A program made the position numbers and the translations under genes. Shown piece after piece: positions 1 to 61,227 of a stretch of 61,227 bases of DNA. The number at the start of each line of letters is the position of its first letter. Positions within the stretch are counted from its first letter, which is position 1. The notes below the pieces were generated by a model. It saw only the letters and a program-made list of their open reading frames with translations, was not told where the DNA came from and searched no databases. Source of the stretch: an uncultured Granulosicoccaceae bacterium (GTDB lineage Bacteria; Pseudomonadota; Gammaproteobacteria; Granulosicoccales; Granulosicoccaceae); contig CALIHW010000099.1 in NCBI GenBank assembly GCA_938020525.1, positions 1 through 61,227 on the forward strand, read 5' to 3'.

Positions 1-57
1 TGTAGTTAGCGTGTAAGGAAGATTGGAAGCTTGGAGATATTTAACGTATCCTTTTGT

Positions 58-470
58 AACGTGGCAAACGAAGCCCCGAATAGACATTCTCCCTCTCGGG
101 AGAATCAGAAGCGTAGTTTGCTTCGCAAGAGGGGTGGGGGATGTTGAGTGTCGGAAAAGAAGCTGAGCGACGAACCCTCCCCGGCGCCCCTTCTCAAGCA
201 TCTGGCGCCGACCCTCCCGCTAGCGGGAGGGTGGCAAATTTGGGATTCTATTAGATTAGTTTAACGTGGTGATCAAGGCCCCGAATAGACATTCTCCTTG
301 GAGAATCAGAAGCGTAGTTTGTTTCGCAAGAGGGGTGGTGGGGTGGTTGAGTTTCAGATAGAAGTGGAGCGGCTATTAGTTCAGTCTAACGTGGCAAGCA
401 ACGCCCCGAATAGTCACTCTCCCTTGGGAGAATCAGAAGCGTTGTTTGCTTCGCAAGAGGGGTGGCGGTT
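58..470. repeat. three copies of an ~80-bp interspersed hairpin repeat
   Basis: Three imperfect copies lie at about 58-140, 263-342 and 388-470. Each begins AACGTGG, passes through GCCCCGAATAG, a short hairpin, then AATCAGAAGCGT and TTCGCAAGAGGGGTGG. The hairpin is ATTCTCC/GGAGAAT in copies 1 and 2 with different loops, and a shifted CTCTCCC/GGGAGAA in copy 3, so pairing is kept while bases change. Copies 2 and 3 also share an upstream CTATTAG segment. No coding sequence is credible here. It looks like a small non-autonomous intergenic repeat; its function is unknown. Confidence 0.75.
211..232. repeat. 22-bp perfect palindrome
   Basis: The 22 bases from 211 to 232 are a perfect palindrome with centre GCTAGC and arms rich in CCC/GGG. 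It lies between repeat copies 1 and 2, directly after a pair of GGCGCC words (183-188 and 204-209). It has no following T-run, so it is not a standard terminator. A REP-like element or a protein-binding site are both possible. Confidence 0.6.
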
Positions 471-499
471 ATTGTTGTGTATCGGGCTGAGTTGGAGCC

Positions 500-826
500 T
501 CACTTATTAGTATTCTTAGCCGCAGCCTTTATCGATGAGGGAAATTCGATAACCGGTTTTTCATGATTGCGTCTGAAAAGTACTGCTACTTGTCCAACTT
601 GTTGTATGACGTGTGAATTGCTTTTGTCAGCGAGCTCGGTGATCATCTTTTTGCGTTCGTCGCGGTCACCAGCCACTTTAATTTTTATCAGTTCGTGGTG
701 TGCAATGGCGACTTCAAGTTCTGCGATTACGGGTTCAGTGATGCCTTTCTGGCCGATTCGAACGACAGGTGACAACGAATGACAGAGGGTCTTCAAGTAT
801 CGAATGTGTTTATTGTTGGGTGTCAT
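500..826 (-). CDS. yhbY: YhbY-family RNA-binding protein (CRM domain)
   Basis: A 108-residue protein made of one CRS1/YhbY (CRM) domain, a small alpha/beta fold that binds RNA and is associated with the assembling large ribosomal subunit. The family's GxxG-type loop is visible as GQKG at residues 25-28, followed by HHELIKIKV near 43-51 and a final strand VGQVAVLFRR near 77-86. Length matches the family (about 97-110). It is transcribed away from rlmE, the same divergent arrangement seen in E. coli, which supports the assignment. The C-terminal tail is short and Lys/Ala rich. Confidence 0.93.
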   Translation of the reverse strand: MTPNNKHIRYLKTLCHSLSPVVRIGQKGITEPVIAELEVAIAHHELIKIKVAGDRDERKKMITELADKSNSHVIQQVGQVAVLFRRNHEKPVIEFPSSIKAAAKNTNK

Positions 827-948
827 GGCGTGTCTTATGGCGTGTTTTATCGCGTTTTAGTTGAACGGGTGTTCTGGTTGAGATTAAAGGCGTCGCAGGC
901 CGCTAGCGGTTCGCGTATTGCGTCGGCAGTTTACATGGATCCGGTCTT

Positions 949-1566
949 GTGAGTCGTAGTAAAAGCAGCAAACGATGGTTGAATGAACACCATAAAGACG
1001 ATTATGTGCGCAAATCGCGTTTGGAATCTTATCGCTCCCGCGCGGTCTACAAGTTGGCAGAAATCGATCAGCGTGACCACTTGATCACACCGAAAATGGC
1101 GGTGGTCGAGCTAGGGGCGGCACCCGGTGGGTGGTCGCAGTACGTTGCTGAGAAGCTGTCATCACAAGGGTCGTTGGTGGCAGTCGATATACTGGCTATG
1201 GATTCGGTGCCGGGTGCGACGATTCTACAAGGAGATTTTACGGAGGAAGAGACGCTCGATCAGATTCGCCAGGCAATGGATGGAAATCCGGCAGACCTTG
1301 TTTTATCTGATATGGCCCCCAATTTCTCAGGACAACCCGCAGTAGATCAGCCGCGTGCCATGTATTTGGCAGAGTTGGCACTGGATATGTGTAGGGAGTT
1401 ACTGGTTCCCGGTGGTAGTTTACTGGTAAAGACTTTCCAGGGGGCCGGGTTCGAAGAGTATATTCGCGATGTCAGAGCAACTTTTGATGTGGTGAAGTCC
1501 AGGAAGCCGCAGGCGTCGCGCTCAAGGAGTAGAGAAGTTTACATTTTGGCGAAATCCAGAAAGTAG
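949..1566 (+). CDS. rlmE: 23S rRNA 2'-O-ribose methyltransferase RlmE (FtsJ/RrmJ)
   Basis: A 205-residue SAM-dependent enzyme of the FtsJ family, which methylates the 2'-hydroxyl of U2552 in the 23S rRNA A-loop on the 50S subunit. The SAM-binding motif is VVELGAAPGGWSQY (about residues 47-60). The K-D-K-E catalytic tetrad can be placed at K35 (VYKLAEID), the D of LSDMAPNFSG (about 121), the K of VKTFQG (about 161) and the E of SREVYILAK (about 196). The start is GTG. It is followed after 81 bases by ftsH, the usual pairing. Confidence 0.96.
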   Translation: MSRSKSSKRWLNEHHKDDYVRKSRLESYRSRAVYKLAEIDQRDHLITPKMAVVELGAAPGGWSQYVAEKLSSQGSLVAVDILAMDSVPGATILQGDFTEEETLDQIRQAMDGNPADLVLSDMAPNFSGQPAVDQPRAMYLAELALDMCRELLVPGGSLLVKTFQGAGFEEYIRDVRATFDVVKSRKPQASRSRSREVYILAKSRK

Positions 1567-1647
1567 CTGGTCTTGAGTTATACTACGTAGTGTGGTTTCA
1601 ATATTTATTACCTGTCGGGGCGTGATGCTCGATGGCAAACGAGGCGT

Positions 1648-3603
1648 TTGGACTTGAACGATCTTATTAAGAACGTAATGTTGTGGGTGGTGATTGCAGT
1701 CATCCTGATGGTTGTATTCAACAATATTGGTGGGCAAACCAGTGCCGCCAATACTGTCCCGTACTCAGATTTTTATAGTGACGTACGCTCTGGCGGTGTT
1801 GAGCGCGTAACTATATCTGGCAGAGATATCCGTTTTCAGGAATCGAATGGCAGCGTGTACAGCACGTACAGTCCAGAAACAGACAACGCGGCACTGATTG
1901 GCGAGCTGATTGAGTCTGGTGTTCAGGTGAATGGCGAGCCACCGGAAGATACTAACTTCTTCGTGCAGTTGTTCCTCAATACTTTTCCATTCCTGATTTT
2001 TGTTGGTATCTGGATTTACTTCCTGCGACAAATGCAGGGCGGTGGGGGTGGTCGCGGCGCGATGTCCTTTGGTAAAAGTAAAGCGCGTCTGCTTGGTGAA
2101 GATCAGGTCAAAGTGACATTCGCAGATGTTGCGGGTGTTGAAGAAGCCAAAGATGAAGTTTCAGAACTAGTCGAGTTTCTACGTGATCCAGGTAAATTTC
2201 AGAAGCTCGGCGGCAAAATTCCTCGAGGCGTGTTACTGGTAGGTTCTCCGGGTACAGGTAAAACATTGCTGGCAAAAGCTATTGCCGGTGAAGCTAAAGT
2301 GCCGTTCTTTACAATTTCCGGTTCTGACTTTGTAGAGATGTTTGTAGGTGTTGGTGCTTCGCGTGTACGCGATATGTTTGAGCAAGCCAAGAAGCATGCG
2401 CCCTGTATTATCTTTATTGATGAGATCGACGCTGTTGGTCGGCATCGTGGTGCCGGACTTGGCGGCGGCCACGATGAGCGCGAGCAGACGTTGAATCAGT
2501 TGCTTGTGGAGATGGACGGTTTTGAGGGCAATGAAGGCGTCATTATTATCGCTGCAACCAACCGCCCTGATGTACTCGATCCTGCATTGTTAAGACCGGG
2601 TCGTTTTGATCGTCAGGTGGTGGTGCCTCTGCCAGATGTTCGTGGCCGCGAGAAGATTCTGCAGGTTCACATGAGTAAGGTACCGGTTGGGGATGATGTT
2701 CGTCCCGATCTGATTGCTCGTGGTACGCCGGGTTTTTCAGGTGCGGACCTAGCTAACCTTGTAAACGAGGCAGCATTGTTTGCTGCGCGTAACGACAAGA
2801 AGCTTGTCGAGATGGCGGAGTTTGAGCGCGCCAAAGATAAAATTATGATGGGTGCTGAGCGCAAGTCGATGGTGATGAGTGAGGATGAAAAGAAGCTCAC
2901 TGCATTCCACGAGGCGGGGCACGCTATTGTGGGCCGGCTGGTGCCGGATCATGATCCGGTCTACAAGGTCACGATTATTCCGCGTGGCCGAGCGCTTGGT
3001 GTGACGATGTTTCTGCCGGAGCAGGATCGCTACAGTAATAGCAAGCTCGGTCTTGAAAGCCAGATTTCATCGCTCTATGGTGGCCGGGCGGCGGAAGAAA
3101 TTATTTTTGGTGAAGATAAAGTCACTACTGGTGCATCCAGTGATATTGAAAGAGCCACCGAGCTTGCGCGAAACATGGTCACCAAATGGGGCTTGTCAGA
3201 CAGTCTTGGTCCATTGGCTTACAGCGAAGAAGAGGGTGAAGTTTTTCTGGGGCGCGGTCAGGCGCAACCTAAACAGATTTCTGGTTCCACCAAAGAATCG
3301 ATTGATTCTGAGGTTCGGGCGATTATCGATCGCAACTATGACCGAGCGGAAGATATACTGCGCACCAATATGGACAAACTGCATTTGATGGCAGATGCTT
3401 TGATGAAGTACGAGACTATCGATATTGTTCAGATTGACGCAATCATGGAAGGTCGGGTGCCTGATCCTCCGAAGGGCTGGACTGACGACAGTCAGAGTGG
3501 CAGCGGCCCGCAAGGCGGTTCTACAGTGCAGGTTAAGGAAGACGCGGCAGATGGGGCGCCTACACCGCCTGTCGGTGATCCTGACCCAGATCCGGCAAGC
3601 TAA
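1648..3603 (+). CDS. ftsH: ATP-dependent zinc metalloprotease FtsH
   Basis: Membrane-anchored AAA+ protease that degrades misfolded membrane proteins and regulatory proteins. Two N-terminal membrane segments (about residues 10-29 and 105-127) bracket a periplasmic domain. The AAA module shows Walker A GSPGTGKT (199-206), Walker B IIFIDEID (254-261) and the second region of homology [19 protein letters not shown]. The zinc protease motif HEAGH is at 421-425. At 651 residues the length is normal. The start is uncertain: TTG at 1648, or TTG at 1654, which has a GAGG ribosome-binding site at 1641-1644 at better spacing; no in-frame ATG lies upstream. The stop codon lies inside a tandem repeat. 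A terminator follows and no folP is present before glmM. Confidence 0.97.
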
Positions 3604-3672
3604 GCCCCGGCAAGCTAAGCCGGCAAGCTAAGCCGGCAAGCTAAGCTAGAAGACTTAACCGGAAGACTTAAC
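3592..3672 (+). repeat. tandem short repeat spanning the ftsH stop codon
   Basis: Four copies of the 13-mer CCGGCAAGCTAAG occur at 3592-3604, 3607-3619, 3620-3632 and 3633-3645. The first contains the ftsH TAA stop. They are followed by two copies of GAAGACTTAAC (3649-3659 and 3662-3672) just before the terminator stem. This looks like slippage-type microduplication in the 3' untranslated region. Confidence 0.9.
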
Positions 3673-3697
3673 AAGGCCGCTTTTAGCGGCCTTTTTT
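3673..3697 (+). terminator. rho-independent terminator after ftsH
   Basis: An 8-bp perfect stem AAGGCCGC/GCGGCCTT with loop TTTTA is followed by a T-run. It ends the rlmE-ftsH transcript and separates it from glmM. Confidence 0.92.
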
Positions 3698-3893
3698 AAT
3701 TCGTGCCCTATAATAGTGTACGGCGGGGAAAATCCGCCCACCGATTATTGCGCAAGTAACGGTCAGTGTGACGGTCACTCTGTGCAATTTATCGGATCGC
3801 AATTGGCAGATGTCTGTTTGGTTAAAGCCTTTGCAGTAGGCGAAGACTCCGGCCAACACCCCGATTAATCCGTTGTAACCCCAAGGCAGAATA

Positions 3894-5231
3894 ATGGCGA
3901 GAAAGTATTTCGGTACCGATGGCATGCGTGGTCGAGTTGGTGTTGAGCCGATGACAGCGGCTACAGTTATGAAGCTGGGCTGGGCGGCTGGAAAGGTATT
4001 GGCAAAAGAGGGTAATCGGGACGTGCTGATTGGCAAGGATACTCGTGTATCGGGTTATCTGTTCGAGTCTGCACTGGAAGCCGGTTTGTCTTCTGCTGGT
4101 ATTAATCTCCGATTACTCGGCCCGATGCCGACTCCAGCGGTTGCCTACTTAACCCGCACTTTTCGTGCGGCGGCAGGCATTGTGATCAGTGCCTCGCACA
4201 ATCCTTATTACGATAACGGAGTTAAATTCTTTTCTGCAGAAGGCACCAAGCTGCCGGATTCGATGGAGCAGGAAATCGAAGACATGATGTCGCATGAAAT
4301 GGAAACCGTTGATTCTGCAGATCTTGGACGTGCGCATCGAATCGATGATGCCCCGGGACGTTATATCGAGTTTTGTAAAAGCACATTCCCGACAGGCTTA
4401 AGACTCGACAATATGAAACTGGTGGTTGATTCTGCCAATGGTGCTGCTTACCACATTGCCAAAGGGGTTTTTGAAGAGCTTGGTGCCGAAGTGATAGCGG
4501 TTGGGGCTGAACCTGATGGTCTCAATATTAATCGCGACTGCGGTGCGACTTCCCCTGACTTATTGCGTGCGCATGTTTTAATGGAGCGTGCTGACGTAGG
4601 TGTGGCTTTGGACGGTGATGCTGACCGATTGATTATGGTTGATCATCGAGGTGAAATTGTTGATGGTGATGAGCTGTTATATGTGCTGGTTAAAGCGCGT
4701 CTTGCCAGTGGAGATAAAGTACCCGGTGTTGCTGGTACGCTAATGAGTAACCTTGGACTTGAGCATGGTTTGCGCGAACTCGGGGTTGATTTTGTACGTG
4801 CAAAAGTAGGGGATCGCTACGTCTTGGAAGAGTTGCGTCAGCGGGACTGGATGCTTGGTGGTGAATCTTCTGGTCATATTATTTGTCTGGATAGAACAAC
4901 CACAGGAGACGGGCTGGTTGCAGCTCTGCAGATACTCGCCTACGTGCAGGAATCGGGTGAACCTTTGGCGTCACTTCGAGCCGGTATGACTCGTTATCCG
5001 CAGGTGCTGGTCAATGTACCGCTGAGTCATCGTGAGGCGTTGAACGACAATGCGGTCGTGCAGCAAGCTGTCAAGGACGCTGAGGCTGAGTTAGGTGATA
5101 CAGGTCGTGTGTTATTGCGCCCGTCTGGCACCGAGCCGGTTGTGCGGGTCATGGTTGAAGGTCGTGTCGCGAACGATGTAGAGAAGATTTGTAACCGGGT
5201 TGCCGAGGCGGTTGGCCGTGAGCTTGGATGA
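3894..5231 (+). CDS. glmM: phosphoglucosamine mutase GlmM
   Basis: Converts glucosamine-6-phosphate to glucosamine-1-phosphate in the route to UDP-GlcNAc for peptidoglycan and LPS; cytoplasmic. The 445 residues match GlmM. The phosphoserine motif SASHNP is at 99-104 (Ser101 is the phosphoryl carrier). The metal loop DGDADR is at 240-245, and the phosphate-binding RPSGTEP lies near the C-terminus. The opening [16 protein letters not shown] is characteristic of GlmM rather than ManB/Pgm. It begins about 200 bases after the ftsH terminator, so it has its own transcription start. The usual upstream neighbour folP is missing. Confidence 0.97.
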
Positions 5232-5449
5232 CGCTTGGTCAATGGCGCGGAAGGCAACTCGCTAAGCTCTGATGCTAAACCGGTGCAAATAGCCGCTTAA
5301 AGACTACAATCCGGGTTTGCCCTCAGGTTTTTATCCTTGGGTTAATTGCATTTTTACGGGCTGCGCGGTAACCTTGCGCGGCTTTGGTCGGTGGTTTTCA
5401 TGGCTGCTCCTTTTACCACTATTGATTCCTGACAGCGGAATATTCGAAC

Positions 5450-6217
5450 ATGCGCACTCCAATGGTTGCAGGCAACTGGAAGCTTAACGGCTCTCGAGAG
5501 AGTGCGGTTACGCTTGCCAGTGAGATTGCTTCTACTTCAGTGGCGGGTATCGCCGATAATGTGGAGATAGTGGTTTGCCCTGTCAGTGTTCACCTCGCTG
5601 AAGTATCCGCGGTGCTTAAAAGTACCAGCGTAAAGCTTGGTGCTCAAAATGCCTGTGCAGAAGAGAAGGGTGCTTTCACGGGGGAAGTTTCTGCCTCTAT
5701 GCTGGCCGAATTCGGTTGTGAGTACGTGATAATCGGACATTCTGAACGTCGTAGTCTGTTTGGTGACACTAACGAGTCTTGTGCTGCACGTCATAAGGCG
5801 GTTGCAGCTGCCGGCATAACACCGATATTCTGCGTTGGTGAGACTCTCGATGATCGCGAATCGGGCAATACCATGGCTGTGGTTGAATCACAGCTGCAAT
5901 CAGTATTTGATGCCTGTGGTGATAATGGATTTGCTTCTGCAGTGGTTGCCTATGAGCCTGTCTGGGCTATTGGAACCGGCAAAACAGCGACTCCGGATCA
6001 GGCGCAGGAAGTACACGCTCAAATCAGAGATTTTGTGGCAGCAAGAGACCAGCAAACTGCATCGTTGTTACGGATACTATACGGTGGCAGCATGAATCCG
6101 CGTAACGCTGCCGAGTTGATCGGCAAGCCGGATATTGACGGTGGTCTTATCGGTGGTGCGGCGCTTAAAAGTGCTGACTTTCTTGCTATCTGCCAGGCGG
6201 CAGCGGCTCAAGCTTAA
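5450..6217 (+). CDS. tpiA: triosephosphate isomerase
   Basis: Interconverts dihydroxyacetone phosphate and glyceraldehyde-3-phosphate in glycolysis and gluconeogenesis. At 255 residues it is a single TIM barrel. Catalytic residues are visible: N9/K11 in GNWKLNG, H97 in IIGHSERR and E169 in AYEPVWAIGTG; the phosphate-gripper region is GLIGGAAL near the end. It is followed after 29 bases by secG, the normal gamma- and betaproteobacterial pairing. The 218 bases between glmM and tpiA hold no gene I can recognise. Confidence 0.97.
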   Translation: MRTPMVAGNWKLNGSRESAVTLASEIASTSVAGIADNVEIVVCPVSVHLAEVSAVLKSTSVKLGAQNACAEEKGAFTGEVSASMLAEFGCEYVIIGHSERRSLFGDTNESCAARHKAVAAAGITPIFCVGETLDDRESGNTMAVVESQLQSVFDACGDNGFASAVVAYEPVWAIGTGKTATPDQAQEVHAQIRDFVAARDQQTASLLRILYGGSMNPRNAAELIGKPDIDGGLIGGAALKSADFLAICQAAAAQA

Positions 6218-6246
6218 ACATTACATCCAGGCGGATCAGTCTTCCA

Positions 6247-6669
6247 ATGTTGCAAACTATCGCTCTAGTCATTCACGTGTTCCTGGCCATTGGTGTCATC
6301 GGTCTGGTACTCATACAGCACGGCAAAGGCGCTGAGGCCGGAGCGGCTTTTGGCAGTGGTGCATCAGCCACCGTATTCGGGTCGAAAGGATCAGGCTCGT
6401 TTCTTACCCGAATGACCACAATGTTTGCACTGGCATTTTTCTGCACCAGTATGCTGCTGTTTTTCCTCGCATCGCAACGTACTTCTTCGGGTTTGGGTAG
6501 TGTTATCGACAATGTTGATGCACCTGCGCAGCAGATTGATGTTCCGGATGCTGTACCGACAACGGACACCCCTGCAATAGATGGTGGTGCAGCTGATGTA
6601 CCAGCAGTACCTGCTGCGGATAACGCTACAGACACTGGTGACGTACCTGCAGCACCGAAGGCCGAGTAG
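6247..6669 (+). CDS. secG: protein-export translocase subunit SecG
   Basis: Small inner-membrane subunit of the SecYEG channel that assists SecA-driven protein export. Two hydrophobic segments (about residues 4-24 and 54-74) flank the conserved loop GAEAGAAFGSGASATVFGSKGSGSF. The C-terminal half (residues 80-140) is a tail rich in Ala, Pro, Asp and Val, longer than in E. coli SecG (110 residues). The gene sits between tpiA and tRNA-Leu as in many relatives. Confidence 0.95.
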   Translation: MLQTIALVIHVFLAIGVIGLVLIQHGKGAEAGAAFGSGASATVFGSKGSGSFLTRMTTMFALAFFCTSMLLFFLASQRTSSGLGSVIDNVDAPAQQIDVPDAVPTTDTPAIDGGAADVPAVPAADNATDTGDVPAAPKAE

Positions 6670-6814
6670 CCGGACAATAGCAATACCAAAGCAGAGATAA
6701 CCAGGTCCGGGGTGTTGTAAATCCGGGTGCGCCACCTCAGGCGCAAAGAAACACAGTTAAATAATTACTCACTTTGTTGAATGTGGTTTAAAATAGTGGG
6801 GATTGTATTTACTT

Positions 6815-6899
6815 GCCGACGTGGTGGAATTGGTAGACACGCTATCTTGAGGGGGTAGTGGCGCAAGTCGTCCCGGTTCGAGTCCGGGCGTCGGCACCA
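6815..6899 (+). tRNA. tRNA-Leu (anticodon GAG)
   Basis: An 85-base class II tRNA. The acceptor stem GCCGACG/CGTCGGC is followed by encoded ACCA. The anticodon stem-loop CTATC-TTGAGGG-GGTAG places GAG in the anticodon. A long variable arm (GGCGCAAGTCG region) and the T-arm CCCGG-TTCGAGT-CCGGG complete the cloverleaf. A TAAAAT hexamer lies at 6789-6794 as a possible -10 element. Confidence 0.97.
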
Positions 6900-6951
6900 A
6901 TCTCGTATAGAAAAGAGCGTTAAACCGCTCACTTAAGGCCATTCGGTACCC

Positions 6952-7308
6952 ATGCTAGCCAACTATTTTCCGATCCTCGTTTTCATTCTTGTTGCCCTCG
7001 TATTTGGGGCAGTACTGCTGTTGCTTGGTACATTGGTCGGTCCTACCGAACCCAATACTGAAAAAAACTCACCATACGAGTGTGGTTTTGAAGCATTCGA
7101 AGACTCGCGTATGAAGTTTGATGTGCGTTATTACCTGGTGGCGATCCTTTTTATTATCTTTGATCTTGAAATCGCATTTCTGTTTCCATGGGCTGTTGTG
7201 CTCGACACCATCGGCATGGAGGCATTCGCTGCGATGGGTATTTTCCTGGGGATTCTTCTGATCGGTTTCATATATGAGTGGAAAAAAGGGGCGCTGGAAT
7301 GGGAATAG
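6952..7308 (+). CDS. nuoA: NADH-quinone oxidoreductase subunit A
   Basis: Membrane subunit of respiratory complex I, located at the junction of the membrane and peripheral arms near the quinone site. It has 118 residues with three predicted membrane helices and the conserved loop [22 protein letters not shown]. It is the first gene of a complete nuoA-N operon and begins about 50 bases after tRNA-Leu. Its end overlaps the probable nuoB start. Confidence 0.96.
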
Positions 7309-7778
7309 AAGCGGTCCTCGATAAAGGCTTTATCACCACCTCCACTGACAAACTTGTCAACTGGGCGCGTACCGGTTCTATGTGGCCGATGACATTCGGT
7401 CTGGCCTGCTGCGCGGTAGAGATGATGCATGCAGGTGCTGCGCGCTACGACCTCGACCGGTTCGGTATTGTCTTTCGGCCCAGTCCGCGCCAGTCTGATG
7501 TGATGATTGTCGCCGGTACTCTGGTCAACAAGATGGCACCGGCTCTGCGCAAAGTATATGACCAGATGCCTGAACCGAAGTGGGTTATCTCCATGGGCTC
7601 TTGCGCAAACGGCGGTGGCTACTATCACTATAGCTACGCAGTGGTTCGGGGATGTGATCGGATTGTGCCGGTGGATGTCTATGTACCCGGTTGCCCACCC
7701 ACTGCAGAGGCTCTGCTGTACGGCATCATCCAGCTTCAAAATAAGATACGTCGTCCGAATGTAATCACGCGCGCCTAG
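7299..7778 (+). CDS. nuoB: NADH-quinone oxidoreductase subunit B
   Basis: Peripheral-arm subunit carrying the terminal 4Fe-4S cluster N2 that passes electrons to quinone. Its cluster ligands are the adjacent cysteines of [10 protein letters not shown] plus those of GSCANGGG and VPGCPPT. I place the start at ATG 7299 ([11 protein letters not shown]), preceded by a purine-rich stretch and overlapping nuoA by 10 bases. A GTG at 7278 in the same frame would add seven residues unlike the family. The product has 159 residues. Confidence 0.96.
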
Positions 7779-7834
7779 GCGACGTAGATTACATCCAGAC
7801 ATCTAGATAATTCCAATAGTAATAATCTTTTATT

Positions 7835-8581
7835 TTGAAAAAAACACATCAGAAAAACGCACAGGACATGGCTGCTGCAATCAGTGCGGCAGGCATCGCC
7901 GGTGTGTCCAAAGTTGAAGTAGAGAACGATGAGCTGTCGTTTGAAGTGGATGCTGATGATTTGCTTATCGCGGCACTCGAGCTGCGTGATAACCCGACTA
8001 CATCATTTGAACAGTTGATCGATGTTTGCGGTGTTGATTATTTATCCTACGGACAAGATGAATGGGAAACTGGCGGTAGTGGTTTTAGCCGTGGTGTTTC
8101 TAAAGCTTCGATCGGTCGTATGAGTTTTGGTGATGAAGCACCAGAGTATGATAGTGAAACGCCACGATTTGCGTCGGTTTATCAGTTGCTATCTATACAG
8201 CACAATGTGCGCGCTCGAATCAAAGTATTCGCTAAAGATAACGAGTTTCCGGTTGTGCCCTCAGTGACTTCTATCTGGTCTGCAGCGGAGTGGGCAGAAC
8301 GTGAGTCATTTGATTTGTTAGGTATTCATTACGACGGTCACACTGATCTGCGACGTTTGCTAACTGATTATGGTTTTGTCGGGCATCCTTTTCGTAAGGA
8401 CTTTCCATTGGTTGGTAACGTCGAGATGCGCTATGACCCCAAAAAGAAGCGTGTGATATACGAACCGGTATCTATTGAGCCGCGTGTGCTTGTGCCTAGA
8501 GTGATTCGTAACACGGCACGCAGAACGGCGGACGAGCCTGCTATAGAACCTGCTACACAAGAAGGGCAGGATAATGCCTGA
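7835..8581 (+). CDS. nuoC: NADH-quinone oxidoreductase subunit C
   Basis: 30-kDa peripheral-arm subunit of complex I, here separate from NuoD (the two are fused in E. coli). The family signature is [38 protein letters not shown]. The start is uncertain: TTG at 7835 gives 248 residues, while ATG at 7868 removes 11 Lys/Gln-rich residues; neither has a well-spaced ribosome-binding site. A 56-base gap separates it from nuoB, the longest in the operon. It overlaps nuoD by 8 bases. Confidence 0.95.
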
Positions 8582-9827
8582 GATTAGAAATTACACATTG
8601 AATTTCGGACCGCAGCATCCTGCAGCGCACGGCGTACTTCGTCTTGTGTTGGAAATGGATGGTGAGGTTATCGACCGTGCAGACCCACATGTAGGGCTGC
8701 TGCATCGCGGCACTGAAAAGCTTGCTGAAAGCAAGCCATATAACCAGAGCATTGGTTATATGGATCGACTCGACTACGTTTCTATGATGTGTAGCGAGCA
8801 TGGTTATGTCATGGCGATCGAAAATCTGCTGGGCATTGAAGTGCCTGAGCGGGCTCAGTATGTCCGCGTTATGTTTGACGAGATCACTCGTATACTGAAT
8901 CACCTGATGTGGATCGGAGCGCATGGTCTCGACGTTGGCGCTATGTCTATGTTTCTTTATGCGTTCCGTGAGCGTGAAGATTTAATGGACTGCTATGAGG
9001 CAGTGTCCGGCGCACGCTTGCATGCGACTTACTATCGCCCCGGTGGTGTCGCTCGTGATCTGCCGGACACCATGCCGCAGTATGAGCAATCGCGATTCCG
9101 TAGTAAAAACGATGTGGCAAAGCTCAATGATGCCAGACAGGGTTCAATGCTCGACTTCATTGAAGATTTTACCAATCGCTTCCCAGGCTGTGTTGATGAG
9201 TACGAGACACTCTTAACAGATAATCGTATCTGGAAGCAGCGTCTTGTAGGTATTGGTGTGGTCAGTCCGGAGCGTGCATTACAGCTTGGCTTTACTGGCC
9301 CGATGTTGCGTGGTTCCGGTGTTGAGTGGGATCTTCGCAAGAAGCAACCATACGAAGTTTATGATCGTATGAATTTTGATATACCGGTGGGTGTTGAAGG
9401 TGATTGCTATGACCGGTATCTGGTGCGCATGGAAGAGATGCGTCAGTCGAATGAAATAATTAAACAATGCATCGCCTGGTTGCGGACCAACCCCGGGCCG
9501 GTGCTAACAGAAGATCACAAGATCGCGCCACCTCGCCGCTCTGAAATGAAAGGCGATATGGAATCACTGATTCATCATTTCAAGCTATTCACAGAAGGTT
9601 TCTGTTTGCCGGAAGGTGAGTCATATGCGGCAATTGAAGCACCTAAAGGTGAATTCGGTGTGTACCTAGTTTCAGATGGTGCCAATAAACCGTATAGATT
9701 AAAAGTTCGTGCACCGGGCTTTTACCATATGGCGGCGATGAACGAGATGGCGCAAGGACATATGTTGTCAGACGTGGTAGCGATCATCGGAACACAGGAT
9801 ATCGTATTCGGTGAGGTGGACAGATGA
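8574..9827 (+). CDS. nuoD: NADH-quinone oxidoreductase subunit D
   Basis: 49-kDa subunit of complex I, related to hydrogenase large subunits and forming much of the quinone-binding pocket with NuoB. It has 417 residues. Visible signatures are [14 protein letters not shown] at the N-terminus, [11 protein letters not shown], and the C-terminal [18 protein letters not shown] that ends exactly as the family does. It overlaps nuoE by 4 bases (ATGA). Confidence 0.97.
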
Positions 9828-10333
9828 GCACTTCTAACAACGAGCTGAAATCTACCGAGCTCGACAGCCATTCGATTGAAGAAATTGATGAATGGTTAAA
9901 ACGCTACCCTGAAGATCAAAAGCAGTCTGCGGTACTTGCGGCATTGCGTGCTGCACAACATCAGAACGATGGATTTTTAACCGTTGAACTGATGGATGCT
10001 GTGGCTGAAAAGCTGGATATGTCGAAGATTGCAGTGTACGAAGTTGCGTCTTTCTACTCTATGTATGAGACGGAGCCGGTCGGTCGTCACTGTGTGGCAA
10101 TTTGCACCAACATCAGTTGTATGTTGATGGGCAGCGAAACTATTGTTAATCACGTTGAAAAAAAATATGGCATCAAGCTCGGTCAGAGCACTCCGGATGG
10201 CAAAATTTTCCTTAAAGTGGAAGAAGAATGCCTTGCTGGTTGTGACGGTGGCCCGATGATGCAAGTGGATCACGTTTATCACATGAGTCTTACACCTGAA
10301 AAGGTCGATAAGATTCTGGACTCACTGGAGTAA
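9824..10333 (+). CDS. nuoE: NADH-quinone oxidoreductase subunit E
   Basis: 24-kDa thioredoxin-like subunit of the NADH dehydrogenase module, carrying the 2Fe-2S cluster N1a. Cluster cysteines are seen as a C-x4-C pair (ICTNISC) and a C-x3-C pair (ECLAGC). It has 169 residues, with an N-terminal extension of about 15 residues before the helical region. It lies five bases upstream of nuoF. Confidence 0.96.
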
Positions 10334-10338
10334 GCCTT

Positions 10339-11643
10339 GTGAGTAAAGAACAGAATCAGGTCGTCTACACCACGTTGAAATTCGACGAGCCGTGGACCTA
10401 TGAGAACTATCTCAAGATCGGTGGCTACGAAGGATGGAAAAAAATCCTCAAAGAGAAGATCTCACCGGAAGATGTAGTCGCTGAAATTAAAGCCTCGGGC
10501 CTCCGTGGGCGGGGTGGTGCGGGTTTCCCGACAGGTCTTAAGTGGAGCTTTATGCCGAAGCCTGCTGAAGGTGGTCAGAACTATCTGGTTGTCAATAGTG
10601 ATGAGTCTGAGCCTGGCACGTGTAAGGACCGCGATATACATCGATTCAATCCTCATTCACTTGTAGAAGGCATGTTGATCGGTTGCTATGCAATCGGGGC
10701 AACCGTTGGATACAACTATATGCGCGGTGAATGGATGGATGAGCCTTACAAGCGCTTTATGGGGGCGCTTAAAGAAGCGTATGACAACGGTTTGATCGGG
10801 CAGAATATTCTCGATACTGGAGTCAATATCGATATTCACGGTACGCTTGGTGCCGGTGCTTATATCTGCGGTGAAGAGACCGCATTGCTTGAATCTCTTG
10901 AAGGTAAAAAAGGCCAACCGCGTTTCAAACCACCGTTTCCTGCAAACTTTGGTCTATATGGCCAACCGACGACCATCAACAATACCGAGTCTGTCGCCTC
11001 TACCTCTGCCATCATGCGCAACGGTGCGCAATGGTTTATGGATCTGGGCGTTGAAAACTCTGGTGGTCAAAAATGTTTTTCAATGTCCGGTCATGTGAAT
11101 AACCCGGGCAACTTTGAAATCTGTCTTGGTACACCTTTTAGTGAGTTGCTTGAGCTAGCCGGTGGTGTGCGTGGTGGTAGAAAGCTTAAGGCAGTTATTC
11201 CCGGTGGTTCATCTATGCCAGTGCTGCCAGGTGATGTAATGCTTGCCACTAACATGGACTATGACTCGATTGCCAAGTCAGGTTCTATGTTGGGTTCGGG
11301 TGCAGTTATCTCGATGGATGAAACCACCGATATGGTCAAAGCACTGTGCAGGATATCGCGCTTCTACTACTCAGAGTCTTGTGGACAATGTACGCCATGC
11401 CGCGAAGGTACCGGTTGGTTGTATCGAATGTTGGTACGTATTGTTGAAGGCAAGGGGCGCCCTGAAGATATCGCGAAGCTTGAAGATGTTGCGGCAAAAA
11501 TTGCCGGTCGTACAATCTGTGCATTGGGTGAAGCAGCTGCATGGCCGGTGCAGGGCATGTTGCGTCACTTTAGGCATGAGTTTGAATACTACGTTGAACA
11601 CAAGCGCAGCCTTGTTGAAGAACAACTGGGGTCTGCCGCATGA
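10339..11643 (+). CDS. nuoF: NADH-quinone oxidoreductase subunit F
   Basis: 51-kDa subunit that binds NADH and FMN and holds 4Fe-4S cluster N3. The FMN/NADH site is visible as GLRGRGGAGFPTG (about residues 54-66) with the downstream YICGEETAL. The cluster motif is ESCGQCTPCREGT with a fourth cysteine in GRTICALGEAAAWP. It has 434 residues and starts at GTG. It overlaps nuoG by 4 bases. Confidence 0.97.
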   Translation: MSKEQNQVVYTTLKFDEPWTYENYLKIGGYEGWKKILKEKISPEDVVAEIKASGLRGRGGAGFPTGLKWSFMPKPAEGGQNYLVVNSDESEPGTCKDRDIHRFNPHSLVEGMLIGCYAIGATVGYNYMRGEWMDEPYKRFMGALKEAYDNGLIGQNILDTGVNIDIHGTLGAGAYICGEETALLESLEGKKGQPRFKPPFPANFGLYGQPTTINNTESVASTSAIMRNGAQWFMDLGVENSGGQKCFSMSGHVNNPGNFEICLGTPFSELLELAGGVRGGRKLKAVIPGGSSMPVLPGDVMLATNMDYDSIAKSGSMLGSGAVISMDETTDMVKALCRISRFYYSESCGQCTPCREGTGWLYRMLVRIVEGKGRPEDIAKLEDVAAKIAGRTICALGEAAAWPVQGMLRHFRHEFEYYVEHKRSLVEEQLGSAA

Positions 11644-14045
11644 GTGATAGTCCTCTTAAAGATAAAGCTGGCAAAGAAAAAGAAGATCTGATTGATATCA
11701 CGGTCGATGGTAAGCCTTTAAAAGCACGTAAAGGTCAGATGATCATCGAAGTGACAGATGAAGCCGGTATTACCATTCCGCGCTTTTGTTATCACAAGAA
11801 ACTGAGTGTTGCGGCTAACTGCCGTATGTGTCTTATTGAAGTAGAGAAAGCGCCCAAGCCATTGCCTGCCTGTGCAACACCGGTAGCACCTGACATGGTG
11901 ATTAAAACCGGGTCTGAGCTTGCCAAAGGTGCGCAAGCCGGCACGATGGAATTTTTATTGATAAACCACCCGCTTGATTGCCCAATTTGTGATCAGGGCG
12001 GAGAGTGCGAGTTGCAGGATGTGGCGCTTGGCTATGGTAACAGTTCATCTGAGTATGTTGAGACCAAGCGTGTTGTAATGGATAAAAACATTGGTCCGTT
12101 AATCTCCACCGAACTTACTCGTTGTATTCACTGCACACGTTGTGTGCGTTTTGGTGAAGAGATTTCCGGTGTCCGTGAGCTTGGTGCGACCGGTCGCGGT
12201 GAAAATACTCGTATCGGTACTTACATTGCCAAGAGTGTTAACTCTGAGTTATCAGGTAATGTGATTGATCTCTGTCCGGTAGGGGCATTGACTGCCAAAC
12301 CTTCACGTTTTAGTGCGCGTTCATGGGAGCTGTCTCAGCATCAGTCAGTATCCCCGCACGACAGTGTCGGTAGTAACGTCTTTGTTCATGTTGGCAACGA
12401 TGAAGTTAAGCGTGTTGTACCGCGTGAGAATGAAGCGGTAAATGAAACCTGGATTTCTGATCGTGATCGATTCAGTTATGAAGGCTTGTATACCGATGAT
12501 CGCGTGACCACACCTATGTTGCGTATCGATGGTGAGCTTAAACCCGTCGATTGGCAGACAGCTCTCGAAGCTACTGCACAGGCGTTTAAGGAAAATCTGG
12601 ATCAGCACGGAGCCAAATCTGTTGCTGCAATGGCTTCTGCTACCGCAACGATAGAAGAACAATACCTGCTGCAAAAACTGATGCGCGGTGTTGGCAGTAA
12701 TAATGTTGATCACCGCTTGACCCAGACTGATTTCAAAGATCAGAAACGTGCCCCTGTTATGCCGTGGCTCGGTATGAGCTTGGAAGATCTGGAAAACGTT
12801 AATGCCGCTTTACTAATCGGTTCTAACGTAAGAAAAGAACAGCCGCTTGCAGCACTGCGATTACGCAAGGCGAGCCTCAAGGGCGCGCCGATCAGTTTCA
12901 TTAATCCGCGTATTTATGTAATGAACTTCGAGCCTGTACACAATATCGGTGCCGCACCTCGTGATATGTTGTTGCATGCCTTGGCAGTTGCTGTTGCCTG
13001 TGATTGCAAAGATGAAGTGATTGCCCGCATCAGCTCAGAAGCGAGCGTTACTGATGCGCATCGAGAGATTGCAGCGCAACTTAAAAAGGCTGATAACGCG
13101 GTTGTGCTTTTGGGTAACTTGTCTGTCATGCATCCGAACTACTCGGACTTGCGAGCCATTGCTGCCTGTATTGCAAAAACAACCGGTGCAGTACTTGGGT
13201 ATCTGCCGGAAGGTGGCAACACTGCAGGTGCATGGCTTGCCGGTTGTGTGCCTCATAGAACCGCTGGTGGTGCTGAAATAGAACAGGCAGGTAAGAACGC
13301 CGCTGAAATGCTGAGCGAGAAAACTAAACTTCTATTGCTTATGGGTGTTGAACCACGCTATGAGCAAATTAACGCAGAGCTTGCGCGCAAGATTTGTAAG
13401 GAATCAACACTGATTATCATGTCGACACATCTCAGTCGGCATGCGGTAGAGCATGCGAACATTGTATTGCCTTCTGCGGCTTTCGCAGAAACCGCTGGTA
13501 CGTTTGTTAACGCCACCGGTGCCTGGCAGATATTTAACGGTACAACCAAACCACCGGGTGAGGGCAGGCCTGCCTGGAAGATTCTGCGTGTAATTGGTAA
13601 TCACCTCAACCTTGAAGGGTTTGATTACGAGAGCGTTGCGGGTATTCGTGACGAGCTCAAAGAGTTATGCCGTGATATTCAGCTCGATAACAGCTACACA
13701 CTCGACAACATTGAAGTGCCAACTCGTATTGACGGCAACACATTGCTTCGTTGTGGTGATCTGCCAGCGTACAAGGCAGACATGCTTGTGCGGCGTGCAA
13801 GATCACTACAGAAGACAGAAGATGCGCAGCAAAACTATGTGTCTCTTCATGGCACTGATATGCAGCGCCTCGGGCTTGCTGAAGATACTGTGGTTAATGC
13901 AGAGCAGCACGGTCAGTCAGTCATGCTAAAAGTCAGACAGGATGATGGTGTTCCGGAAGGTTGTGCATGGTTGCCGATGGGCAGTATGGATTTGGCTGGC
14001 TTCGGTTGCCTGTTTGAGCCGGTTACACTGGTGGCGGGCGAATAA
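11640..14045 (+). CDS. nuoG: NADH-quinone oxidoreductase subunit G
   Basis: 75-kDa electron-transfer subunit of complex I. The N-terminal ferredoxin domain carries 2Fe-2S ligands (RFCYHKK, NCRMC, PACATPV). A histidine-containing 4Fe-4S site follows ([14 protein letters not shown]) and then another 4Fe-4S motif ([11 protein letters not shown]). The remainder is a molybdopterin-oxidoreductase-like fold without molybdenum. It has 801 residues and lacks the long insertions of some family members. The stop is one base before the nuoH start. Confidence 0.97.
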
Positions 14046-14046
14046 T

Positions 14047-15063
14047 ATGGGATTCTTTGAAGGTCTGTTGTTTCTGATTGTCACGGTACTTAAAGTACTG
14101 CTGATCATTGTCCCTCTGTTATTAACAGTCGCATACCTTACCTATGCAGAGCGTAAGGTCATTGGTGCTATTCAGGTTCGTAAAGGACCTAACCGGGTCG
14201 GTTTTGCAGGATTGCTGCAACCGATTGCCGATGTATTAAAACTACTGACAAAAGAAGTTCTGGTGCCAACCAACTCGCACCGATTTTTATTTCTCATTGC
14301 ACCGATTCTGTCACTCGCGCCCGCGTTTGCCGCATGGGCGGTAATACCGTTTAGTGATACAGCGGTGCTTGCGGATGTTAATGCGGGATTGCTGTATGTG
14401 CTTGCACTGACCTCTCTGGGTGTCTACGGGGTAATTGTCGCAGGGTGGGCATCTAACTCAAAGTACGCGTTTTTAGGTGCGATGCGATCGGCCGCGCAAA
14501 TTGTTGCTTATGAGATCGCGATGGGCTTTGCACTGGTTGGTGTGTTGATGGTCAGTGGCAGTTTAAACCTGGGTGATATCGTCCGGGCGCAGGAAGGCAG
14601 TATTTTTCACTGGTTCTGGTTGCCGTTGTTTCCGCTATTCATTGTGTACTTTATATCAGGCGTTGCAGAAACCAACCGCGCACCATTTGATGTGGCGGAA
14701 GGTGAGTCGGAGATTGTGGCGGGCTTTCATGTAGATTATTCAGGTATGGCATTCGCGCTGTTCTTCCTGGCGGAATACGCCAATATGATCATGATTGCAG
14801 CACTTGCTGTGATTATGTTCCTTGGCGGCTGGTTGTCACCAGTGCCATTCCTGCCAGATGGAATGTTCTGGTTTTTCGCCAAAACGGCATTCATGCTTTT
14901 CTTTTTTCTTTGGTTCCGTGCGACTTTTCCACGTTACCGCTACGATCAAATTATGCGATTGGGCTGGAAGGTATTTATTCCGGTTACTATCGTCTGGCTG
15001 AGTGTTGAAGCAGTGGCGATACTGCTCGACATTGGGCCGTGGTTTGATATCAGGAAGACATAA
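14047..15063 (+). CDS. nuoH: NADH-quinone oxidoreductase subunit H
   Basis: Membrane subunit that connects the quinone cavity to the proton-pumping arm. I place the start at ATG 14047 ([12 protein letters not shown]), one base after the nuoG stop; the same frame stays open further upstream but only within nuoG. It has 338 residues and about eight membrane helices. Visible motifs are [18 protein letters not shown] and [22 protein letters not shown], the conserved quinone-proximal loop. Confidence 0.97.
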
Positions 15064-15066
15064 CGG

Positions 15067-15558
15067 ATGACTGGTAACGTTAAATCAACGCTGAAGAGCT
15101 TGATGCTGCTTGAGTTACTCAAGGGCATGAAGCTAACCGGCAAATACCTATTTAAAACCAAATTCACGGTTCAGTACCCTGAGGAGAAAACGCCTCAGTC
15201 GCCACGCTTTCGTGGCTTGCATGCACTGCGCCGTTACTCCAACGGGGAAGAGCGGTGCATTGCCTGTAAGTTGTGCGAAGCAGTATGTCCGGCACTGGCA
15301 ATCACTATTGATTCAGAACAGCGCGCGGATAACACTCGTCGTACCACTCGCTATGATATTGATCTTTTCAAGTGCATCTTCTGTGGCTTTTGTGAAGAAG
15401 CCTGTCCGGTCGATTCAATTGTTGAGACACGTATTTTTGAATATCACTTTGAAAAGCGCGGCGAACAAATAATGACAAAAGACAAGCTGCTCGCCATTGG
15501 CGACAAGTACGAAGTCCAGATCGCTGCCGATCGCGCCGCTGACGCTGCGTTTCGCTAA
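15067..15558 (+). CDS. nuoI: NADH-quinone oxidoreductase subunit I
   Basis: Ferredoxin-like subunit with two 4Fe-4S clusters (N6a and N6b) in the peripheral arm. The two motifs are [12 protein letters not shown] and [12 protein letters not shown]. It has 163 residues with an N-terminal amphipathic helix that rests on the membrane. It begins three bases after nuoH. Confidence 0.97.
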
Positions 15559-15567
15559 GAGGAAATC

Positions 15568-16269
15568 ATGGATTTAAAACTTCTGGTTTTCTGGGTTTTC
15601 TCATTGGTACTGATCGGTGCGGCCGTGGGTGTTATTACCACGCGTAACCCTGTTCAGGCAGCGCTTTTCCTGGTACTCGCTTTCTTTAACAGCGCCATTA
15701 TCTGGATGTTGATGGAGGCGGAGTTCCTTGCCATCACACTGGTGCTGGTATACGTCGGTGCAGTCATGGTGTTGTTCCTCTTTGTCGTGATGATGCTCGA
15801 CATAAATCTGTTGCCAATGCGAGAGGGATATTCAAAGCATCTGCCCTGGGGAGCTGCAATTGTTGTTGCTGTAGTGGTGCAGATTGTTCTTTTAATTCGC
15901 GTTAAGTGGGCAGGCTCAGGGTTAGAGCAGCCGGCTCCGAAGCCTGCTGAGTACAGCAATACTGAAGAACTCGGTTTAGCTATCTACACCGACTATCTGT
16001 TTCAGTTTGAAGTCGCAGCGGTGATTCTTCTGGTTGCGATTATTGCGGCGATCACACTGACCATGCGCCGACGTCCTGATACAAAATATCAGCGGCCGCA
16101 TGAGCAGGTCCAGGTTCAAAAAGCAGACAGATTGCGTGTTGTCTCTATGAACAGCGAAGACAACCAGGACTTAACCGGTAAGGTTGCCAAAGCACCAGTC
16201 GATGCCGGGGGTGATGCCGGAGTGGCTGGCAATGCCGGGGGCACTACAAATCAGGGAGCGCAGTCATGA
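15568..16269 (+). CDS. nuoJ: NADH-quinone oxidoreductase subunit J
   Basis: Membrane subunit with about five helices, including the helix with a pi-bulge ([19 protein letters not shown]) implicated in coupling. It has 233 residues, about 50 more than E. coli NuoJ. The extra length is a hydrophilic C-terminal tail that becomes rich in Gly, Ala and Asp from about residue 205. A clear AGAGGAAAT-type ribosome-binding region (AAGAGGAAATC) precedes the ATG. It overlaps nuoK by 4 bases. Confidence 0.95.
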
Positions 16270-16571
16270 TCCCGATTTCCCACTTTTTAACGCTTGGCGC
16301 GATCCTGTTCGGATTGAGTATTGCCGGAATTTTTCTTAACCGGAAAAACATCATCATCATCCTGATGTCACTGGAATTGATGCTGCTGGCCGTGAACATG
16401 AACTTTATAGCGTTTTCCTATTTTCTTGGTGATACAGCGGGTCAGGTGTTTGTGTTTTTTATACTGACCGTCGCCGCGGCGGAAGCTGCCATCGGGCTTG
16501 CCATTCTGGTGGTGCTGTTCCGTAATCGCGGTTCTATCAACGTCGATGATCTCGACCAGCTGCAGGGGTGA
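16266..16571 (+). CDS. nuoK: NADH-quinone oxidoreductase subunit K
   Basis: Small membrane subunit (101 residues, three helices), homologous to MrpC. It carries the conserved buried glutamates needed for proton pumping, seen in [11 protein letters not shown] and [11 protein letters not shown]. Length and sequence match the family closely. Confidence 0.97.
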
Positions 16572-16575
16572 CCAG

Positions 16576-18528
16576 ATGAAGCTTCTCTACATACTGGCTC
16601 CACTCGCACCTTTATTCGGCGCTATTGCGGCTGGATTCTTTGGTCGCAAGCTAGGTCGGGTGAATTCGCACCGCGTGACGATTGCCGGTGTAGCGATAGC
16701 GTTTTTACTGTCGCTGATCGCACTGGTACACAGCTTTTCCGGTGGTGCGGTATTTAACGAGACTATCTACACCTGGATGGTTAGTGGTGACATCAAGTTT
16801 GAAGTCGGCTTTCTGGTGGATCGACTAACCGTTGTGATGATGACGGTGGTGACCTCGGTATCCTTAATGGTACATATTTACACCATTGGTTATATGCACG
16901 ATGACCCGGGCTATCAGCGATTCTTTAGTTATATATCGCTGTTTACTTTCGCGATGCTGATGCTGGTAATGGCAAACAACTTCATGCAGCTTTTCTTTGG
17001 ATGGGAAGCGGTAGGGCTGGTGTCTTATCTGTTGATTGGGTTTTGGTACAAAAAGCCGACTGCAATTTTTGCCAATTTAAAAGCATTTTTGGTCAACCGG
17101 GTAGGGGACTTTGGTTTTCTGCTGGGTATTGCGGCAGTACTTATGTACACCGGTACGCTTAATTATTCAGAAGCATTTGCCGCGGCCGACGGCATGGTCG
17201 GTAAGACCATGGAGATCATCCCGGGTGTTGCCTGGTCTGCATTGACCGTTACCTGCATCTGCCTGTTCATTGGTGCGATGGGTAAGTCAGCCCAGATTCC
17301 GTTGCACGTCTGGCTACCTGATTCGATGGAAGGCCCGACACCCATTTCGGCACTGATACACGCGGCAACCATGGTAACTGCCGGTATCTTTATGGTGGCT
17401 CGCATGTCACCGTTTTTTGAGCTGTCGACCACCGCACTGACCTTTGTCATCATCATCGGCTCATTGACTGCCTTGCTGATGGGCTTGATTGGTATTGTTC
17501 AGAACGATATCAAGCGTGTGGTTGCCTATTCCACGCTTTCACAACTGGGCTATATGACTGTGGCACTCGGTGCCTCTGCCTACAGTGCAGCGATCTTTCA
17601 TTTAATGACTCACGCTTTTTTCAAAGCGCTATTGTTCCTTGCGGCGGGTAGCGTGATTATCGGCATGCATCACGAGCAGGACATCCGCAAGATGGGTGGC
17701 TTGAAAAAGTACATGCCATTGACGTACTGGACATCACTAATTGGCACGCTTGCACTGATCGGTTTCCCTGGTTTCTCGGGATACTTTTCAAAAGATGCGA
17801 TCATCGAAGCGGTACATTACTCTCACATACCGGGTGCTGGCTTTGCCTATATCTGTATATTGCTGGGGGTATTTATCACCGCTTTCTATAGTTTCAGAAT
17901 GTTCTTTCTGGTATTCCATGGCGATGAGCGATTTGACGACCATACTCGCGAGCATTTGCATGAATCACCGAAGGTGGTTACCTGGCCTTTGATCCTGTTG
18001 GCGATTCCTTCTGTGATCCTTGGCGCGCTGACTATTGGTTCGATGCTGTTTGGTGGCTTCTTCGGTGAGGCGATTTATGTGGCCAAAGATCACGACGTTG
18101 TGGCGAAGATCGGTGAGCATTACCACGGGCCGCTCAGTTTTGTATTGCATGGCTTCAAGACACCGGCGCTCTATCTTGCGTTTGCAGGTGCCATCAGTGC
18201 CTGGTTCATCTATTTAAAGAACCCGTCTATTGCAGACTGGTTTGCGAAAAAGTTTGGCTTTGTGCACCGGCTGCTTGAGAATAAATACGGTTTCGATGAT
18301 TTCAACCAAAAGGTCTTTGCCGGGGGCAGTATTGCTCTTGCAGGCAAGCTCTGGAGTATTGGTGATGTCAAGTTGATTGATGGTGTGATGGTGAACGGTA
18401 CTGCCAACAAAATCGGTTTCTTCTCATCACTTGCCCGTGGCAAGTTGACTGGCTATCTGTATAACTATGCGTTTGTGATGATTGCCGGGCTGTTAGCCAT
18501 GTTAACCATTTTCTTTTTTACAACGTAG
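16576..18528 (+). CDS. nuoL: NADH-quinone oxidoreductase subunit L
   Basis: Distal antiporter-like, proton-pumping subunit of complex I with the long lateral helix. I place the start at ATG 16576 (MKLLYILAPLAPLFGA), four bases after the nuoK stop with GGGGTGACCAG before it. The frame is open 26 codons further up but only inside nuoK. It has 650 residues. Conserved stretches include GWEAVGLVSYLLIGFW and MGKSAQIPLHVWLPDSMEGPTPISALIHAATMV. Confidence 0.97.
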   Translation: MKLLYILAPLAPLFGAIAAGFFGRKLGRVNSHRVTIAGVAIAFLLSLIALVHSFSGGAVFNETIYTWMVSGDIKFEVGFLVDRLTVVMMTVVTSVSLMVHIYTIGYMHDDPGYQRFFSYISLFTFAMLMLVMANNFMQLFFGWEAVGLVSYLLIGFWYKKPTAIFANLKAFLVNRVGDFGFLLGIAAVLMYTGTLNYSEAFAAADGMVGKTMEIIPGVAWSALTVTCICLFIGAMGKSAQIPLHVWLPDSMEGPTPISALIHAATMVTAGIFMVARMSPFFELSTTALTFVIIIGSLTALLMGLIGIVQNDIKRVVAYSTLSQLGYMTVALGASAYSAAIFHLMTHAFFKALLFLAAGSVIIGMHHEQDIRKMGGLKKYMPLTYWTSLIGTLALIGFPGFSGYFSKDAIIEAVHYSHIPGAGFAYICILLGVFITAFYSFRMFFLVFHGDERFDDHTREHLHESPKVVTWPLILLAIPSVILGALTIGSMLFGGFFGEAIYVAKDHDVVAKIGEHYHGPLSFVLHGFKTPALYLAFAGAISAWFIYLKNPSIADWFAKKFGFVHRLLENKYGFDDFNQKVFAGGSIALAGKLWSIGDVKLIDGVMVNGTANKIGFFSSLARGKLTGYLYNYAFVMIAGLLAMLTIFFFTT

Positions 18529-18537
18529 TCACGCTTG

Positions 18538-20040
18538 ATGCCAATACTAAGCTTAATCATCTGGTTGACCATACTCGGTGGCTTGCTGACTTTATTTGTC
18601 GGTGACCAGCGTTGTCGCATGACCGCACTGGTCATCTCCATACTGGCGTTCGTGTTGAGTCTCGGTTTGTACTTTGGCTTTGACAACAACACGGCAGAAA
18701 TGCAGTTTGTTGAGTTTGCAGAGTGGTTGCCGTCCTTCGGCATTAACTACAGTCTCGGTGTAGATGGTATCTCGGCACCTTTGATCATTCTGACCACATT
18801 CATCAATGTGATCGTGGTGATCTCTGCCTGGGAAGTCATTAAAGACAAGCCCGCCATGTACCTCGCATCATTCCTGATCATGACTGGTTTCATGGTTGGC
18901 GTGTTTGCGGCGACCGATTCAATTCTGTTCTACATTTTCTTTGAAGCAACCCTGCTGCCGATGTTTTTAATTATTGGTATCTGGGGTGGGCCGCGCAGGG
19001 TATATGCAACTATCAAGTTCTTCCTGTATACGTTTCTGGGCTCAGTATTCATGTTGATCGCGTTGATCTACATGGGCAGTCAGGCGGATAGCTTCGCGAT
19101 AAAGGCACTACATGATCTGGCATTGTCTTCCAAAGCGCAGACGCTGATCTTCTTTGCGTTCTTTGTGGCATTCGCGGTCAAGATTCCAATGTGGCCGGTT
19201 CACACCTGGTTGCCTGATGCACACGTGGAAGCGCCGACCGCAGGGTCCGCAGTACTGGCGGCAATCATGTTGAAGATGGGCGGCTATGGCTTCATGCGTT
19301 TTAGTCTGCCAATAGTGCCGGATGCAAGTCAGCAGCTTGCTTGGCTGGTGATCTTGTTCTCCCTGATTGCCGTGGTCTATATCGGCTTTGTGGCGCTGGC
19401 CCAGGCTGATATGAAAAAGCTCATTGCGTATTCTTCGATCTCACACATGGGTTTTGTAACGCTCGGTATGTTTGTGATTTTCGGCATCATCGCTAAATCT
19501 GCTGACGGCGTTGAAAGTGGTCATGCAGTGATGGCACTTGAAGGTGCAATGGTACAAATGATCTCGCACGGTTTTATTTCTGCTGCCATGTTTCTTTGCG
19601 TCGGCGTGCTTTACGATCGTGTGCACTCACGTGAAATTGCTGATTACGGCGGGGTGGCAAACACAATGCCGTTGTTCGCGGCATTTATGGTGTTCTTTGC
19701 GATGGCCAATGCAGGCTTGCCGGGTACGTCAGGCTTTGTTGGTGAGTTCATGGTGATACTGGCAACATTTAAGGCTAACTTCTGGTTTGCGTTTCTCGCG
19801 GCAAGTACTTTGATACTCGGTGCTGCTTATACCTTGTGGATGGTAAAGCGGGTGATCTTTGGTGATATTGCCAATGATAATGTCGCGGCACTTACTGATA
19901 TCAACCAACGTGAGAAAATCATGTTGGGTCTGTTGGCCGCCATGGTGTTGTTTTTTGGTCTCTGGCCAAACCCGATGGTTGACATGATGCATGCAACTAT
20001 TGAAAACCTGGTGACTCAAGTCACCACATCGAAACTGTAG
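18538..20040 (+). CDS. nuoM: NADH-quinone oxidoreductase subunit M
   Basis: Antiporter-like proton-pumping membrane subunit, 500 residues from ATG 18538 (a TTG directly upstream is less likely). Family motifs include FFEATLLPMFLIIGIWGG and the pumping-channel segment KIPMWPVHTWLPDAHVEAPTAGSAVLAAIMLKMG. About 14 membrane helices. Nine bases separate it from nuoL. Confidence 0.97.
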   Translation: MPILSLIIWLTILGGLLTLFVGDQRCRMTALVISILAFVLSLGLYFGFDNNTAEMQFVEFAEWLPSFGINYSLGVDGISAPLIILTTFINVIVVISAWEVIKDKPAMYLASFLIMTGFMVGVFAATDSILFYIFFEATLLPMFLIIGIWGGPRRVYATIKFFLYTFLGSVFMLIALIYMGSQADSFAIKALHDLALSSKAQTLIFFAFFVAFAVKIPMWPVHTWLPDAHVEAPTAGSAVLAAIMLKMGGYGFMRFSLPIVPDASQQLAWLVILFSLIAVVYIGFVALAQADMKKLIAYSSISHMGFVTLGMFVIFGIIAKSADGVESGHAVMALEGAMVQMISHGFISAAMFLCVGVLYDRVHSREIADYGGVANTMPLFAAFMVFFAMANAGLPGTSGFVGEFMVILATFKANFWFAFLAASTLILGAAYTLWMVKRVIFGDIANDNVAALTDINQREKIMLGLLAAMVLFFGLWPNPMVDMMHATIENLVTQVTTSKL

Positions 20041-20050
20041 GGGCTGATTG

Positions 20051-21481
20051 ATGGAAAACCTAGGATTAGCCGCTCCGGAAATGTTCCTGCTCTGTGCGAT
20101 CTGCCTGATACTTGTGGGCGATCTGTTCGTATCGGAAGAACGCAAGCCATTGTCATATGGTCTTTCACAGGTTGCCTTGATAGTAACCTTGATTCTGACC
20201 TGGTGGGTTTCGCCTGAAGAGGGTGCAGTCAGTGCCTTTGGTGGCAGCTTTATTATGGATCAGATGAGTGTCGTCTGTAAGGCGTGGATACTGATTGTGT
20301 CCATAGGGGTGTTTTTATATTCCCGTGACTTTGTTAACTCGCACAGAATTACCAATGGTGAGTACTACACGCTGGCGTTAAGTGGCGTGCTTGGCATGAT
20401 GATCATGGTGTCTTCGGCCACCATGCTGACACTGTATCTTGGTCTTGAACTACTATCGCTTTCTTTATATGCCATGGTAGCTCTCAAGCGTAAGGACGAA
20501 AAATCTTCAGAAGCTGCGATGAAGTATTTTATTCTCGGAGCACTTGCTTCAGGTGCACTGTTGTACGGCATTTCAATGATCTACGGTGCCACAGGCAGTC
20601 TGCACTTTGATGTGATTGCAACCCAGCTTGCCGCTGGCGGGCAGGGTAGTACCGCGGCTGTATTTGGTCTTGCGTTTCTTGTTGTCGGTATTGCATTTAA
20701 GTTTGGTGCAGCACCGTTTCATATGTGGGTGCCAGATGTATACGAAGGCGCACCGACATCCGTTGCTCTGTATATTTCCGCAGCACCGAAGATTGCGGCC
20801 TTTGCACTGGCCATTCGTTTTTTGGTTGATGGATTGGAAACGGCGCATAACAGTTGGCAGGTCATGTTGATTGTCTTGTCGTTGCTTTCAATTGGGATTG
20901 GTAACCTGATTGCACTGGCGCAGGTTTCTATCAAGCGCATGCTGGCTTACTCCACAATCTCTCACGTTGGATTTATTCTGCTCGGCATTCTTGCCGGTAG
21001 TCAGCAGGGTTATTCGGCGGCGATGTTCTATGCCATTACGTATTCATTTACCAGCCTTGGTGCTTTTGGGGTGATTTTGGCGATGGACCGCATGGGTGTG
21101 GAAGTGAATCTGCTGACTGATTTACGTGGTTTGTTCCGCCGTAGCCCGATGTATGCAGTGGTGATGATGTTGTTGCTGGTGTCGATGACCGGTGTACCGC
21201 CAACGGTTGGTTTCTATGCCAAGCTCGCGGTTCTGAGTGCTGCGATCAAGGCAGACCTGGTCTGGCTTGCAGTAATTGCCGTGGTTTTCTCGGTCGTGGG
21301 TGCGTTCTACTATCTGCGTGTTATTAAATACATGTTCTTTGATGAGCCGGTAGAGCCACAGCCGGTGCTTGCACCGATGGATGTTCAGCTGGGTCTGACT
21401 ATCAACGGTGCGGCGATTATTCTGTTTGGAATATTCCCCGGGCTGATTATGGCCGCCTGTGCTGCGGCGTTCGGCTTGTAA
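20051..21481 (+). CDS. nuoN: NADH-quinone oxidoreductase subunit N
   Basis: Third antiporter-like subunit of complex I and the last gene of the operon. It has 476 residues from ATG 20051. The family motifs YLGLELLSLSLYAMVAL and FGAAPFHMWVPDVYEGAPTSVALYIS are visible, with conserved Lys/Glu/His residues in the membrane. I see no obvious terminator in the 160 bases before the next tRNA. Confidence 0.97.
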   Translation: MENLGLAAPEMFLLCAICLILVGDLFVSEERKPLSYGLSQVALIVTLILTWWVSPEEGAVSAFGGSFIMDQMSVVCKAWILIVSIGVFLYSRDFVNSHRITNGEYYTLALSGVLGMMIMVSSATMLTLYLGLELLSLSLYAMVALKRKDEKSSEAAMKYFILGALASGALLYGISMIYGATGSLHFDVIATQLAAGGQGSTAAVFGLAFLVVGIAFKFGAAPFHMWVPDVYEGAPTSVALYISAAPKIAAFALAIRFLVDGLETAHNSWQVMLIVLSLLSIGIGNLIALAQVSIKRMLAYSTISHVGFILLGILAGSQQGYSAAMFYAITYSFTSLGAFGVILAMDRMGVEVNLLTDLRGLFRRSPMYAVVMMLLLVSMTGVPPTVGFYAKLAVLSAAIKADLVWLAVIAVVFSVVGAFYYLRVIKYMFFDEPVEPQPVLAPMDVQLGLTINGAAIILFGIFPGLIMAACAAAFGL

Positions 21482-21602
21482 ATTGGCTGCAATGCTTTTC
21501 CAGGCGGCAGGCAGCACGCCCGGTGATTCTTTCGCGGATTTAATGGTGCCGGTCGTCTCATAGCGGAGAGCGATAATTGGCCGATCGGATTGATCAAAAG
21601 AC

Positions 21603-21631
21603 TTGTAATTTCACTGTATTACTCCTATCAT
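21603..21631 (+). promoter_or_regulatory. sigma-70 promoter of the initiator tRNA gene
   Basis: TTGTAA (21603-21608) and TATCAT (21626-21631) are separated by exactly 17 bases. Transcription would begin about seven bases downstream, shortly before the tRNA at 21645. Confidence 0.75.
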
Positions 21632-21644
21632 ACTGAATTGCAGT

Positions 21645-21721
<77 letters not shown>

Positions 21722-21730
21722 CGGATCATT

Positions 21731-21758
21731 AAAAAGGCCCCTGCTAAGGGGCCTTTTT
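21731..21758 (+). terminator. rho-independent terminator after the initiator tRNA
   Basis: A 12-bp perfect stem AAAAAGGCCCCT/AGGGGCCTTTTT with loop GCTA ends in a T-run. It lies between the tRNA and rimP. It could end the tRNA transcript, or act as a partial terminator inside a tRNA-rimP-nusA operon. Confidence 0.93.
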
Positions 21759-21852
21759 GTTGTTTGGCCGGAATTAATCTCAGGCTGCCGTCTCGTCAAG
21801 ATGCGGGCCTGGAAAGTACCGACCACAGCGAGACTACGAACAGCGAATTTGA

Positions 21853-22377
21853 ATGCGAAGGGCACCAGAAAATATTTGGGATTTTCTGTCCCCCATTGTT
21901 GAGGGTATGGACTACACCTTCGTGGGTGCGACCCTGGGGCAGGGTGAGTCAGGTCTCACGCTTCGTGTCTATATAGACAAAGATGCCACTGATGAAGATG
22001 AAGGCATCGGAGAGACCGGTCCGAACAGGTCCGGTGTTGTAGTTGAAGATTGTGTTGCAGTTAGTCGTCAGGTCAGTGCGGCAATGGATGTTGAAGATCT
22101 GATCGCTAGTGAATATACGCTCGAGGTATCGTCACCTGGAGTAGACAGACCGCTCTTTACTGCAAATGATTACGAAGAGCAGGTTGGTAACATCGTTAAG
22201 TTCAAGTTAGGTATTACTGCCTCAGGCAGACGTAATTATAAAGGTGTAGTTGATCGGGTTGAAGAAGGCCTGGTTGTAGTGGAAGTTGACAACGAATTGC
22301 ATGAACTTGCCATGCTGGATATCGAATCGGCAAACCTGGTAGGCGCGGTTAATAAACGCGGTAGCAGGAAGGGCTGA
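21853..22377 (+). CDS. rimP: ribosome maturation factor RimP
   Basis: Cytoplasmic factor needed for maturation of the 30S subunit. It has 174 residues in two domains. The N-terminal domain contains LEVSSPGVDRPLFT, the family signature (about residues 95-108), and is followed by a C-terminal Sm-like beta barrel. Immediately upstream of nusA, the near-universal arrangement. An acidic insertion, DATDEDEGIGETGPNRSG (about residues 45-62), lengthens the N-terminal domain. Confidence 0.94.
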   Translation: MRRAPENIWDFLSPIVEGMDYTFVGATLGQGESGLTLRVYIDKDATDEDEGIGETGPNRSGVVVEDCVAVSRQVSAAMDVEDLIASEYTLEVSSPGVDRPLFTANDYEEQVGNIVKFKLGITASGRRNYKGVVDRVEEGLVVVEVDNELHELAMLDIESANLVGAVNKRGSRKG

Positions 22378-22489
22378 TGATGCAGGCAAGTAGATTGAAT
22401 GATAACAGGGCACGGAGTCCTTTTGAAAACGCGCTCAGGTTAAACACCTGGCATCGAGTACAGGCGATTTGCGCAAGGTATAGCTACTT

Positions 22490-24013
22490 ATGAGCAAAGA
22501 AATACTAATGGTGGTTGACGCCGTCTCTAACGAGAAAGGCGTAGAAGAAGACATTATTTTTGAAGCGCTTGAAGCGGCGCTCGCGTCTGCCACACGTAAA
22601 CGTAGTGGTAAAGATATCGAGTGCCGTGTGCACATTGACCGCGAGACCGGTGACTATGACACCTTCCGCCGCTGGGAAGTGGTAGCGGACGATGACGAGC
22701 AAGAATTTCCGCTGCGCCAGATCACTTTATCTGCAGCGCAGGTTGAAGATCCGGAACTTGAAATTGGCGGCTGGGTTGAAGATGACATCGAGTCTGTTGA
22801 CTTCGGTCGAATTGCGGCACAGACAGCGAAGCAGGTTATCGTACAGAAAGTTCGTGAGGCAGAACGTGCGCGTGTTGTTGAAGCGTTTAAAGATCGTGTT
22901 GGTGAACTTGTTATGGGTATCGTCAAGCGCACTGAGCGTGGCGGTGTCTACATTGATCTCGGCAACAATGCAGAAGCTTATATTCGTCGCGAAGAAATGA
23001 TCCCTCGTGAGGCGGTAAGAACCGGTGACAGACTACGTGCCTTTTTGCGCGATGTAGAACCGGAGGCTTATGGTCCGCAATTGTTTGCAACCAGAACTTC
23101 ACCTGAATTTTTAATTGAGCTCTTTAAGCTCGAAGTACCTGAAGTTGGGCAGGGTACGATTGAGATTCGCGGTGCTGCACGTGATGCAGGTAGCCGTGCG
23201 AAGATTGCCGTTGTGTCTAATGATCCGCGCCTTGACCCGGTAGGAGCTTGTGTTGGAATGCGTGGTTCACGTGTACAGACGGTTTCTAACGAACTCGCTG
23301 GTGAGCGCGTCGACATTATTCTATGGAATGAAAGCCCCGCTCAGTATGTCATTAACGCGATGGCACCTGCTGAAGTTGCATCCATCATTGTTGATGAAGA
23401 CAACGGCAGCATGGACATCATCGTTGATTCGGAAAAGCTCTCTTTGGCTATTGGTCGTGGTGGTCAGAATGTTCGCCTTGCGGGTGAGTTAACCGGCTGG
23501 ACTTTGAACGTCATGGACGAAGGTGCGGCGGATGAAAAGAATGAATCAGAAGCGCGTGTACTGGTAGACAAGTTCGTCGAACAGCTTACCGTTGATGAAG
23601 AAGTGGCGACCATTCTGGTACAGGAAGGTTTTACCAGTGTGGAAGAAGTAGCTTACGTACCTGAGCAGGAGTTGCTCGATGTCGATGAGTTTGACGATGA
23701 AATGGTGCAGGAACTCAGAGACCGTGCGCAGGATGTGCTGTTGACTCAGGCGCTGGTGACAGACGAGAAGATTAAAAACCTCAATCCATCAGATGAGTTG
23801 TTGGCGATGGAAGGAATCACTGCCGAGCTAGCCGTATCGCTTGCAGAGATTGAGGTAACCACAGTTGATGATCTGGCTGATCTTGCAACTGATGAGTTAA
23901 TGGTTATCGACGGCATGGATGAAGAGACCGCTGGTAAACTTATCATGAAAGCACGCGAGAGCTGGTTCCAGGAAGAGGAGCCAACAGCTCCAGAAGCTGG
24001 AACAGAGGCTTGA
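22490..24013 (+). CDS. nusA: transcription termination/antitermination factor NusA
   Basis: RNA-polymerase-binding elongation factor that modulates pausing, termination and antitermination. Domains in order: polymerase-binding N-terminal domain (1-125), S1 domain (about 136-200; [15 protein letters not shown]), tandem KH domains (about 230-345; [12 protein letters not shown] and [13 protein letters not shown]), and two C-terminal acidic helix-hairpin-helix repeats (about 365-490). The length of 507 is normal for gammaproteobacteria. Confidence 0.97.
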
Positions 24014-24037
24014 AGCTAGCGGGAGATAGAGACTAAT

Positions 24038-26767
24038 ATGGCAGATGTTACCGTCAAGCAGCTTGCTGACACGGTGGGAACGCCGGTCGAGAAACTGCTG
24101 CAGCAGCTGAAAGATGCAGGCGTTGAAAAGGGCGCCGCTGAAGACACTATTGATGCGTCTGAAAAGTCGCAGCTGTTAACTTTTTTACGCCAGTCGCAAG
24201 GTGTGGAAAAGAAGACGGCGGGTGCCAGCAAGATCACCTTGACGCGTAAGAAGCGCGGTGAAATCAAGGTGGGTGGCCCGGGCAAGAAAGCCGTAACCGT
24301 CGAGACTCGTGGCAAAAGAACCTATGCCAAGCGTGACGATTCAGCTCGCGAAGAGATGATTCGTCAGGCGGCGTTGCGTCAGCAGCAGGCAGAGAAAGAA
24401 GATACTAATCGTGAGCAGGATGCAGCACGAAACGAACAGCGTGATAAAGAGCTTGAAGCAGAAAGAGTAAAGCGCGAAGCAGAAGAAGCAGTTGTCTCAG
24501 AAGCTGATCGAATAAAAGCTGAAGAAGAAGCGGCGGAAGCTGCGCGCATTGCAGAAGAGCAGGCGCGCGAAGAAGCAGAAAAAGCCAGAATCGAAGCTGA
24601 GGCTGCGGCACGCGATGCAGTAGCGGCGGCAGCACTTGCCGAACTCACACTAAGCGTTGAAGAAGCCGGCAAGGCAAAAGAGCGTGCAGCACAGGCAGCT
24701 GCAGAAGCAGAACTATTAAGACAACAGGAAGCGCAGCGGCGTGCCGCAGGCGGCGCAGGTGCAGCTCGCGACAAAAAAGGTCGTGGTGCACCTTCAGATC
24801 CTAACGTCGTCAACATGCCTCCACCTGAAAACGGCAAGCCGGGTCGACGTGGTCGCGGTGGCAAGTCCGGTGGTGGCCGTAAAGAACTTCGAGTATCGGG
24901 AGGTCGTGGCGGCAAACGCGAGAAGCGCGGTCGTCGCGAGACTTATCAGCCGATTGAATCGAAGCATGGTTTTGCCAAGCCGACCGCTCCGGTTATACAT
25001 GATGTAGAAGTACCAGAGACTATTACGGTTGCCGAGTTGGGTAACCGTATGGCAGTAAAAGCCGGTGAAGTGATCAAGACCATGATGGGTATGGGCGTTA
25101 TGGCTACCATCAATCAGGTACTTGACCAGGATACTGCAGTGCTTGTTGTTGAAGAGATGGGTCACAACGCCATCACAACATCAGCGGATGACCTTGAGCT
25201 TGAGTTGCAGCAACGCCTGATGGCGGCAGCTAAAGGTGATGATGAATCAGAAGAGCTTTCTGTCAGACCACCGGTCGTTACAGTAATGGGTCACGTTGAC
25301 CATGGTAAGACATCACTGCTTGATTACATCCGATCAAGTCGGGTTGCAGCAGGTGAATCGGGTGGTATTACCCAGCACATCGGTGCTTACAGTGTTGAGC
25401 ACGATAAAGGGTCGATTACCTTCCTTGACACACCGGGTCACGCAGCGTTCAGTTCTATGCGTGCGCGTGGTGCACAAGCTACAGATATCGTAGTGCTTGT
25501 GGTTGCAGCCGACGATGGTGCGATGCCGCAAACGATTGAAGCAGTGCAACACTCACGTGCAGCGGAAGTGCCGATCATTGTTGCGGTAAACAAGATGGAT
25601 AAAGAAGACGCAGATCCTGAAAAGGTGAAGAACGACTTGTCCAAGCACGAAGTCATCTCTGAAGAATGGGGTGGCGATGTGATGTTTGTTCCGGTATCTG
25701 CGATAACCGGGCAGGGTATAGATGATCTACTTGATGCTTTGCTGCTTCAATCAGAGCTGTTAGAGCTTAGTGTTCGTAGTGAAGGCCCGGCGCAGGGTGT
25801 TGTGATTGAAGCAACACTTGATAAAGGTCGTGGTCCGGTAGCGACTGTTCTTGTACAGCAAGGTGAGCTTAAACGTGGTGATATCATGGTCACCGGTAAA
25901 GAGTTCGGTCGCGTGCGAGCAATGTTCAATGACAAAGGTGAGAATGTCGAGACAGCGGGCCCGTCAACACCGGTGCAGGTGCTTGGTTTGTCCAACACGC
26001 CGGACGCCGGTGAAGAGATGCTGGTATCCAAGGACGAGCGTGGTGCGCGTGAGCTGGCAGACCTCAGACACGATAAATCCCGTGATGCGAGACTGGCTGA
26101 ACGTAAGCCTGCCAAGCTGGAAGATGTATTTTCACAGGTTCAAAGCGGTGATCACAATACCTTAAACCTGGTTGTTAAAACCGATGTGCAGGGAAGCTTT
26201 GAAGCATTGCGTGATGCACTTGAGAATTTCTCCACTGATGAAGTGTTTATCAGAGTCATTGGTGGTGGTGTTGGTGGAATCACCGAATCAGATGCGCAGC
26301 TTGCATCAGCATCAAATGCGGTAATGATCGGCTTCAATGTACGTGCAGATAACGCTGCTCGCAGAATTATCTCCGAACAGGATATTGAGCTGCACTATGA
26401 CAGTGTGATCTATGAAGTGCTTGATCGAGTGAAGGCGGCAGCCGGTTTGATGTTGGCACCGGATATAGTCGAGAACATTATCGGCTTGGCAGAGGTGCAG
26501 GATGTTTTCCGTTCACCGAAGTTTGGTCATGTGGCAGGTTGTATGGTCGTTGACGGTGTTGTACGCAAAGATGAACCGATTCGCGTTCTGCGGGATAACG
26601 TTGTTATCTTTGAAGGTGAGCTTGAATCACTTCGTCGCTTCAAAGATGACGTCGGTGAAGTTCGCATGGGTACCGAGTGTGGTATTGGTGTAAAGAACTA
26701 CACAGACATCAAAGCCGGTGATCAGATCGAAGTCTTTGAACGCAAGGAAGTTGCACGGACTTTGTAA
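24038..26767 (+). CDS. infB: translation initiation factor IF-2
   Basis: GTPase that places initiator tRNA on the 30S subunit and promotes subunit joining. It has 909 residues. There is an N-terminal IF2 domain, then a long Glu/Ala/Arg coiled-coil stretch (about 110-250) and a Gly/Arg-rich linker (about 255-305). A second IF2_N domain follows. The G domain has GHVDHGKT (418-425), DTPGH (about 464-468) and NKMD (about 518-521), followed by the beta-barrel and fMet-tRNA-binding domains. In-frame internal initiation sites may give shorter forms as in E. coli, but none is proven here. Confidence 0.97.
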
Positions 26768-26773
26768 TCCTTT

Positions 26774-27202
26774 ATGGCTAAAGATTATCCGCGCAGTTAC
26801 CGGGTGGCGGATCAGATACAGCGTGAGCTCTCTGATCTGATCAAACATGAGCTTAAAGACCCGCGAGTCCCGAATATGGTGACTATCGCGGGTGTTGAAG
26901 TCAGTAAAGATTTGTCCAGCGCCAAGGTTTATGTTTCTGCCATCACCATTGAAAGTGAGGGGGCAGAGAAGCAGGCCGATATGATCGATGCTTTGAATCA
27001 AGGCGGTGGTTATCTTAGAAAATTACTTGGCGGAAGAATGCGATTGCGAATCGTACCGTCGCTGAAGTTTTTCTATGATGAAGTTCAACAAACTGGTTCT
27101 GCACTCTCCAGTCTCATTGATGATGCTGTGGCAACCAATACGACGAATGCAGATGAAATGGAACAGTCTGATAAAGACAGCGTATGGAAGCGCGACCAAT
27201 AA
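26774..27202 (+). CDS. rbfA: 30S ribosome-binding factor RbfA
   Basis: KH-fold protein that binds immature 30S subunits near helix 1 of 16S rRNA and supports cold adaptation. It has 142 residues. The motif HELKDPRVPNMVTIAGVEVSKDLSSAKVYVS and the C-terminal LGGRMRLRIVPSLKFFYDE are family hallmarks. It starts six bases after infB and ends inside the start region of truB. Confidence 0.96.
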   Translation: MAKDYPRSYRVADQIQRELSDLIKHELKDPRVPNMVTIAGVEVSKDLSSAKVYVSAITIESEGAEKQADMIDALNQGGGYLRKLLGGRMRLRIVPSLKFFYDEVQQTGSALSSLIDDAVATNTTNADEMEQSDKDSVWKRDQ

Positions 27203-28107
27203 TGCGTGCGTTGAACGGAGTGCTGCTTTTAGACAAACCTCCGGGTGTGACATCTAACGGCGTGCTACAAAAAGTTCGCAAGTTATACAATGCCAAAAAA
27301 GCTGGCCACACAGGCAGCCTTGATCCATCTGCAACAGGCATGTTGCCGGTTTGTTTTGGTGAGGCAACCAAGCTGTGTGGATACATGCTTGATGCAGAAA
27401 AGACCTATCGCGTATCAGCGTTGTTAGGAGTCACTACAGACACCGAAGATGCAGACGGTGAAGTGTTAGAGACTCGTGAGGTACTAGAGATAACAGAAGC
27501 GCAGATGCTCGAAGCGGTGGCCTCTTTTAAAGGCGAACAGTTACAAAGACCGCCGATTTATTCTGCCATCAAAAAACAGGGCGTGCGGTCTTACAAGCTG
27601 GCGCGAGAAGGTAAAGAAGTGGAGCTTGAGCCGCGTTTGATTAATGTGGTCGAGGCGACACTTGCTGAGTTTACCGGGATGACTTTCACCCTGGAACTGA
27701 GAGTTTCAAAAGGGACTTATATTCGTTCGATCGTTAGGGATCTCGGAGAGCATTTTGGATGTGGTGCACACGTGACGGATCTGCGTCGGCTGGCGGTCTC
27801 GCCGTTTGATGGTAAGTCCATGTTCAGCCTGGAGGATATCCAGGCGGCTGGAAACGCCGATGAGTTCTTGCTGGCGGCAGATCAGGTCATTGCTGACTGG
27901 CGGTCGATCGTTATTGATGGTGAAACTGCATTCAGATTCAGGAATGGGTCAAAACCCGAATACAATGAAATTAGGGCAAATTGTGCTGATGAGCTGTTCA
28001 GAGTCTATAATGCTGATAATCAGTTCCTCGGTCTTGGCAAGGTTGTCGACGGCAGGCTCGAGACGGTCCGCCTGATTGGTGGCCAATTGGCGAGTAACGG
28101 CCAATGA
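27184..28107 (+). CDS. truB: tRNA pseudouridine-55 synthase TruB
   Basis: Converts U55 to pseudouridine in the T-loop of tRNAs. The catalytic aspartate is in GHTGSLDPSATGMLPV (about residues 39-54), with the family's KTYR, PPIYSAIKKQGVRSYKLAR and SKGTYIRSIVRDLG segments. It has 307 residues from ATG 27184. ATG 27202, overlapping the rbfA stop in a TAATG arrangement, is an equally plausible start and removes six residues. It precedes rpsO. Confidence 0.96.
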   Translation: MEARPIMRALNGVLLLDKPPGVTSNGVLQKVRKLYNAKKAGHTGSLDPSATGMLPVCFGEATKLCGYMLDAEKTYRVSALLGVTTDTEDADGEVLETREVLEITEAQMLEAVASFKGEQLQRPPIYSAIKKQGVRSYKLAREGKEVELEPRLINVVEATLAEFTGMTFTLELRVSKGTYIRSIVRDLGEHFGCGAHVTDLRRLAVSPFDGKSMFSLEDIQAAGNADEFLLAADQVIADWRSIVIDGETAFRFRNGSKPEYNEIRANCADELFRVYNADNQFLGLGKVVDGRLETVRLIGGQLASNGQ

Positions 28108-28121
28108 CAATTTTTTTAACC

Positions 28122-28155
28122 GCGAATACTACTGCTAAAAAGCTGGCATATTCGC
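28122..28155 (+). promoter_or_regulatory. hairpin in the rpsO leader
   Basis: A perfect 7-bp inverted repeat GCGAATA (28122-28128) and TATTCGC (28149-28155) encloses a loop that itself contains GCT-AAAA-AGC. It lies between truB and rpsO, 34 bases before the S15 start. S15 represses its own mRNA through leader structures in several bacteria, so this may be a regulatory leader; a promoter-proximal or processing hairpin is the alternative. Confidence 0.4.
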
Positions 28156-28189
28156 AATCACTACTCTTACCACAATAGTTGGAGAAACC

Positions 28190-28462
28190 ATGGGTTGTTT
28201 AAACGCCGAGCAAACGGCGGAGATTATTAACGAACATAAGCGCGACTCTTCGGACACGGGGTCACCAGAAGTTCAAGTAGCCTTGCTGTCCGCGAGAATC
28301 ACACATTTGACAGAGCACTTTAAAGCTCATAAACACGATCACCATTCCAGACGTGGACTGCTGCGCATGGTTAACCAACGCCGCAAGCTGCTCGACTACC
28401 TGAAGCGCAAAGATCAAAGTCGCTACCAGGACCTCATTGCTAAGCTTGGCCTACGCCGTTAA
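28190..28462 (+). CDS. rpsO: 30S ribosomal protein S15
   Basis: Primary 16S rRNA-binding protein of the small subunit platform. It has 90 residues with the family core [52 protein letters not shown] strong GGAGAAACC ribosome-binding site precedes the ATG. It lies in the conserved truB-rpsO-pnp order. Confidence 0.98.
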
Positions 28463-28479
28463 TCGCACTTCCACGATCA

Positions 28480-28495
28480 ATGACTACAAAGTCAT
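28480..28495 (+). promoter_or_regulatory. rpsO-pnp intergenic hairpin
   Basis: ATGACT and AGTCAT form a perfect 6-bp stem with loop ACAA, 16 bases before the pnp start. In E. coli the equivalent region is an RNase III-processed hairpin through which PNPase controls its own mRNA. Here the stem is much shorter, so that role is a guess. Confidence 0.35.
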
Positions 28496-28511
28496 AACCT
28501 AAGGAATACAA

Positions 28512-30632
28512 GTGAATCCAGTAATCAAGAAATTTCAGTATGGCGGCCACGAGGTCACCATGGAGATAGGGGAGATTGCACGACAAACTTCCGCTGCTAT
28601 CAAAATAAGTATCGGCGATACCATGGTATTGGTTTCTGCCGTCGGTAAGAAAGACATGAAGCCGGGACAGGATTTCTTCCCGCTAACTGTCAACTATCAA
28701 GAGCGCACATACGCTGCCGGTAAAATTCCCGGTGGGTTTTTTAAGCGCGAAGGCCGCCCGAGTGAAAGTGAAACACTGGTTTGTCGTTTGATCGATCGAC
28801 CTATTCGTCCACTGTTCCCGAAAGGCTTTAAAAACGAAGTTCAGATCATCCCGACTGTGATGTCACTAGATCCTGAAATTCAGGCAGACATAGTATCCAT
28901 TCTCGGTGCGTCAGCTGCATTGGCTTGTTCCGGTATGCCGTTCATGGGACCAATTGGTGCGGCACGCGTTGGTTACATTAATGGATCATATGTACTCAAC
29001 CCGACAAAAACACAAATTGATGAAGAATCGCAACTGGACCTCGTTGTTGCAGGTACTGAAAACGCAGTGTTGATGGTTGAATCTGAAGCAGACACATTGT
29101 CTGAAGAAGTTATGCTTGGTGCCGTTGTCTATGGTCATGAGCAAATGCAGCTTGCTATCAAGGCAATCACTGAACTTGCTGCAGAAGTCGGCGCTGCACA
29201 GTGGGAATGGAGTGCTCCTGAAAAAGATGAATCACTGGCAAGCAAAGTGGCAGCGCAAGCTGAAGCTGGTTTGAGTGAGGCTTATAGCACTGCAGACAAA
29301 ATGGAACGTCAGGATAAAGTATCTGCGGTTAAAGAGGCGGCGGTTGCGGCTCTGGTCACTGAAGATGAAAACTCTCCTACGGCTGCAGATGTAAAGGGCG
29401 AGGTAGCATCGCTTGAGAAGTCTCTGGTTCGTGGCCGAATCTTGTCTGGCGAAAGACGCATTGATGGTCGTGACACCAGAACTGTCCGTCCAATCTCTGT
29501 AAAAACCGGCATACTTCCTCGAGTTCATGGTTCTGCACTTTTCACTCGTGGCGAAACGCAGGCTATTGTGGCGGTAACGCTCGGTACTACTCGCGATGCA
29601 CAGATCATTGATGCAATCGATGGTGAGCGCAGAGACGCGTTTATGTTGCACTACAACTTTCCTCCGTATTGTGTTGGTGAAACTGGTTTTGTCGGCTCGC
29701 CGAAGCGTCGTGAAATCGGCCACGGTAAGTTGGCCAAGCGTGGCGTACAAGCAGTTATGCCTGATGAAGAAAGTTTCCCGTACACGGTACGTGTTGTCTC
29801 TGAAATCACTGAATCTAACGGTTCGAGCTCAATGGCAAGTGTCTGTGGCTCAAGCCTTGCGATGATGGATGCCGGTGTTCCACTAGCGGCTCCTGTAGCT
29901 GGTATCGCAATGGGTCTGATCAAAGAAGACAATCGCTTTGCAGTATTGAGCGACATTCTGGGTGATGAAGATCACCTCGGTGACATGGATTTCAAGGTAG
30001 CTGGTTCTGAAAATGGTGTTACTGCTTTGCAGATGGACATCAAGATCGACGGTATCACTGCAGAAATCATGGAAGCGGCACTTGAGCAAGCCAAAGAAGG
30101 CCGTCTTTTCATACTCGGCGAGATGAACAAGGTACTTGGCTCACCACGTGAAGAATTGTCTGAGCATGCCCCTCGCTTTATCACTGTTAAGATTCACCCT
30201 GAAAAGATTGCAGCAGTCATTGGTAAAGGTGGCGCGGTCATTCGTGCGCTGACTGAAGAGACTGGTGCGACAATCGATATCGGTGATGACGGTGTTATCA
30301 AGATTGCATCGAGTGATCGGGTGGCAGGTGAGGAGGCTAAGCGACGTATCGAGCAAATCACTGCAGATGTAGAAGTAGGCACTATCTACGAAGGTAAGGT
30401 TCAGAAGATTATGGACTTTGGTGCTTTTGTAAATATTCTGCCTGGCAAAGACGGTCTGGTGCATATCTCGCAAATATCTGAAAACCGCGTACAGAACGTG
30501 GCTGATGAATTGAGCGAAGGACAGACTGTTCGAGTTAAAGTACTTGAGGTTGACAAGCAGGGTCGTATCAGACTCAGCATGAAAGCAGTTGCTGCAGAAG
30601 GTGAAGAAGCACCTGCTCCTGAATCTACCTGA
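28512..30632 (+). CDS. pnp: polyribonucleotide nucleotidyltransferase (PNPase)
   Basis: Phosphorolytic 3'-to-5' exoribonuclease and degradosome component. It has 706 residues and a GTG start. Two RNase PH-like domains (about 1-220 and 310-545) are joined by a helical domain. A KH domain (about 555-620; [20 protein letters not shown]) and an S1 domain (about 622-690; [20 protein letters not shown]) follow. The catalytic-domain signature [23 protein letters not shown] is intact. Last gene of the nusA-pnp cluster. Confidence 0.97.
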
Positions 30633-30654
30633 TCAGGAACGTCCTTAGTAATAA

Positions 30655-30697
30655 GGCCTTAAGTAACTGGGCCTCAAGTTACTGAGCCTTAAGTTAC
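30655..30697 (+). repeat. tandem ~15-bp repeat after pnp
   Basis: Three units in a row: GGCCTTAAGTAACTG, GGCCTCAAGTTACTG and AGCCTTAAGTTACG. A fourth degenerate unit (GTCCTTAGTAAT) precedes them. The array lies between the pnp stop and its terminator, as the ftsH repeat does. Some units are near-palindromic (CCTTAAG). Confidence 0.85.
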
Positions 30698-30708
30698 GAG
30701 AAATTAAA

Positions 30709-30736
30709 GCGGGTTGTTTATACAGCCCGTTTTTTA
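30709..30736 (+). terminator. rho-independent terminator after pnp
   Basis: The stem GCGGGTTGT/ACAGCCCGT (9 bp with two G-U wobbles) has loop TTAT and is followed by a run of T. It closes the rimP-pnp operon. Confidence 0.88.
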
Positions 30737-30868
30737 TTTGCATACGGAAAGCGGTAAAGCTCCAATAGAGTACATTACTCTCTCCGGTGAGCTTTAAAGT
30801 TTTATATTACGCCCAGAAGGGCCGATAAACTAACTCGCATAGCAGCTTACAATCAGGCAGCCAGGGTG

Positions 30869-31342
30869 ATGAATTCCGCTGACGATAACATCCACGAATT
30901 TCACATGCGAGAGTGTATTGAACTCGCGCAGGATGCATCGAACGTGGGTGAGGTACCGGTAGGCGCCATTGTAGTTTTTGACGATAAAGTCATTGCAAGA
31001 GCAAGCAATGCACAAATAAAGAATTGTGATCCAACAGCCCATGCCGAAGTTCTTGCATTGCGAGCTGCCTCCCACGCCACTGATAACTATCGACTACCAG
31101 GCTGTACGCTCTACAGTACTGTCGAACCCTGTTTGATGTGTGCCGGTGCGGCATTGCACGCCAGAGTAAAATGCATCGTTTATGGTGCGCCTGAACCACG
31201 TGCCGGTGCTGTTGGCGGCGAGATTGACTACTTCAACCGAATGACTCACGTACATAAACTTAGCGTGATCGGTGGAGTGCTGGAAGAGCAGTGCAAGGTG
31301 ATAATGCAGGATTTTTTTAAGGCGCGCCGCGCAAAAAGATAG
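30869..31342 (+). CDS. tadA: tRNA-specific adenosine deaminase TadA
   Basis: Deaminates A34 to inosine in the anticodon of tRNA-Arg(ACG). It has 157 residues from ATG 30869 (a GTG directly upstream is possible). The zinc site is HAE (58-60) and PCLMC (87-91, ligands C88 and C91), with E60 as the proton shuttle. DPTAHAE and the VxGARDPRAGA-like segment YGAPEPRAGAVGG separate it from cytidine deaminases. It stands alone between the pnp terminator and a regulatory gene pair. Confidence 0.95.
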   Translation: MNSADDNIHEFHMRECIELAQDASNVGEVPVGAIVVFDDKVIARASNAQIKNCDPTAHAEVLALRAASHATDNYRLPGCTLYSTVEPCLMCAGAALHARVKCIVYGAPEPRAGAVGGEIDYFNRMTHVHKLSVIGGVLEEQCKVIMQDFFKARRAKR

Positions 31343-31629
31343 CGGCCGATGTAGCCTGGGTAGCATTTTTGCGCTTTGCGCTGTCTGAAAACTTTGGTGT
31401 GTGTCGTGTGCTTGTCGCAGGGGAAGTTTCTCCGATATATCCTAAGTCATTGAAAATATTAAAACTGAAACCATACGCAGTCTACTACTGGGCGACAATA
31501 GTTTATTTGTTGCCCTACTTGTCGGGCGGTAGATAAAGAATACCTGCTTATTGTCGCTAGCTCTATATCTGGGGGTATTTCGGCAACTGGAAAAAAGGAC
31601 CTGTTTTCCACGAACAAGAGGTATACATC

Positions 31630-31935
31630 GTGAGTGTGGTATCCGAGCAATCCAGTAACGGTGATGAGGTTACAGTGTCAGTCGCAGGTCGTTTTGATTA
31701 TCGTATCTACGATAGTTTCAAAGCCTCCTTTCATGACATAGATGAATCCCGCAAGGCGGTTAACGTCGACTTAAGCAAAACTGATTACATGGATAGCAGC
31801 GCGCTTGGCATGCTGTTGATGATGCGTGAGCATGTGGGTCGTGCAGTAAAGATAAGGCTCGTAAATCCAACACCTGATGTTATGCGAGTTCTCGCAATTG
31901 CTAACTTCGATAAGCTCTTTTCGATTAAGTCGTAA
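31630..31935 (+). CDS. STAS-domain anti-sigma factor antagonist
   Basis: A single STAS domain of 101 residues, like SpoIIAA/RsbV proteins that bind and neutralise an anti-sigma kinase when unphosphorylated. The phosphorylatable serine is in DYMDSSALG (Ser57). The start is GTG, preceded by an AAGAGG ribosome-binding region. The next gene, 55 bases on, encodes a matching HATPase, so the pair probably forms a partner-switching module. No sigma factor or PP2C phosphatase lies beside it, and the output is unknown. Confidence 0.88.
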   Translation: MSVVSEQSSNGDEVTVSVAGRFDYRIYDSFKASFHDIDESRKAVNVDLSKTDYMDSSALGMLLMMREHVGRAVKIRLVNPTPDVMRVLAIANFDKLFSIKS

Positions 31936-31990
31936 ATCTTAAGCCAGCCGTATCTAGTCTGATCGTGTCAACCAATAGATCACAAAAGCC

Positions 31991-32500
31991 GTGTTAAGTA
32001 CGGTAGCTGAAATATGTCGTTGGCAGTTCAATGATAAGGAACTTGCCGATCCGGATCTGGTTGATAAGCTTGTGCTTTCAATGTGTGATTCCTGTGGTAT
32101 CGCATACCCTCATTTTAAGCTGCAGCTTCTCATCAGTGAATTAGTGAGTAATGCTATAGATCATGGCGTGCTTGCGATGCAATCTCATCTTAAAGACGGA
32201 ATATTAGGATATGAATGCTATTTGATTGAGCGCGCTAAACGTCTTGAGGCACTTACGCCCGGAGAGGTAGTCTTGTCCACAGAATGGGCTGGGAGCAGTC
32301 TTTTAAGAATAACTGTTGAAGATAGTGGTGAAGGCTATGATTATTCTGCTTTCAGTTACAGCTCTAATCTATCTGACAGTATCGGTATACCTAAACTGCA
32401 CGGCCGTGGTCTTGCAATCATCAGAAGCCTGTGTGAATCGGTTATGTATCCTGGTAACGGGAACTGCATCGTGGTTGAGTTTGATGTTGCTGTTGTGTGA
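31991..32500 (+). CDS. RsbW/SpoIIAB-like histidine-kinase-type ATPase
   Basis: A 169-residue protein consisting of a GHKL ATP-binding domain. The N box is ELVSNAIDHG (N54), the G1 box DSGEGYD (111-117), and the G2 box LHGRGLAIIRSLC (about 137-149). There is no dimerisation/histidine domain, so it is more like an anti-sigma serine kinase than a sensor kinase. A middle insertion (about residues 62-100) separates the N box from G1. The start is GTG. It probably phosphorylates the STAS protein encoded upstream. Confidence 0.85.
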   Translation: MLSTVAEICRWQFNDKELADPDLVDKLVLSMCDSCGIAYPHFKLQLLISELVSNAIDHGVLAMQSHLKDGILGYECYLIERAKRLEALTPGEVVLSTEWAGSSLLRITVEDSGEGYDYSAFSYSSNLSDSIGIPKLHGRGLAIIRSLCESVMYPGNGNCIVVEFDVAVV

Positions 32501-32726
32501 TAACACAGTTGCTAAATTGTAGAAACTTATACTTGATCGTACAGACATAATTTCTGTAAGCTAGTTTTACCGAGTGGTGCTCTATGATCTAAGTATCTGA
32601 CGTGCTGCACATTGGTGGATGCGCAAGCTTATCTACCCTACGGCGACGCTTTGATCTACGTAGATATTCGAGCAACCGGTACTATGATCACTCTGACAAC
32701 AACGTGCAGTTTCGGATAAGTGCTGC

Positions 32727-33161
32727 TTAGTGTGCTTCAACCGTGAGGGATGAACCCTCTGTACCGGTGACTTTTAATGTGGTTCCGGCTGGTGCATCCT
32801 TTCCAACTAACCGCCAGCGAGTGTCATCTATCATGACACTGCCCACGCCATTCACGATTGGTTCTTCAAGCGTAATCACTCTTCCTTTAATAGAATCACC
32901 GCGGCGGTTTAGTGTCGGATGGGAGGTGGTAGATTCTGGTTTGTTTTTATAAAAGTGACGTCCGGCAAGAGTTACGGCAACAGCGAGCAAGGCAAAAAGG
33001 GCTACTTGTAGCTGCCAGCCCATAGCTGGGAGCAACCAGGTGCATAACCCGGTAATAATTGCAGCAATGGCAGGCCACAGTAGAAAACTTGTTGGGAAAA
33101 AAAGTTCTATTGCAAACAGCACCACACCGAGAGTTAACCAGTGCCAGTACGTTAGGTCCAT
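32727..33161 (-). CDS. NfeD-family membrane protein
   Basis: Short NfeD-like protein: two to three N-terminal membrane helices (WLTLGVVLFAIELFFPTSFLLWPAIAAIITGL and the following segment) and a C-terminal OB-fold domain (GRVITLEEPIVNGVGSVMIDDTRWRLVG). I chose ATG 33161 because GGAG lies nine bases upstream; ATG 33176 would add five residues. It follows the SPFH gene, the standard NfeD/stomatin pairing, in which NfeD is thought to support SPFH complexes in membrane quality control. Confidence 0.9.
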   Translation of the reverse strand: MDLTYWHWLTLGVVLFAIELFFPTSFLLWPAIAAIITGLCTWLLPAMGWQLQVALFALLAVAVTLAGRHFYKNKPESTTSHPTLNRRGDSIKGRVITLEEPIVNGVGSVMIDDTRWRLVGKDAPAGTTLKVTGTEGSSLTVEAH

Positions 33162-33223
33162 GCTAAGAATCTCCATTATTGGTGTTCTGATTTCTAGCTG
33201 CTTTATTGGCTATATCGAATCGA

Positions 33224-34153
33224 CTACTGCTTGTCGTTATTGCCTTTTGCAGCGTCTTTGGCGAGCTCTGCAATACCACCAATGGTGCTTAAGATTCCGG
33301 ATGCTTCAAGTGGCATGTAGACGGTCTTTTGGTTTGGTGAAAGTGCCATGTCTTTCAATGATTCTACGTATTTTTGTGCGATGAAATAATTCAATGCTTT
33401 TGCGTCTCCGCTTTGAATTGCCTGTGAGACCAGTGCGGTTGCTTTCGCTTCCGCCTCTGCTTCACGTTCGCGTGCTTCTGCTGACCTGAAAGCTGCCTCT
33501 TTGGCGCCCTCAGCTTCAAGTATTGCTGCTTCTTTATGGCCTTCAGCTAACAATATAGCTGCTTCGCGTTCGCCTTCAGCGTTAAGCACAGAGGCTCGCT
33601 TTTCGCGTTCCGCTTTCATTTGTTTAGCCATCGCGTCGACCAGATCTTTTGGTGGTGCGATGTCCTTGATTTCGATTCTAATTATTTTAACGCCCCACGG
33701 TGAGGTTGCACCATCAACAACTGACATAAGCCGGGCGTTAATTTGATCTCTATGAGACAGCAGTTCGTCCAGTGTCATGGAGCCCATCACGGTTCTGATA
33801 TTGGTTGTTACCAGATTGAGTACGGCTGATTCGAGTTTGCTGACTTCATAGGCGGCTTTTACTGCATCAAGCACCTGATAGTAGACGATTCCGTCGACCT
33901 GTACCGCTGCATTGTCTTTGGTGATGACGTCTTGTGATGGAACCGGCTGAACCTGTTCCATCATATTCATTGTGCGGCCTATGCGATCGAAGAACGGTAT
34001 GACGAGATTTGGGCCTGGTGACAATGTGCGTGTGTATTTGCCAAACCGCTCGACTGTGCATTCGGTGCCCTGACGAACCACCTTGAACGCAGTAGCTATA
34101 AAAATGAATGCCAGCACTACCAGTGCAATGACAAATCCTGAGGCTAGATCCAC
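33224..34153 (-). CDS. SPFH (stomatin/band 7, QmcA-like) membrane protein
   Basis: A 309-residue protein with one N-terminal membrane anchor (about residues 4-24). An SPFH domain follows (about 25-190; FKVVRQGTECTVERFGKYTRTLSPGPNLVIPF). A long Ala/Glu-rich coiled coil (about 195-265; repeated EGxxEAA units) and a C-terminal hydrophobic patch complete it. QmcA-type proteins form large ring assemblies in the inner membrane and modulate FtsH-type proteolysis. The nfeD partner is directly downstream. Confidence 0.93.
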   Translation of the reverse strand: MDLASGFVIALVVLAFIFIATAFKVVRQGTECTVERFGKYTRTLSPGPNLVIPFFDRIGRTMNMMEQVQPVPSQDVITKDNAAVQVDGIVYYQVLDAVKAAYEVSKLESAVLNLVTTNIRTVMGSMTLDELLSHRDQINARLMSVVDGATSPWGVKIIRIEIKDIAPPKDLVDAMAKQMKAEREKRASVLNAEGEREAAILLAEGHKEAAILEAEGAKEAAFRSAEAREREAEAEAKATALVSQAIQSGDAKALNYFIAQKYVESLKDMALSPNQKTVYMPLEASGILSTIGGIAELAKDAAKGNNDKQ

Positions 34154-34281
34154 TGTGGGCTCTCCTGATTTACAGGAATAATAGATAAAGTCGTAAGATA
34201 CAGCAGTTTAAATACAGATAGTGGCAGCGGAATTTCAAGTATGATTACAAGTTCAGCAACCCGTCAACAATCGGTAATCCC

Positions 34282-35025
34282 ATGCCTGAAAAAAATATCA
34301 TCGAATCAATGCAGAGCGTTGTTGGCTTGCGTGAACTTGGTATTACGGCGATTACCTTTGATCTTGACGACACTTTATGGCCTTGTGCACCGGTAATCGC
34401 TGCTGCAGAAGAAGTCTACTTCGCGTGGATCTGCAAGAAGTTTCCACCGATTGAAAGCAAGTACAGTCTTGCTGACGTTATTGCTATGCGTCGTGAAATA
34501 CTTGAATCACAACCAGCTTTGAAAAATGATGTGACGGAGATGCGGCGTCGCGCAACCCGGGAATTACTTGCACCGTTTGGTGCGAGTGATGCAGATATCC
34601 AGGAGGCCGTGCGCGTTTGCGTTGAGGCAAGACAAAAGGTCAGTTTTTATGATGAGGTTATGTCCTCGTTACAGGATTTGAGCTTTCACTATCGACTCGG
34701 GTCGATCACCAACGGCAATGCTGATTTGCAGATGATAGGGGTTGCCCATCTGTTTGATGTTGAGCTTGCGGCTACAATGGATCTTCCCGCGAAGCCTGCC
34801 ACTGATATGTTTCTACAAGCTTGCGATGCGCTGGGTATTCAACCCGAGCGTCTTTTACATGTTGGGGATCACCCGATTAATGATGTTGCTGCTGCCAGAC
34901 AGGCAGGGTGCAGAACTGCATGGATAACAAGATATGATGATTCCTATCCTGAAAATACAGGGCCTGCAGACATCAACATCACTGATCTGAATGCTCTGGT
35001 GGAGCTTGCGCCACCAATTCGCTAG
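34282..35025 (+). CDS. HAD-superfamily phosphatase, YigB-like
   Basis: A 247-residue haloacid dehalogenase-type hydrolase. Motif I is FDLDDTLW (nucleophile Asp at about 27), motif II is SITNGN, and motif III/IV is KPATDMF with GDHPINDV. The cap-domain pattern and the sequence DVTEMRRRATRELL resemble E. coli YigB, an FMN/sugar phosphatase. Substrate cannot be deduced. It is a single gene diverging from the SPFH gene. Confidence 0.82.
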   Translation: MPEKNIIESMQSVVGLRELGITAITFDLDDTLWPCAPVIAAAEEVYFAWICKKFPPIESKYSLADVIAMRREILESQPALKNDVTEMRRRATRELLAPFGASDADIQEAVRVCVEARQKVSFYDEVMSSLQDLSFHYRLGSITNGNADLQMIGVAHLFDVELAATMDLPAKPATDMFLQACDALGIQPERLLHVGDHPINDVAAARQAGCRTAWITRYDDSYPENTGPADINITDLNALVELAPPIR

Positions 35026-35093
35026 CTCGAGTTTACCAACGGTAAGTTACTTTGATTTTATATCAATGAATTCGGCTGGTTTTCATGTCTGTG

Positions 35094-35858
35094 TTAAGCT
35101 AGTAAAGACTGAAGCGTGTTGGTTATTACTTTCAGTTCTGCATCCGTTGACAAGCGGTGGTCGGCGTTTTTTATCAGCGTAAGGATGGTATCGTCTGACT
35201 CAATCGTGTCCATTAGTTTAAATGACATGCTGTGTGGTACATCTGGATCTCTTGTTCCGTGTATTAAACGCAACGGTGCATTTAACGTAAATGGTTTATC
35301 CAAAACTCTATGTGATCTGCTTTTAGTTATGAGCTTAGCGCTTATAGGGTAGGGCGAGCCATCGTCATAGTCTGATGGTAAATACAGTGTTTCACCAGCT
35401 TTTAGTGCTGCACGTTGCTTGTCGCTCAGTGATGGTAGCAGCAGTTCTTCAGTGAAATCCGGTGCTGCTGCAAGTGTAATTAACCCGGCTATCTGATTGC
35501 TGCGTTGTCTTGCAAGTAGCGTTGCAATCCAGGCTCCCATGCTGGAGCCAATGACGATAATTCTTTTGCTATGGTTTTTACATGCAACCTCGTCGAAAAT
35601 TGCCAGTGCGTCCTGTGACCAGCAGCCAATGTCGCCGTCTTCAAATTGTCCGTCAGACTCACCGTGGCCGCTATAGTCGAAACGGGTAAAGGTGATGCTT
35701 CTTTGCTTACAGTAGTGTTCGAGCGCCATTGCTTTCAGCCCTTGCATACTGGATTTAAAGCCGCCACAGAACATCACCGCGGTGTCGGTATTCGAGCCAC
35801 CCGGGGAGTGCGCGTAGGCGATACGCTGCTGATTTACGACGAGGTGGGAGGATTCCAA
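35094..35858 (-). CDS. alpha/beta-hydrolase family esterase
   Basis: A 254-residue alpha/beta hydrolase with the nucleophile elbow GSSMGAW (Ser near 105), a probable acid in HGTRDPDVP (near 206) and the catalytic His in NADHRLS (near 234). The oxyanion region is FCGGFKSSMQG. It resembles the ABHD10-like group of small thioesterases/esterases. No signal peptide is seen. The substrate is unknown. Confidence 0.8.
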   Translation of the reverse strand: MESSHLVVNQQRIAYAHSPGGSNTDTAVMFCGGFKSSMQGLKAMALEHYCKQRSITFTRFDYSGHGESDGQFEDGDIGCWSQDALAIFDEVACKNHSKRIIVIGSSMGAWIATLLARQRSNQIAGLITLAAAPDFTEELLLPSLSDKQRAALKAGETLYLPSDYDDGSPYPISAKLITKSRSHRVLDKPFTLNAPLRLIHGTRDPDVPHSMSFKLMDTIESDDTILTLIKNADHRLSTDAELKVITNTLQSLLA

Positions 35859-36040
35859 CGGGAAGCCTTATTGTGTGAGTGTATGACGGCGAAGTGTCTC
35901 ACTTACTTTGGCGTGCCAAGGCCGTACCAAACTCTACCGCTGGGTAACGGTATTTTTTGCGGCCCCGCTTGTTTTTGGACAAGGGGGATGGTGCACCAGG
36001 TGCCACTAGCGACACCTGCTAATTCATTAAGTCAGTTAGC

Positions 36041-36247
36041 TTAGGCTGCGACTACTTTAGTAGCGCATGGACCTTTGTCGCCTTGGCTTACTTCGAATTC
36101 AACTGCCTGACCATCGTTCAGTGTGGCATACCCACCGTCATTCTGGATTTCAGAGAAGTGAACGAACAGGTCTTTGCCACCATCTTCCGGTGTAATGAAC
36201 CCGTAGCCCTTATCTGCGTTGAACCACTTAACTGTACCTTTACTCAT
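36041..36247 (-). CDS. cold-shock (CspA-family) protein
   Basis: A 68-residue OB-fold RNA/DNA-binding protein. RNP1 is KGYGFITP and RNP2 is DLFVHFS. The whole sequence from [17 protein letters not shown] to [10 protein letters not shown] matches the family. About 650 bases without another gene lie upstream, so a long structured leader, as in other csp genes, is possible. Confidence 0.96.
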
Positions 36248-36898
36248 TGCTGGATATTCCTGTATTCAAAATACGCGTTCGATTGTTTCAGTTGCAAAAA
36301 AGCGAACCGCACGCAGCCGTTGAATTGGGTGCTGCGACGCAAAGCCTACCCGGAACGCGCATCGGGATGGATTTGGAGGGGAGAAGTGTTCGGTGAGAAT
36401 TATTGATTTGCTGTCTTTCGCAATCAGTACTTCGACGGTGATGCTTTGAAGCTTGGCAACCGTAAACGTTCGGCAATGACTGGAAACTCTCTTTTGACAC
36501 TGTCACGAAGTGTATCACGAATATAAGTCCAGCGAAGAATAAAAAGCGGGTCCAATGCCAGTATTACTGCGGGTTATCCCACCTTTAAGAGCCAATTCAA
36601 ATCGGTCAGGAGTTGATTGTCAAGGCAACTTTCCTGCTTTTCCTCGTTTGTGCAGTCGGGGCACGTCTTGCCTCGCCCAATTGATAATTCGGCTGAAGAC
36701 CCGGTTGAAATCTTCCCGGATGGAGCCTTATGACTTGTCAGACAGCATCGGGCATTTAACGTGCAAGTCAGCTTAGACGAGTTACACTATCGCCCGCTTG
36801 CCTACGCCGCCTGGGAGCAGTCGCTGAGCCAACCAGGTATAGCTGCTGAATTTCACCAGCGTATTGAGCGTAGGCCGAACCGTTCCGGAGAACCAGAG
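36248..36898. other. non-coding stretch between the csp gene and the ClpP paralogue
   Basis: The divergent interval must hold the csp promoter and leader (minus strand) and the promoter of the ClpP-like gene (plus strand). I see no convincing -35/-10 pair, repeat or RNA gene. A GTG-less reading frame beginning at 36761 runs into the ClpP-like gene and might extend it by 46 residues. Confidence 0.4.
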
Positions 36899-37471
36899 AT
36901 GTCACAAGAACAAAAAGACGAAAAATCGAGTGCTTCAGTTGCTGAGAAACTGTTTAATGCCCGCAAAGTACTTATTTGTGAGGAAATTAACCAAAAAATG
37001 GCCAAGCGGGTGATGGCAGAAATGCTGGCTCTTGCCGAGGCGTCTTCTCTGCCGATTCATCTATTTGTAAACAGCCAGGGTGGCCACGTTGAAGCCGGTG
37101 ACAGCATCCACGATATCATTACTTTCATTGAGCCTGTGGTGAAGGTGATCGGTACGGGTTATGTGGCCAGTGCGGGCACGCATATATTTCTTGCAGCAGA
37201 AAAATCTGATCGATTCTGTTTACCGAACACCCGCTTCCTAATCCATCAGCCGTCAGGGGGAGCTGGTGGCAGTGCCTCTGATATCGCCATTCAGGCAGAG
37301 CAGATCATCAAAATGCGGGAACGCCTGGCGCGGGTGATAAGCAGTCGCACTGGAACTGACATTGACCGTGTACGGCTTGATATCGAGCGTGACAAATGGA
37401 TGGATACAGACGAAGCTATTGAGTATGGTTTAGTTAGTAAAGTGATCCAGAACAGCTCTGAAATTTCGTAA
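36899..37471 (+). CDS. ClpP-family serine protease (ClpP paralogue)
   Basis: Shares the ClpP fold and triad. The predicted catalytic residues are S91 (GYVASAGTH), H116 (FLIHQPSGG) and D165 (IERDKWMD). Their spacing of 25 and 49 residues is the same as in E. coli ClpP (S97, H122, D171 in the mature form). It has 190 residues from ATG 36899, which is preceded by GGAG. An upstream in-frame start at 36761 would add 46 residues unlike a ClpP propeptide. No clpX or tig lies nearby, so this is not the canonical tig-clpP-clpX locus; it may be a second ClpP-type peptidase. The partner ATPase is unknown. Confidence 0.88.
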   Translation: MSQEQKDEKSSASVAEKLFNARKVLICEEINQKMAKRVMAEMLALAEASSLPIHLFVNSQGGHVEAGDSIHDIITFIEPVVKVIGTGYVASAGTHIFLAAEKSDRFCLPNTRFLIHQPSGGAGGSASDIAIQAEQIIKMRERLARVISSRTGTDIDRVRLDIERDKWMDTDEAIEYGLVSKVIQNSSEIS

Positions 37472-37531
37472 GTTTTCAACACACCAAACTACAGTGCCCA
37501 ATTCCCGGCCGATATCGGGGGCACTGTAGGT

Positions 37532-38266
37532 TTATTCTGCCAGTGCCTGTTCAAGTGCAGGCTCGACCAGCTTCCATACGTTGTCCAGCATAACCGGCTG
37601 CGCTTTGGTGCTCGGGTGAATGCCATCAGTTTGAAACCATTCACTTGAAGCGCTCATTCCTTCAAATAATGAGGTAACAAGTATTGCATCTGTGGCTTCG
37701 GCCGCAGAGCTAAATGCTTTTGCAAACAGTTTGTTATATGCCTTGCCATAGTTGCCTGGCAACTGTACTGCGACAATTACCGGTACAGCGCCGATATTAT
37801 TGGCTATCTCAGCCATTTCTATAAGATTTGATTTCAGCTTTTTAATTGATAAGCCGCGCAAGCCATCGTTGCCGCCGAGTTCGATGATCAGCATACGTGG
37901 GTTGTATTCTTCCAGTAGTGCAGGCAATCTGCCAAGACCGTTGCCGGTGGTGTCTCCGGTCACGCTTGCATTGACCAGGTTTATATCACCGTACTCATCT
38001 TCAAGCTTATTCTGCATAAGTGCTACCCAACCATCGTCAATTGCGATTCCGTAGGCTGCACTGATGCTGTCACCAAGAACCAGAACAGTTGTTGCCTCGT
38101 CTGCATCTGCCTCTTTTGCAATGACAATTGCGACAAAAAGAAGCAGCGGCAACACACATTGCCGGATGCGTGTTTGATAGTGCCGTGCTTGATAGCGCCA
38201 TAATTGATAGGGCCGTATTTGATACAGCGAGAGGTTGTTGCGGGTTGAATTATTCATGTTTGTCAC
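37532..38266 (-). CDS. tesA: TesA-like SGNH arylesterase/thioesterase
   Basis: Secreted or periplasmic multifunctional esterase/lysophospholipase of the SGNH family. Block I is LGDSISAAYG, block III contains GGND, and the catalytic His is in DGIHPS. A hydrophobic segment (about residues 37-50; VLPLLLFVAIVIA) acts as a signal peptide but is preceded by about 35 residues with an unusual Tyr-Gln periodicity encoded by a 15-bp tandem repeat. The start is GTG 38266 or ATG 38257. It diverges from ybbA-ybbP as in E. coli. Confidence 0.9.
   Translation of the reverse strand: MTNMNNSTRNNLSLYQIRPYQLWRYQARHYQTRIRQCVLPLLLFVAIVIAKEADADEATTVLVLGDSISAAYGIAIDDGWVALMQNKLEDEYGDINLVNASVTGDTTGNGLGRLPALLEEYNPRMLIIELGGNDGLRGLSIKKLKSNLIEMAEIANNIGAVPVIVAVQLPGNYGKAYNKLFAKAFSSAAEATDAILVTSLFEGMSASSEWFQTDGIHPSTKAQPVMLDNVWKLVEPALEQALAE
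38165..38224. repeat. four-unit 15-bp tandem repeat within the tesA 5' end
   Basis: Four 15-bp units, each ending TTGATA on the plus strand, lie at 38165-38179, 38180-38194, 38195-38209 and 38210-38224. Read on the minus strand in frame they encode a five-residue period with Tyr-Gln at its start. The repeat lies before the hydrophobic signal segment of TesA. Confidence 0.9.
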
Positions 38267-38341
38267 TATGTTTTCGATTTATTCTCATCTTTCCAGCAGG
38301 TTTGTTTTACAACAAACCGCTCCCGACAGGTAACACACGCA

Positions 38342-39010
38342 TTGATTATCTCCGCACGTGAGGTCTGCAAAAGTGTCTCCACTGAAGAGACTGAACTTAC
38401 CATCCTTGAAAATGTAAATCTTGATCTTGCGGCTGGTGAAGTACTGGCGATTGTCGGGCCGTCAGGTTCCGGCAAGTCAACGCTGCTCGGTGTTCTTGCA
38501 GGGTTGGATTCTGCGAGTTCGGGAACAGTTTCGCTGCTTGAACAGCGGTTGCATGATCTCGACGAAGATGGTCGAGCCGCAGTGCGAGCCGGTGCTGTCG
38601 GGTTTGTGTTTCAATCATTTCAACTGCTACCAGGTTTGAGTGCGCTTGAGAATGTGATGTTACCACTCGAGCTTGCCAATATTTCCGAGGCCGGAAGTGT
38701 GCGACAACGATCTATGCAGCAACTGGCAGATGTGGGTCTTGAGCACCGACTCGGGCACTTGCCGGCACAGCTGTCTGGTGGTGAACAGCAGCGTGTGGCA
38801 GTTGCCCGTGCTTTTGTGTCCACACCGAAAGTGTTGTTCGCTGATGAACCAACCGGCAATCTGGATCGCGCAACCGGTGACAAAATAATAGACCTGATGT
38901 TTCGACTGAGAGCTGAACACAACACCGCCTTGGTGCTGGTCACCCATGATGAGAGTCTTGCCTCGCGTTGTGATCGTGTGTTGTCCATGAACGATGGACG
39001 ACTGCAGTGA
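38342..39010 (+). CDS. ybbA: ABC transporter ATP-binding protein YbbA
   Basis: A 222-residue ATPase of the MacB/LolD type. Walker A is GPSGSGKST (about residues 39-47), the signature is LSGGEQQRVAVARA and Walker B is VLFADEPTGNLD. The start is TTG with AGGTAAC eight bases upstream. It overlaps the permease gene by 4 bases (GTGA). The pair lies divergent from tesA, which suggests a role in exporting or extracting a lipid- or ester-type compound; the substrate is not known. Confidence 0.92.
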   Translation: MIISAREVCKSVSTEETELTILENVNLDLAAGEVLAIVGPSGSGKSTLLGVLAGLDSASSGTVSLLEQRLHDLDEDGRAAVRAGAVGFVFQSFQLLPGLSALENVMLPLELANISEAGSVRQRSMQQLADVGLEHRLGHLPAQLSGGEQQRVAVARAFVSTPKVLFADEPTGNLDRATGDKIIDLMFRLRAEHNTALVLVTHDESLASRCDRVLSMNDGRLQ

Positions 39011-41550
39011 CCGCGAGCTCACAATCGTCGCAATCCCGCATTAAGTTGCATCAAGGCGCAATGTTGCAACGGGACTTTGGTTTGGCGTGGCGACAGTTAC
39101 GTCGTGAGTTTCGTCTATCAGAGTATCTGGTGCTGATATTCGCTCTGGTATTATCTGTGGCAGCTGTTACTTCTGTTGGATTCTTTGCTAACCGGGTAGA
39201 GCGAGCGATGGCAGCTCAGGCTGCAACTTTGCTTGCTGCAGATGCGGTGATCAGTTCACCTGCACCCATTACATCTGAAATATATGATCGCGCTGCAGAA
39301 GATGGGCTGCGTATCACGGACGTTACCGAGTTTCCAAGTGTTGTGCTCACTGATGAAGGTGAGACTGGTCTGGTATCTGTAAAGGCTGTAGGTTCAGCTT
39401 ATCCATTGCGTGGAGATTTGAAGCTTTCACAGCAGTTGTATGGCAAAGAGAAAACTGCAACCGACGTACCTACAAGCGGTACTGTATGGATAGACCCAAG
39501 GCTCGCTGGCAGGCTGAACGTTGTGGTCGGTGATCAACTTGTCTTTGGTGATAATGAAGTTACCATCGCATCTCTCATAGCATTTGAACCGGATGGCTCT
39601 GTCGATGCTTTTCAATTGGCACCGAGACTAATGATGAGCTCGGATGATCTTGCTGACAGCGGTTTGCTCGGTGAAGGCAGTCGAGCCCGGTATCGTTTGC
39701 TACTCGCGGGTGATGAGTCAAGCGTTGAAACGTTTGTAGAGTGGTTTGAAGGAACATCTTTTCCTAATATGCGTTTGCAAACTGTTGAAGAAGGCCGGCC
39801 GGCAGTGCGATCAGCACTTATTAACGCCCGACGTTTTCTCGGCCTTGCGGCAGCGGTAGCGGTGCTATTGTCTGCGGCGGCGGTAGCCCTTGCAGCCAGA
39901 CAGATTGCCGAGCGCGATATGAATACCGGTTCATTGATGCGTACCTTCGGTGCAACTGGAAAAACAGTATTGCGTGTTGTTTTGATTCGTCTGAGTCTGA
40001 TCGCACTGCTTGCAACAGTCGTCGGGTGTACTGTGGGTTACTTGGCACAGTTCGGGTTGTCGGCTTTATTGGGGCAATGGTTTGCCGCGGAATTGCCAGC
40101 ACCCAATTTAACCCCGCTGTTCGGTGGTTTGATGTGTGCCGTGCTTGCACTGCTTGGGTTTTGCCTGCCAACATTATTGCGGGCTATAGATACACCGGTC
40201 TTGCAGGTGCTGCGTCGGGACATGCCGGTCGCTAAACCTTCTATGTTATTGGCTCTGTCGTCTGCGCTTATAGCTCTGGGGTTGTTGTTAGCCTGGTTGA
40301 CGCGTGACTGGAAGCTTGGTTTGTTGATGTTAGTGGCTATGTTGATTGTGATCGGCATACTGACGGTCATCTCACGCATACTGATTGCCTTGTCAGTAAG
40401 GGTTAAGTCCGGTTATCTGCGCCGTGCGCTTGAAAGTCTGCGACGTCGACCCGAAAGCGTCAGTTTGCAAATTGCAGCCTTTAGTGTTGGATTACTCGCA
40501 ATACTTCTGCTGACACTGGTGCGTAATGATGTACTCGGTGCCTGGCAGCGGCAGATACCCGATGATGCGCCAAACTTTTTTCTGGTTAACATTCAACCGG
40601 AGGAAGTGTCATCGGTTGAATCGTTTTTATCAGCACGAAATGTACAGAACGACGCTTTGTACCCGATGATCAGAGCACGACTCGAAACCATCAACGGCGA
40701 ACCGGTGGTTGATATCAAATTCGACGATCGGTCTGGTGAGCGCTTTGCCGAGCGTGATTTCAATTTATCCTATCTTCAAGAGCAAAGGCCGGACAATAAA
40801 GTTATTGCCGGAGAGTGGTGGGGTAGTGATCCATCCGCTCCGCAGTTCTCGGTCGAAGAGGACTTTGCCAAGGATATCGGTGTTGGTATTGGCGATGAAC
40901 TGCGGTTTCGTATTGCAGATAAAGTGGTTGTGGGAGAGATTACTAATCTACGCGAAGTTGACTGGGAATCGTTTGCGGTCAATTTCTTTGTTGTGGGAAC
41001 ACCGATGGGGCTTGATGATAAACCTGCCACTTTCGTCAGTAGTGTTTATGTGGCTGATAAACAGGGTGAGTTTGTGCGTGATCTTGTCTCTGAGTTCAGC
41101 GGTGTGACGGCTATTGAAATAGGTACCATGTTAAAGCGGGTCACAGGCATTATTGAACGTGCTGCATTGGCAGTTCAATATGTGTTTTTGTTTACAATGC
41201 TTGCGGGACTTCTTGTACTGTGGGCGTCTGTGCTTGCCAGTCGTCGTGAGCGCTTTCGTGAAGCCGCCATACTTCGCACGTTAGGTGCTTCACGTAGTTA
41301 TCTTGCAAGCAGCACTACACGTGAGTTCGCACTTATTGGTTTGTTAGCAGGTCTGATAGCTTCAAGTGTTGCAGCTTTAATCGGCTGGGTAGTAATCGAA
41401 CGCGTGATGGAGCTATCGTATGAATTCAACTTATGGTTGTGGGTAATCGGGATTTTTGCAGGTATGGCAGGGGTATTGATAGCTGGCAAACTCGCTACTC
41501 GTCCTGTGCTCAATCAATTGCCGATAGCCGTGCTGCAATCACAGGTATAA
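39007..41550 (+). CDS. ybbP: FtsX-like ABC transporter permease YbbP
   Basis: An 847-residue permease with two FtsX-type modules and large periplasmic regions. Membrane helices fall at about 38-60, four in the 275-460 region, one near 490-510, and three or four at the C-terminus (about 720-840). It starts at GTG 39007 or at ATG 39061 (MLQRDFGLAWRQLRREF), which fits the family N-terminus better. It pairs with YbbA and follows the E. coli tesA/ybbA/ybbP order. Confidence 0.92.
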   Translation: MTASSQSSQSRIKLHQGAMLQRDFGLAWRQLRREFRLSEYLVLIFALVLSVAAVTSVGFFANRVERAMAAQAATLLAADAVISSPAPITSEIYDRAAEDGLRITDVTEFPSVVLTDEGETGLVSVKAVGSAYPLRGDLKLSQQLYGKEKTATDVPTSGTVWIDPRLAGRLNVVVGDQLVFGDNEVTIASLIAFEPDGSVDAFQLAPRLMMSSDDLADSGLLGEGSRARYRLLLAGDESSVETFVEWFEGTSFPNMRLQTVEEGRPAVRSALINARRFLGLAAAVAVLLSAAAVALAARQIAERDMNTGSLMRTFGATGKTVLRVVLIRLSLIALLATVVGCTVGYLAQFGLSALLGQWFAAELPAPNLTPLFGGLMCAVLALLGFCLPTLLRAIDTPVLQVLRRDMPVAKPSMLLALSSALIALGLLLAWLTRDWKLGLLMLVAMLIVIGILTVISRILIALSVRVKSGYLRRALESLRRRPESVSLQIAAFSVGLLAILLLTLVRNDVLGAWQRQIPDDAPNFFLVNIQPEEVSSVESFLSARNVQNDALYPMIRARLETINGEPVVDIKFDDRSGERFAERDFNLSYLQEQRPDNKVIAGEWWGSDPSAPQFSVEEDFAKDIGVGIGDELRFRIADKVVVGEITNLREVDWESFAVNFFVVGTPMGLDDKPATFVSSVYVADKQGEFVRDLVSEFSGVTAIEIGTMLKRVTGIIERAALAVQYVFLFTMLAGLLVLWASVLASRRERFREAAILRTLGASRSYLASSTTREFALIGLLAGLIASSVAALIGWVVIERVMELSYEFNLWLWVIGIFAGMAGVLIAGKLATRPVLNQLPIAVLQSQV

Positions 41551-41572
41551 TGCGGCAAACGCTGGTATAATA
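41541..41572 (+). promoter_or_regulatory. two TATAAT boxes upstream of relA
   Basis: GGTATAAT occurs twice, 20 bases apart, in the 30 bases between ybbP and relA. Both resemble extended -10 elements. I see no good -35 hexamer at the right distance, so promoter activity is only a suggestion. Confidence 0.35.
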
Positions 41573-41579
41573 GCATGAT

Positions 41580-43790
41580 ATGCGACATTCCTATGAGCCA
41601 GATCTAGACCAGCTTGAAACGCCCGTTAAGGCGTTAGCTTATCTGGGTACGGATCACAATGAAACGCAGCTTGAACAATTACGCAGCGCCATAGCGCTGG
41701 TGGCTGCAGCACCGGGGCCTGATTTACTGCCACAAAGACTGGAGGCAGCAGCCCTGCTTAAGCAACTTGGCTCTGACCATCACATACTGGTTGCTGCGAT
41801 ATTCGGTGGGTCTACTGCGAGACATGCTGTGTCTCTTGAGTCTATTACTAATGAAGTTACAGCTGCTCAACTTTTACTGGTTAAAAATGTCAGGTGGCTG
41901 AACAGTTTTACAGTGGCTGGTCGAGACGTTGATTCCGGCCAAAGTGCAGTTAAGACTCCTGAAGAAAACCGTCAGGCTGAGCGTGTAAGACAGTTAATAC
42001 TGGTAATGGTGGAGGATGCACGTGCTCTGTTGGTAAAGCTTGCGTTTCGGGTTTGTAAAATCAAGAAGCTGTTACGTGAGCCAACCGATCAGGCCCGCGA
42101 TATTGCGCGTGAAACGCTGGATGTTTATTCTCCCATAGCGAATCGATTAGGTGTTGCTCAACTCAAATGGCAGCTTGAAGATTTATCATTCCGGCTTCTC
42201 GAGCCTGATACCTACAAGCGTGTTGCAAAATCGTTGGAAGAGCGTCGCGAAGACCGTGAGAAATACATTGGCGACTTTGTCGGCCTGTTGTCTGACAAGC
42301 TGCAGAGTGCAGGGCACGAGAAGATAGAAGTGCTGGGCCGCCCCAAACATCTGTACTCAATCTGGCGCAAGACTCAACGCAAGCGGGTAGAGGTCTCTGA
42401 CTTGTTTGATGTTCGTGCGGTCAGGGTGCTGGTTAGCACCCTGCAGGAATGTTACGCCGTGTTGGGGATTGTTCACAGCAGCTGGCAGCATTTACCTGGC
42501 GAGTTTGATGACTATATAGCCAATACCAAAGAGAATGGCTATCAGTCTTTGCATACTGCGGTTATCGGACCGCAAGGCAAAGCGGTGGAAATACAAATCC
42601 GCACCCGAAAAATGAATGAGGAAGCGGAGCTAGGTATCGCCGCACACTGGCGATACAAAGAGGGTGGTGGTGAGGATTCGCGGCTACAAAAAAGTATTAA
42701 TTCGCTGCGTTCTTTGCTCGATAGTAAAGAGATGGATGATGAGCATTTGCTTGAAGCGATCAGTACTGATGTATTTGCTGATCGCGTTTATGTGTTCACC
42801 CCTAAAGGTGATGTAGTGGATCTGCCCGCCAATTCAACGCCACTCGATTTTGCCTACCACGTACATACAGAAATTGGTCATCGTTGCCGTGGAGCAAAGG
42901 TGAACGGACGCATTGTGCAGCTTGGTCACAAGCTGATTAATGGTGATCAGGTAGAAGTTTTAACAGCCAAGCTTGCCAATCCGAGTCGTGACTGGATGAA
43001 CAAGTCACTCGGTTTTCTGCAGACCAGTCGTGCCAGAGGTAAGGTGCGAGCCTGGTTCAATGTTCGCGATCAGGAATCGCATTTTGATGATGGAAAATCA
43101 ATTGTTGAGCGAGAAATAAAACGCTTGAACGCAAAGGAGCTCCAGTCGGATGCAATTGCAAAGCGATTGAGCTACGACAAGGCGGAGCATCTATACATTG
43201 CCCTTGGGCGCGGGGATATTAGTCATTCCAAAATTGCCGCAGCGATCAACGGATTGCTGGCACCGGAGCATCAACTTAAATCTGCACCGCGCACCAGAAA
43301 ACCAAGGCGCAGTGCTGATGCCATTGAGGTGGGTGGCGTGGGAAGCTTACTCACGCAGATGGCAGCGTGCTGTAACCCGGTACCCTATGATCCGATTGTT
43401 GGTTTTATCACTCGTGGTAAAGGCGTTACGGTGCATCGTCGCGACTGCAAGAATATTTTGAATCTGCGTTCACATGAACAAATGCGTTTGATTGAAGTGG
43501 ACTGGGGTGGGGAATCTGTTGGTGAGTATCAGGCGGGGCTCGAGTTAGTCGCCTACGACAGACAAGGCTTATTGCGAGACATCACATCTGCGATTACCAA
43601 TGAAGGTGTTACCGTTTCTGCGTTAAATACTCGAACAGATGATGCGGATTTGACAGCCCACATGAGTGTCACGGTAAACGTCAACAGTATTGAACAGCTA
43701 GTAAATTTAATGGATAAGATGCGACAACTGCGCAATGTGATTTCAGTTGAGCGATCACGTGAAATAAAGAGCGGGAAAGAAAGTGCTTAA
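41580..43790 (+). CDS. relA: GTP pyrophosphokinase RelA, (p)ppGpp synthetase I
   Basis: Ribosome-associated alarmone synthetase of the stringent response. It has 736 residues. The N-terminal pseudo-hydrolase domain lacks the HD dyad, so no (p)ppGpp hydrolysis is expected. The synthetase domain contains the RelA-type acidic EFDDY motif (308-312; E-x-D-D) and ENGYQSLHT. TGS domain at about 403-465 (VYVFTPKGDVVDLPANSTPLDFAY), a Cys/His zinc-finger region at about 592-625 (ACCNPVPYD) and a C-terminal ACT/RRM domain follow. These features assign RelA rather than SpoT. Confidence 0.96.
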   Translation: MRHSYEPDLDQLETPVKALAYLGTDHNETQLEQLRSAIALVAAAPGPDLLPQRLEAAALLKQLGSDHHILVAAIFGGSTARHAVSLESITNEVTAAQLLLVKNVRWLNSFTVAGRDVDSGQSAVKTPEENRQAERVRQLILVMVEDARALLVKLAFRVCKIKKLLREPTDQARDIARETLDVYSPIANRLGVAQLKWQLEDLSFRLLEPDTYKRVAKSLEERREDREKYIGDFVGLLSDKLQSAGHEKIEVLGRPKHLYSIWRKTQRKRVEVSDLFDVRAVRVLVSTLQECYAVLGIVHSSWQHLPGEFDDYIANTKENGYQSLHTAVIGPQGKAVEIQIRTRKMNEEAELGIAAHWRYKEGGGEDSRLQKSINSLRSLLDSKEMDDEHLLEAISTDVFADRVYVFTPKGDVVDLPANSTPLDFAYHVHTEIGHRCRGAKVNGRIVQLGHKLINGDQVEVLTAKLANPSRDWMNKSLGFLQTSRARGKVRAWFNVRDQESHFDDGKSIVEREIKRLNAKELQSDAIAKRLSYDKAEHLYIALGRGDISHSKIAAAINGLLAPEHQLKSAPRTRKPRRSADAIEVGGVGSLLTQMAACCNPVPYDPIVGFITRGKGVTVHRRDCKNILNLRSHEQMRLIEVDWGGESVGEYQAGLELVAYDRQGLLRDITSAITNEGVTVSALNTRTDDADLTAHMSVTVNVNSIEQLVNLMDKMRQLRNVISVERSREIKSGKESA

Positions 43791-44436
43791 GCAGGAGCGT
43801 GCAGACTATGTGCGAAAACGCCTTGATGAGTTATATCCTGAAACACCGATTCCGTTAGATCATACAGATGCCTATACATTGCTGGTCGCAGTGTTGCTGT
43901 CTGCGCAATGTACAGATAAGCGTGTTAATGAGGTGACACCTGCTTTATGGAAACTTGCAGATAACCCCTATGACATGGGTCGAAAAAAAGCCCTCACTGT
44001 TGAGAAAATTATTAAGCCCTGTGGTTTATCACCGCGTAAATCCCGTGCGATTGTCGACTTATCTAACATACTTGTCGATGAACATAATGGCGAGGTACCG
44101 CAATCGTTCGAGGCGCTCGAGGCTTTGCCAGGGGTGGGGCACAAGACTGCCTCTGTGGTGATGAGTCAGGCATTCGGTGTACCTGCATTTCCGGTTGATA
44201 CCCATATTCACCGGCTTGCTCAACGATGGGGTCTAAGTAGAGGTAAGAACGTAACTCAAACAGAGGCTGATCTGAAAAAATTATTCCCGAAGGAAAGCTG
44301 GAATAAGCTACATTTGCAGATCATCTTTTACGGCAGAGAATACTGCACTGCCCGTGGTTGTAATGGCCTTATGTGTGAAATATGTTGCGAGTGTTACCCG
44401 AATCGTAAGACTCCTCCGGTAGTGAACTCTGCCTGA
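43783..44436 (+). CDS. nth: endonuclease III (DNA glycosylase/AP lyase)
   Basis: Base-excision repair enzyme removing oxidised pyrimidines. It has 217 residues. The helix-hairpin-helix LPGVGHKTASVV carries catalytic Lys121, and Asp139 lies in PVDTHIHR. The C-terminal cysteines are at 188, 193, 198, 201, 202 and 204, which differs from the usual C-x6-C-x2-C-x5-C iron-sulfur pattern. The start is GTG, overlapping relA by 8 bases. It is convergent with the LacI-type gene. Confidence 0.94.
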   Translation: MLKQERADYVRKRLDELYPETPIPLDHTDAYTLLVAVLLSAQCTDKRVNEVTPALWKLADNPYDMGRKKALTVEKIIKPCGLSPRKSRAIVDLSNILVDEHNGEVPQSFEALEALPGVGHKTASVVMSQAFGVPAFPVDTHIHRLAQRWGLSRGKNVTQTEADLKKLFPKESWNKLHLQIIFYGREYCTARGCNGLMCEICCECYPNRKTPPVVNSA

Positions 44437-44454
44437 TAGCTGTATCTACTGTAT

Positions 44455-45480
44455 TTAAACCTGATGTAAATCAGCCAGCGATTCACGTTGAATGATTTCG
44501 GTTTCAAGCTCAAAGCTTTGGGATGTGCCGCTGTTCAGTAGCTCGAGCATTACACGGGCGGCAGTCTTTCCCATCTCAAGTTGTGGCACTCTCACGGTTG
44601 TTAGTGCTGGAGTAACCACTGTAGCCAGCGTGATATCGTCAAACCCCGTCACGGAGATTTCATCCGGGATTTTGATGCCGAGTTGCCGTGCACGTACGAT
44701 AACGCCCGCTGCCAGTACATCGTTACCGCAAATAATCGCTGTTGGTTTTGTAGAGTTTTGCAGCAGTTTTTCAAATGCATCACCACCGGCTTCAAGTGTG
44801 TAGTCTGTTTCTATAACATTGAGCAGCGTGGCATTGTCTGTTTTCTCAATGCATTGTTTAACACCTGTAATACGATTTTTGGATCTGTCGTTCTGTTCTG
44901 CGAAGCCCGCAATCATCGCGATATGCACGTGCCCTCTTTTTAAGACTTCAGTTGCAATTGAAGATGCCGCCTTGGTGTTGTCAAAGCCTGCAAAGTAACG
45001 ATCATCATTGTGTTGATAACACCACGCAACGACGTACGGAATATTTCTGACCTCAAGAAACCGGGTTGTTTCGTCAGGGCGTGCAGAGCCGATCAATAAC
45101 AATCCGTCGGCACCCTGGGCCACAAGTGATTTGATCTGCTGTAACTCAGTGTCAGTGTTGTAACCGCAACTTGCTACCAGGAGGTTGTACGAAGCTTCAG
45201 ACAGAACCTCCTGAAACACCTGTAAGCCACTGGCAAACATCGCATTGGCCATGGTTGGAATCACGGCGCCGACGGTATTGCTGCGGTTGGAGGCGAGTGC
45301 CCGGCCACCGAAGTTCGGCGTATAGCCGAGCCTTTCAATCACTTGCTCCACGCGCTCCCGGGTTTCGGTTGCGACCTTGTCTGGCGAATTGATGGCGCGT
45401 GAAATGGTTGCGGTCGATACATGGGCCGCACGCGCTACATCTTCGAGCGTCGGTGAGGCTTTTTGGGGCAAACGGTCCAC
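44455..45480 (-). CDS. LacI-family transcriptional regulator
   Basis: A 341-residue repressor-type protein with an N-terminal LacI HTH (TLEDVARAAHVSTATISRAINSPDKVATETRERV, about residues 11-44) and hinge helix (GGRALASNRSN). A periplasmic-binding-like effector domain makes up the rest. It is divergent from the HpsN-like gene; a palindromic operator lies between them. GntR-like members of this group sense small acids. By position its effector is probably a substrate or intermediate of the neighbouring pathway. Confidence 0.94.
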   Translation of the reverse strand: MDRLPQKASPTLEDVARAAHVSTATISRAINSPDKVATETRERVEQVIERLGYTPNFGGRALASNRSNTVGAVIPTMANAMFASGLQVFQEVLSEASYNLLVASCGYNTDTELQQIKSLVAQGADGLLLIGSARPDETTRFLEVRNIPYVVAWCYQHNDDRYFAGFDNTKAASSIATEVLKRGHVHIAMIAGFAEQNDRSKNRITGVKQCIEKTDNATLLNVIETDYTLEAGGDAFEKLLQNSTKPTAIICGNDVLAAGVIVRARQLGIKIPDEISVTGFDDITLATVVTPALTTVRVPQLEMGKTAARVMLELLNSGTSQSFELETEIIQRESLADLHQV

Positions 45481-45517
45481 TGGCAGCTGCTACGAATCTC
45501 TAGTATGACTTGCAGAG

Positions 45518-45544
45518 TATAATGTAAGCGCTTACACTCTTGTC
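45518..45544. promoter_or_regulatory. LacI-type operator overlapping divergent promoters
   Basis: The 14-bp perfect palindrome TGTAAGCGCTTACA (45523-45536) has the central CG and arm pattern of LacI/GalR operators. On the minus strand it lies between a consensus TTGACA (45539-45544) and TATACT/ATTATA 17-19 bases on, so binding would block the regulator's own promoter. On the plus strand TATAAT (45518-45523) overlaps the palindrome edge and would drive the dehydrogenase gene. Both directions would be repressed together. Confidence 0.82.
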
Positions 45545-45579
45545 AACATTTTTGAATCTGGCTCAACGAGGAGCAATTG

Positions 45580-46881
45580 ATGGCTAGAACTTACCTGAAG
45601 CAAGCCACCAGGACGGCCGACACCGACGCTACTGATGTGCGCGAGACAGTGCAGAATATTCTCGATGATATTGAGAAGGGTGGTGATGAGGCAGCGCTTC
45701 GCTATGCTGAGAAGTTCGATCAGTATGAGGGCAATATTCTTCTCAGCGATGAGGAAATAAAAGCTGCCTGCGATGCTGTACCGCAGAAGCTTAAAGATGA
45801 TATTGCTTTTGCTCATGACAACGTAAAACGCTTTGCAGAGGTTCAAAAGCAAACCGTTAAGGATGTTGAGCTCGAGGTTATACCGGGATTTACCCTCGGG
45901 CAGAAAAGCATCCCCTGTAATGCGGTGGGTTGTTACATACCAGGTGGCCGTTACAGTCACGTTGCCAGTGCGATCATGACCGTAACTACTGCCAAGGTTG
46001 CAGGGTGTGGTCACATTGTTGCGTGCTCACCGCCGGCTAAAGACTCTGGTGTTGCATCTGCGATTGTTTATGCTGCCACGCTTTGTGGGGCAGATAAAGT
46101 CATGGCAATGGGGGGCGTACAGGGTGTTGCAGCGATGACTTTTGGTTTATTCGGTCTGCCAAAGGCAGATATTCTCGTAGGACCCGGTAACCAGTTTGTC
46201 GCCGAGGCTAAAAGAATACTTTATGGCCGGGTGGGAATCGATATGATCGCGGGCCCCACTGACAGTTTGATTTTGGCAGATGCAAGTGCCGATGCGATGA
46301 TCGTTGCGGCGGATTTAGTTGGGCAGGCAGAGCATGGATACAACTCACCAGTGTGGCTGGTGACGGATAATAAACCGCTAGCTGAGAAAGTCATCGAGCT
46401 TGTGCCGGGGTTGATAGCAGATCTGCCAGAAGTTAATCGGGTTAATGCCGAAGCAGCGTGGCGTGATTATGCTGAAGTTATATTGTGTGGTGATCGTGAA
46501 GAGATGGCAGAAACTTCAGATGAGTATGCACCTGAGCATTTAACCGTACAGGCGGAAGATATTCCCTGGTGGAAAGATCGCTTGAAATGCTACGGGTCGG
46601 TATTTCTCGGTGAAGAGACGACAGTCGCTTTTGGTGATAAAGCATCCGGTACCAACCATGTGCTGCCAACCGGCCGATCTGCCAAATATACTGGTGGATT
46701 ATCAGTGCATAAGTACATGAAGATTGTCACCTGGCAGCAGGCAAGCCGTGAAGGCTCGAAGCCGGTAGCGGAGGCCACGGCACGAATTTCACGACTCGAA
46801 GGAATGGAGGGTCACGCCCGTACGGCAGATATCCGCCTTGCCAAGTATTTCCCGGATGAAAAATTCAACCTTGAGCCGTAA
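45580..46881 (+). CDS. HisD-family dehydrogenase, probable sulfopropanediol 3-dehydrogenase (HpsN-like)
   Basis: Member of the histidinol dehydrogenase superfamily that resembles HpsN, which oxidises (R)-2,3-dihydroxypropane-1-sulfonate to (R)-sulfolactate with two NAD+. Zinc ligands can be placed at Q249, H252 (GQAEHG), D353 (GDKASGTNH) and H412 (GMEGHA); the general base pair is E319-H320 (APEHL). It has 433 residues from ATG 45580, preceded by AGGAG. No other his genes are nearby, and the next genes encode a sulfopyruvate-decarboxylase-like enzyme, which argues against histidine synthesis. Substrate is inferred from resemblance and context. Confidence 0.78.
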   Translation: MARTYLKQATRTADTDATDVRETVQNILDDIEKGGDEAALRYAEKFDQYEGNILLSDEEIKAACDAVPQKLKDDIAFAHDNVKRFAEVQKQTVKDVELEVIPGFTLGQKSIPCNAVGCYIPGGRYSHVASAIMTVTTAKVAGCGHIVACSPPAKDSGVASAIVYAATLCGADKVMAMGGVQGVAAMTFGLFGLPKADILVGPGNQFVAEAKRILYGRVGIDMIAGPTDSLILADASADAMIVAADLVGQAEHGYNSPVWLVTDNKPLAEKVIELVPGLIADLPEVNRVNAEAAWRDYAEVILCGDREEMAETSDEYAPEHLTVQAEDIPWWKDRLKCYGSVFLGEETTVAFGDKASGTNHVLPTGRSAKYTGGLSVHKYMKIVTWQQASREGSKPVAEATARISRLEGMEGHARTADIRLAKYFPDEKFNLEP

Positions 46882-46955
46882 TAGCACTACAAAAATTATC
46901 AGTCCATAACTGCGCCTTCTCTATATTTTGGCGACGAGAAGCCCCACAGACAGCT

Positions 46956-46979
46956 ACTAAAGCACTAACAAACTTTAGT
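46956..46979 (+). other. inverted repeat before the decarboxylase alpha gene
   Basis: ACTAAAG (46956-46962) and CTTTAGT (46973-46979) form a 7-bp stem with a 10-base loop in the 118-base gap after the HpsN-like gene, just before the AGGAG ribosome-binding site. It has no T-run. It may stabilise or process the downstream mRNA; the role is unknown. Confidence 0.35.
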
Positions 46980-46999
46980 GGACTTATCAGGAGATAGAA

Positions 47000-47497
47000 G
47001 TGTCCGTAAACGAAAGAATAGTTGATGACTTTAAAAAGAATGACATCAGCTTTGTAACTACCGTGCCCTGCAAACAGCTTGCAGGAGTTATTGATGCAAT
47101 AGAGGCGGATGACTCGATCTATCACATACCAGCCAATAAAGAAGATGAGGGTATGGGGTTGTGTGCCGGTGCATGGATGGGTGGTAAACGCCCTGCGATC
47201 ATCATGCAAAACACAGCAATCGGTGTGACGATAAATACACTGGTAACACTAACTCAGTATTACCGCATGCCGCTACCAATGTTGATCAGCTATCGAGGTG
47301 AGCTGGGAGAGCCAGTGGCCTGCCAGGTAGAAATGGCAGTGCACACTAAAGCTCTGTTGTCGCAGCTCAACATACCGACGTATCACTTCCATAAAGAAGC
47401 TGATGCAGAAGAGCTTGATGCTATTTTAAAGCACACATTTATGTGCAATAAACCAGTCGCTATATTAACGGATGCTACGTTCTGGAACGGGTATTGA
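47000..47497 (+). CDS. comD: ThDP-dependent decarboxylase alpha subunit, sulfopyruvate decarboxylase-like (ComD)
   Basis: A 165-residue protein equal to the N-terminal (pyrimidine-binding) half of a thiamine-diphosphate decarboxylase. TVPCKQLAG (about 21-29) and ANKEDEGMGLC (about 45-55, with E48 as the ThDP-activating glutamate) match ComD and the phosphonopyruvate decarboxylase group. Start GTG with AGGAG upstream. The beta subunit is encoded 68 bases on. With the HpsN-like enzyme beside it, sulfopyruvate to sulfoacetaldehyde is the favoured reaction, but phosphonopyruvate cannot be excluded. Confidence 0.8.
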   Translation: MSVNERIVDDFKKNDISFVTTVPCKQLAGVIDAIEADDSIYHIPANKEDEGMGLCAGAWMGGKRPAIIMQNTAIGVTINTLVTLTQYYRMPLPMLISYRGELGEPVACQVEMAVHTKALLSQLNIPTYHFHKEADAEELDAILKHTFMCNKPVAILTDATFWNGY

Positions 47498-47565
47498 TCT
47501 TAACGGGCCATTAAGCCAGCTTGTAAGAAAAAGCCAGACTACGAAAAAAATATTAGGAAAAAATC

Positions 47566-48120
47566 ATGATACGTTCTGAAGTTTTGCGAGAAATCGCACC
47601 GATTATTCGCGATCACCTTGTTGTATGTAATATTGGTCTGCCGAGTCAGGAACTGCACCTGATCGATGATCAGCCGTCAAATTTTTATATGCTTGGCACG
47701 ATGGGTCTGTCTTCATCGATAGGGTTGGGTGTTGCGTTGGCGCAGGATAAGAAAGTAATTTCGATTGATGGTGATGGTTCTGTGCTAACCAACTTTGGCA
47801 CACTGCCAACGATTGCCAATAATGTTGCCGATAACTTTATTTTGTTGGTCATCGATAACGGTAGTTATGGTTCCACTGGTGATCAACCGACTTATGCTGG
47901 CAAAAAGACATCGCTTACTAAAGTGGCAGAAGCATGTGGTTGCGAGAATGTTGTTGAGTGTCAGGCAGAAGAGACACCGCAAGTAATTAAAGATGCACTG
48001 GCAAGTAACAAGATGACCATTATTGTTTGTAAGTGTGAGTCTGGCAATGTGAAGGTGCCTGTGATAACGATGGATCCTGTTTCTATTCGTGATCGGTTTA
48101 TGGGGGTTGTTCAGGCTTAG
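47566..48120 (+). CDS. comE: ThDP-dependent decarboxylase beta subunit, sulfopyruvate decarboxylase-like (ComE)
   Basis: A 184-residue protein equal to the C-terminal (diphosphate-binding) half of the enzyme. The GDG...N ThDP motif is IDGDGSVLTN (about 67-76) with DNGSYGSTG (about 97-105), and GTMGLSSSIGLG lies upstream. It functions with the preceding alpha subunit. Its stop codon is only a few bases from the left boundary repeats of the accessory region, so any further genes of the operon may have been displaced. Confidence 0.8.
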   Translation: MIRSEVLREIAPIIRDHLVVCNIGLPSQELHLIDDQPSNFYMLGTMGLSSSIGLGVALAQDKKVISIDGDGSVLTNFGTLPTIANNVADNFILLVIDNGSYGSTGDQPTYAGKKTSLTKVAEACGCENVVECQAEETPQVIKDALASNKMTIIVCKCESGNVKVPVITMDPVSIRDRFMGVVQA

Positions 48121-48127
48121 CCTTTAA

Positions 48128-48290
48128 TTGCCCTGCGGGCTGGCTAGTTTGTTATGCCTTGCGGGGCTTACTTGTTTGCCCTGCGGGCGGCTTATCGTTC
48201 TTACATGCCCTGCCGGCGGCCCTACTTTTAAAAAGACCAAAAGCGGAATTATGTAGCACTTGCACAAAGCGGTGGCTCCGCGTGAGTTGC
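48128..48290 (-). repeat. left boundary repeat of the accessory region
   Basis: On the minus strand this reads ACCGCTTTGTGCAAGTGCTAC, ATAATTCCG, then GGTCTTTTTAAAAGTAGG, then tandem units of the form GCCGCCGGCAGGGCA (three to four imperfect copies). The tandem part matches 52360-52455 in opposite orientation, and the first part matches the left end of the 50.1-kb repeat. It begins within ten bases of the comE stop. Together with its partner it brackets the accessory region. Confidence 0.85.
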
Positions 48291-48314
48291 CGGTTTTGTG
48301 CGTTGATTTTCGTT

Positions 48315-49058
48315 CTATTTTCCTTTGCGTTCACTTCTGTAGCGGTCGCTAGTTATCCTGCAATCGGGTCTCGCTTGTACAAGCACCCCGTCGTCGTTGG
48401 TTTCTCTGAAAAGAAAGATGGAGAACTCACAAATTCTTCTGTCATTAGGCTTCAGGTCGTCAAATTCGATGGTGCCGTCAAATCGAGCCTCTATGTGGGA
48501 GATTCCCAGAATGTCTTCAGCCCCATAGGTAAAGGCGCTTTCGCTTTCTATCGGGTCTTCGACTTTGAAAGTAACCTCAGTAGGAAAAGCCACAGATTCC
48601 CCGCGACTCAAAAGCTCTTGCTGGGGAGGGTTAGTATTCAAGTTAGACCCATGCAAAAGCCCCATTCTGAAATTCCATATTTTCTCCTCAAGTCCAATAA
48701 GACCCATGAATGGATTAAGTCTGGCTTTCTGCGAGGCGATACCATGCATACTTGTTATTTCAAGTTTAAGGCCGGTTGCTTGCGTCTCGCCGATGTTCTT
48801 TATATCCACTATAAATCGCATAGCAAAATATTCTGGTGGAATATGGGTTTTCACCTTCTGGAGGTCAGCGGAAACAATTTCAAAATATGGCCGAAGGGCG
48901 AGTATATTCGCCTTTTGCGTTTCCGTGAAAGTGGCATCAGCGGCATCAGCGGCATCTTTCATATGCCTGTTGGCTTTTCTCAACAGACAAGCGTTCCACC
49001 AAATAAGACCCAGAGAGAAAAGGAGGAACAAAGCCGAAGCATAAGCGGCATTTTTCAT
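48315..49058 (-). CDS. membrane-anchored hypothetical protein, architecture A
   Basis: I do not recognise a named family. The 247-residue product starts with a membrane segment (about residues 5-27; ASALFLLFSLGLIWWNACLL), then a short Ala/Asp/Thr helix (about 33-50). The motif ALRPYFEI leads into a beta-rich domain containing VDIKNIGETQATGLKLEIT. A strong AGGAAGGA ribosome-binding site lies directly before the ATG. The layout (membrane anchor, helix, arginine-proline-aromatic junction, strand with N-(L/I)-G-x-T) matches the protein at 50631-51722. The opposite strand is open for 341 codons but looks like a shadow. Confidence 0.7.
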   Translation of the reverse strand: MKNAAYASALFLLFSLGLIWWNACLLRKANRHMKDAADAADATFTETQKANILALRPYFEIVSADLQKVKTHIPPEYFAMRFIVDIKNIGETQATGLKLEITSMHGIASQKARLNPFMGLIGLEEKIWNFRMGLLHGSNLNTNPPQQELLSRGESVAFPTEVTFKVEDPIESESAFTYGAEDILGISHIEARFDGTIEFDDLKPNDRRICEFSIFLFRETNDDGVLVQARPDCRITSDRYRSERKGK

Positions 49059-49075
49059 TCCTTCCTGATAATAGA

Positions 49076-49600
49076 GTGGATCGACGCAAGAAAGAAAACC
49101 AAGACCCTGACAAGCGGGTTATTTTGGTTGCTCGTCAGCGTGGCGCTGAAGGTCAGGGCGCGGTTGAAACGGTTGTTGCAGTAGCGAAGTCAGAGAACGA
49201 AGATTCGGCTATGGCGTTCGCTAGAAAGCACGTGGTGAAGTCTGCGACGATTACTACCGATGAGCACGTGAGCTATAACGCTCTGCGAGGTCAATACAAG
49301 GTTGAGCGAGTTAATCACCAGATCAACTACGTTGGGCCAAACGGTGAATCTACAAATCAGGCTGAGTCGTTCTTCTCACGCTTGCGCCGTATGCATATCG
49401 GCCAGACTCATAAGTTTGGCAACAACTACCTTGACCGATATGCGCGTGAGGCTGCATACCGCGAGGACACGCGCCGAAAGCCTAACGGATCAATATTCCA
49501 CGATATTATGGCTCGTTGCGCTCTGCGCCTGCCTTCACGGGACTTTTGTGGGTATTGGCAGGGTAATAAGAAAAATAGCGAGAACTTGCTGACAGCCTAA
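49076..49600 (+). pseudogene. IS1595-type transposase, C-terminal fragment
   Basis: Matches the C-terminal half of ISXO2-like (IS1595 family) DDE transposases. It begins in the DRRKKENQDPDKRVILVARQR region and continues through the DEHVSYNAL, VNHQINYVGPNGESTNQAESFFSRLRR and YLDRYAREAAYREDTRR segments. The N-terminal zinc-ribbon region and the first catalytic Asp are missing; the break is at about 49070, where the promoter region of the hypothetical membrane gene begins. No intact copy or terminal inverted repeats were seen. It is a decayed mobile element. Confidence 0.85.
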
Positions 49601-50043
49601 GTCAGTCGCCAGTGAATAACACCCTGATCGCGATATGCTTCAACTAACCAGCCGCTAACCTCTGCCCGTTTGAGCGTCTTCATTATCGACTTACGAAGCG
49701 CATGTTGTGGATCGTGCTTCATAGCTTCATAGTCAAAGCCCTTAACGATTGCGAGCGCCTGTACGACCTCATTGGTCGATGGTGTTGCACCGTCCGGCAA
49801 ATCTCTGAAGTATTCCCGCAATAGCTGTGGAGCCTCGCCTACGTCAAAGTATCGGTTACGTTGCTTAGAGCGTCTGGCTGATCCCTGTACTGGTACGTCA
49901 TGGTCAGGCTTATAGATTCGTATTGTTGTGTCTAAGGCGCTGAGCGTTGCCTTAGCCTGATCTAGTCCTCTTTGATGATGCGCTAACTTATCAGCTAACT
50001 CTCTGCGTTTTTTCAATAGGCCGGATATGACGTGTTCTGACAT
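49597..50043 (-). CDS. conserved hypothetical protein
   Basis: A 148-residue protein without a named function that I can give. Residues 1-45 form a coiled coil (LLKKRRELADKLAHHQRGLDQAKATLSALDTTIRIY). The motif RRSKQRNRYFDVGEAPQLLREYF leads to a C-terminal region (KRAEVSGWLVEAYRDQGVIHWRL) like a winged helix. Proteins with this layout are frequent on mobile regions. Its 3' end overlaps that of the transposase fragment by four bases. Confidence 0.75.
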   Translation of the reverse strand: MSEHVISGLLKKRRELADKLAHHQRGLDQAKATLSALDTTIRIYKPDHDVPVQGSARRSKQRNRYFDVGEAPQLLREYFRDLPDGATPSTNEVVQALAIVKGFDYEAMKHDPQHALRKSIMKTLKRAEVSGWLVEAYRDQGVIHWRLT

Positions 50044-50108
50044 GAGATTAATCGGTGTATAATCGAATCTCTATTTTAGAGCGGCGACCATCTACCGCTT
50101 TGTGCAAG

Positions 50109-50342
50109 TGCTACATAATTCCGACCAAAAGTAGGCAAAAGTCTTCTTGCTGCTATTTCGCCCTGCGGGTGGCTGCGCCATTTTTTGAAATCATCCTCCG
50201 TCGGGCCGCGCCCATTATTGTCTACTATGGGCAACATCCCTGTGCCGCTAGCGCTCACGTGGCATCCATGCCACTTAGACCCGACTCCGGATAATTTCAA
50301 AAAACAAAACAGAAGCGCGGTAAAAGCGACTAAGTCGCTTTG
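50109..50342 (+). repeat. structured cassette repeat, copy 1
   Basis: A 234-base element repeated at 51768-52002 in the same orientation with five substitutions and one single-base indel. Its core is a large imperfect hairpin with arms TTTTTTGAAATCATCC (50181-50196) and GGATAATTTCAAAAAA (50289-50304), 15 of 16 positions pairing. It contains the inner stems GTGGCAT-CC-ATGCCAC and AGCGACT-A-AGTCGCT, and a CGCTAGCG palindrome. Flanks CCCTGCGGGTGGCTGCGCC (left) and CAAAACAGAAGCGCGGTA (right) recur in copy 3. The far left end resembles the boundary repeat at 48.2 kb. Confidence 0.9.
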
Positions 50343-50431
50343 GTTCGTCTTTACTGTGATGTGTCTGGGTATGATGTGGCCCTCGCTCACGCTTCGGTTT
50401 CACGCCGGTTATACAAGTGTCGAAGACAGCA

Positions 50432-50653
50432 ATGGATGCGGAGTAGAAACACAAGGCCTGGGGATACCCGGCTGCCGTGCTAGCTAGAAAAGGAGTGAAA
50501 CAGACTGATCTTGCGCGTATGCTGGAAGAGGCATACGGGGTAAAGGAAACGCCTCAGACGTTATCGAACAAGATAGGCCGAGGGACTTTTAGTGCGGTCT
50601 TTATGTTCCAGATATTGGATGTGATTAGTTGTGAGCGAGTCGAAATCAGCTGA
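50432..50653 (+). pseudogene. DUF6471-like gene with in-frame stop
   Basis: Reading from ATG 50432, the fifth codon is TAG (50444-50446). The frame then continues as a small XRE-like protein: ARKGVKQTDLARMLEEAYG, then KETPQTLSNKIGRGTFSAVF and FQILDVISCERVEIS. This is the typical DUF6471 pattern and length (about 70 residues). It may be a nonsense-mutated gene, or be expressed from GTG 50477 as a 58-residue product. It overlaps the start of the following membrane-protein gene by 23 bases, so the two were probably coupled. Confidence 0.7.
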
Positions 50654-51722
50654 ATCCAGTAGGACGTTTCTGCGTGTGCTATTTGGGGCAATCGCAATCG
50701 CAGTAGTGGCTTCAATAATTGGGTACATTAATATCGTAAGAAACTATGAGAAGCATTCCTATAACAGCAATAGCTATGTAGATAGTGATCAGTACAGGGA
50801 CTTCCTCTTGGGAGTCCAAACCGCTTGCGATTCTATCGAAGACCATGGCGAGCCATATAAGAAAAATTGTGAAAAGGCCAAACAGGAGATTGCTGAATAC
50901 GTTGGCATATCCGATCTTCGCGCTCAGCAGACGATGGCTTACGCCACTAGGGGAATGTTGGTTGCTTCTTGGTTTCAGTATATGGCCAGCGTTGGTGCTT
51001 TGGCGCTTGTTGCTGTCACTTTGTTTGCTACTTATAGAATGCTGATACAGGCTGCAAATACCGCAAATTACGCCAGGAAGACACTTAGCGCTGCAGAACA
51101 AGCCACTCAAGCAGCCATAAGGACTGTCGATGCCGCTGAGCGAACTGAGCGGCCTTTCCTTTTTACGAAAATAGATTCTTTTGCTAAGGGCGCGGCATCT
51201 CAAATCGATGGCCGATTTTTGCAGCAACCGGGCTTTAGAATAACTCTTCAGAACCTGGGAAAGACTCCAGCAGGAAAAGTAAGAGTCCTTATGCAGTTCG
51301 GTTACGCAAATGGAATTTTGTCTGATACCACTAGCTTCTCCGATGAGGCTGTCCCTGCAATTTCTTATATCCACGCCCTTGATGCTAAAGAAAGCATTTG
51401 TCTTCGTGAGGAAGCGTTGACCACCTTTGGAGCGGAAACACTTGACCGGACTGCGATGGGTAAAATCTATTTGATTGTGGTGTCTTTGAAATATCAAGAT
51501 TTGATTAGAAAAAAAATTGTATGCGATACTAGAGTCCATATAGTTTCGATCCACCAAATCGGAGTTGACGGAAACTCCAAAATTACCCATCGAATGGAGC
51601 AAGAAGACAGAGTTCTGCTTGATTGGTTTAAAAGCAGACGCGATAGATTCTTTGCTGAGAAGCACGAGCAAAAAGATGACGGCAACATATGGGATGGCGC
51701 GCCAGGCTCTTCCAAGGACTAA
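50631..51722 (+). CDS. membrane-anchored hypothetical protein, architecture B
   Basis: No named family recognised. The 363-residue product has two membrane helices (about residues 14-33 and 108-133). Between them lies a hydrophilic, likely periplasmic region with two cysteines (CDSIEDHGEPYKKNC). After the second helix comes a long helix (about 138-172; LSAAEQATQAAIRTVDAAERTERPFLF) and a beta-rich domain with ITLQNLGKTPAGKVRV. The C-terminus is charged. Start GTG, overlapping the DUF6471-like frame. The gene lies exactly between the two direct copies of the structured repeat. Confidence 0.72.
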   Translation: MSESKSAESSRTFLRVLFGAIAIAVVASIIGYINIVRNYEKHSYNSNSYVDSDQYRDFLLGVQTACDSIEDHGEPYKKNCEKAKQEIAEYVGISDLRAQQTMAYATRGMLVASWFQYMASVGALALVAVTLFATYRMLIQAANTANYARKTLSAAEQATQAAIRTVDAAERTERPFLFTKIDSFAKGAASQIDGRFLQQPGFRITLQNLGKTPAGKVRVLMQFGYANGILSDTTSFSDEAVPAISYIHALDAKESICLREEALTTFGAETLDRTAMGKIYLIVVSLKYQDLIRKKIVCDTRVHIVSIHQIGVDGNSKITHRMEQEDRVLLDWFKSRRDRFFAEKHEQKDDGNIWDGAPGSSKD

Positions 51723-51767
51723 TATTTTCAGCCGGCCACTCACAGGGAGCCACCGGCTTGATGCGAC

Positions 51768-52002
51768 TGCTACATAATTCCGACCAAAAGTAGGCAAAAG
51801 TCTTTCTTGCTGCTATTTCGCCCTGCGGGTGGCTGCGCCATTTTTTGAAATCATCCTCCGTCAGGCCGCGCCCATTATTGTCTCCTATGAGCAACATCCC
51901 TGTGCCGCTAGCGCTCACGTGGCATCCATGCCACTTAGGCCCGACTCCAGATAATTTCAAAAAACAAAACAGAAGCGCGGTAAAAGCGACTAAGTCGCTT
52001 TG
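51768..52002 (+). repeat. structured cassette repeat, copy 2
   Basis: Direct repeat of 50109-50342. Arms are TTTTTTGAAATCATCC (51841-51856) and AGATAATTTCAAAAAA (51949-51964). About 20 more bases upstream (GCCACCG...GCTAC) also resemble the left end of the 48.2-kb boundary repeat in its minus orientation. Copies 1 and 2 differ in five bases and one indel, so the duplication is recent or kept homogeneous. Confidence 0.9.
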
Positions 52003-52175
52003 ATTTGTTTTTGTTTGTAGAGCTGAGTTAAACGGATAGTGTTTTGCTGTTTGATAAGCGTTGATATCCCTGACTCCCGCTTCCCTCTTCTGAGGTTTCC
52101 TCCGACGATCATGCTTTATATCGTTGGTGCAGCGTTAGTATGGCTGTGGGTGTTTTTGTGTTTTTGTTTTGCAGT

Positions 52176-52365
52176 ACCGCGCTTCTGTTTTGTTTTGAAT
52201 TTCATCGTGGAGACAGGCAAAAGCGGCAGGACGCCGCGTTAGCGAAGTTGGCACATGGATGTGCTATCTGAGCGTGCCTGTTGGAGCGATGAAATTCAAA
52301 ATGCCGCAGGCACCCGCAGGGCAAAATGGCAGCAAGAAAGACTTTTTGCTTACTTTTCGGTCTTT
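52176..52365 (-). repeat. structured cassette repeat, copy 3 (inverted and diverged)
   Basis: In reverse orientation to copies 1 and 2. The arms TTTTGAATTTCATCG (52193-52207) and CGATGAAATTCAAAA (52287-52301) pair perfectly over 15 bp although their sequence differs from copies 1 and 2. Inside are ACAGGCA/TGCCTGT and GCACAT-CC-ATGTGC stems, the latter equivalent to GTGGCAT-CC-ATGCCAC in copy 1. The flanks match the other copies: CGCGCTTCTGTTTTG before and CCCGCAGGGCAAAATGGCAG after, on the plus strand. Confidence 0.85.
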
Positions 52366-52455
52366 TCAAAAAATAAGGCCGCCGGCAGGGCATGCAAGAG
52401 CGATAAGCCGCCGGCAGGCAAGTCACACAAGTAAGCCGCCGGCAGGGCAACAAAA
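52366..52455 (+). repeat. right boundary repeat of the accessory region
   Basis: Tandem imperfect units of AAGCCGCCGGCAGGGCA (three copies) follow TTTTCAAAAAATAAGG. The whole stretch matches the reverse complement of 48146-48240, so it forms an inverted pair with the left boundary. It ends about ten bases from the 3' end of the retropepsin gene. The units contain GCCGGC palindromes. Confidence 0.85.
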
Positions 52456-52463
52456 ACCAAAAA

Positions 52464-52988
52464 TTAAGGCTCCCGAATAATGAGCTGTTCACCTCGTTGC
52501 ACCAGCTCGTAGTGCTTCAATACACTCATACCTAATAAAACCTCATCGCTAAGACCGGGGTTGATGTGAGCGGTTGCGTTACGAATCTCAAGATCCCCGA
52601 TACGCAGCTGATCAACTTTTGTGGTGTACGCGATGCTTCTGCCGTTGGCGGTGTTGATGGGGATCTCGGAGCCGCGCGAAAGGCCGGCACGAAATGCGAC
52701 ATCCTCCGGAATGCTGACACTGGTAGCGCCGGTATCAACCAGAAAATCTGCTTTCGCTCCATTGATGGTGCCGGTTAAACGATAGTGTCCGTATCGACCG
52801 CGCTGCAGCGTGATGCTCCGTTTATCGCCAGTAATGGAGGTGACGATCTTGTTGTTCGGATTGCGCTGTTTTTCCAGGTAGTTATTTACCAGCAGGGTGC
52901 CAAGCGCAAGTCCCACAACCCAGATGCCGACGATCATGTACTGACCTATCCGGGTTTCATCGTCCTTTGCGTTTTCGTTGTTATCCAA
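52464..52988 (-). CDS. retropepsin-like aspartic protease, membrane-anchored
   Basis: A 174-residue protein of the bacterial clan AA (TIGR02281-type) family. An N-terminal membrane anchor (about residues 17-36) precedes a retropepsin domain with the active-site motif FLVDTGATSVSIP and a C-terminal LLGMSVLKHYEL. One aspartate per chain implies that a dimer forms the active site. Substrates of this family are poorly known. Its 3' end adjoins the right boundary repeat. Confidence 0.88.
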   Translation of the reverse strand: MDNNENAKDDETRIGQYMIVGIWVVGLALGTLLVNNYLEKQRNPNNKIVTSITGDKRSITLQRGRYGHYRLTGTINGAKADFLVDTGATSVSIPEDVAFRAGLSRGSEIPINTANGRSIAYTTKVDQLRIGDLEIRNATAHINPGLSDEVLLGMSVLKHYELVQRGEQLIIREP

Positions 52989-53207
52989 TGTGTGGGCCTG
53001 CTGTTTGTTAGCGACTGCGGTTTGTTGCCTGAGTATAGTGAGGGATTCTGGCCGGGTAGGGAGTGTTGCAGCTAGTCTACTGCATCACACACTGTCCATT
53101 GTCGATAGTTTGAATCGGGTCGATACTTTGAAACGGCCCCCTGGATTGGTTAAAGCAGATACAATACCGGGCTGTAGCTCATTCGCGATTCTCAGGACCA
53201 TTTAGAG

Positions 53208-54287
53208 ATGTCCGGCAATACATTTGGCAAGCTGTTTACATTGACAACTTTTGGCGAAAGCCACGGTCCCGCGATTGGTGCGGTGGTAGATGGCTGTCCC
53301 CCGGGTCTGGCGTTGTCAGAGGTAGATTTGCAGGGCGATCTGGATCGACGTAAACCCGGCCAGTCACGCTATACCACGCAGCGAAAAGAAGATGATGTGG
53401 TGAAAATTCTTTCGGGTGTTTTTGAAGGCAAGACAACTGGAACACCCATCGGATTGTTGATAGAGAACACAGATCAACGTTCAAAGGACTACAGCAAGAT
53501 CAAAGATTTGTTCCGTCCGGCTCACGCTGATCTAACCTATCAGAAAAAATACGGTATACGTGATTACCGCGGTGGTGGCCGATCTTCTGCACGCGAAACC
53601 GCTATGCGGGTGGCTGCAGGCGGGATAGCAAAAAAATACTTAAGAGAAGAGTTTGGTGTCGAGATTAGAGGATACCTGTCACAGCTTGGCTCAGTGACAC
53701 TCGATGAATCGCAGTTCGACTGGAATGAAGTTGGTACCAACGCTTTTTTCTGGCCTAACGCTTCTCAGGTTGATGAGCTTGAATCTTTCATGCAAGCACT
53801 AACAAAAGACGGTGACTCAGCTGGTGCAAGAGTTAACGTTGTTGCTTCCGGATTGCCCGTGGGATGGGGGGAGCCGATTTTTGATAGACTCGACGCTGAT
53901 ATCGCGCATGCCCTGATGAGTATTGGCGCCGTCAAAGGCGTCGAAATTGGTGCCGGTTTTCAGAGCGTGGCTCAAAAAGGTAGTGAGCATAGGGATGAAA
54001 TTTCCCCGCAGGGTTTTTTGTCTAATAATGCCGGTGGAATATTAGGTGGTATCAGTTCGGGGCAGGATGTACTGGCTTCAATTGCGTTAAAGCCAACATC
54101 GAGTTTAAGGCTGCCGGGGCAGACCGTTGACGTTAATAACGAAGCGCAGGAAGTTATAACTACCGGCAGACATGATCCCTGTGTTGGAATTCGCGCGACG
54201 CCGATTGCCGAGGCAATGATGGCGCTTGTGTTAATCGATCATTGCCTGCGCGATCGTGCGCAGAATTCGAAAGTTGATCGAACTTAG
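53208..54287 (+). CDS. aroC: chorismate synthase
   Basis: Last enzyme of the shikimate pathway; makes chorismate from 5-enolpyruvylshikimate-3-phosphate with reduced FMN. It has 359 residues. Signatures are [18 protein letters not shown] (about 12-29), the [29 protein letters not shown] region (starting [18 protein letters not shown]), and [19 protein letters not shown]. The start codon ATG follows TTTAGAG. A single-gene unit here. Confidence 0.97.
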
Positions 54288-54352
54288 TATCCCCAAATCG
54301 ATAGGGTCGACCAGACAGGGCAATTCGTTGGAAAGCTATGCAGGGTATAGAG

Positions 54353-55237
54353 CTATTCAGGAATGGTGTTGGTTGGCAGGGTTTCAATAAAAGCCTGTGC
54401 AGCACGGGATAAAGTACGTTCGTGATGTCTGACTATAGAAATAGAGAATTTCAATTTAAGTTCTTCTACCGTCAGCGCTGTTAAGGAATCATCTAGCTGA
54501 AATTTCGGCAGGCATGCCCATCCAAATCCAATTGATGCCATCGTTTTCAGCGTTTCAAAATCGTTTGCCTCAATCGACACTAACGGTGTCTGTTTGTGGA
54601 TTTGCAAAGCGGAGTTGATTACACGGCGTGTTGCGGAGTTGGGTCGCGGAAGCACGGCGGGACATTTCAATAACAAGTCGAGCGGCACGGTTTGACCCGT
54701 CACAAGTGGGTGATCATTAGCGACGGCGATAACCATATCGTCGGACCAGACTTCTGCGCTATAAAGTTTGGCTGATAGTTTCTGGTCCTGGGGGAGGGAG
54801 CAAAGCGCGACTTCCAGTAGTCCTTCTTCAACGCTTGCAAGTGTCTCCTGGGAGTTTGCGAAGCGCAGATCGATTTCTACATTAGGGTAAGCATTGCGAA
54901 ACGGTGTCAGTGCGTTCGGTAGCCTGTGTGTACCGATGTGTTCTGTGGTGCCAATACTAAGGACGCCGCTGATATCTTTGCCAAGGTTGCAAATGACGTC
55001 CTCTATGCGCGATAGTTCAAGGCTGATCTGCCGCGCAGATGGTAATAAGACCTGGCCTGCTTCAGTCAGATGTACACTTCGTCCAACGCGGTCGAACAAT
55101 TTGGCTGAGAGTTCTGATTCGAGGGCGGCAATTCGTTTGCTGACTGCAGGTTGAGTGAGCTTGAGTGATTCCGCAGAACGTGAGAAAGATTTTTTGTCCG
55201 CTACTTCAATAAACGCTTTAAGATTGTTAATGTCCAT
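54353..55237 (-). CDS. LysR-family transcriptional regulator
   Basis: A 294-residue regulator: an N-terminal winged HTH (MDINNLKAFIEVADKKSFSRSAESLKLTQPAVSKRIAALE) and a LysR substrate-binding domain. I place the start at ATG 55237; the frame remains open 20 codons upstream but those residues do not fit the family. It resembles CysB/CynR-type members only generally, so the effector is unknown. It is divergent from asd with about 230 bases between them. Confidence 0.92.
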   Translation of the reverse strand: MDINNLKAFIEVADKKSFSRSAESLKLTQPAVSKRIAALESELSAKLFDRVGRSVHLTEAGQVLLPSARQISLELSRIEDVICNLGKDISGVLSIGTTEHIGTHRLPNALTPFRNAYPNVEIDLRFANSQETLASVEEGLLEVALCSLPQDQKLSAKLYSAEVWSDDMVIAVANDHPLVTGQTVPLDLLLKCPAVLPRPNSATRRVINSALQIHKQTPLVSIEANDFETLKTMASIGFGWACLPKFQLDDSLTALTVEELKLKFSISIVRHHERTLSRAAQAFIETLPTNTIPE

Positions 55238-55467
55238 GCTGCGGCTTCCCCTGATTCTTAGGATTACTTCCTGTAATCGCTCGGACCCACCTCCCACGGT
55301 GTGAATTCGAGTGCTGAAATTACTTCAGCTTGTTAGTCTTGTACTACGAGACTCTGTCTAATATTGCACATAAAATATGGATCTGTCTTTAATAATCGCG
55401 AATGGTGTGAAAAATACACGGCTATTGCCGTATTTTTACGGCTTTTGAGTTACTCACAGGAATGAAA

Positions 55468-56574
55468 ATGAAGGTTGGTATGATTGGCTGGCGTGGTATG
55501 GTCGGCTCGGTGTTGATGCAGAGAATGGTCGAAGAAAATGACTTTGATCGGATCGATGCAATGTTCTTCTCTACCTCGCAAGCAGGTCAGGCTGGCCCTA
55601 CTGTTAGCGGTAAAAGTTCAACGTTGCTTGACGCTCACAACATTGATGCGCTGGCTGCGATGGATGTCATTCTTACTTGCCAGGGTGGTGATTACACCAA
55701 ACAGGTTCACCCGGCTCTGCGTGCGGCCGGCTGGACCGGGTACTGGATTGATGCGGCATCGGCGCTGCGGATGGATCCGGACAGCACCATCGTGCTCGAT
55801 CCGGTTAACGATGATGTGATTGCCGAAGCAGTTGCAGCCGGAAAGAAAGATTTCATTGGTGGTAACTGTACCGTTAGCCTTATGATGATGGGGCTCGCCG
55901 GGCTGTTTCGTGAAGATCTGGTTGAGTGGTGCAGTACGATGACCTACCAGGCAGCCTCGGGTGCCGGGGCGCGGGCAATGCGGGAGCTGATCTCACAGAT
56001 GGGTGCCTTGCATGGCTCTGTTGCGGATCTGTTGATTGATAAAGACAGTTCAATTATCGATGTCGATAGTGGCATCAATGAGTGTTTTAAAAGTAGTACT
56101 TTCCCAACTGAAGAATGTGGTGCTGCTTTGGCTGGCAGTCTGATTGCCTGGATCGACAGCGATCTTGAGAATGGCCAGAGCAGAGAAGAATGGAAGGCTG
56201 AGGCGGAAACCAACAAAATTCTTGAGCGCTCGGGTGATGCAATCATCCCGGTAGACGGTTTGTGTGTTCGGGTTGGCGCAATGCGCTGCCACTCTCAGGC
56301 GTTGACAATCAAGTTGCGTAAAGACCTGCCATTGTCGGAAATTGAATCTATTATCGGTGCCGCCAACGAATGGACTGAATTTGTACCCAATACCAAAGAA
56401 GCATCGACAGCAAAATTATCACCTGCGTATGTCAGTGGTAGCCTCAATGTTCCTGTTGGAAGACTGCGAAAAATGAGTTTTGGGCCTGAGTATCTCTGTG
56501 CGTTTACCGTCGGTGATCAGCTGCTTTGGGGCGCCGCTGAGCCGATAAGACGCATGTTGCGATTACTAGGGTAG
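55468..56574 (+). CDS. asd: aspartate-semialdehyde dehydrogenase
   Basis: Reduces beta-aspartyl phosphate to aspartate semialdehyde with NADPH, feeding lysine/diaminopimelate, methionine and threonine synthesis. The gammaproteobacterial-type enzyme: [15 protein letters not shown]-terminal nucleotide site, catalytic Cys134 in GGNCTVSLM and catalytic His in [11 protein letters not shown] (near 273). It has 368 residues from ATG 55468, six bases after CAGGA; ATG 55462 directly abuts CAGGA and is less likely. Followed by fimV as in Pseudomonas. Confidence 0.97.
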
Positions 56575-57049
56575 TAACGCAGCCTGTTGTGTCTCCGTGG
56601 GGTGTTTCTGCGGGGAATGGATAGTTTGCAGCTCGTAATTGTAATAATCGGAAGCTGAACCGCTGCGTTTGCGCAGGTCTATAATGCGTGTGCTGCGTGC
56701 ATTAGTGCAACAAGGTGTAATCCGCAGCGCTCGTTGGTAGATATTGGGGCTGACTCCCAAGCTTATTGTAGGGCTGAGTGCAAAGGCTGTTTAGTCTTGT
56801 CGCCCGCATGTCATAAAATTTACGTAATTGTGCTTTTTAGCTGGACAAGAATTGTACCGTTCAGTTTGCCTAATTGGCAGTCCCGTACTATATCAATGGG
56901 ACAGGTCTTTTCAGTGGCAGGTTTTCGGAAACGATTCCCGGGAAGTTGCATTGAAAAAATTCGAATAATAAAGCCATCAATCGATTGTGGAACTTGGCGA
57001 AATACCAGCCATTACCACTTTTGCTTAGAAAAAAAGAGATTGTATAACT
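56575..57049. other. non-coding stretch between asd and fimV
   Basis: 475 bases without a gene I can support. A short inverted repeat (GTCCC...GGGAC) lies at about 56880-56902. An open frame on the plus strand from 56734 runs into fimV in another frame and has a Cys/Ser-rich composition unlike a real protein. It must hold the fimV promoter, but no clear hexamer pair was seen. Confidence 0.4.
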
Positions 57050-60000
57050 GTGCGAAAAATTGCCATAGCAGCTGCTGTAAGTTTAAGTCTTTCAGGTGTG
57101 ACGAATGTGTCTCACGCTCTCGGACTTGGCGAAATAGAGATGTATTCTGCATTGAATCAAACTCTCGATGCTGAGATCGCGATTCTTTCTGCTTCCGAAG
57201 CCGAACTGCAGCAAATGGATGTCCGGCTTGCACCTGCAAGTGCGTTTGCTCGGGCCGGGTTAGTGCAGTCGCCGGTGTTGTCTTCTGTAGACTTTGCGGT
57301 TGATAGAAGACCTGACGGTAAAGCAGTGGTAAAAGTCACCAGTGACATTCCGGTGCTTGAACCGTTTCTGAACTTCCTGATTGAGGTCGACTCCCCTGGC
57401 AGTGTAAAGCTGGTGAGAGAGTATACCGTTCTCTTGAATCCGGCGACTTTCACAGGCGGTGAGGAAAATTCAGGCCGTAGCAATTCGGTAGCAGCCGGTG
57501 CCTCCGATGTGTTTGTAACCAGTGACAATGATGCCACAGGCGTACAAATTGATATCACTGATGCTATTTCCGGTAACTTGGCCTCAAGCGGAGAAGATTC
57601 TATCGCTTCCGGTAGTGAAGTAGTTTTTTCAGTAACACAGGTGGACTCTTTTGCTGAGGTCGATAACAGCGCGGCTACTTTGCCGGACACTTTGTTTATT
57701 CCGGATGATCAAGTGATAAGTGGGAGCAGTGAAGGTACTACAGTTGTAGATAGCGACGGCCAGGTGATTTCGTTAGTTCAGGAACTCAACACTACGCCGC
57801 AGTTCGACAACTCGTCAGGAATAGCTGGCGAAGCAATTGATCTGACTGACCTTGATGGTGATTCAGGTAATGCGATATTTACCAGTGAGTTTGAAAGTAG
57901 CCAGGGTGAACTGATCGCAGGTGAAGAGCTGCGTGGGCTTGTGGGTGACGTCGAACCTGCATCCCCGGTGGTCACATTGGAAGAATCTACTGCTTTTGAT
58001 TTGGTTGTTTCAGATCTTTCAGGAAATGACGCTGATGCACAAGGTGGTGCAGGCGATCTTATCGATCTATCCGGTTTGATTGATGACTCGGAAACTGTCG
58101 TTGCAGAAGAGCCGATTGCTACTAGTTCTACAGCTAACATTGAGTTGTCAGGTAATACTTACAATGTGCGTTCTCAGGATACGCTTTGGAGTATCTCAAA
58201 CGCACAAAAAGCGCCCGGCGTGATTACTCATCAGATGGTTGTGGCACTTGTTGAAGCGAACCCGCAGGCATTCATAGGCGGTAACATGAACCGTATGATT
58301 AGCGGTGCGGTGTTGCAAATACCGACTCAGGCTTCACAGAGATCTGTTGATCGTGACAGCGCGGTTGCTATTGTGCAGTCGTGGACTCGTGGCAATGCAC
58401 CTGCGCGTTCAGCTACTGGTTCTTCAAGAAACATTCAACCTGCCACCGTATATGAAGAAGCGGAAATTGTGGTTGATAATTCCAGCCTCAGCACAGATTT
58501 AAACAGCAACCTTGATGAAGTCAATCAGCGCTATGAAGAAGTGCAGACAGAAATTGCAACAGGAACCGTTGCACGTGATGAGCTGCAGGGTCGCGTAGAC
58601 AATCTGACTGACAACATGGAAGAAATGAAGAGTTTGATCACTGTGCGTGAGAATGAACTCGATCAGTTACAAGATGAAGTGTTGGCAGCAGAATCAAATG
58701 CTGCAGCAATCGATGCACAAATCAGCCAGCTATCCAATGCTTCTGAAAGCGTTGCTGCTGTGCAGCAGGGGCTAAGTGAAGAACTGCAGCAGGCTCAAAG
58801 CGCTATTGCAAAGCGCGCTGACACCGAAAAAAATCTTGCGACTGCAGAAGCCGAGGCGCAATCAATAAGGCTCTCTTCTGAAGAAGATGCTTTGCGCTCA
58901 CAGCTTGCTGCTCTTGAGCTCGAAAAGCGTGATCTTGAGGCTACATCGCAGCTCGAAAAAGCCGCATTGGTACGTGAGGCAGAGGCAGAGAAACAGCGAT
59001 TAATGGCGCAGGCGCGGGCGGAGCGAGAAAGAATTCTTGCAGAGCTTGAAGTTGAAAAGGCTCGTATCAGCAGTGAAGCAGAATTGGAAATTGCTCGCGT
59101 TAAAGCTGACGCAAAGACTGAAAATCAGCGTTTGTTAAGTGAAGCTCAGGCAGACACCGAGCAGATGAAAGCGCAGCTGGAGCGAATGGAAGCTGAAAAA
59201 ACACGAATGATGGAAGAGTCCGTCGAAGTTGCACAGATGGAGCCCGAAACTACCGCAGCAGCTCAGTCAGGTGAACCTTCACGTGTTAAGGACAGACTGG
59301 CACAGTTGCAACAGGAAGGGGGCGAGAAGGCTGCCGATATGCAGGCTAGTATCAGCAAGACTGTTGATACGGATGCTATGAAGCTCGATGTCGACAAAGA
59401 TGCCGAAGGCATTGTTGGTGATGCGGTCAGTGGCATGACTGACGCAGGTAAGAGTATGGCAGCGGGTGGGGCTGCTGCAGTGGGCGGCCTGTTGGGATTT
59501 GCACCACTTCAGGAAATGGTAGGTAATCGTAAGACCGTTCTTGCAGCCGGGGCAGGTTTGTCACTTCTTGGTTTGCTTGGAGCCTGGGGTTTAAGAAGGC
59601 GTAAAGCAAAGCCAGTTGAAGTCAAAGGTTTACGACCACGTGGTGAAGGTCGTCCAGTTGTGGCTCCTCAACCGAATCATAATCGTGAAGCGGCGATGTA
59701 TGGTGACGCCAATGAGACGCGCACCGGTTCACAAAGACGAGCCAGCAGTTCTGCAGCGGCGGCGGCGGCGGCAGCAGCGGCGGCGGTGACTGGTACCGCA
59801 GCGGTTACGACTTCACGCAGCGATAAAAATGCTGATGTAGATCAGCCTCTGACAACAGATACTCCTGAGCAAGCAAGCACCGCGGAACAAACCAACGGTG
59901 CAGTGTCTAGTGCTTCACCAGAAGTTACCAAGCAAGCGCCGCAGGTAACTACTGCTCCGGCACCAGCGGCAACAACTCTGTCGCAACCGGTGAACACAGA

Positions 60001-61042
60001 TACTACCACCCCTGCGGCTGAGGCAGGTTCTGCTGAAAAATCGGTTGATTCAGAAAGCAAGGTTGATGCGGAGCTTGAAGAGAAGGCGCTTGATGACACG
60101 ATCACCGAAGCTGAAGTTTATCTTCGCTACGGCTTGCATGGTCAGGCAGAAGACTTACTCAAGACTGCAATTGAGCGCTCACCAAACAACGAAGAGTATC
60201 ACTTCAAGCTGCTTGAGAACTATCACGATCAAAAGAACGGTGAAGACTTTAACCCACTTGCTGAGCAATTCACAGCCAAGTTCCCGAATTCTGCTCATAA
60301 AGCTCGCATTGTCGAAATGGCAGCAGAAATAAGTGGTGCGGGTGCCGCGAATAATGCCGGAATGGGTGTTGGTGGAACACTGGCGGCAGGTGCTGCCGCC
60401 AATGCAAAAGATGCAGCCTCTGACAGCTTTGATTCTCTTACTGGCTCATCTTTCGCTGGGTCGACTGATGAACCGGGTAGTGATCTGCTCGATCAAACAA
60501 TAGATCCCGGTACAGAGTTTAGCGTCGATGAACTAAACGCCACTGGCAATCTAGGTGCGCTTAACGATGACGAAGTGGATTTTTCTGACCACGTTGAGCT
60601 TGGCCACAGTAACTTAGGGCACGGGGGGCTGGACCAGGGCGGTATGTCACTTGATGAGGTCGACCTGGCATCGCTTGATGATGATGGCACGATGAACCTG
60701 GAAGAGATTGCCGGTAGTCAGATGTCTGGCGGAGATCTTGGAACACTTGATTTGACTAACCCTGTCGATAACTCGTTTGATAACCTGTCACTTGAGGATA
60801 CAAACTTCGGCGAAGTTACTGGTGATATTGGCCAAAACCTTGGCCAGAATTTGGATACTGATCTGTCTATCAATCCTGTCCCAGGCGGTACAGATGAAAT
60901 GGAAACCATGCTGGATCTTGCAAAAGCATACATCGACATGGGTGACAGTGATAATGCGTCCAAAGCATTGAAGGATATTGCAGCCAGGGGCAACCCGCTT
61001 CAGCAAACTGAAGCCGCTGAGTTGTTGAAAAAAATATCATAA
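57050..61042 (+). CDS. fimV: FimV-family polar hub / pilus assembly protein
   Basis: Large inner-membrane protein that organises the cell pole and promotes type IV pilus function and peptidoglycan interactions. It has 1330 residues and a GTG start. A signal peptide (1-24) precedes the FimV N-terminal domain (GLGEIEMYSALNQTLDAEI). An acidic Ser-rich linker follows, then LysM (about 367-425), coiled coil (about 485-735) and one membrane helix (about 827-845, followed by RRRK). A cytoplasmic part contains a run of 11 alanines (about 902-912), a TPR-like segment (about 1020-1085) and the C-terminal FimV domain (about 1285-1330, MLDLAKAYIDMGD). Longer than P. aeruginosa FimV. Confidence 0.94.
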   Translation: MRKIAIAAAVSLSLSGVTNVSHALGLGEIEMYSALNQTLDAEIAILSASEAELQQMDVRLAPASAFARAGLVQSPVLSSVDFAVDRRPDGKAVVKVTSDIPVLEPFLNFLIEVDSPGSVKLVREYTVLLNPATFTGGEENSGRSNSVAAGASDVFVTSDNDATGVQIDITDAISGNLASSGEDSIASGSEVVFSVTQVDSFAEVDNSAATLPDTLFIPDDQVISGSSEGTTVVDSDGQVISLVQELNTTPQFDNSSGIAGEAIDLTDLDGDSGNAIFTSEFESSQGELIAGEELRGLVGDVEPASPVVTLEESTAFDLVVSDLSGNDADAQGGAGDLIDLSGLIDDSETVVAEEPIATSSTANIELSGNTYNVRSQDTLWSISNAQKAPGVITHQMVVALVEANPQAFIGGNMNRMISGAVLQIPTQASQRSVDRDSAVAIVQSWTRGNAPARSATGSSRNIQPATVYEEAEIVVDNSSLSTDLNSNLDEVNQRYEEVQTEIATGTVARDELQGRVDNLTDNMEEMKSLITVRENELDQLQDEVLAAESNAAAIDAQISQLSNASESVAAVQQGLSEELQQAQSAIAKRADTEKNLATAEAEAQSIRLSSEEDALRSQLAALELEKRDLEATSQLEKAALVREAEAEKQRLMAQARAERERILAELEVEKARISSEAELEIARVKADAKTENQRLLSEAQADTEQMKAQLERMEAEKTRMMEESVEVAQMEPETTAAAQSGEPSRVKDRLAQLQQEGGEKAADMQASISKTVDTDAMKLDVDKDAEGIVGDAVSGMTDAGKSMAAGGAAAVGGLLGFAPLQEMVGNRKTVLAAGAGLSLLGLLGAWGLRRRKAKPVEVKGLRPRGEGRPVVAPQPNHNREAAMYGDANETRTGSQRRASSSAAAAAAAAAAAVTGTAAVTTSRSDKNADVDQPLTTDTPEQASTAEQTNGAVSSASPEVTKQAPQVTTAPAPAATTLSQPVNTDTTTPAAEAGSAEKSVDSESKVDAELEEKALDDTITEAEVYLRYGLHGQAEDLLKTAIERSPNNEEYHFKLLENYHDQKNGEDFNPLAEQFTAKFPNSAHKARIVEMAAEISGAGAANNAGMGVGGTLAAGAAANAKDAASDSFDSLTGSSFAGSTDEPGSDLLDQTIDPGTEFSVDELNATGNLGALNDDEVDFSDHVELGHSNLGHGGLDQGGMSLDEVDLASLDDDGTMNLEEIAGSQMSGGDLGTLDLTNPVDNSFDNLSLEDTNFGEVTGDIGQNLGQNLDTDLSINPVPGGTDEMETMLDLAKAYIDMGDSDNASKALKDIAARGNPLQQTEAAELLKKIS

Positions 61043-61068
61043 TAAAAGCTTAAAGCGCACAGCAATTG

Positions 61069-61097
61069 AAAGGCGTCTTTGCAGACGCCTTTTTTTT
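61069..61097 (+). terminator. rho-independent terminator after fimV
   Basis: A 10-bp perfect stem AAAGGCGTCT/AGACGCCTTT with loop TTGC leads into a T-run ending at 61097. A probable group II intron begins two bases later. Confidence 0.95.
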
Positions 61098-61098
61098 G

Positions 61099-61227
61099 GT
61101 GCGCCGAGCATGGCGCGAAGCGCCATGGTTGGCGTTTATAAGTGGTAAGTGAAAGCGAACCACGAAGTGACTTGGAGGTGAAAGTCCTCTGGGAGCCTTG
61201 ATAACAGGAACCCCTAGCTGAACAGCA
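61099..61227 (+). mobile_element. 5' part of a probable group II intron (runs off the window)
   Basis: Starts with GTGCGCC (61099-61105), which fits the GUGYG consensus 5' end of group II introns. Hairpins typical of domain I follow: ATGGCGC-GAA-GCGCCAT (61110-61126), GTGGT/ACCAC, and GGAGGTGAAAGTCCTC. Then comes GATAACAGGAACCCCTAGCTGAA, which resembles the conserved domain I text I remember from bacterial introns (GATAACAGGAACC). The position directly behind a terminator stem fits group IIC target choice. The reverse transcriptase and catalytic domains V/VI would lie beyond the window. Confidence 0.72.

Follow-up and report, generated by a model that had tools for sequence, protein, structure and literature searches.

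The window examined here (the whole 61,227-nt stretch of contig CALIHW010000099.1, from an uncultured Granulosicoccaceae bacterium) carries three structured repeats. They are probably copies of an element with the fold of the TwoAYGGAY RNA, which is dispersed in the genus, is arranged in part as divergent twins, and has GGA hairpins predicted to bind and titrate CsrA. The tips of these hairpins nearly always display the GGA recognized by CsrA, and the repeats are therefore predicted to be RNA decoys for this global regulator. TwoAYGGAY is already known as an RNA family, and excerpts of PMC4333381 propose its loops as CsrA binders. In the literature searched we did not find the dispersed-repeat nature of the element, its divergent twins, the covariation of its stems around a kept GGA, or the assignment of part of its flanks to an IS1595 end.

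Three copies and an IS1595-type interrupter

The first-pass annotation placed copies at 50109-50342, 51768-52002, and, inverted, 52176-52365, which sequence identities and covariance-model matches confirm. Identity between copies 1 and 2 is 96% across 209 nt, and that between the inverted copy 3 and copy 2 is 75%. For copies 1 and 2, the strand bearing GGA is the minus strand. The TwoAYGGAY-like core of copy 1 (50159..50307, minus strand; R1 covariance-model match of 120.3 bits) comprises P1, P2, H1, an altered H2, whose 3′ side is changed by a 15-nt insertion, and two mini-hairpins. The cores of copy 2 (51819..51967, minus strand; R1 match of 117.8 bits) and copy 3 (52190..52323, plus strand; R1 match of 131.9 bits, and a match to Rfam RF01731) are the A-type and B-type arms of a divergent twin. 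Their 5′ ends are separated by a spacer (51968..52189) with the palindrome AAAGCGACTAAGTCGCTTT and blocks common to other A/B twins. On the plus strand of copy 3, the outer stem P1 spans 52194..52300 (52194-52208 paired with 52286-52300) and encloses hairpins H1 (52223..52237; loop CAGGACG) and H2 (52242..52273; loop CAUGGAUG). Short repeats based on GCCGCCGGCAGGGCA (52366..52449, plus strand; repeat family D4) follow downstream, and similar arrays occur after other units.

The flanks shared by the copies, as first described, are common sequence, but their outermost parts in copies 1 and 2 (50109-50123 and 51768-51782) are an IS1595-type insertion end and lie outside the element. An IS1595-type insertion (48244..50123), identified by its PF12762 transposase, inverted ends, and 8-bp duplication, splits the element of copy 1, which is uninterrupted at the orthologous place in genome G003. 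Its terminal inverted repeats are 30 bp long (48244-48273 and 50094-50123). It also has a partial ISXO2/IS1595 transposase (49076..49600, plus strand; PF12762, 1.2e-29, profile positions 26-153 of 153), and the sequence ACCAAAAG duplicated on its left (48236..48243) and right (50124..50131), 8 bp being the usual duplication length in the IS1595 family. A second IS1595-type right end (51768..51782) adjoins copy 2, again next to ACCAAAAG (51783-51790); its left partner was looked for and not found. Two further ends of this type adjoin the same point of other copies. Between copies 1 and 2 lie two cargo genes on the plus strand, encoding a DUF6471 small protein (50480..50653; PF20075, 1.4e-17; start codon provisional) and a 363-aa protein, probably membrane-bound (50631..51722; an ORF with no Pfam family above the cut-off), which has a 26% relative adjacent to a comparable insertion end in genome G005. 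Copies 1 and 2, like those of locus L249, flank cargo genes next to IS1595-type ends. The insertion with its passenger genes is an interrupter of copy 1, distinct from the repeat.

Covariation and the strand of the GGA loops

Each copy has an extended outer stem interrupted by a GGA/GGA internal loop, together with an inner stem and a pair of hairpins. The arms indeed change while staying complementary, as had been noticed at first pass: TTTGAATTTCATCGT pairs with GCGATGAAATTCAAA in copy 3, and TTTTTGAAATTATCC/T with GGATGATTTCAAAAA in copies 1 and 2. The inner stems also covary as claimed, but since GGA lies on the minus strand in copies 1 and 2, the CC placed between their inner-stem arms is the AUGGAU loop motif seen from the opposite strand. 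For every copy, the GGA strand folded better than all of 200 dinucleotide shuffles (z of -6.1 for copy 3, -4.6 for copy 1, and -4.3 for copy 2); the minus strand of copy 3 likewise beats its shuffles (z of -5.2).

Covariation was assessed in two alignments. The first holds 16 copies from the window's own genome (G000; draft, 93% complete), without two partial copies (C20 and C218 start). The second holds 81 copies from six genomes (31 from G003, 16 from G000, 14 from G012, 9 from G005, 7 from G006, and 4 from G001), kept from 92 matches after removal of 11 weak, antisense, or cut ones and drawn from stretches chosen among the matches listed, some for a visible pair. All genomes compared are drafts, some of them 77 to 90% complete, and the copies are related, so their counts are not independent. 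Changes on both sides of a pair were found at 23 of the 46 pairs in the 16 copies (controls: 16.9 shuffled, 3 to 6 slid), including 11 of the 15 pairs of P1, and at 30 of the 46 in the 81 copies (controls: 23.0 shuffled, 8 to 12 slid), where 95.6% of the base-pair cells are paired. Covariation is thus far above chance in both alignments, and the original claim that the folded form matters is upheld.

Stems vary across copies, and loops stay near CAnGGAnG, many of them being AUGGAU and others AGGGAU or AGGAC. GGA is kept in the H1 loop of 78 of the 81 copies and in the H2 loop of 79. In the internal loop, it stands at the 5′ side in 72 copies and at the 3′ side in 69, which corresponds to the tandem GAs given as a TwoAYGGAY trait in excerpts of PMC4333381. 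The motif is confined to one strand: CAnGGAnG occurs 134 times in sense and never in antisense in the 81 cores. A core (ACARGGAUGU) of the CsrA SELEX consensus, RUACARGGAUGU in the part of PMC7652899 consulted, is present in sense in 32 of these cores and in antisense in none; on both strands of the window outside 50001-52500, it has no occurrence. Hairpins of the tails (n = 167) have 36 GGA loops versus 5 TCC loops, and the 657 hairpins of control stretches have 21 versus 19. Pairing cells with G-U outnumber those with A-C by 156 to 15. This excess, together with the strand-specific loop motif, favors RNA of the GGA strand as the form in which the fold acts, to judge from the sequences; G-T pairs formed by that strand as single-stranded DNA may be an alternative to G-U in RNA. 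The initial choice between RNA and single-stranded DNA is thereby narrowed rather than closed. A candidate pseudoknot, or a pair of mutually exclusive hairpins, can be drawn 3′ of the core.

Dispersal, twins, and kinship with CsrB

No named family had been recognized at first pass; copy 3, however, matches RF01731 (TwoAYGGAY) at 52175-52316 with 44.8 bits against a cut-off of 43. Copies 1 and 2, both with an altered H2, gave no match at E ≤ 1, so copy 3 alone of the three scores as a member. A search of the whole own genome with RF01731 listed five places, four of them under the Rfam cut-off and copy 3 not among them. RF01731 and CsrB belong to one Rfam clan. The family was listed in 2010 as a candidate RNA (excerpts of PMC2864571), and its function is still treated as open in the portions consulted of papers from 2014 (PMC4333381) and 2025. 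A csrA gene is present in all four genomes searched. A CsrB-type sRNA was sought with RF00018 in four genomes of the genus and rejected as a candidate, none matching at E ≤ 0.001.

The covariance-model search of the host and its relatives that had been proposed at first pass uncovered further copies in 13 of the 14 genomes of the genus, with 5 to 63 matches each, some counts including opposite-strand re-matches of one copy (mainly in G012). G003 has 47 matches, and G011 has none. Occupancy of a given site can differ between species: the tgt-yajC site is filled in 2 of 13 genomes, and strong matches lie within 1.5 kb of aroC in 1 of 14. Among 57 sites sampled from the matches listed, 16 are close divergent twins ("-+") and none is convergent ("+-"); by our reading, 10 of the 16 are A/B combinations. 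Target-site duplications of the unit were not seen in this genus. The element had no blastn match in plasmids or phages (one query each), and its pattern is absent from viral contigs; an origin from phages or plasmids was accordingly discarded. An autonomous version of the unit was sought in three wider-spaced pairs (L275, L250, and L249) and dismissed, these holding cargo or unrelated genes by eye. An ORF (91-951) beside the first copy of L275 resembles an IS3-type transposase by eye.

The twin arrangement is found again in a distant family, f158, in which 10 of 15 loci hold "-+" twins and one holds a convergent pair (L284). Its units are 74 to 87% identical in one orientation and 65 to 69% in the other, and their outer ends resemble inverted repeats by eye. 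Of its 27 RF01731 matches, 18 copies were aligned after exclusion of 9 partial ones; GGA is present in every H1 loop, and CGA replaces it in the H2 loop of six copies. One apparently empty f158 site was set aside as an internal deletion, also judged by eye.

Proposed CsrA titration and competing explanations

On the titration reading, transcription would run outward along the arms, starting in the spacer or arriving by read-through; the hairpins of each RNA would take up CsrA dimers in the manner of CsrB; the summed copies would set the level of free CsrA; and the twin would spread as one non-autonomous unit. Promoter scans of three twins gave 1, 1, and 0 weak matches, the same as shuffles, and a promoter in the twin spacer was dropped as a candidate. 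A bolder version, possible but doubtful in our view, is that of a CsrA decoy which is itself mobile. The repeat would be transposable but non-autonomous, would carry two divergent sponge RNAs, and would spread between gammaproteobacterial genes, its copy number setting free CsrA, either as a parasite rewiring the host or as a domesticated and distributed replacement of CsrB/RsmZ.

If the repeats were instead MITE-like or fold-back elements, the structure would serve to transpose or replicate DNA, with the GGA loops acting as signals bound by a transposase, and an RNA role would be incidental. Dispersal, inverted twins, and polymorphic sites would fit, as would the inverted-repeat-like ends of f158, its site with an internal-deletion scar, and its six losses of the H2 GGA. 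We nevertheless think this unlikely, given the ratio of G-U to A-C, the extension of strand-specific GGA to the tail hairpins, the Rfam clan shared with CsrB, and the lack of visible target-site duplications in the genus; moreover, the Y1 (RAYT-type) transposase, the sole family examined, is absent from 7 of the 14 genus genomes, the own genome included. The first pass had also proposed REP-type or attC-like substrates. REP/BIME elements under RAYT (Y1 HUH transposase) mobilization, or cassette sites, are highly improbable here, even with inverted pairs between genes, some tails carrying CGTAG beside a short hairpin, and Y1 matches in the other seven genomes. PF01797 has no match in the draft own genome, on which ground RAYT mobilization was rejected, or in G003 with its many elements, whereas G011 has 14 Y1 matches but no element. 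The core alone (~134 nt, plus tail) is far above REP size, REPs being far smaller. Cassette use is not supported at the places compared: the tgt-yajC copies lack a cassette, and the junction of copies 1 and 2 with genes is an IS1595-type end. Many copies do flank unrelated genes, as anticipated for a cassette site, which we explain by a dispersed RNA repeat. The initial interpretation stands for the fold and the copies, falls for the unnamed family, and is not supported for REP or, at the places compared, for attC.

Extragenic terminators or mRNA-stabilizing hairpins downstream of genes would account for the neighborhoods, which at 38 resolved sites are convergent in 15 cases, codirectional in 22, and divergent in 1 (genes taken as crude longest ORFs, those crossing an element being excluded by the method), and for 5, 3, and 5 terminator-like matches in three twins versus 1.3, 1.9, and 1.6 in shuffles. 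This explanation is improbable: it leaves the kept GGA loops unexplained, and single copies between codirectional genes are sense in 8 cases and antisense in 7. The same absence of a sense preference led us to reject a 3′-UTR module.

Titration of CsrA by a multicopy, strand-specific, GGA-looped repeat gives TwoAYGGAY a testable predicted function, and related species with 0 to 63 matches constitute a natural experiment. If this prediction holds, it would be a spreading repeat, and not a few dedicated sRNA genes, that tunes global Csr regulation.

Among known systems, MITEs such as ERIC share with these repeats the appearance of non-autonomous structured intergenic elements, but the units described here have two related RNA arms with CsrA-type loops and no duplication seen in the genus. 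REP/BIME elements are likewise extragenic, dispersed, palindromic, and found in inverted pairs; the present repeats differ in their far larger size, their strand-specific RNA-type covariation, and an own genome devoid of Y1 matches. CsrB/CsrC and RsmX/Y/Z also present many GGA hairpins on a single RNA strand, but these sponges are encoded by few dedicated genes per genome, unlike a repeat with 5 to 63 matches in 13 of 14 genomes. In TwoAYGGAY itself, two GGA-loop hairpins are likewise enclosed by an extended stem that contains a GA-rich internal loop; the family is typed as cis-regulatory in Rfam, whereas the repeats reported here are multicopy, dispersed, partly arranged as divergent twins, and followed by extra GGA hairpins downstream.

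Structure and covariation of the repeat

All three copies reported by the first-pass annotation were recovered at the places claimed: copies 1 and 2 are direct repeats with 96% identity across 209 nt, and copy 3 is inverted. Covariance-model searches delimited their cores at 50159-50307 (copy 1, minus strand), 51819-51967 (copy 2, minus strand), and 52190-52323 (copy 3, plus strand). On the GGA strand, the outer P1 stem, modeled with 15 pairs, is separated from the P2 stem by a GGA/GGA internal loop, and the H1 and H2 hairpins sit on a junction. Two mini-hairpins (TGCC-GCA-GGCA and CCC-GCA-GGG in copy 3) come next, followed by a T- and A-rich stretch; many copies then have a tail composed of short hairpins and tandem arrays. 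In copies 1 and 2, H2 is altered on its far side by a 15-nt insertion. As GGA-strand RNA, copies 1, 2, and 3 each fold better than all 200 of their dinucleotide shuffles (z = −4.6, −4.3, and −6.1, respectively). Two overlapping hairpins were also observed 3′ of the core, at about 52330-52382 and the equivalent place of other copies (e.g., AAAAACAC/GTGTTTTT and CTACTTTT/AAAAGTAG in copy C125); they may be mutually exclusive, making them a candidate switch or pseudoknot.

The claim that hairpin arms change in sequence while remaining complementary held against controls. Among 16 own-genome copies, 95.1% of the alignment cells were paired, and both sides had changed in 23 of 46 pairs (16.9 in shuffled and 3-6 in slid controls). 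The corresponding figures for 81 copies from six genomes of the genus, in stretches chosen among the matches listed, were 95.6% and 30/46 (shuffled, 23.0; slid, 8-12), with the alignment being fitted to the structure and hence biased in favor of pairing. This set comprises 92 matches minus 11 (weak, antisense, or cut) removed under a stricter cut. MAFFT alignment of 18 copies from a distant family (f158), leaving out 9 partial matches, yielded a similar fold with both-side changes in 22 of 44 predicted pairs.

GGA loops and strand of the repeat

GGA is kept in the loops of H1 (78/81 copies) and H2 (79/81) while the stems vary, the commonest forms being CAUGGAUG, CAGGGAUG, or CAGGACG; mini-hairpin loops, taken as a control, are mostly GCA, GAA, or GUA. 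Within the 81 cores, CAnGGAnG occurs 134 times in sense and never in antisense, and ACARGGAUGU is present in 32 cores in sense and in none in antisense. The latter motif forms the core of RUACARGGAUGU, the consensus obtained for CsrA by SELEX, and 51 of the 55 RNAs selected had their GGA in a hairpin loop (PMC7652899). Tail hairpins (76 tails) carry GGA loops in 36 of 167 cases and TCC loops in 5, versus 21 and 19 of 657 hairpins from 400 control stretches; loop, motif, and tail-hairpin counts are not independent events, because the copies are related.

Copy 3 folds to −63.7 kcal/mol on the plus strand versus −52.8 kcal/mol on the minus strand, which is likewise more stable than its own shuffles (z = −5.2). 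G-U cells in the 81 copies number 156 (29 of 46 pair positions) versus 15 A-C cells (11/46), a ratio that selection on the opposite strand would reverse. This favors GGA-strand RNA as the selected form. The csrA gene was found in the window's own genome (G000) and in its congeners G003, G011, and G012. H1 has GGA in all 18 aligned f158 copies, whereas the H2 loop is CGA in 6 of the 18, which makes the case weaker in that family.

Dispersal, twinning, and site polymorphism

Among the 14 genomes of the genus, G011 alone lacks covariance-model matches; the other 13 have 5 to 63 each, the own genome 18. The figure of 63 is an upper value, since some matches are one copy re-hit on the opposite strand (in fetched stretches, mainly in G012). 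Beyond the genus, the model hits 3 of the remaining 11 genomes in the family and 2 of 15 from elsewhere in the class. Scanning named genomes for the pattern retrieved 59 stretches, 55 of them from Granulosicoccaceae or Granulosicoccus; the other four (L134, L146, L152, and L156) belong to Sulfitobacter, two Chromatiales MAG contigs, and a Melainabacteria MAG.

The 57 Granulosicoccaceae sites sampled comprise 16 outward-facing twins (−+ within 900 nt), 6 tandem sites, and 35 single copies, with no +− pair. By our reading of the arm sequences, 10 twins combine A and B arms, in either overall direction, and 6 have alike but nonidentical arms; different twin units share spacer blocks. Our count for 15 f158 loci was 10 −+ twins, one +− (L284), one wide −+ pair, and three single matches. 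Aligned over about 570-820 nt, the f158 units are 74-87% identical in one orientation against 65-69% with the orientation reversed, which indicates that the unit is asymmetric and its two arms differ. Crude ORFs resolved both neighbors at 38 sites (15 convergent, 22 codirectional, and 1 divergent), and single copies at codirectional sites lie in sense (8) or antisense (7). Spacers of the twins L220, L217, L225, and L230 hold variable microsatellites, e.g., (AAAAGAT)n and (CAATAAAA)n, and in the L249 array three minus and three plus copies are mirrored about a 1.6-kb cargo region.

Sites are polymorphic between species, as tgt-yajC gaps and aroC matches differ among genomes. The tgt-yajC gap measures 69-281 nt in 11 element-free genomes, 539 nt in G000, where it holds one copy, and 1023 nt in G003, where it holds a twin; no yajC match was found in G013. 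Strong matches within 1.5 kb of aroC occur in G000 alone among 14 genomes. In G010, aroC has a weak match nearby (25 bits; L209:457-606), perhaps a decayed copy, and 12-nt tandem arrays were seen at the tgt-yajC site (L213 intergenic region). As to mobility, Y1 transposase matches occur in 7 of the 14 genomes, and G011 is the richest, yet has no element match; G000, G003, and five others have none. No target duplication of the repeat unit was seen in this genus. The outer ends of f158 units look like inverted repeats by eye; an apparent empty site in f158 was rejected as an internal deletion, likewise by eye.

An IS1595-type unit at 48244-50123, with 30-bp inverted ends, an 8-bp duplication (ACCAAAAG), and a partial transposase (PF12762), splits the element of copy 1, whose G003 ortholog is uninterrupted. 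A second such end (51768-51790) lies directly against copy 2, at the corresponding position in the element, and a third borders a G005 copy (L249:4858, minus strand). These ends thus adjoin one shared point, GACCAAAAG/A, in three separate copies from two species, which suggests that IS1595-type insertions prefer this repeat as a target. They also account for the gene-boundary look of copies 1 and 2 and for part of the flanks that the annotation described as shared, that part being IS1595-type end rather than element. A DUF6471 small protein and a probable membrane protein (50480-51722; L249, about 3655-4761) recur as cargo by such ends in two species; these probable membrane proteins are related to one another. 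Also lying between repeat copies (L250:3877-4581; L057:796-1014 and 1096-1802) are a cold-shock domain protein and an Abi-like protein whose PF07751 score, 23.5 bits, narrowly misses the cut-off and which has a relative in L057 recognized by eye.

Relation to TwoAYGGAY and CsrB

Contrary to the initial view that no named family applied, copy 3 matches RF01731 (TwoAYGGAY) above the cut-off (52175-52316; 44.8 bits versus 43). This was the sole Rfam match at E ≤ 1 in 47500-54000; copies 1 and 2 had none there, though the fold is common to all three. A genome-wide RF01731 search, whose filters may differ from those of the window search, listed five other places in the own genome, of which one exceeds the cut-off, but did not list copy 3. 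RF01731 matches occurred in 24 of 369 gammaproteobacterial genomes, with at least 7 candidates in six of them. The TwoAYGGAY family itself is already known: the passages available from its 2010 discovery paper describe a motif from human gut, gammaproteobacteria, and Clostridiales that is probably RNA (PMC2864571), and those from a 2014 paper propose CsrA binding from motif matches (PMC4333381). In the accessible text of the open-licence literature searched, we found no description of its dispersed, twinned, repeat-like form.

RF01731 and CsrB (RF00018) share one Rfam clan, CL00106 (control, E. coli csrB). By analogy, the GGA strand of the repeats would be transcribed, the RNA would capture CsrA, and the copies together may act as a CsrA sponge. 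At two GGA hairpins in the core of each intact copy, the 18 own-genome matches would provide roughly 30 to 40 predicted core sites, to which the tails would add more; CsrB has about 18 CsrA sites.
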